From a virus, in the IMG/VR virus record IMGVR_UViG_3300030101_001464, positions 1-21,186 of that record: a stretch of DNA of 21,186 nucleotides, one strand, 5' to 3'. Shown piece by piece: positions 1 through 21,186 of the stretch. Numbering within the stretch: position 1 is the stretch's first letter; every line of letters starts with the position of its first letter. Under the pieces are notes generated by a model. That model made no database searches, was not told the DNA's origin, and was given only the letters and a program-made list of their open reading frames with translations. The position numbers and the translations under genes are program-made.

Positions 1-342
1 TTGACATATAATTTTACTATATATGTTATGGATATGATTAATGACGAGATAGATGAAACCACAGGACAGACAGCAGGGGGTACAAGAACTAAAGAAAGAG
101 TAGGTAGATTAGATACTTATTCTGAAACACTACAAATACTACAAGATGTTTTAAATGAATTTAAACATAGCTTAGTTACTGCATCTTGGGTAGATGGCGA
201 AGTAGTATTAAATCTTCCTGTAACAGCAGACCCTTTTACAGCTCGTTTCAATAACCTTTTAACAGGATGGTCTGCTAATTTAAGTGTTCAAGTAAATAAT
301 ACTAACAATCTGTGCGTTGCACCAATAGCACCTAATTCATAA
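1..342 (+). CDS. hypothetical phage neck/tail protein (5' end cut by window)
   Basis: The reading frame is open from the first base (TTG), so the true start is probably upstream and only the last 113 residues are seen. I do not recognise the family. The visible part is acidic and Thr/Asn-rich, with one probable helix (around YSETLQILQDVLNEFKHSL) followed by beta-like segments, and no signal peptide or catalytic motif. Its TAA stop overlaps the ATG of the next gene (TAATG), which suggests coupled translation with a tail completion protein. Small head-tail connector, tail terminator and tail completion proteins normally sit here, so a neck or tail-end role is an inference from position only. 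Confidence 0.5.
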   Translation: MTYNFTIYVMDMINDEIDETTGQTAGGTRTKERVGRLDTYSETLQILQDVLNEFKHSLVTASWVDGEVVLNLPVTADPFTARFNNLLTGWSANLSVQVNNTNNLCVAPIAPNS

Positions 343-884
343 TGCAATTTAAAAACACCATACAATCATTACAAAAACTTGGTGGCAATGTCGTTAGGGA
401 AGGACGTGGTATTCTTAAACGTAAGAAAAAAACTACAAGTCCTAATACTTTATTTAATGATTTTGATTATTTAGTAACTGCATCTAAAGATTCTGTTACA
501 TTAGAATTTGAGTTTGGTAGAGCTGATGATTATTGGCAATTTGTAGATGAAGGTGTAAGAGGTGCAGGAGGATTTAAAGGTTCTGGTAGAGCAAGAGGAC
601 AAGGCAGTCCATTTAAGTATTCTACTAAAATGCCACCTAGAAGATTTATAGATAAATGGATTGTAAGCAAACCATTAAGAGCAGCAAGAGATGAGTCAGG
701 TAGATTTATAGCTAGAAAGAGTTTAGCGTTCTTAATACAGCGTTCTATATTTCAAAGAGGACTTGAAAGAACACAGTTTTTTAGTAAACCATTTACACAA
801 CAATTAAAAAAACAAACAGACAATATAGTAAAATCTTTTGCTGATGATTTAGAATTAGCATTAGAGCAAACATTAAAAGATTAG
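342..884 (+). CDS. HK97 gp10-like tail completion / neck protein
   Basis: This 180-residue basic protein probably helps close or join the tail to the head. In the HK97 gp10-like family a short motif of the form Y-x-x-F-V-[ED]-x-G lies before the conserved middle; here YWQFVDEGVRGAGG (near residues 65-78) matches it and is followed by a Gly/Arg/Ser-rich loop and P-P-R-R-F-I-D-K-W, the segment where family members carry P-x-[RP]-[FP]. The N-terminal 30 residues are Lys/Arg-rich and the C-terminal 50 form an amphipathic helix. The length is usual for the family. It starts inside the stop of the preceding gene and ends three bases before the next. The family call rests on motif shape, without a search; a minor structural protein of another fold is possible. 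Confidence 0.6.
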   Translation: MQFKNTIQSLQKLGGNVVREGRGILKRKKKTTSPNTLFNDFDYLVTASKDSVTLEFEFGRADDYWQFVDEGVRGAGGFKGSGRARGQGSPFKYSTKMPPRRFIDKWIVSKPLRAARDESGRFIARKSLAFLIQRSIFQRGLERTQFFSKPFTQQLKKQTDNIVKSFADDLELALEQTLKD

Positions 885-887
885 AAT

Positions 888-2339
888 ATGGCATTAGGCA
901 GTATATCATTTGTACAGAAACCCGTAAACACAACTTCTAAAGTTCCTGTTATTACTAACTGGACACCATTAATAGGATATATGGTGCATCAAGATGACAT
1001 TAGTGGTTTGTTCTATTTTAAGTTAATACTAGAGGTTAGATTAGATGATGCTTCAGGAACATTACTAGGTAAAATAAAACAAAGAAGAAACGGCTATAGT
1101 CCTGATGTTTCCGCTAATGAAGCTAGAGCTTTTTTTGATTTAAGAGATATTGCTAATAGCGTTTTAGTAGATACGGTGTTCGACCAAAATGATTCTGGAC
1201 AACCATTTAGAACAATACATAAAATAGGAGTAAATACGGCAGCTAAACCTTTTAGTGTAAATGGAGATAGAAATACAGATGGCACACAGATACAAACTAT
1301 ATTTGTAAAAGCATATCAACAATATAGTTCTACTGCTTCTGCTATTCCTGCTGAAGATACAAGTCCTACTGTTAATGACACTTTATATTATTTACAAGCA
1401 TCACTACCTTTAATGACTCCAAGAAGTTCGGACTCTGATTATGTTCAAGGAACTGATTTTAACGTATTTAATGGTAATGGCGGAACTGATAGATTTTTAA
1501 GTGATGTAGAAACAAGTGCAGGAGATTACAATTTAAGTGGATATATTAACTACATTCAAGAAGCTGACTATCACACAGTTGCCCTCTTAAACGACAATTC
1601 TAATTTTGATAGCGATATTGAAAGAATACTTATAAAATACTATGATAGTGCAGGTAGCCAAATAGGAAGTACACAAAACATTGCTAACACTACCGCTAAC
1701 GGTGGCTCTAATCCTACATCAGAAACTAATACAGATGCAGAAAGGTTAGTTTATTTTGGAGCAGGCCCAGGTAATTTACAAGCACAATCTGTAACTACAG
1801 CAGCTAGACCTTCTGCTTTTACTAATTGGGTATATTATACTATTCAAGGTGCTGATTCATCAGATGTAGTTAAAACAGCTCCATACTATTTTATAAAACA
1901 AGATGGAAGCTGTAAAGGTTTTAAAGTAAGAAGATTAGCTTGGCGTAATTCTGTTGGTGGCTATGACTATTATAATTTTAAAAAGAAATCTACACAGACT
2001 GTAGAAGTACAGCAAGATAATTATAGTACAATGTTAGGAACTTTTAACGGAAGTAGATGGAGATACAATAATACACAAAGAGGCAAAAAGACAAGACAAA
2101 CTACAGCTATGCTAAAAGAAACTCTTAATACTGATTGGATTACAGAACAAGATGCTAACTTATTAGAAAAGCTAATAATGTCTACAGATGTTTATATAGT
2201 AGAAAATGCAGATACTACATATACAGAAGCAGTAATAATTACTGACAGCAGTTTTGTTAGAAAAACAGTAGCTAACGATAGAAAAATACAATACACTATA
2301 AATATAGAATACGCTAATCCACTAAATACAAATAGCTAA
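888..2339 (+). CDS. tail protein, distal-tail or tail-tip candidate (483 aa)
   Basis: This 483-residue protein has no signal peptide or membrane segment and is rich in Thr, Asn, Ser and Tyr, as phage beta-structured tail proteins are. The N-terminal part (about residues 20-120) looks like a beta-sandwich (segments ending in LILEVRLDDASGTLLGKIK). The last 100 residues contain a recognisable block: RQTTAMLKETLNTDWIT, then EQDANLLEKLIMSTDVYIVE, a short loop, and a strand ending in YTINIEYANPLNTNS. I have seen this kind of ending in tail proteins of Bacteroidota phages encoded just before a very large tail protein, as here. A distal tail or tail-tip hub role is inferred from its position between the completion protein and the 1161-aa protein. 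Its stop overlaps the next start (TAATG). Confidence 0.5.
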   Translation: MALGSISFVQKPVNTTSKVPVITNWTPLIGYMVHQDDISGLFYFKLILEVRLDDASGTLLGKIKQRRNGYSPDVSANEARAFFDLRDIANSVLVDTVFDQNDSGQPFRTIHKIGVNTAAKPFSVNGDRNTDGTQIQTIFVKAYQQYSSTASAIPAEDTSPTVNDTLYYLQASLPLMTPRSSDSDYVQGTDFNVFNGNGGTDRFLSDVETSAGDYNLSGYINYIQEADYHTVALLNDNSNFDSDIERILIKYYDSAGSQIGSTQNIANTTANGGSNPTSETNTDAERLVYFGAGPGNLQAQSVTTAARPSAFTNWVYYTIQGADSSDVVKTAPYYFIKQDGSCKGFKVRRLAWRNSVGGYDYYNFKKKSTQTVEVQQDNYSTMLGTFNGSRWRYNNTQRGKKTRQTTAMLKETLNTDWITEQDANLLEKLIMSTDVYIVENADTTYTEAVIITDSSFVRKTVANDRKIQYTINIEYANPLNTNS

Positions 2340-5300
2340 TGAATGTAAGATTAGTAGCATATAGGAAAGCCACAAGTGGAGCATCTTCTACTACGGCTTA
2401 TAATTTAGACCTACAAGAAGCACCTAATATATCGCTTAATTATCAGTTTAGTGATGTTAAAGAACCTGAAACTAGAAAGGGTAGCTTTAGCCAAACATTT
2501 AAATTACCATTTACAGACAACAATAATCAGTTCTTTCAGGATTGGTATAATGTAAACCTAGACACATTAGTATTTAACACTAGAACTAAATTTGATGCAG
2601 TTTTATATATAGGAGCTGTGCCACAGTTTGAGGGTGCATTACAACTAAAATCTGTATATAAAAAAGCACAATGTTATGAAGTAGTATTAATGTCTAGTAG
2701 TGCCTCACTATTTAGCACAATAGGAGAGCAAAGACTAAAAGATGTATTTAAAGAAGATAATGGTAGCTATAGTGCAGACCTTAACCACGTTTATAATAAT
2801 ACAAATATAGAAGCATCTTGGAATGGTGGCAGTAGTTCTTTTCAAAATGCAGCAGGAACAGCTTTAAGAGATACTGATTTTGATGTTCAAAAGGTAATGT
2901 ATCCTATTTCTGTAACTAGAGAAAAATTCTATTATGGTAGTGAAGCTAGATATTTAAACCTAGACCAAACTAATGCTAACACTTTAGTTAGTGATAGTGG
3001 TGTAGAAGCAGCATACGACTATTCTGTAGATATAAACCAATTTAGACCTGCTATTCAAATCAAGTATCTATTTGACAGAATAATGGCTAAAGCAGGATTT
3101 TCTTATACTTCTGATTTTATAAGTGGTACAGGTGACTATTCTTCTGATAAGTATTTTGGTAAGATATTTATGACAACAGGAACAGCATTAGAACAAAGTG
3201 CTTTACCTACTACTAATACAAACGCTGCTCCTAGTGGTGTTATGCAGGTATCTAATAATGCACAATGGGGGGTTAATTCAATATCAGCAGGAGATTCAGG
3301 TTGTAAAATTTTTGATGCAGTAGTTCCTGCTAATACTACATCAGCTTCAGGAACTTGTACTACACCTGCTGACCCTGACAGTATTTGGAATACAACTAAC
3401 AACTATTTTACAAAACAAGATACTACAATGGAACAAGTAGTATTTTCTCACATTCCTGCTTGGAGTAATTTTAAAAATTGTGGTGGCACAATGACTATTA
3501 GAGCATATTTAAGAGAATGGGATGTTGCGACTGGTGCAGCTACAGATGTTATATATGGCGATTCCTCAGAGTTTGTAGTAACAGCTTTAAATTTGTGGAA
3601 CTCTGCATTAACAGTAACTCATTCTTTATCTTTAGAAGAAATGCCTCCAGGTAAATCTGCACAAATAATAGTAGAAGTAAATCAACTGCAACAAGACAAT
3701 GCAGGTTCAGGTAGCACTTTTACTTTTGGTTTTGCTACTTCAGACGCTTTAAATTGTGGAACTTTTTACAATACTATAAGAATAGATTGGGTAGGATATA
3801 GCACAAATATCTTCGGTGCTACTGTAGATGTTCCTGCTTGTATAGATGCTGATATCACACAGAGAGCATTTTTAAAAGACATAATACAAAGATTTAATCT
3901 AGTTATATTAACAGACCCTAATGATGATACTAATTTAATCATAGAGCCGTATGATGACTTTATAGCAAGTGGAGAGATAAAACAATGGACAGATAAACTA
4001 GATACATCTAAAGAAATAGTAGTAAAAGATACTACAGAATTACAGAAAAAAACAATACACCTTACAGACCAAGAAGATGTTGATTTATACAACAAATCAT
4101 TTAAAGAAAGATATCCTGAAGTAAATGTATTTGGACATCTTAAAATAGATGAATTTAATAATGAGTTTGCAACAGGAGAATTAAAGAATGAATCTATATT
4201 TTCTCCTTATATAAATAGTCAAGTATTTGTTACTGATGACGAGCAGTTTGGAACATTACTACCTAATATGGCAGTACAGTATGAATATAGCTATGAAAAT
4301 AACGATGGTGTATTTGCAAATAAAATTAAAAAAACAAAACCAAAATTATATTGGTATAATGGGACGGCTACTAATACTTTAAGTACAGCAGGTTCGCAGG
4401 TAAATTATTATATGCACAAAGCTACGGCAACTGCAATTACAGCTTATACATTTAATACTTATCCTGTTTGTACACCTTTTGATATAACACCTAGCAGTAA
4501 TGTTTATACACTTTCAGAAGATAATCGTTCTTTATATTGGAACGCTACACCACCAATAGTTGGTAATTTACAGGTATTTAATTATCAAGGATATATAGGA
4601 AACTGGTTTAATAAAACATTATACGGAGAATACTGGAAACCATACCTAGACAATATATATAGTTCTGAAGCTAGAATAATGGAATGCTATCTAAATCTTA
4701 ATGAGGTAGATATATTTGATTTTAGCTTTGCTGATGAAATTTTTATAAAAGACACATATTGGAGAATACTAAAAATACAGAACTATCAAGTAGGTGCTAA
4801 AGCATCTACAAAGGTTACATTAATAAAATCATTAGATACTAGGTCTAATTGTAATGGCTGTGATTATTCTATAGGAACTGTCGGAGATAGTAATTTATTA
4901 TTTGATACTTTCTACTTGTGGTGTCCTGATGATAATCCTGGATGTACGCCTGACACTACTGCTCCTAACTTTTTAGGAACATATACAAGTCCTGAGTGTT
5001 GTACTTGTAATGGTGGTATAGTTATGTGGAATTATACATCACAGGCATCTAATGGCTTATATCCTTGTATTGCTAATGCAAGTAGTTTACCGTTAAGAAT
5101 AAAAAGTATTTTATCATCTACTAACATCTTAAATCAAGGACAGCTTAGAACTCTTATATATGATAAATTAGGTGGTAGAGATAGACCATTAATTAGAGGT
5201 GTAAATAACACCAAATACAGTCAGAATCTATTACCTACTTATGGTGATGACATTATAATAAAATACAAAAGTAAAAACAGAAAAACACCACAGTATTCAG

Positions 5301-5824
5301 GTGAGAATCATAGAATTACTTTAAGCGGTTATACTGTAGGGAACACATCATCTTTTGCATATCCTGAAGGCGACCCATACGGCAAACCACTATTGATTCC
5401 TGATAATGTAAATCTACTTGTTAGAGTAAATACTTTAGTTACTGTAGTGGGTGGCACAAGTGCAACATATCCACTAGGAAGAACAGAGGCAGTAGCTTAT
5501 TATGCGGGTTTTAGAATAACTAAAGGACAAGTGATTAGAGTAGGTACGGCAGGGGGTGTGCAAGAATTTAGCATTACTGAGGCAACTATAGCAGCTAGTT
5601 GTACAATGAATATACAAGTACAAGCAAATGCTGACGGACAAAATGTATTGACGTTTGGTTTAGCAGATAGCCAAACAGATACTAAAAGATTATGGAATCT
5701 TAAAGCAGACATAAGTGTAAATAGAATTAATAATATGAATTTAGAATATGATGGAAATTGGGCATTATTCCAAAATGGCGATAACATCTTATTCCAAAAT
5801 GGAGATTATATGTTATGGAATTAA
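2339..5824 (+). CDS. large tail-tip / baseplate-hub-like protein (1161 aa)
   Basis: This is the largest protein of the window and probably forms the tail tip or receptor-proximal hub. The N-terminus (residues about 15-60) carries a beta-rich block with S-F-S-Q-T-F-K-L-P-F-T-D-N-N-N-Q-F, a form I associate with large tail proteins of Bacteroidota phages. Residues about 500-700 (FLKDIIQRFNLVILTDPND, then LIIEPYDDFIASGEIKQWTD, then VFVTDDEQFGTLLPNMAVQYEYSYENNDGVF) resemble the hub fold of gp27-type proteins, with a helix before an N-L-x-I-x-P-Y strand. A Cys-rich stretch follows at residues about 838-900 (CNGC, CPDDNPGC, CCTC), which might bind metal or form disulfides. The last residues contain a tandem octapeptide (LFQNGDxx). 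No membrane or signal segment is seen. Host-specific receptor binding by the C-terminal half is inference. Confidence 0.6.
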   Translation: MNVRLVAYRKATSGASSTTAYNLDLQEAPNISLNYQFSDVKEPETRKGSFSQTFKLPFTDNNNQFFQDWYNVNLDTLVFNTRTKFDAVLYIGAVPQFEGALQLKSVYKKAQCYEVVLMSSSASLFSTIGEQRLKDVFKEDNGSYSADLNHVYNNTNIEASWNGGSSSFQNAAGTALRDTDFDVQKVMYPISVTREKFYYGSEARYLNLDQTNANTLVSDSGVEAAYDYSVDINQFRPAIQIKYLFDRIMAKAGFSYTSDFISGTGDYSSDKYFGKIFMTTGTALEQSALPTTNTNAAPSGVMQVSNNAQWGVNSISAGDSGCKIFDAVVPANTTSASGTCTTPADPDSIWNTTNNYFTKQDTTMEQVVFSHIPAWSNFKNCGGTMTIRAYLREWDVATGAATDVIYGDSSEFVVTALNLWNSALTVTHSLSLEEMPPGKSAQIIVEVNQLQQDNAGSGSTFTFGFATSDALNCGTFYNTIRIDWVGYSTNIFGATVDVPACIDADITQRAFLKDIIQRFNLVILTDPNDDTNLIIEPYDDFIASGEIKQWTDKLDTSKEIVVKDTTELQKKTIHLTDQEDVDLYNKSFKERYPEVNVFGHLKIDEFNNEFATGELKNESIFSPYINSQVFVTDDEQFGTLLPNMAVQYEYSYENNDGVFANKIKKTKPKLYWYNGTATNTLSTAGSQVNYYMHKATATAITAYTFNTYPVCTPFDITPSSNVYTLSEDNRSLYWNATPPIVGNLQVFNYQGYIGNWFNKTLYGEYWKPYLDNIYSSEARIMECYLNLNEVDIFDFSFADEIFIKDTYWRILKIQNYQVGAKASTKVTLIKSLDTRSNCNGCDYSIGTVGDSNLLFDTFYLWCPDDNPGCTPDTTAPNFLGTYTSPECCTCNGGIVMWNYTSQASNGLYPCIANASSLPLRIKSILSSTNILNQGQLRTLIYDKLGGRDRPLIRGVNNTKYSQNLLPTYGDDIIIKYKSKNRKTPQYSGENHRITLSGYTVGNTSSFAYPEGDPYGKPLLIPDNVNLLVRVNTLVTVVGGTSATYPLGRTEAVAYYAGFRITKGQVIRVGTAGGVQEFSITEATIAASCTMNIQVQANADGQNVLTFGLADSQTDTKRLWNLKADISVNRINNMNLEYDGNWALFQNGDNILFQNGDYMLWN
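5765..5812 (+). repeat. tandem 24-bp repeat coding LFQNGD octapeptides
   Basis: Two adjacent 24-bp units at the 3' end of the 1161-codon gene encode LFQNGDNI and LFQNGDYM. Fourteen bases (TTATTCCAAAATGG) are identical in both copies; the remainder differs at a few positions. The unit stays in frame and ends four codons before the stop, including the stop codon itself. Only two copies exist, so it is a minimal repeat, probably part of a small C-terminal beta structure. Confidence 0.7.
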
Positions 5825-5988
5825 AAAAGTATATAGAATCAATGGCAAAATTAGTAATACCTACTATAGACCACATACAGCTAGTAGAATATACTGACAA
5901 AGAGTTAGATTTTGCTTATGGTATGGAAGAATACCACACAAGTTTCAGAAGAATGTTTAAACAATTAATAAGATTACTATGGCGATAG
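5815..5988 (+). CDS. small hypothetical protein between tail-tip and tape measure genes (57 aa)
   Basis: A 57-codon frame starts at ATG inside the last codons of the 1161-codon gene (10-base overlap) and ends with TAG inside the first codons of the tape measure gene (10-base overlap). Without it there would be an unexplained 154-base gap in a region where every other junction is tight. The product begins MELKKYIESMAKLVIP and ends FRRMFKQLIRLLWR. It has an acidic centre (YTDKELDFAYGMEEYH) and a basic amphipathic C-terminal helix. I do not recognise a family. Small proteins just before tape measure genes are often tail assembly chaperones, but those are usually longer and made by frameshift, and no slippery heptamer is evident here, so that role is not claimed. 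Confidence 0.65.
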   Translation: MELKKYIESMAKLVIPTIDHIQLVEYTDKELDFAYGMEEYHTSFRRMFKQLIRLLWR

Positions 5989-7427
5989 AAAAAACAGTAA
6001 AGCTACAAATAGACGCTGAAGAAGCAATAAAAAGACTAGAAGCAGTTGAAAAACAATTAGCTGATATAAGTACAACTGCTAAACAAACAGAAAAGGGTAC
6101 TACGGCTTTAGCTACAGGATTTAGAGGTATTGGTTTAGCTTGGAAAGCTATAGGTATTGGTGCTGTAATTACTGCTCTACAATTTTTAGCAGATAAATTT
6201 AGTGCTAATCAAGAAATACTAGACAAGTTTAATGTGGCTAGTGCTGTTTTTGGAGACATATTAACTCAAATAGGAACAGTAGTTATTTCAGTAGTAAAAG
6301 GATTAGGTTTATTAGGAAAAGCTGTAGGTAAGGTTTTAAAAGGAGAACTTAAAGAAGCAGGAGAAATAGCAAAACAATCTTTTGATGGTGTTAAAGAGGC
6401 GGTTGTGGGCAACAATGAAAGTTTTAGTGACTTTATTAAAAATGCAAAAGAAGCTGCAAAAGAAACAGTAAAATTTGCTAAAGATTTAGTAAACCTAAGA
6501 AAAGAAGTAAAATTAGCAGAAGCAAATCAAAGACAATTACAATTAACATACCAAAAGGATGCTGAATTACAAAGACAGTTAAGAGATGATATTAGTTTAA
6601 CTATAGAACAGCGTATTGCAGCAAACACTAAACTAGGAGAAATTTTAGAAAAACAATTTAATGAAGAAAAAGCATTAGCACAAAAAAGAATTGATTTGGC
6701 TCAAATGGAATTTGACCGAAATAAAACTAATGTTGATTTAGAGGTTGCTTTAATTAATGCTAAAACAGAGCTAGTAGATTTAGAAGAAAGAATAACAAGT
6801 CAAAGCTCTGAGCAAAAAAGAAATCTAACAATGTTAGAAAAAGAACACGCAGATGCTATTAAAGCTACAATAGATGAGCAAAAAAAATTAGCAGACCAAC
6901 AAGAGGCAGAAGCACAAAAACAAACAGAATTAGAACAAAAAGAAGCACTAGAACGTATTAAAATTGCAAACGGCGAAAGAGATGCCAAAATAGAAGCCGC
7001 ACAAGGTTTATTAACTGCAATAGGTCAACTTTCAGGAGAAGGCAGTAAAATAGCTAAAGCTACTGCTCTTACAAATATACTTATAGACACGGCACAAGCC
7101 GTAGCAGGAGCAATAAAAGCTGCACAAGCTGTACCTTTTCCTGGTAATTTAGTTGCTATTACTACAGGAGTTACTGCTGCTTTAACAGGTATTGCAAGTG
7201 CTAAAAAAATACTAGCAAAAGCTAATGTTCCTGGCTCGTCAGGTCAAGATGCAACTGCACAAGTAGACATTCCACAAACAGGAGGAATAGGCGGATTAAT
7301 TCCTAACATAGACGCTATATCTCCACCTGACATATCACAGCAACCTGTTCAGGCGTTTGTAGTAGAAAATGATATTAGCAATAGTCAGGCATTACAAGAA
7401 GAACTAGAAATACAGGCAACATTATAA
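5979..7427 (+). CDS. tail tape measure protein (482 aa)
   Basis: The protein sets tail length and occupies the tail lumen until DNA ejection. Residues 1-45 form a short coiled coil (EEAIKRLEAVEKQLADIS), followed by hydrophobic segments at about 46-75 and 84-115 (GLAWKAIGIGAVITALQFL, then ILTQIGTVVISVVKGLGLL), a very long charged coiled coil from about 150 to 345 rich in Glu, Lys, Gln and Ala, a second Ala/Gly/Ile-rich hydrophobic region at about 355-415, and a Pro/Gln-rich tail. This order of helix, membrane-active segment and coiled coil is diagnostic. At about 0.15 nm per residue it predicts a tail near 70 nm, short for a siphovirus. The start ATGGCG overlaps the preceding small gene. Its stop codon lies within the conserved intergenic element at 7426. 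Confidence 0.88.
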   Translation: MAIEKTVKLQIDAEEAIKRLEAVEKQLADISTTAKQTEKGTTALATGFRGIGLAWKAIGIGAVITALQFLADKFSANQEILDKFNVASAVFGDILTQIGTVVISVVKGLGLLGKAVGKVLKGELKEAGEIAKQSFDGVKEAVVGNNESFSDFIKNAKEAAKETVKFAKDLVNLRKEVKLAEANQRQLQLTYQKDAELQRQLRDDISLTIEQRIAANTKLGEILEKQFNEEKALAQKRIDLAQMEFDRNKTNVDLEVALINAKTELVDLEERITSQSSEQKRNLTMLEKEHADAIKATIDEQKKLADQQEAEAQKQTELEQKEALERIKIANGERDAKIEAAQGLLTAIGQLSGEGSKIAKATALTNILIDTAQAVAGAIKAAQAVPFPGNLVAITTGVTAALTGIASAKKILAKANVPGSSGQDATAQVDIPQTGGIGGLIPNIDAISPPDISQQPVQAFVVENDISNSQALQEELEIQATL

Positions 7428-7454
7428 ACAAAAAACAACAATTTATATTTATTA
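7426..7454 (+). promoter_or_regulatory. conserved composite element AAACAA-N10-TTTATATTTATTA, copy 1
   Basis: AAACAA lies at 7426-7431 and TTTATATTTATTA at 7442-7454, exactly ten bases apart; the protease ATG follows five bases later. The same two boxes with the same spacing precede the scaffold gene and the gene at 10970. The inner TATATTTA resembles the Bacteroidota -7 box TAnnTTTG, but its last base differs and no TTTG lies at the usual -33 distance. A phage-specific promoter is the best guess; an A/T-rich translation signal is the alternative. Confidence 0.6.
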
Positions 7455-7459
7455 GTATT

Positions 7460-8461
7460 ATGGCAAAGAAAAAGAAAAAACTTATAGAACTTATTATAGA
7501 TGAAACGGCAGATATGTTTGGTGTAGATGCTATTTCAGTTGTTAAATTTCCTGCAATAGAAGAAAACTTTGTGTTTTTTAATAATGACTTTTTATCACTT
7601 GCTAAAGTAGATGAAGAAAAAAAGCAATTAGTAGGAGCAATTTTAATACCTGATAAAAAGATTCCTAGATTAGACAAAGATACTAATGAAGAATATGACG
7701 TATTCTTTACTAAGGAAACTATTAAACAAGCACAGAAGCTATTTATGTCTAGTTTAAACAACAATAATCACACGCTTGAACACAAAGAGCCTGTTCAAGG
7801 TTTAACTGTCGTAGAATCGTGGATTAAAGAAGATAAAAAATACGATAAATCTAATATGTATGGTTTTAATAATTTGCCTGTTGGCACTTGGTTTGTTCAA
7901 GTAAGTGCTGAAAATAATCCTGAAATATGGGAAGCTATTAAAAATAAAGAAGTTAGAGGATTTAGTATAGAAGGATATTTTACAGACAAACTAATAGAAG
8001 CATCTAAGGAAATAGATATTTTAGACGAGGTTTGTGAAGATTGTCCTGATGAGGTAATGATGGGCAAAATAAAAGACATTATTCTACAGAATGAACTTAA
8101 TCCTGTAGGTGCTTTAGATGGTGAGCCTTTATTTAGAACAAAAGAAGAAGCTGAAATCTATGCTGAAATGTTTAAAGGTTGTACAGGTTCACATCCTCAT
8201 ACTGTTGATGGTGTTAAGTTATATATGCCTTGTGCAGACCATTCTTCTGCTACTATGAAAGAAGAATTGTATACTAAAACAGGTAGAAAAAAACGCAAGA
8301 AAAAATACAAGATGCTAGAATACGTTGCTTATGCTAAGAAAAAAGCTATGCTAAAGTATTCTTGGGATGATTGTATGCGAGACCAAATTAAACAATACGG
8401 CAATAAAGAAACTGCTGCTAAGGTCTGTGCAGCCATCAAAAATAGGACAGTAAAGTACTAA
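7460..8461 (+). CDS. XkdF-like head maturation (prohead) protease with C-terminal Cys/His region
   Basis: This serine protease probably cleaves scaffold and capsid precursors inside the prohead. The core matches the XkdF-like peptidase S78_2 family: a His-containing strand (TLEHKEPVQG, His108 the likely catalytic base), V-V-E-S-W-I at about 115-120, NMYGFNNLPVGTWFVQV, and the nucleophile block RGFSIEGYF with Ser169. Two further parts follow. Residues 241-261 hold C-x3-H-x-H ... M-P-C-x2-H, a possible zinc site; residues 302-323 hold WDDC ... AAKVC, a short helical Cys motif at the C-terminus. The start is basic (MAKKKKKL). The gene lies between tape measure and scaffold with a conserved element on each side, so it may be its own expression unit. 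Protease identity is good; the role of the Cys/His parts is unknown. Confidence 0.85.
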   Translation: MAKKKKKLIELIIDETADMFGVDAISVVKFPAIEENFVFFNNDFLSLAKVDEEKKQLVGAILIPDKKIPRLDKDTNEEYDVFFTKETIKQAQKLFMSSLNNNNHTLEHKEPVQGLTVVESWIKEDKKYDKSNMYGFNNLPVGTWFVQVSAENNPEIWEAIKNKEVRGFSIEGYFTDKLIEASKEIDILDEVCEDCPDEVMMGKIKDIILQNELNPVGALDGEPLFRTKEEAEIYAEMFKGCTGSHPHTVDGVKLYMPCADHSSATMKEELYTKTGRKKRKKKYKMLEYVAYAKKKAMLKYSWDDCMRDQIKQYGNKETAAKVCAAIKNRTVKY

Positions 8462-8467
8462 AGAAAT

Positions 8468-8496
8468 AAACAATTTAAACACCTTTATATTTATTA
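8468..8496 (+). promoter_or_regulatory. conserved composite element AAACAA-N10-TTTATATTTATTA, copy 2
   Basis: AAACAA is at 8468-8473 and TTTATATTTATTA at 8484-8496. Spacing (ten bases) and distance to the start codon (five bases) are identical to copy 1 although the ten spacer bases differ. It lies just before the scaffold and capsid genes, which need very high expression, consistent with a strong late promoter. If TATATTTA acts as the -7 box, transcription would begin at or near the ATG and the message would be nearly leaderless. Confidence 0.62.
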
Positions 8497-8501
8497 ATGT
8501 T

Positions 8502-9209
8502 ATGGGAACAATAGAAAAAATCTTAAATATCTTAAAAATGAAAAATGAACCAAAATCTTATAGCGTAAAATTCTACGCTGAAATGAAATTAGACGATGGT
8601 CGTATTATTGCTACGGAAGATGAGCAATTTATGATTGGCTCTAAAGTATTTGCTGTTGGAGATGATGGTGAAGCGTCTGCATTAGAAGCAGGTAGCTACA
8701 CTATGGAAAATGGCAACAAAATGACAATCGGAGATAAATCTGAAATCCTTGACTTAGGAGAAGAAAAAGAAGCTGAAGATGTTGAAGCATCTGAGGAAGA
8801 ACTTTCTGAAGAAGTAAAAGAAGAAACAAAAGAAGAGTTTGATGAGCCAGGTGAAACTCCTGCTGAAAAAGCTGATTGGGCAGAAACTTACGAAAAGTTA
8901 AAAGATAGAGTTGCTGAATTAGAAGATAAAGTTTTTGGCAAAAAAGCAGAAGAAGAAACAGAAGAACTTTCTGCTGAAGAAAATACAGAAGAAGTAAAAG
9001 AAGAAGATAAAACAGAAATGAGTTCAGAAGTTATAGGGGAACTTATGACACAAATAGAAGAACTTAAAGGTAAAATAGTAGAATTGAGTGGCGAACCTGC
9101 TACGGAAGGTATTTCATACAATCCTGAAGGAACAAACACTACTTCTACTATGGATTTGGCTAAACTTTCAGCAGATGAAAGGGCAGCGTATTATATTAAC
9201 ACTAAATAA
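8502..9209 (+). CDS. acidic scaffold-like protein upstream of the capsid gene
   Basis: This 235-residue protein probably scaffolds prohead assembly. Residues about 15-85 form a small beta domain with repeated Gly turns (MKLDDGRIIATEDEQFMIGS, SYTMENGNKMTIGDKSEILD). Residues 86-190 are extremely Glu-rich with few hydrophobics except an amphipathic coiled coil (WAETYEKLKDRVAELEDKVFG), and a second coiled coil (GELMTQIEELKGKIVELSGE) follows. A C-terminal stretch (LSADERAAYYINTK) ends eight bases before the capsid gene. Scaffolds are typically acidic, helical, and encoded between protease and capsid, all of which apply. The N-terminal beta domain is unusual for a pure scaffold and might remain in the virion after proteolysis. 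The identification rests on position and composition. Confidence 0.65.
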   Translation: MGTIEKILNILKMKNEPKSYSVKFYAEMKLDDGRIIATEDEQFMIGSKVFAVGDDGEASALEAGSYTMENGNKMTIGDKSEILDLGEEKEAEDVEASEEELSEEVKEETKEEFDEPGETPAEKADWAETYEKLKDRVAELEDKVFGKKAEEETEELSAEENTEEVKEEDKTEMSSEVIGELMTQIEELKGKIVELSGEPATEGISYNPEGTNTTSTMDLAKLSADERAAYYINTK

Positions 9210-9217
9210 TTTTAAAA

Positions 9218-10216
9218 ATGGCAAATAAAAAATCTGCTCTATTGAGCAAAAGACGTGATTTTGATATCACAGTAAATCCTGCTACTACTTATGCAGGAGA
9301 ACAAGCGTTGCCTTATGTTACTGCTGCGGTCAAATCTAACGACACGATTGCAAAAGGATATGTAAGACAAATGGATGGTTTAACAAGTAAAGCGGTAATT
9401 AGTAGTTTAGTTACTACTGACCCTATTGTAGCTGCTGCGTGTGCATTTAATGATGCAGGTACTACTACATTAGGAGAAAGAGTGCTTACTGTAACTGATT
9501 TAAAAGTAAATCGTGAGGTATGCCGAAAAACTCTTTATCCTACTTGGGTTGGAAAAAATATGACTCAAAATGGTGGACTTCCACAATCATTTGAAGATTT
9601 CTTGTTACAAGTTGTAGCAGGTCAAGCAGCTGCACAAATAGAAAACGGTATTTGGGTTGCAGATGCAAATAATATTTTTGGTGCAGGATTCTTGTCTGAT
9701 GACGGTGTATTCGACCAAAATGGTCTTAATGCTTCAGCTTGTGCAGACTTTACACAAGTAACAATGAATACTGGAGCAGCTACTACAGCAGCTAATATAG
9801 ATGATGCTTTAGCAACAGTATATGCTAGTGTAACAGGTACTCATCCAGGATTAGAATTTAAACAAGGGTTTGGTTTCTATATGAACAACAAAATGTTTAG
9901 TTTCTATGCACAATTCTTAGCAGGTACAGCTAATGGACAAGGTATTAACAATTTAGGTTTAACACTATCTCCTGATGGTTTATCTTATTTAGGACACCCT
10001 ATTTACAGATGTCCTGGTATGCCAGATGATGCTATTGTTGCAACTTATAAAGACAACTTAGTAGTAGGTTCTAATTTAGGAACTGATATGTTAGAAGCTT
10101 CTATCATACCTACTTACCTTTATGATGGCTCAGACAACATTAGAGTTGTAATGAACTTTGGAATTGGTGTTCAATCAGGAATTGGAACTGACGGAGTAGT
10201 TGGTTGCATATTCTAA
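9218..10216 (+). CDS. major capsid protein, HK97-fold
   Basis: This 332-residue protein lies directly after the scaffold gene and before a strong terminator, as expected for the most abundant virion protein. It starts with a short basic arm (MANKKSALLSKRRDFDI), has no membrane segment, and alternates helices and strands. A likely spine helix region contains FEDFLLQVVAGQAAAQIENG (about residues 128-147). The C-terminal half has the A-domain-like pattern FYMNNKMFSFYAQFLAG ... GLSYLGHPIYRCPGMPDDAIV, in which a strand leads into a G-x-P-I-Y turn common in HK97-fold capsids of Bacteroidota phages, and ends in beta strands (IRVVMNFGIGVQ). It has four Cys residues and no N-terminal delta domain, which fits a separate scaffold. 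A structural search could separate it from other shell proteins, but the context is strong. Confidence 0.85.
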   Translation: MANKKSALLSKRRDFDITVNPATTYAGEQALPYVTAAVKSNDTIAKGYVRQMDGLTSKAVISSLVTTDPIVAAACAFNDAGTTTLGERVLTVTDLKVNREVCRKTLYPTWVGKNMTQNGGLPQSFEDFLLQVVAGQAAAQIENGIWVADANNIFGAGFLSDDGVFDQNGLNASACADFTQVTMNTGAATTAANIDDALATVYASVTGTHPGLEFKQGFGFYMNNKMFSFYAQFLAGTANGQGINNLGLTLSPDGLSYLGHPIYRCPGMPDDAIVATYKDNLVVGSNLGTDMLEASIIPTYLYDGSDNIRVVMNFGIGVQSGIGTDGVVGCIF

Positions 10217-10229
10217 AATGACCTTAAAT

Positions 10230-10256
10230 AGGGGGTTGAAATATACCCCCTTTTTA
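10230..10256 (+). terminator. intrinsic terminator after the capsid gene
   Basis: AGGGGGT (10230-10236) pairs with ACCCCCT (10245-10251) around an eight-base loop and is followed by a T run (10251-10255). Five consecutive G-C pairs in otherwise A+T-rich DNA make this unmistakable. It ends the scaffold-capsid transcript. Confidence 0.9.
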
Positions 10257-10280
10257 TTAACCTTTTAATAATATAATAAT

Positions 10281-10874
10281 ATGGCTTGTGATATAACAAG
10301 AGGACGATTGATAGATTGCAAAGATAGTATAGGTGGTTTAAAAGCTATTTATATTGCTAAATCATACAGCAACAATGTTTCTGCTGTGGCTACAATCAAT
10401 ACTACTGAAATGACAACAGCAGGTTTTGCTACTTGGTCTTGTTGCGGTGGTACGGTTGAAGTCTTTAAATATGATTTAGTACAGAATCTTTCTAGTCTTA
10501 CGGTTAATATAAATTCTGATAATGCTAATGGTACTACTTTCTTTGAGCAAACACTTTCTGTAGTTTTACAAAAAATAGACCACGATATGACTAATGAATT
10601 AAGACTTATGGCTTATTCAAGAAGTCAAATCTTTGTTCAAGATGCTAACGACAATGTTTATTTATTAGGAATAGACGGTGGTTGTTATGTAACTGGTGGC
10701 ACAGTAGTAACAGGAACTGCTAAAGGAGATATGAGTGGATACACAATAGAATGGGGTGCAGAAGAAAAGAACGCTTTAATACAGCTTCCTGCTAGTGCAG
10801 GTGCTGCTACAGCTAAATATCCATTCGATGGATTAACTGATGAAGCTAACTTAACTATTACTGTAGGAACTTAA
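10281..10874 (+). CDS. probable major tail tube protein (197 aa)
   Basis: This 197-residue protein is Thr/Gly-rich and mostly beta, without membrane segments. It opens with MACDITRGRLIDCKDSIGG, a Cys-containing start I associate with tail tube proteins of Bacteroidota phages, and its centre FFEQTLSVVLQKIDHDMTNELRLM would be the long strand-helix element of the tube fold, followed by YLLGIDGGCYVTGG and an E-W-G-A-E-E-K-N loop. It is the only gene between two strong intrinsic terminators, so it has its own transcription unit and is probably highly expressed, as a tube subunit must be. Its start region (CCTTTTAATAATATAATAAT before the ATG) is A/T-rich but lacks the AAACAA box. Alternative: a second capsid or decoration protein, since it follows the capsid gene directly. 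Confidence 0.62.
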   Translation: MACDITRGRLIDCKDSIGGLKAIYIAKSYSNNVSAVATINTTEMTTAGFATWSCCGGTVEVFKYDLVQNLSSLTVNINSDNANGTTFFEQTLSVVLQKIDHDMTNELRLMAYSRSQIFVQDANDNVYLLGIDGGCYVTGGTVVTGTAKGDMSGYTIEWGAEEKNALIQLPASAGAATAKYPFDGLTDEANLTITVGT

Positions 10875-10896
10875 TCGTTACTCTAAATAGATAAAG

Positions 10897-10921
10897 AAAG
10901 GGGTTTTATGCCCCTTTTTTT
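10897..10921 (+). terminator. intrinsic terminator after the tail tube gene
   Basis: AAAGGGG (10897-10903) pairs with CCCCTTT (10911-10917) around a seven-base loop, and a run of eight to nine Ts (10915 onward) follows. It closes the single-gene unit of the 197-aa protein and lies just before the third conserved intergenic element. Confidence 0.9.
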
Positions 10922-10931
10922 GTACATTAAA

Positions 10932-10960
10932 AAACAATATCCTAACTTTTATATTTATAA
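10932..10960 (+). promoter_or_regulatory. conserved composite element AAACAA-N10-TTTATATTTATAA, copy 3
   Basis: AAACAA is at 10932-10937 and TTTATATTTATAA at 10948-10960, again exactly ten bases apart; the next ATG is nine bases further (five in the other two copies). It follows directly after a terminator, where a new promoter is needed, which favours a transcriptional rather than translational function. It would drive the portal-containing unit. Confidence 0.6.
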
Positions 10961-10969
10961 TAAAATACT

Positions 10970-11140
10970 ATGGCTTGGAAACTTAAAAAAGAATGGGAAG
11001 GTAAAAGTGTTGATAATATCAATATCCCATTAGATGAATTAACACAAAAGCAAATACAAGGATTGAACGAAAGTATTAGAAATAGTTTATTTGTAGAAGA
11101 AAAACCTAAAAAGAAAAAGAATAGTGGCTTGGCGAATTAA
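10970..11140 (+). CDS. small hypothetical protein (56 aa) opening the portal operon
   Basis: A 56-codon frame begins at ATG nine bases after the third conserved element and ends with TAA inside the next small gene. The product starts MAWKLKKEWEGKSVDNI, has a helical centre (LDELTQKQIQGLNESIRNSL) and ends with a Lys cluster (EKPKKKKNSG). I do not recognise the family. Similar short proteins of the form M-A-W-K-[LI]-K-K-x-W can follow capsid genes in Bacteroidota phages, where they are unassigned. Position after a dedicated promoter-like element and tight overlap with the next gene argue that it is real. A minor head or connector role is inference. Confidence 0.65.
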   Translation: MAWKLKKEWEGKSVDNINIPLDELTQKQIQGLNESIRNSLFVEEKPKKKKNSGLAN

Positions 11141-11255
11141 ACCAGAATACGCAGACAAATTTATAGGAGATATAAATAATTTTGATAGTGATGCTTTAGA
11201 TTCATTAAAATTAAATTATCCTGAATTAATGAATAAATACTTTATAGAACAATGA
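11124..11255 (+). CDS. small hypothetical protein (43 aa), GTG start
   Basis: The 43-codon frame starts with GTG inside the end of the preceding gene (17-base overlap) and ends with TGA overlapping the next ATG (ATGA). The sequence starts (V/M)AWRIKPEYADKFIGDI and ends LNYPELMNKYFIEQ, so it is acidic and probably helical. Its beginning A-W-R-I-K echoes the M-A-W-K-L-K of the gene before it, which hints at a duplication of a short interaction motif, though the remainder differs. No ATG is available in this frame before the C-terminal Met. Function unknown. Confidence 0.6.
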   Translation: MAWRIKPEYADKFIGDINNFDSDALDSLKLNYPELMNKYFIEQ

Positions 11256-11695
11256 TTCAAAATTTTGCATCTAGTAGTAATGTGGCATTTGCAGCTTATG
11301 TCAATATATATGATATAGTTAGCACAATTACTTATACTCCTTTATGGGTAATTAAAAGCCAATTAACAAGAAAAGAAAAAGCATTTATTCCTACTATTTT
11401 TAGTCAAACAACTAAGCCACGAGCAGCTTTATTTTTTTATCAACTTAGAAATGATGTAGCAGATGAAAATTTAACAACTGGTCTTATATTTATAGGAGAT
11501 ACTGATTATCCTTTAGGATTTTATGATTTAGAAATATATAATAATTCTTCTGCTTCTAATCTTGATAAGTCAGGATTAACAAAATTATACACAGGATTAT
11601 TTAATGTAAGAGGCGGAACAAATAGAGAGTCAGTAACATACTCAGAATACAAAACTAATGACGCAGACACAGAAAGCGTTTATGTAACAATATAA
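11252..11695 (+). CDS. hypothetical structural protein (147 aa) upstream of the portal gene
   Basis: This 147-residue protein has no signal, membrane or catalytic motif and looks entirely beta-structured. The second half (FIGDTDYPLGFYDLEIYNNS, LTKLYTGLFNVRGG, VTYSEYKTNDADTESVYVTI) has the pattern of alternating aromatic and polar residues seen in phage neck or decoration proteins, and the ending N-D-A-D-T-x-S-V-Y is one I associate with Bacteroidota phages. It overlaps the preceding gene by four bases (ATGA) and ends two bases before the portal ATG. A minor virion role is likely from context; a specific one cannot be given. Confidence 0.5.
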   Translation: MIQNFASSSNVAFAAYVNIYDIVSTITYTPLWVIKSQLTRKEKAFIPTIFSQTTKPRAALFFYQLRNDVADENLTTGLIFIGDTDYPLGFYDLEIYNNSSASNLDKSGLTKLYTGLFNVRGGTNRESVTYSEYKTNDADTESVYVTI

Positions 11696-11697
11696 TT

Positions 11698-13854
11698 ATG
11701 AATTTAGATTTAGTAAAATTAAGCCACTATAACATACCTCATTTAGTAGAAGATACTAAGAATGACTGGGTAAATTTCGGACAAGATAACTTATACCCTA
11801 ACTATCTACTAGAACTATTCTTAGGAAGTGCTATTAATGGTGCTTTAGTTAAGTCAATAGGTGCTATGATATATGGCGAAGGATTAGCTGCTACCAATGC
11901 AGATGACAACACAGACACAAAAGAATCTTATTTGCGACTTACAGAGCTTTTACATAATTCTGATGATGATGTATTAAAAGACCTAGCGATGGACTTAAAG
12001 CTATTTGGAGGGTGTTATGTTAATGTCATTTGGTCTAGGGATAGAAGTAAGATAGCTAAAATGTTACATATTCCTGCTCAATATATCCGTAGTGGTAAAA
12101 TGATAGACGGAGAAATAAGACACTACTACTACTCTGCTGATTGGTCTAAAACAAGAAAAGCAGAATACAAACCAAGAGCATATCCTGCATTTAATACAGA
12201 AGATAGAACACAAGCTAGTCAGATTTTAATGATTAGAGATAAAAACCCTGCTTTATTCTATGGCTTTGCTCCTGATTATGTAGCTGCTACTGACTGGATT
12301 CAAATGGAATTAGAGATTGCTCAGTTTCATTTATCTAATATAACGTCAGGAATGACTCCTAGTATGCACGTTGGATTCTCTAACGGTATACCTACTGAAG
12401 AAGAAAGAAGAACTATAGAAAGACAATTAAACGCTAAATTTGCAGGTAGTGGTAATGCAGGTAAAATACTTATTACTTTTAATGACGGTAAAGAAACTGC
12501 ACCTGTTATAGAACCTATCCAAATGAATGACGCTCAGTCAGCTTGGGAGGGTATGAGTAAACAAGCCGTTAATCAAATCTTAGCAGGACATAGAGTTACA
12601 TCACCAATCCTTTTTGGAATACGTGGAGAAGGTGGTGGACTTGGTAATAATGCTGACGAACTGAGGGATGCATATTCATTATTTAATAATTCAATCATCA
12701 TTCCCTTCCAGAATACGCTTTTAAAGGGTTTAGAGAAGATATTTAGAGTTAATGACATAAACCTTGATTTGTACTTTAAATCGCTTAAACCTGCTGATTT
12801 CATTGATTTAGAAGTTACTAAGACACAATCTGAAGAAGACCAAGAAAAAGAAGGTGTTACAAAAGAAGATATAAATACAGAAGAATTAAAACACGAATTT
12901 AAAGACTTACAAGACATAGACACTAAACCTACAGGTGGTATGGTAGAAGAAGCTATAAAAGGTTTAGAATGGCGAAGAGAATATGGCAGAGGAGGGACTC
13001 AGGTAGCTGTCGCAAGAGCCACAAACATAAAAAACGGTGACAATCTTAGTTTAGACACTATCTCTCGTATGAACAGTTTTTTTGCAAGGCACGAAGTAGA
13101 TAAACAAGCTGAAGGTTTTTATCCTGGAGAAGAAGGATATCCAAGTGCAGGTAGAATAGCTTGGGCATTATGGGGAGGCGATGCAGGACAAAGTTGGGCA
13201 AAAAAAAAAGTTAAAGAAATAGAGGGCGTTAGAGCTGACTTATCAGATGACGAATTTGACGATGTATTTAACGCTTTAAAAGGAGAAAAGATAGATTTAG
13301 ATGAATGGGAAGTAGTAGATGAGCAAGATTATGTAGATGACTACGAGGATTGGGCAGATACATTTATAATGCCTAAAGAAAAAAAAGAGTTTGCAGATGA
13401 AATATCAGCAAAACCTGACGGATTTAGTTATTTAGATAAATCATATTATAAAATACGATTTAAGTATTTTAAAAAGAGTAAAAGAACAACTAAAACAGGA
13501 ACATCAAGATTGTTTTGTAGAAATATGATGAGATTATCAGGAGAAGGAACTGTATATAGATTAGAAGATATTGACGCAGCTAGTAGAGCAGGTGTTAATA
13601 AACAACTAGGACATAAAGGTAGAAAGTATGACCTTTTCAAGTTCAAAGGAGGAGTTTGGTGTACTCACGCCTGGAAGATAGTTTTATATCGCCTTAAAGC
13701 AGGTAGTGAGCTAAAAGAAGGACAGGGATTAGATGACTATAAAAAAACATCATCAATACCTAAAACTTACGAGCCAAAACCAAGAGGAATAAAGGACGCA
13801 GTTCAAGCAGCAAACGCAAGTAATAATTGGTGGAAATATCCAGGTAGAAAATAA
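11698..13854 (+). CDS. portal protein with two additional C-terminal domains (718 aa)
   Basis: Residues 1 to about 385 are a portal: VNFGQDNLYPNYLLELF near the start, an N-terminal helical wing (LKDLAMDLKLFGGCYVNVIW), the strand IRSGKMIDGEIRHYYYSADW, the stem-like helix region QMELEIAQFHLSNITSGMTP and the crown-side block ILAGHRVTSPILFGIRGEGG. An acidic linker follows. Residues about 420-511 form a second domain with WRREYGRGGTQVAVARA, TISRMNSFFARHEVDKQ and GYPSAGRIAWALWGGDAG, known to me from marine phage protease or portal fusions. After another acidic linker, residues about 573-690 form a third domain with LFC (Cys607), YRLEDID, and KGGVWCTHAW (Cys655, His657). Portals are usually 400-550 residues. 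It lies downstream of the capsid gene, which is unusual. The functions of both appended domains are unknown. Confidence 0.88.
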   Translation: MNLDLVKLSHYNIPHLVEDTKNDWVNFGQDNLYPNYLLELFLGSAINGALVKSIGAMIYGEGLAATNADDNTDTKESYLRLTELLHNSDDDVLKDLAMDLKLFGGCYVNVIWSRDRSKIAKMLHIPAQYIRSGKMIDGEIRHYYYSADWSKTRKAEYKPRAYPAFNTEDRTQASQILMIRDKNPALFYGFAPDYVAATDWIQMELEIAQFHLSNITSGMTPSMHVGFSNGIPTEEERRTIERQLNAKFAGSGNAGKILITFNDGKETAPVIEPIQMNDAQSAWEGMSKQAVNQILAGHRVTSPILFGIRGEGGGLGNNADELRDAYSLFNNSIIIPFQNTLLKGLEKIFRVNDINLDLYFKSLKPADFIDLEVTKTQSEEDQEKEGVTKEDINTEELKHEFKDLQDIDTKPTGGMVEEAIKGLEWRREYGRGGTQVAVARATNIKNGDNLSLDTISRMNSFFARHEVDKQAEGFYPGEEGYPSAGRIAWALWGGDAGQSWAKKKVKEIEGVRADLSDDEFDDVFNALKGEKIDLDEWEVVDEQDYVDDYEDWADTFIMPKEKKEFADEISAKPDGFSYLDKSYYKIRFKYFKKSKRTTKTGTSRLFCRNMMRLSGEGTVYRLEDIDAASRAGVNKQLGHKGRKYDLFKFKGGVWCTHAWKIVLYRLKAGSELKEGQGLDDYKKTSSIPKTYEPKPRGIKDAVQAANASNNWWKYPGRK

Positions 13855-13863
13855 ATTAAAATT

Positions 13864-14181
13864 ATGGCATTAGAAATAGCATATACAAGTTCACACGGTG
13901 TAGAATCTCAAGAGGCATACCACCGTATATATAAAATAGTTTATAACGTAAGAAAAACAACCTCAGCTACTGCTTATGCAGAAGTTTATTATAATAATAA
14001 AGCAAGGACTTCAGGATTTGACCCTATTGATACAGTTGAGTTTGATTTTGTTATGGATGTATCAGGTAAAGGTGAAGAGCCAGTAACACAAGCATATAAT
14101 TCTTTGAAAACTAAAGCAGTAGTTAAAGATAATAGAGGTAAGACTAAATCACTAGATTATTCAAAAGCTAAAGACGTTTAA
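13864..14181 (+). CDS. hypothetical structural protein (105 aa)
   Basis: A 105-residue protein, beta-rich at first (AYHRIYKIVYNVRKTTSATAY, then AEVYYNNKARTSG) with a conserved-looking acidic strand (VEFDFVMD) and a C-terminal helical or coiled part ending in Lys/Asp-rich sequence. No signal peptide. It sits nine bases after the portal and two bases before the adaptor, the place for small connector or decoration proteins. The family is not recognised; a virion or assembly role is inferred from context only. Confidence 0.5.
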   Translation: MALEIAYTSSHGVESQEAYHRIYKIVYNVRKTTSATAYAEVYYNNKARTSGFDPIDTVEFDFVMDVSGKGEEPVTQAYNSLKTKAVVKDNRGKTKSLDYSKAKDV

Positions 14182-14183
14182 AT

Positions 14184-14768
14184 ATGGCAATACAACACAC
14201 ATTATTTATATCAGCAACAAGATTAAAAAAAGATACGGCTTTAGGTGGCTCAGTAGATGACAACCTTATAATGCCTTATATTCTATTAGCTCAGGATATG
14301 AACATATTACCTGTTCTTGGAACTGATTTATACGAAGCTCTTAAAACTAAAATAAATGGAGGTACTCTAACAGGAGATTATAAGACCTTAATGGAAACCT
14401 ATATACAACCTGCATTAGTTCAATTTTCATTTTCTCAACTAGCACCTTATTTAAGGTTACGTTTTGTTAATAATGCAGTTGTAGTAATGGGAGCAACAGA
14501 ACAATCTTCTAGTGCTACTTATGATGATATAAAGCCATTAATGGATACGGCTACAGATGCTGCACAGTTTTATAGACAAAGATTGATAGATTATTTAACA
14601 GACAAAGGTAGTTCAGCATTTCCTGAATATGCTAGTAATAATGATGCAGGAGAAATGTCTCCTACTACAAGAAACTACTACGCAGGAATGAATCTTGATG
14701 TAGCACCAATAAGTAATAGAATGAAGAACTTTTTACAAGGAGCAAACATTACTACTTATGACTGTTAA
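14184..14768 (+). CDS. head-tail connector / adaptor protein
   Basis: This 194-residue mainly helical protein probably docks beneath the portal. The N-terminal two-thirds has the head-tail adaptor pattern: ISATRLKKDTALGGSVDDNLI, then MPYILLAQDMNILPVLGTDLYEAL (an L-G-T-x-L-Y-[ED]-x-L motif), then a YKTLMETYIQPALVQFSFSQ helix in which Y-I-x-P-A-L is typical, and a further helix with FYRQRLIDYL. These features match an adaptor family common in Bacteroidota phages and resemble gp6/gp15-like connectors. It follows portal and the 105-aa protein, the usual order. The C-terminus (MKNFLQGANITTYDC) is unremarkable. The family name is not certain. Confidence 0.65.
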   Translation: MAIQHTLFISATRLKKDTALGGSVDDNLIMPYILLAQDMNILPVLGTDLYEALKTKINGGTLTGDYKTLMETYIQPALVQFSFSQLAPYLRLRFVNNAVVVMGATEQSSSATYDDIKPLMDTATDAAQFYRQRLIDYLTDKGSSAFPEYASNNDAGEMSPTTRNYYAGMNLDVAPISNRMKNFLQGANITTYDC

Positions 14769-14836
14769 GAGAAGAACATATCCGAGTAGCTTGGAGAATT
14801 TTAAAAAGTTAAAAAATTATATTAAAAAATTAAATA

Positions 14837-15361
14837 ATGGCAGGACAAAGATTAACCGACAAATCAGGACTAGCACAGCAACCAGCAAAGGATGATTTAT
14901 TAATGGTTGTAGATGCCTCAGATACAACTGGGTCAGCACAGGGAACAAGTAAAAGAATAGAAGCTAAAAATGTTATAGCTGTAGAGTCAGTTTCTCTATC
15001 TAATGCACAAGTTTTAGCACTACATACTACTCCTGTAGAGTTAATAGCTGCACCTGGTAGTGGTTTGGGCATTATGTTTCATAACATTTTAGTTGATGGT
15101 ATTTATGTTAGTAGCACAGAAACAAATAGACAAGCATTAGTATTTGCTTATGGAAATCCTAGTTTAAGTGGTGGCAATACGTTTGGTACTTTACACAGGT
15201 GGATGTTTGGTAGGACAGCTAGTAATACCAATAGTATATTTATGGAGCCTATATCGGGTGTTTATTTCGACAATCAACCTCTAAAGGTAAATTCAGACGG
15301 AGCTTTTTCTGCTGATTTTACTGCAGTTATACATATATCTTATACAATAATAAAACTATGA
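14837..15361 (+). CDS. fibre or decoration-like protein with DASDTTGSAQGTSK motif
   Basis: This 174-residue protein begins with MAGQRLTDKSGLAQQPAKDD followed by LLMVVDASDTTGSAQGTSKRI, a short N-terminal module I know from many phage fibre and decoration proteins, where D-x-S-D-T-T-x-S-x-x-G-T-S-K precedes a helix. Residues about 60-174 form a compact beta domain (VELIAAPGSGLGIMFHNILV ... VYFDNQPLKVNSDGAFSADF), similar in design to small trimeric head-fibre or tail-fibre tips. No signal peptide. A 68-base gap with runs of A and T precedes it (LD not a motif match to the conserved element). Its stop overlaps the start of the next gene (ATGA). Whether it decorates head or tail cannot be told from sequence. 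Confidence 0.6.
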   Translation: MAGQRLTDKSGLAQQPAKDDLLMVVDASDTTGSAQGTSKRIEAKNVIAVESVSLSNAQVLALHTTPVELIAAPGSGLGIMFHNILVDGIYVSSTETNRQALVFAYGNPSLSGGNTFGTLHRWMFGRTASNTNSIFMEPISGVYFDNQPLKVNSDGAFSADFTAVIHISYTIIKL

Positions 15362-16374
15362 TAAAATATCTATTCTTATTATTACCTTTTTTAACCTTTA
15401 GTCAAGGTGGCTTTTTTAAGTATTCTACATTTTATACTTCTATGAGTATGAATACTTCTATGATAGAATCAGAAGATTATCAAGCAATCGCTAAAGGGTA
15501 TCAAGATATAACACAAGTAAATCCTTATGACTATAACCTAACTATTGGTATTCGTAAGATTGCTAGATTTGATTATGAGTATAAAGTAAAAACCTGGTAT
15601 TATGGAACTGAAAAAGCTGTTGCAGATAATGTTACTATTGGTAATTCTAATGGTTGGGAGTATCTGCTTAATTATTCATTTATACGTAATCGTTCCGATA
15701 AGTTTACTGAGCAGAACTTTTGGCTTAGATATCTTGGAAACAGATGTGTAACTAAAATACAATATACTGACAATCAACGAGTAGATTTAAGGTACAATTC
15801 AATAGATTCTAGATATAGAATAAAAAAGGGCAATTTTGACTTTACTATTGGTGCTAATTTTAGGATGCATGACCCCTATGGCATAAATCCTATAGAAGAT
15901 TTCTGGATTCCTGGACAAACTTCTTTCCAACAATTAGCTTCAGATTTTGGATATTCTAGCCAATTTGTTAATGGCAGATGGCACTGGTATAAAGAGGGCG
16001 AAGTGATAGCAACGTCAAATGATGAGTTCTACAAGCATTATTTTGGTCAAGCTATAGCGGAGTTCAACGAAAGAGAGTTAGATGCTCTAGGCTCACAAAA
16101 TGAGCTTTCTGCTGTGTTTGGAGTGGCTTACTATAGCTACAATCCTAAGTTTTGGTTACATATATGGGCAAATGTAATGCCTTTTCACTATGGGTTAGAT
16201 GATTATTCCTTTGAGTATGGAGATGGCTTAAATAAGCTAGATTGGGATTCAGGAATGATATTAGGTTATAGAGTCACAAAACATTTAGGAGTATTTATAG
16301 AAGGGACTCATCAAAGATATTGGAATAAGCCATTATACGAGTCCAAATTTGGCTTTAATTATTTAGTATTTTAA
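15358..16374 (+). CDS. exported beta-barrel protein, predicted outer membrane
   Basis: The first 16-18 residues are a signal peptide (MIKYLFLLLPFLTFSQ) with the F-S-Q ending usual in Flavobacteriia. The remaining 320 residues alternate polar and aromatic residues in short strands (YNLTIGIRKIARFDYEYKVK, WEYLLNYSFIRN, FDFTIGANFRMH, LSAVFGVAYYSYNPKFWLHI, MILGYRVTKHLGVFIEGTHQ) and end in strand FGFNYLVF with a C-terminal Phe, the classic signal for the BAM complex. It has few Cys and no catalytic motif seen. It overlaps the fibre-like gene by four bases and is followed within two bases by another exported protein. A phage-made outer membrane protein could mask the receptor or block superinfection, which is inference. 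An alternative is a virion protein with a misleading hydrophobic N-terminus. Confidence 0.6.
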   Translation: MIKYLFLLLPFLTFSQGGFFKYSTFYTSMSMNTSMIESEDYQAIAKGYQDITQVNPYDYNLTIGIRKIARFDYEYKVKTWYYGTEKAVADNVTIGNSNGWEYLLNYSFIRNRSDKFTEQNFWLRYLGNRCVTKIQYTDNQRVDLRYNSIDSRYRIKKGNFDFTIGANFRMHDPYGINPIEDFWIPGQTSFQQLASDFGYSSQFVNGRWHWYKEGEVIATSNDEFYKHYFGQAIAEFNERELDALGSQNELSAVFGVAYYSYNPKFWLHIWANVMPFHYGLDDYSFEYGDGLNKLDWDSGMILGYRVTKHLGVFIEGTHQRYWNKPLYESKFGFNYLVF

Positions 16375-16376
16375 GT

Positions 16377-17057
16377 ATGAAAAAATTAGTATTATTATTT
16401 TTATTATTATCAAGTTATGCGTTTAGTCAATCAAATTGTGAATTATGTGCCGAGCAAGGTGGTTTCTATTGTGGAGATGATGAAAGCAACTGGACTTCTT
16501 ATAGTCCACTTGGTTGCGTCCCTAATGGTCTTAATGGTGTATTTTACCTTAATGACGGTTGGAGTGATTGTGTTGATGGTTCAGATGAAAATGGCTCAGA
16601 TGCTACAACAATAGGAGATTGTAATGCCTATGGAGAAACTTGTGATACTGTATTTGTAGAGATTCCTATAATACAATATGAAATAATTTTTGATACAATA
16701 ATACAGACAGAATATCTAACTCAAATCGTAATAGATACGCTAGAGATAGAAACACTTGTGCCTGAATATATATATATAACTGATACGGTTTATGCAGAAG
16801 TGCTAGACACTATGTACGTAGATGTAATAGAATATGTTGATACTATTGTGTATGATACAGTAGTTGAAATAGAATACGTTGAGTTTATAATAACTGAGTA
16901 TTTGGACTGCCTTACAGGGTTGCCATGCAATACAGCTATTATAGAACTTGACAAGAGTAAATTAAATAATAACCTATATAATCTTATGGGTAATGAAATT
17001 AGAAAGCCAAATGGGATTTATATAGAAAATGGTGAAATCAAATTTAAAATAGATTAA
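16377..17057 (+). CDS. secreted LDLa-like protein with DT repeats and T9SS-like C-terminus
   Basis: Residues 1-18 are a signal peptide (MKKLVLLFLLLSSYAFSQ). Residues about 20-85 hold C-x2-C, G-G-F-Y-C-G-D-D, G-C-V-P-N and DGWSDCVDGSDE with a later Cys, resembling an LDL-receptor class A domain, a small disulfide and calcium binding fold. Residues about 88-180 are a beta-prone stalk in which D-T-[VILM] recurs seven times, almost without Lys or Arg. After a Cys pair (LDCLTGLPC), the last 30 residues (LYNLMGNEIRKPNGIYIENG, then EIKFKID) resemble a type A sorting domain of the type IX secretion system, whose usual form is Y-N-x-x-G-x-x-[VI] ... G-[VI]-Y-[IV]. This implies export across both membranes and attachment at the cell surface. 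It directly follows the beta-barrel gene. Function unknown. Confidence 0.65.
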   Translation: MKKLVLLFLLLSSYAFSQSNCELCAEQGGFYCGDDESNWTSYSPLGCVPNGLNGVFYLNDGWSDCVDGSDENGSDATTIGDCNAYGETCDTVFVEIPIIQYEIIFDTIIQTEYLTQIVIDTLEIETLVPEYIYITDTVYAEVLDTMYVDVIEYVDTIVYDTVVEIEYVEFIITEYLDCLTGLPCNTAIIELDKSKLNNNLYNLMGNEIRKPNGIYIENGEIKFKID

Positions 17058-17059
17058 AT

Positions 17060-17242
17060 ATGGAAATTGTAAAAAAAATCACAGCAAGTAAAAAATTTTG
17101 GTATGCTTTTGGAACATTAGCTTTATTGCTTTTTTCTGATAGCATAGGAATAAACGACCAAGAAGTAAATAACATAATCATATTAGCTTTAGGTCTTATA
17201 GTAGCTCAAGGATTAGCAGACCGTAAAGATTGTAAGAGATGA
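17060..17242 (+). CDS. small two-helix membrane protein, possible holin (60 aa)
   Basis: A 60-residue protein with two hydrophobic segments, FWYAFGTLALLLFSDSIGI (about residues 13-31) and VNNIIILALGLIVAQGLA (about 36-53), separated by a short polar turn, a basic N-terminus (EIVKKITASKK) and a basic C-terminus (DRKDCKR). This is the form of small class II holins. It is the first gene of a cluster that includes an endolysin and a second holin candidate. It overlaps the next gene by four bases (ATGA). The product may be a holin, an antiholin, or another membrane protein; context gives moderate support. Confidence 0.55.
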   Translation: MEIVKKITASKKFWYAFGTLALLLFSDSIGINDQEVNNIIILALGLIVAQGLADRKDCKR

Positions 17243-17517
17243 AAATAAGCGAAAAGTCGGAATTAACTTTAGATTTAAAAACGATTGGTATAGTAATAGC
17301 TATGGCAGTATCAGTATCAGGTAGCTATTTTACTCTTAAAGCAGATATTGAAGAAAACAAAAAAGCTCTTGAAAAGGGCAACTGGGTAAATGCTAAAGAA
17401 TACGAACTTAAAGATGAATTGGTGCGTACTACTATAATGGGCAATAGTAAAAAGTTAGATGCTATAGAAGATAAATTAAATACTATAGACAGCCGACTTT
17501 ATAACTTAAAAAAGTAA
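17239..17517 (+). CDS. membrane-anchored coiled-coil protein, spanin-like
   Basis: A 92-residue protein with one membrane segment near the N-terminus (TIGIVIAMAVSVSGSYFTL, about residues 16-34) after a short charged start (MKISEKSELTLDLK), followed by a charged coiled coil (KADIEENKKALEKGNWV, KKLDAIEDKLNTIDSRLYNL). The architecture, N-terminal anchor plus periplasmic coiled coil, is that of inner-membrane spanins (Rz type), which fuse inner and outer membranes in the last step of lysis. No matching outer-membrane lipoprotein gene (Rz1 type) was found overlapping it. Haemolysin XhlA-type proteins have the opposite order (coil then membrane). The spanin label is an inference. Confidence 0.5.
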   Translation: MKISEKSELTLDLKTIGIVIAMAVSVSGSYFTLKADIEENKKALEKGNWVNAKEYELKDELVRTTIMGNSKKLDAIEDKLNTIDSRLYNLKK

Positions 17518-17519
17518 CT

Positions 17520-17861
17520 ATGAATTTAGGTTACATATTACAAATCTTAATAGCATTATTCTTTTTTGCTGTAGGTTTGTGTGTGTCGCAAGTATCAGTG
17601 ATTCATTTCAATAGTGAATGGAACGCAGAAAATAGCTTTAATATAGACGAGCTAAATGACTGTGAAAAATCAGACGTGATTATATGCCACAGTCCTGAAC
17701 TAAAAGACAAACACAAAATCCTTTCTGTTCCTACTATTATTATATTTGACAACGGTAATGAGATTACTAGATTTGAAGCTAATATAATGATGCAGTTAGA
17801 AGCAACAAGAAAGGAAATACAAAAAGAAATAGAGAAGATTCACTTAGCTAAATTTGAATGA
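17520..17861 (+). CDS. membrane-anchored thioredoxin-like protein lacking CxxC
   Basis: Residues about 4-23 are a hydrophobic anchor or signal (GYILQILIALFFFAVGLCV). The following 65 residues have the thioredoxin fold pattern: VIHFNSEWNAEN (strand beta1, then the active-site position), a beta2 strand with DVIICHSPEL, LKDKHKILSVPTIIIFDNGN with the conserved cis-Pro (Pro71) and the beta-strand end, and RFEANI. Where thioredoxins have W-C-x-x-C, this has W34-N35-A-E-N38, so both catalytic cysteines are replaced by Asn and redox activity is not expected. A charged helix ends the protein (LEATRKEIQKEIEKI). It lies between spanin-like and endolysin genes and overlaps the latter by four bases. A binding or chaperone role is possible. 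Fold assigned by motif only. Confidence 0.6.
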   Translation: MNLGYILQILIALFFFAVGLCVSQVSVIHFNSEWNAENSFNIDELNDCEKSDVIICHSPELKDKHKILSVPTIIIFDNGNEITRFEANIMMQLEATRKEIQKEIEKIHLAKFE

Positions 17862-18355
17862 AATTATCAAAAAACTTTACACTACAAGAGCTAATAAAAT
17901 CTAACACAGCATTAAGATTAGGAATAGATAACACGCCCTCTAAAGAGGGAATAATGAAACTGACTATATTAGCCACTTCAGTCCTCCAGTTACTACGTGA
18001 CCGTATTGGAGCTTTGAGGATTACAAGTGGCTATAGGTCACCACAATTAAATACTGCTATTGGTGGTAGCAATAAATCACAGCATACTAAATGCGAAGCA
18101 GTAGATATTCAATACGTCAAAAGAGGACGTATGGATAACCTAATGATATACCAAGCACTAATAGATTTAGATATTGACTTCGACCAATGTATATTGGAAT
18201 TTGGGGATAGCACAGCAACAAGCGACCCTACTAGTCCTGCTTGGATTCATTTAAGCTATAAAATAACTAACAATAGAAGGCAGGTATTAGTAGCTTATAA
18301 AGATGATAATAACAAAACAAAATACAGACCTTTAATTAAATACAATTCTATATGA
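17858..18355 (+). CDS. peptidase M15 endolysin (L-Ala-D-Glu / D-Ala-D-Ala type)
   Basis: The enzyme hydrolyses peptide bonds of peptidoglycan stems to release progeny. It begins with LSKNFTLQELIKSNTA, the usual start of the M15_3 subfamily, in which F-T-x-x-E-[LFM] is conserved. Zinc ligands and catalytic residues are visible: ITSGYRSPQLN at about 55-65, SQHTKCEAVDI with His76 and Asp83, Glu114 in ILEFGD, and WIHLSY with His131. The length of 165 residues is the family norm. It has no signal peptide and would reach the wall through a holin. It overlaps the genes on both sides by four bases, placing it in the centre of the lysis cluster. The exact bond cut is not determined by sequence. Confidence 0.9.
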   Translation: MKLSKNFTLQELIKSNTALRLGIDNTPSKEGIMKLTILATSVLQLLRDRIGALRITSGYRSPQLNTAIGGSNKSQHTKCEAVDIQYVKRGRMDNLMIYQALIDLDIDFDQCILEFGDSTATSDPTSPAWIHLSYKITNNRRQVLVAYKDDNNKTKYRPLIKYNSI

Positions 18356-18729
18356 AATTCTTAAGCAAACTATTTGGCAATATGTCTTTAGATGTTAATA
18401 AACTTGTTGATAATGTTGTAACTACTGACGAAGAACGTAAAGAATTAAAAATTAAATTTGAACAAATCTTCCTTGAAGCTAGAGCAAATGCAGAAGAACA
18501 AATAACTAGAAGATGGGAAGCAGATTCAAAAGCAGGGTGGCTACCTGCTAACATCAGACCTTTAACACTAGCTTTTTTAGTAGTATCTACTGTACTGCTA
18601 ATTTTTATTGAAGGTGGAGTTATAGATTTTCAAGTTAAAGATACTTGGATAGACTTACTTCAATTAACATTAATAACGGTGATAGGAGCATACTTTGGAG
18701 GACGAAGTATAGAGAAGGTTAAAAAATAA
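18352..18729 (+). CDS. holin of the three-TM GTA-holin type
   Basis: This 125-residue protein probably forms the lesion that lets the endolysin out. Residues 1-55 are charged and helical. The conserved block RRWEADSKAGWLPANIRPLTL (about residues 52-73) shows R-W-x-A-D, then N-x-R-P-L, the family signature of GTA-type holins (family Holin_3TMs). Two hydrophobic helices follow: LAFLVVSTVLLIFIEGGVI (about 74-92) and LQLTLITVIGAYFGGRSIE (about 102-120). The C-terminus is KVKK. It directly follows the endolysin with a four-base overlap. Its stop TAA (18727) is preceded by a run of six A, and the next ORF overlaps in the +1 frame. Confidence 0.78.
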   Translation: MKFLSKLFGNMSLDVNKLVDNVVTTDEERKELKIKFEQIFLEARANAEEQITRRWEADSKAGWLPANIRPLTLAFLVVSTVLLIFIEGGVIDFQVKDTWIDLLQLTLITVIGAYFGGRSIEKVKK

Positions 18730-18733
18730 TACT

Positions 18734-19471
18734 ATAAAACAATTAAAAGAATATCGGCTTAGATTAACCAAGTCAGAGCATGACTTAATAAAAGATATAC
18801 GCCAATCCGAAGGCAACGGATTAAATAACGTCTTAGTTATTGGCGATTTACACGAGCCATTTTGCCTAGATAAATACCTTGATTTTTGTATCTCTAAATA
18901 TGATGACTTTGATTGTAGCGAAGTTGTATTTATTGGAGATTGTTTAGACAACCATTTTTCCTCATATCATGAAACGTCAGCAGATGGAATGGGAGGAGCT
19001 GATGAGCTAGAGCTGTCTATTAAAAGAATATCTCGTTGGTATAAAGCATTTCCTAAAGCTACTGTAATTATAGGAAATCACGATAGAATGGTTATGCGAA
19101 AAGCACAAACTTCTGCTATTCCTAGCAAATGGATTAAAAGTTATAAAGAGGTATTAGAAGTTCCTGGATGGAATTTTGTAGAAAGATATGTAAAAGATGG
19201 TGTTCAATATATACACGGAGAGGGAGGAACTGCTAGAACAAAATGCAGAGCTGATATGATGAATACCGTACAAGGTCATTTACACACACAAGCATACTGC
19301 GAACATTATGTAGGACAGAATTTTAGAGTATTTGGCTTACAAGTTGGATGTGGTATAAATTTTTCAGAATATAGTTTTGCGTATGCTAAGGCAGGTAAAA
19401 AACCCGCAATAGGTTGTGCCGTTGTTTTGAATAACGGAAAATTACCTATAAATTTGTTAATGGAGTTATAA
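18734..19471 (+). CDS. calcineurin-like metallophosphoesterase, non-canonical start
   Basis: All five metal-binding motifs of the family are present if the frame is read upstream of its first ATG (18989): GDLH (Asp38/His40 counted from 18734), GDCLDNH (Asp69/Asp72), GNHD (Asn115, His116), YIHGEGG and GHLH near the C-terminus. Proteins of this type hydrolyse phosphomonoesters or phosphodiesters; phage members (such as lambda NinI) can be protein phosphatases, whereas the substrate here is unknown. Between the in-frame stop at 18710-18712 and 18989 there is no ATG, GTG, TTG or CTG. The best candidate is ATA at 18734, giving (I)KQLKEYRLRLTKSEHDLI, which reads like a normal N-terminus. The alternative is +1 frameshifting from the holin gene at its A6 run. 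An ATG start at 18989 would delete two metal motifs. Confidence 0.85.
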   Translation: MKQLKEYRLRLTKSEHDLIKDIRQSEGNGLNNVLVIGDLHEPFCLDKYLDFCISKYDDFDCSEVVFIGDCLDNHFSSYHETSADGMGGADELELSIKRISRWYKAFPKATVIIGNHDRMVMRKAQTSAIPSKWIKSYKEVLEVPGWNFVERYVKDGVQYIHGEGGTARTKCRADMMNTVQGHLHTQAYCEHYVGQNFRVFGLQVGCGINFSEYSFAYAKAGKKPAIGCAVVLNNGKLPINLLMEL

Positions 19472-19484
19472 CTAAATTGTATAT

Positions 19485-19616
19485 ATGGAAAAACATATTT
19501 ACCAAGAAAAAATTGAACTCGGTGCTTATTATACTTATAATGATAAACAAAAGAAAGTTTATGATATTAAAAGTATGAGAGAACAGTTCAAAGAGTTGAT
19601 AAAGAAATTAAAATAG
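19485..19616 (+). CDS. small hypothetical protein (43 aa) after the metallophosphoesterase
   Basis: A 43-codon frame begins at ATG thirteen bases after the phosphoesterase stop and ends with TAG five bases before the hairpin terminator. The product (MEKHIYQEKIELGAYYTYN ... YDIKSMREQFKELIKKLK) is charged, with a Tyr-rich middle and a basic helix at the end. It fills the space up to the terminator precisely. No family recognised. Confidence 0.6.
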   Translation: MEKHIYQEKIELGAYYTYNDKQKKVYDIKSMREQFKELIKKLK

Positions 19617-19620
19617 TAGA

Positions 19621-19688
19621 GGGGGACATAGGAGGGATTTTATATAAGGTCATCACCTTCCCTCATTTAGTTCTCTATGTCCCTTTTT
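19621..19688 (+). terminator. long branched hairpin terminator between convergent genes
   Basis: GGGACATAG (19623-19631) pairs with CTATGTCCC (19675-19683). Inside, GAGGG pairs with CCCTC and AAGGT with ACCTT around a four-base loop, with A/T-rich bulges on each side. A T run follows (19684-19688). It ends the long rightward late transcript one base before the stop codon of the leftward operon. Downstream of the stem on the minus strand there is no tight T run, so termination of leftward transcripts is less certain. Confidence 0.8.
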
Positions 19689-19689
19689 A

Positions 19690-20157
19690 TTATCTAGTTC
19701 TTTCTATCTTTTCTCTTAAAGTGGATACCGTTCCTGCGTCAATACCACTACCAGACCACGTTCCACTATGGGTTTCTTGATGCCTATTTTTCATATCTTC
19801 TATCCCTTTCTGTGGTATTGGTGTCTTTAAAAACTCTTGCCAATCCTTTTGTTCTTCATCTGTTTTTAAATTATATGTATTAACATTACATCCCACTTTA
19901 CTAAGAGCATATTCCTTTATATGAGCATACTTAGTGCTACCGTCCTTTTTAGAGTACCTTGTAGGGACTTTCTTGTCTGTGGTTTCTATATATACTCCTG
20001 CTTCTTTTAAGTCCCTTATAACGCCTTGTAAGTCACCTATTCCCAAATCTATCATAGCATCTCTAGTTGTAATTGTGTTTCCTGCATTTAGGTAATCATA
20101 AAGAATCTGTTTATGAGTACCCCATTTAAAATTAAAATTATTCATAGTATTATTCAT
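19690..20157 (-). CDS. winged-helix (HTH_39-like) DNA-binding protein
   Basis: This 155-residue protein has an N-terminal winged-helix domain of the HTH_39 type: HKQILYDYLNAGNTITTRDA at about residues 14-33 matches the Q-x-x-[IL]-L-x-x-L-x-x-G-x-x-[IL]-T-x-x-[ED]-A pattern, and IGDLQGVIRDLKEAGVYIET is the recognition helix and wing. The C-terminal half is polar and poorly ordered, with a Gly/Ser stretch (HSGTWSGSGIDAGT) and a short basic helix at the end (LREKIERTR). The start overlaps the preceding gene stop as ATGAATAA; an alternative Met is at residue 5. It is the last gene of the leftward operon and ends beside the hairpin terminator. Regulation of early or late genes is plausible but not shown. 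Confidence 0.7.
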   Translation of the reverse strand: MNNTMNNFNFKWGTHKQILYDYLNAGNTITTRDAMIDLGIGDLQGVIRDLKEAGVYIETTDKKVPTRYSKKDGSTKYAHIKEYALSKVGCNVNTYNLKTDEEQKDWQEFLKTPIPQKGIEDMKNRHQETHSGTWSGSGIDAGTVSTLREKIERTR

Positions 20158-20302
20158 TTATAGTTTGTTCATATACCCAAGTTAATGCCAAGCTGTCTGT
20201 AATCCTTTTCCATCCTGGATTATTGGCTTCAAATTCTACAGCTTCTTTTAAACCCTTTTCGGTTTCAGTATTTATATACTTAAAGTTAATTGTTTTATTC
20301 AT
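20150..20302 (-). CDS. small hypothetical protein (50 aa) in leftward operon
   Basis: A 50-codon leftward frame fills the space between its neighbours and overlaps each by eight bases, both times through the same sequence ATGAATAA. The product begins MNKTINFKYINTETEKGLKE and continues with AVEFEANNPGWKRITDSLAL, ending in WVYEQTINE; it is acidic to neutral and mixed alpha/beta. No family recognised. The doubled overlap strongly supports it as a real gene. Confidence 0.68.
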   Translation of the reverse strand: MNKTINFKYINTETEKGLKEAVEFEANNPGWKRITDSLALTWVYEQTINE

Positions 20303-20483
20303 TGCTATATAATTTAATTACGTTAGGTGTTTCTATTTCATCTAATTCTTTTTGATGTTCTATAACTTCTTCTAATAATTTAGAAGTTAAATCATCATAG
20401 CCTTTATTTCTATTATCTATCCTTTGTTTCATTAAAGAAACTTTTAGAGATTGTAAAGCTAACTGTATAATATCTTTATTCAT
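20295..20483 (-). CDS. small hypothetical protein (62 aa), first gene of leftward operon
   Basis: A 62-residue helical protein (MNKDIIQLALQSLKVSLMKQ, then RIDNRNKGYDDLTSKLLEEV, ending VIKLYSNE). It has charged heptad-like spacing suited to a coiled coil, with no membrane or catalytic motif. The start codon lies about 28 bases after a TAnnTTTG promoter box on the same strand. Its stop overlaps the next start by eight bases (ATGAATAA). Function unknown; position suggests an early or regulatory role. Confidence 0.62.
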   Translation of the reverse strand: MNKDIIQLALQSLKVSLMKQRIDNRNKGYDDLTSKLLEEVIEHQKELDEIETPNVIKLYSNE

Positions 20484-20510
20484 TTTTATATGTTTTTTAA
20501 ATTAATACAA

Positions 20511-20518
20511 CAAATATA
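20511..20518 (-). promoter_or_regulatory. Bacteroidota-type -7 box (TATATTTG) for the leftward operon
   Basis: Read leftward, TATATTTG matches the Bacteroidota -7 consensus TAnnTTTG exactly and lies 27 bases before the ATG at 20483, so transcription would begin near 20504. No TTTG is seen at -33, where the sequence is A/T-rich (GTTAAT). Confidence 0.5.
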
Positions 20519-20561
20519 TGTAAAATAATCTTTATATTAAATTAACTATTCTTTTTATTTA

Positions 20562-20580
20562 TTAACAATACGAATGTTAA
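20562..20580. promoter_or_regulatory. inverted repeat in divergent intergenic region, possible operator
   Basis: TTAACA (20562-20567) and TGTTAA (20575-20580) form a perfect six-base inverted repeat with a seven-base centre. It lies about midway in the 171-base gap between divergent genes that includes a small HTH regulator, so it could be an operator. A/T-rich DNA produces such repeats by chance, so confidence is low. Apart from this and the promoter box I see only A/T-rich sequence in the gap, with a TATAAT at 20634-20639 that lacks a partner box. Confidence 0.3.
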
Positions 20581-20654
20581 TAACTATTGTAATAAATTTT
20601 ATTTGATATTAAAAAGATTTATTATTATTGTGCTATAATTTTAAACGTATAGTT

Positions 20655-20840
20655 ATGAATAAAAAACGTAAAGAAGCTATAGAGTATGCTATGTTTAGCC
20701 ACAAGGTTAATAAAATAGAACTCGCTGAAGCTATGGGTATGAGTTACCCTACAATGTTGTCAAAACTTAAAAATGTCGGCTCATTTAGATTAGATGAATA
20801 CGATAGATTAAGTGATATATTAAACTTAAATAATAAATAG
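20655..20840 (+). CDS. small Cro/CI-like helix-turn-helix regulator (61 aa)
   Basis: The 61-residue product is one HTH domain: KIELAEAMGMSYPTMLSKLK shows the lambda-repressor-like helix-turn-helix with A-E-A-[ML]-G-[MV]-S, followed by FRLDEYDRLSDIL, the third helix pair of Cro/CI-type domains. The frame is open to a TTG at 20628, but ATG at 20655 is preferred: it gives the normal basic start MNKKRKEAIEYA. It is transcribed away from the leftward operon and stops one base before the next gene. It probably binds within the shared 171-base gap and controls one or both directions. Confidence 0.72.
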   Translation: MNKKRKEAIEYAMFSHKVNKIELAEAMGMSYPTMLSKLKNVGSFRLDEYDRLSDILNLNNK

Positions 20841-20841
20841 T

Positions 20842-21186
20842 ATGAAGGAAACTAAACAAGATATATTAAATAGGTTATTTGTGGAAAATAATTTAACGAA
20901 TGAAGATGTATTTTCTCATCAACATTATAAAATTATTACTAGAGCAGGTATTGATAAGATACAAGCAAACATAGATATTTCTATACAATATGAGGTAATT
21001 AGATGTGAGCCACCATTTGCAGTAGTTAAAGCAAAAGCTAAAATGGGTAATAAAGAAATAGAAACTTTTGGTAGTGCTTTAAAAGGCAATACATTTAAAG
21101 ACGGAAATACTAACTCCTGGTATGTAATGGAGATGGCTGAAAAAAGAGCTATGAGCAGAGCTGTATTAAAGTTAGCAGGGTTTTAT
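20842..21186 (+). CDS. probable recombination / ssDNA-annealing protein (3' end cut by window)
   Basis: The first 115 residues are seen, and the frame is open to the window edge. ATG follows the HTH gene stop by one base. Visible blocks are ITRAGIDKIQANIDISIQYE, VIRCEPPFAVVKAKAKMGNK, FGSALKGNTFKDGNTNSWYV and MEMAEKRAMSRAVLKLAGFY. The pattern of a strand with V-V-K-A-x-A, a N-T-N-S-W-Y-V-M-E-M-A-E-K-R-A turn and helix A-x-x-R-A-x-L-x-L-A-G is that of Rad52/ERF-like single-strand annealing proteins from phages, in which an E-K-R-A-x-x-R-A helix is conserved. Such proteins act in phage recombination and repair. It begins an early module with a regulator in front. Family placement rests on this helix and is moderate. 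Confidence 0.55.
   Translation, partial: MKETKQDILNRLFVENNLTNEDVFSHQHYKIITRAGIDKIQANIDISIQYEVIRCEPPFAVVKAKAKMGNKEIETFGSALKGNTFKDGNTNSWYVMEMAEKRAMSRAVLKLAGFY

Follow-up and report, generated by a model that had tools for sequence, protein, structure and literature searches.

The stretch of DNA analysed here (the window) is the whole of IMG/VR virus record IMGVR_UViG_3300030101_001464, 21,186 bases. Its late operon runs on the plus strand and comprises capsid and portal genes, further virion genes, an outer-membrane barrel gene, the gene under study, and genes for a holin-like protein, a transmembrane (TM)-coiled-coil protein, a thioredoxin-fold protein, an M15 endolysin and a small membrane protein. 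The gene under study lies exactly where the original prediction placed it and starts 2 bases past the barrel stop. We refer to its product as the cargo, for its putative export by the type IX secretion system (T9SS), and to the C-terminal domain of such a protein as its CTD. The features of the region are as follows.

15358..16374, + strand: phage outer-membrane beta-barrel with signal peptide, 338 aa (AF2 model)
16377..17057, + strand: putative T9SS cargo gene (226 aa) with signal peptide, LDLa-like head, DT stalk and short CTD
16377..16430, + strand: predicted Sec signal peptide at residues 1-18, with inferred cleavage following AFSQ
16437..16622, + strand: cysteine-rich LDLa-type head, residues 21-82, with the predicted calcium loop DGWSDCVDGSDE at residues 60-71
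16641..16907, + strand: stalk with seven DT[VILM] motifs, residues 89-177
16908..16928, + strand: conserved CLTGLPC, residues 178-184 (family consensus CDTGLPC), common to host proteins
16929..17054, + strand: putative short T9SS C-terminal domain, residues 185-226
17060..17242, + strand: small holin-like membrane protein with a weak PHROG match, present in a minority of homologous loci
17239..17517, + strand: protein with an N-terminal membrane segment and a coiled coil, 92 aa, conserved cassette member
17520..17861, + strand: secreted thioredoxin-fold protein without CxxC, 113 aa, conserved cassette member
17858..18355, + strand: M15-family endolysin, flanking
18352..18729, + strand: small holin-like membrane protein, flanking; one homolog, in L020, matches a PHROG holin

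The nearest cultured phages by portal gene were the Nonlabens phages P12024S/L (34% identity), which infect a marine Flavobacteriaceae bacterium; this kinship points to a Bacteroidota host. P12024S itself has neither the barrel nor a CTD protein, and no close relative of the cargo or of the barrel was found among cultured phages. The portal ORF (11698-13854) carries a mobile module: its C-terminal segment, residues 386-513, shares up to 67% identity with portions of proteins from Roseobacter and Synechococcus phages whose annotation is portal or capsid. An Rfam search of the window gave no match, and a promoter scan gave matches that were not in excess of those in shuffled sequences.

Signal peptide, head and stalk of the cargo family

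Searches of viral contigs returned 126 relatives of the cargo. Its members have a conserved head and a conserved tail, with a stalk between them that varies in length. As predicted, the window protein begins with a hydrophobic segment (MKKLVLLFLLLSSYAFSQ; hydrophobic maximum 3.2 over 9 residues), and so do all 118 family members compared. Signal peptides were called from this N-terminal hydrophobicity, and by this measure the N-terminus is the predicted Sec signal peptide that a short-CTD cargo should carry.

The original prediction described the cysteine-rich region as LDLa-like, and this held at the level of the family, with one cysteine missing and the window protein itself below the cut-off. 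Taken alone, the window protein matched the Pfam LDLa model at E = 0.098 (13.3 bits; gathering cut-off 24.1). Among 64 cargo homologs, 45 matched Ldl_recept_a at E ≤ 1 (best E = 7e-4), and when the family profile was compared with the PDB the top matches were LDLR class A modules (best E = 0.0049). The head shares with LDL-receptor class A modules (PF00057) the (W/Y)..DG..DC.DGSDE signature and the cysteine framework, of which it keeps five of six positions. It differs in having cysteines outside the framework and in the replacement of Cys IV by Asn59 in the window, so that the six cysteines in three disulfides of PF00057 are not all present and the head is best described as an LDLa variant.

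In the 64 sequences the motif FYCGDD..NW and the head cysteines are nearly or fully invariant, as are D60, D64, D70 and E71. The last four are invariant in all 64 and form the pattern D-x3-D-x5-D-E, whose spacing we take to be that of the LDLa calcium ligands. The head is thus predicted to contain the acidic calcium cage of LDLa. Two bacterial proteins bridge the gap to canonical modules. In a Crocinitomicaceae protein (L155) the cargo-type head is present twice and the C-terminus is Por_Secre_tail, a full type A sorting domain; the module homologous to the cargo head scores 26.7 bits there and passes the LDLa cut-off of Pfam. In a Neomarinimicrobiota protein (L157) the cargo-type head has the fourth cysteine and is followed by canonical LDLa repeats. 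Judged by sequence, the matches of the homologs, the PDB matches of the profile and these two proteins together make a good family-level case for an LDLa-type head.

The predicted stalk, with its seven D-T-[VILM] motifs, was confirmed by counting. The motifs lie at residues 90, 106, 120, 136, 144, 155 and 160, while 5000 composition shuffles of the window protein gave a mean of 0.5 and a maximum of 4. Homologs carry 1-12 DT motifs. The AF2 model of the cargo had a pLDDT of 53 overall and below 50 in the stalk; at this low confidence a fold search with the model is meaningless, and we discarded it.

The C-terminal tail and its bacterial relatives

The C-terminus had been read as a type A sorting domain. 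Our data support a narrower reading: the tail matches bacterial short type A CTDs and is not a full type A domain. None of 64 family members matched TIGR04183 or PF18962 above the curated cut-off, and NCBIfam scans of the family gave no match to TIGR04131 (type B). The tail has the motif-B-like and C-terminal strands in common with the type A domain but lacks the first half of that Ig-like domain of 70-80 residues.

Short CTDs have been described for T9SS cargo of Prevotella intermedia. They are 40-55 residues long, with motifs B, D and E and 1-6 residues from B to D, are predicted to form a single three-stranded sheet, and are cleaved and glycosylated (PMC11969387). The phage tail follows the same plan, with YNLMGNEI (motif-B-like), RKPN, GIYI (motif-D-like) and a C-terminal strand, EIKFKI. 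At 42 residues, with a B-to-D gap of 4 and three strands assigned by AF2 at modest confidence, it has the sequence features of a short CTD. Y201, G205, I208, Y215, I216 and G219 are conserved in at least 90% of members. Unlike the P. intermedia signals, the tail is phage-encoded and marine, and in most members it is one residue shorter before motif D.

We compared the phage tail by HHalign with 23 real short CTDs, the C-terminal tails of proteins from one Bacteroidales family, and obtained a probability of 97.7 and a score of 47.2; 300 column-shuffled profiles scored 18.7 or less and the reversed profile 9.4. Against long CTDs the tail scored 21.4, with all shuffles at or below 17.1. Because the 23 tails had been gathered with a hand-written consensus, the searches were redone with the phage tail profile itself to remove this bias. 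On its own, the phage profile matched short CTDs in the same Bacteroidales family, in 29 of the 61 genomes searched (best E = 8.6e-8), and PorV was present in all four genomes of this family that were tested. Among 177,635 PDB sequences its best match lay at the very C-terminal end of an arabinanase (4kca, residues 654-679 of 692; E = 0.069). In 118 Bacteroidota genomes the tail profile gave 12 matches at E ≤ 0.1, with about 12 expected by chance, which suggests that short CTDs are confined to some clades.

In the reverse direction, a model of the bacterial short CTDs was run against 7,738 phage ORFs and matched 141 of 148 cargo homologs, at their C-termini, and the window protein at E = 6.6e-4. 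Besides cargo homologs, a single phage ORF fell below E = 0.1, and it encodes a signal-peptide protein beside a barrel gene. This protein (170 aa; L072:341-853) is the second signal-peptide protein of its locus, lies between barrel and cargo, and has a short-CTD-like tail of its own.

The original prediction counted a missing sorting-domain profile match as a refutation. In two Bacteroidales genomes, however, TIGR04183 found 15 and 7 cargos where the short-CTD query found 42 and 17, and this model is therefore largely blind to short CTDs. Since TIGR04183 and TIGR04131 miss these signals, such a test would have misfired here. The failure of the curated T9SS models could also be explained if the C-terminal likeness were convergent or decaying, the phage having inherited a host surface protein with a sorting signal that has lost its function. 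We regard this as very improbable, because conservation within the family extends to the tail, which the short-CTD profile recognises in nearly all homologs.

The stalk and tail also occur on bacterial chromosomes. The phage tail profile matched proteins in 4 of 196 Flavobacteriales genomes (E = 1e-15 to 1e-19), all of about 1-1.5 Mb. Three of the four proteins have a DT stalk, a CDTGLPC-like motif and a short CTD, and the fourth is a fragment. Their heads differ, being leucine-rich repeats, another repeat and an Ig-like region. The window protein and one of the chromosomal proteins aligned over stalk and tail at E = 9e-25. Neighbours of these genes, among them genes that we take to encode lysyl- and methionyl-tRNA synthetase, RseP and DXR, indicate that they sit on bacterial chromosomes. 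All seven genomes tested from this Flavobacteriales group contain PorV and dozens of TIGR04183 cargos. The stalk and tail being shared with T9SS-positive marine bacteria, we infer that the phage protein is an LDLa-type head placed on a stalk-and-sorting-signal module that such bacteria employ in proteins of their own. The secreted proteins of this kind in the Flavobacteriales genomes L245, L246 and L258, with swappable heads on a common DT stalk and short CTD, have no TIGR04183 match; from their sequences they are likely to represent an unannotated class of T9SS cargo in small marine genomes.

The barrel and its probable cargo in two phage groups

The original prediction placed the gene in a late operon beside an outer-membrane barrel gene, and the structural model bears this out. 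The AF2 model of the barrel (pLDDT 75) has about 12 strands, a large loop at residues 172-246 and a low-confidence N-terminal third. Its best match by VIA-align was Tsx (Z = 15.4, 189 residues, rmsd 3.8); the PorV/PorP fold was not seen among the structural matches listed. The barrel has no match in Pfam or NCBIfam, and a set of 31 barrels gave none to the PorV and PorP-SprF families there.

With the window barrel as query we found 118 relatives in viral contigs. Barrel and cargo genes lie on the same strand in 147 loci, where the cargo usually starts 2-5 bases past the barrel stop and otherwise lies within about 1 kb. In 88 of 99 loci, the genes for the TM-coiled-coil and thioredoxin-fold proteins are found downstream, at most 2.5 kb away. 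Among relatives of the thioredoxin-fold protein (window 17520-17861; L263:8498-8827), CxxC is missing in 106 of 107 and 66 of 66; an oxidoreductase role was therefore rejected, and the fold is probably used non-catalytically. The CxxC site is replaced by W-N-x-x-N, and the gene is kept beside the barrel across phage groups. Four loci (L054, L055, L113 and L143) have, between barrel and cargo, predicted lipoproteins of 53-63 aa with the lipobox CSGCSMLFN that are reminiscent of o-spanins. The 245-kb viral contig IMGVR_UViG_3300030098_004828 (L342, L344) carries the barrel gene twice, at sites separated by about 119 kb.

A second phage group came to light through bacterial genomes. The barrel occurred in one of 196 Flavobacteriales genomes, on a contig that also encodes tail sheath, tail tube and UvsX proteins and that we therefore assign to a contractile-tailed phage binned with a bacterium. 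On this contig, as in the window, the barrel is followed by TM-coiled-coil and thioredoxin-fold genes. The product of the gene adjoining the barrel is 994 residues long, begins with a signal peptide and has a type A sorting domain of textbook form (TIGR04183, 53.6 bits, cut-off 23; PF18962, 50.2 bits, cut-off 27). Relatives of this barrel in viral contigs number at least 541. Counting loci with a distinct barrel and sufficient flank, 46 of 49 had a long-CTD cargo (800-1400 aa), which lay within 20 bases of the barrel in 30 of the 46 and more than 2 kb away in one. Four of the 49 also carry a relative of the window protein. One barrel family is thus tied to two kinds of cargo in two phage groups. 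This is our strongest argument that the window gene encodes a T9SS cargo, and equally that barrel and cargo work together; the joint role that had been proposed gains support from the canonical type A cargo beside the second group's barrel.

Frequent swapping of the module among phage backbones was considered and rejected: the barrel tree needs only three changes of backbone class, and inheritance has been mostly vertical, with few transfers.

Two other roles for the cargo have to be weighed. One possibility is that it is a virion protein, a tail-tip or fibre accessory whose stalk and head bind the host at adsorption. Its gene lies directly downstream of virion genes in the late operon, and its stalk-plus-head plan resembles a fibre. 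On the other hand, the Sec signal-like N-terminus of every member compared would take it out of the cytoplasm, the site of virion assembly; the stalk and tail recur in secreted proteins encoded on bacterial chromosomes; and the cassette occurs on phages with unrelated structural genes. We consider a virion role highly unlikely. Another possibility is that the cargo is a periplasmic or outer-membrane lysis accessory which, with the other cassette proteins, spans the envelope and disrupts the outer membrane, its tail docking to the barrel and not to the T9SS. The cassette abuts holin and endolysin genes, the TM-coiled-coil and thioredoxin-fold genes are its regular companions, and a few relatives have the o-spanin-like lipoproteins. 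This too is unlikely, as the tail matches signals of bacteria that lack the barrel (the single barrel among the Flavobacteriales genomes being on the phage contig) and the second group's cargo has a canonical sorting domain.

A putative surface-display cassette and its purpose

The most likely explanation is that the window gene encodes the T9SS cargo of a cassette made up of the cargo, the outer-membrane barrel, the TM-coiled-coil protein and the secreted thioredoxin-fold protein without CxxC. Leaving its purpose aside, we think it probable that the window protein is a phage-encoded T9SS cargo that is exported to the cell surface with the barrel as its partner. Weighing against this are the failure of all curated T9SS models to match the window protein or its homologs, the rarity of the stalk-tail module (4 of 196 Flavobacteriales genomes), the barrel's dissimilarity in sequence to the PorV/PorP families and the low AF2 confidence for the cargo. 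The cargo would be exported by Sec, and its 42-residue short CTD would be recognised by the host translocon and a shuttle (PorV or an equivalent). It would then cross the outer membrane and be anchored, via either the host sortase route or the phage barrel. Once the cargo is anchored, its LDLa-type head, with the calcium loop, would stand clear of the surface, carried by a beta-rich DT stalk whose length varies. The barrel may act as the membrane partner of the cargo: it could be an anchor, a shuttle dedicated to the cargo, or a receptor displayed alongside it. The cassette would be completed by the TM-coiled-coil protein and the non-catalytic thioredoxin-fold protein.

The nearest functional parallel is provided by PorP/SprF barrels, which adjoin and anchor type B cargo (PMC9143113, PMC12618676). 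As with these shuttle-anchors, the gene of the phage barrel adjoins that of a T9SS cargo. The likeness would be one of working principle only and does not extend to sequence. The phage cargo is type A-like or short whereas that of PorP/SprF is type B, and the phage barrel is modelled with 12 strands and has no Pfam or NCBIfam match, whereas PorV and PorP are 14-stranded FadL-family barrels (PMC9143113). More speculatively, the phage barrel could serve the T9SS as a dedicated shuttle or anchor with no sequence kinship to PorV or PorP/SprF; together with its own cargo, either the short-CTD LDLa protein or a large long-CTD protein, and its TM-coiled-coil and thioredoxin-fold partners, it would make a viral secretion add-on. 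We put this forward tentatively. If true, it would be a self-contained viral addition to a host secretion system, found across unrelated lineages of tailed phages.

As for purpose, cargo and barrel together probably alter the surface of the cell late in infection, when it is already doomed. A late position suits several roles: keeping progeny from being re-adsorbed, excluding superinfecting phage, making cells adhere to one another or assisting release. A rapidly varying arms-race tip is harder to reconcile with how strongly head and barrel are conserved. We rank first, as a possibility short of an even chance, that the pair blocks re-adsorption or superinfection by related phage. Sticking cells together or to particles is a more doubtful purpose, and helping to open the outer membrane at lysis is doubtful to a similar degree.

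Display on the host by the T9SS had been proposed as a new route of surface change or adhesion. Bacterial stalk-tail proteins, short CTDs and the second phage group all support the display, but phage-encoded T9SS cargo as such is not new: earlier reports on Cryophage (PMC7468147) and on BACON-domain gut phages (PMC6949934) describe phage genes for proteins that bear T9SS sorting domains. Like the window phage, these carry phage genes with a T9SS sorting signal. According to the accessible text of these reports, the cargos are an endoglucanase, a GH39 protein, a PA14 protein or BACON ORFs (PMC7468147, PMC6949934), one ORF having both BACON and T9SS sorting domains (PMC6949934); unlike the window phage, they are not described there as having a short CTD, an LDLa head or a conserved cassette linked to a barrel. 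In the open-access literature we found no report of a barrel-linked cassette, of phage short CTDs or of phage LDLa heads, an absence there that does not amount to proof.

Hundreds of uncultured marine phage sequences have an outer-membrane barrel gene beside the gene of a protein that is probably exported by the host T9SS, and phages with this pair appear to redecorate the surface of the infected cell. If this is true, short T9SS signals may be more widespread than the single species reported so far suggests, and standard sorting-domain models would be shown to miss them. Hundreds of marine Bacteroidota phages would place proteins of their own on the cell via the host T9SS, with a conserved outer-membrane partner, and this would make it possible to test how the outer face of infected cells is managed by Bacteroidota phages.
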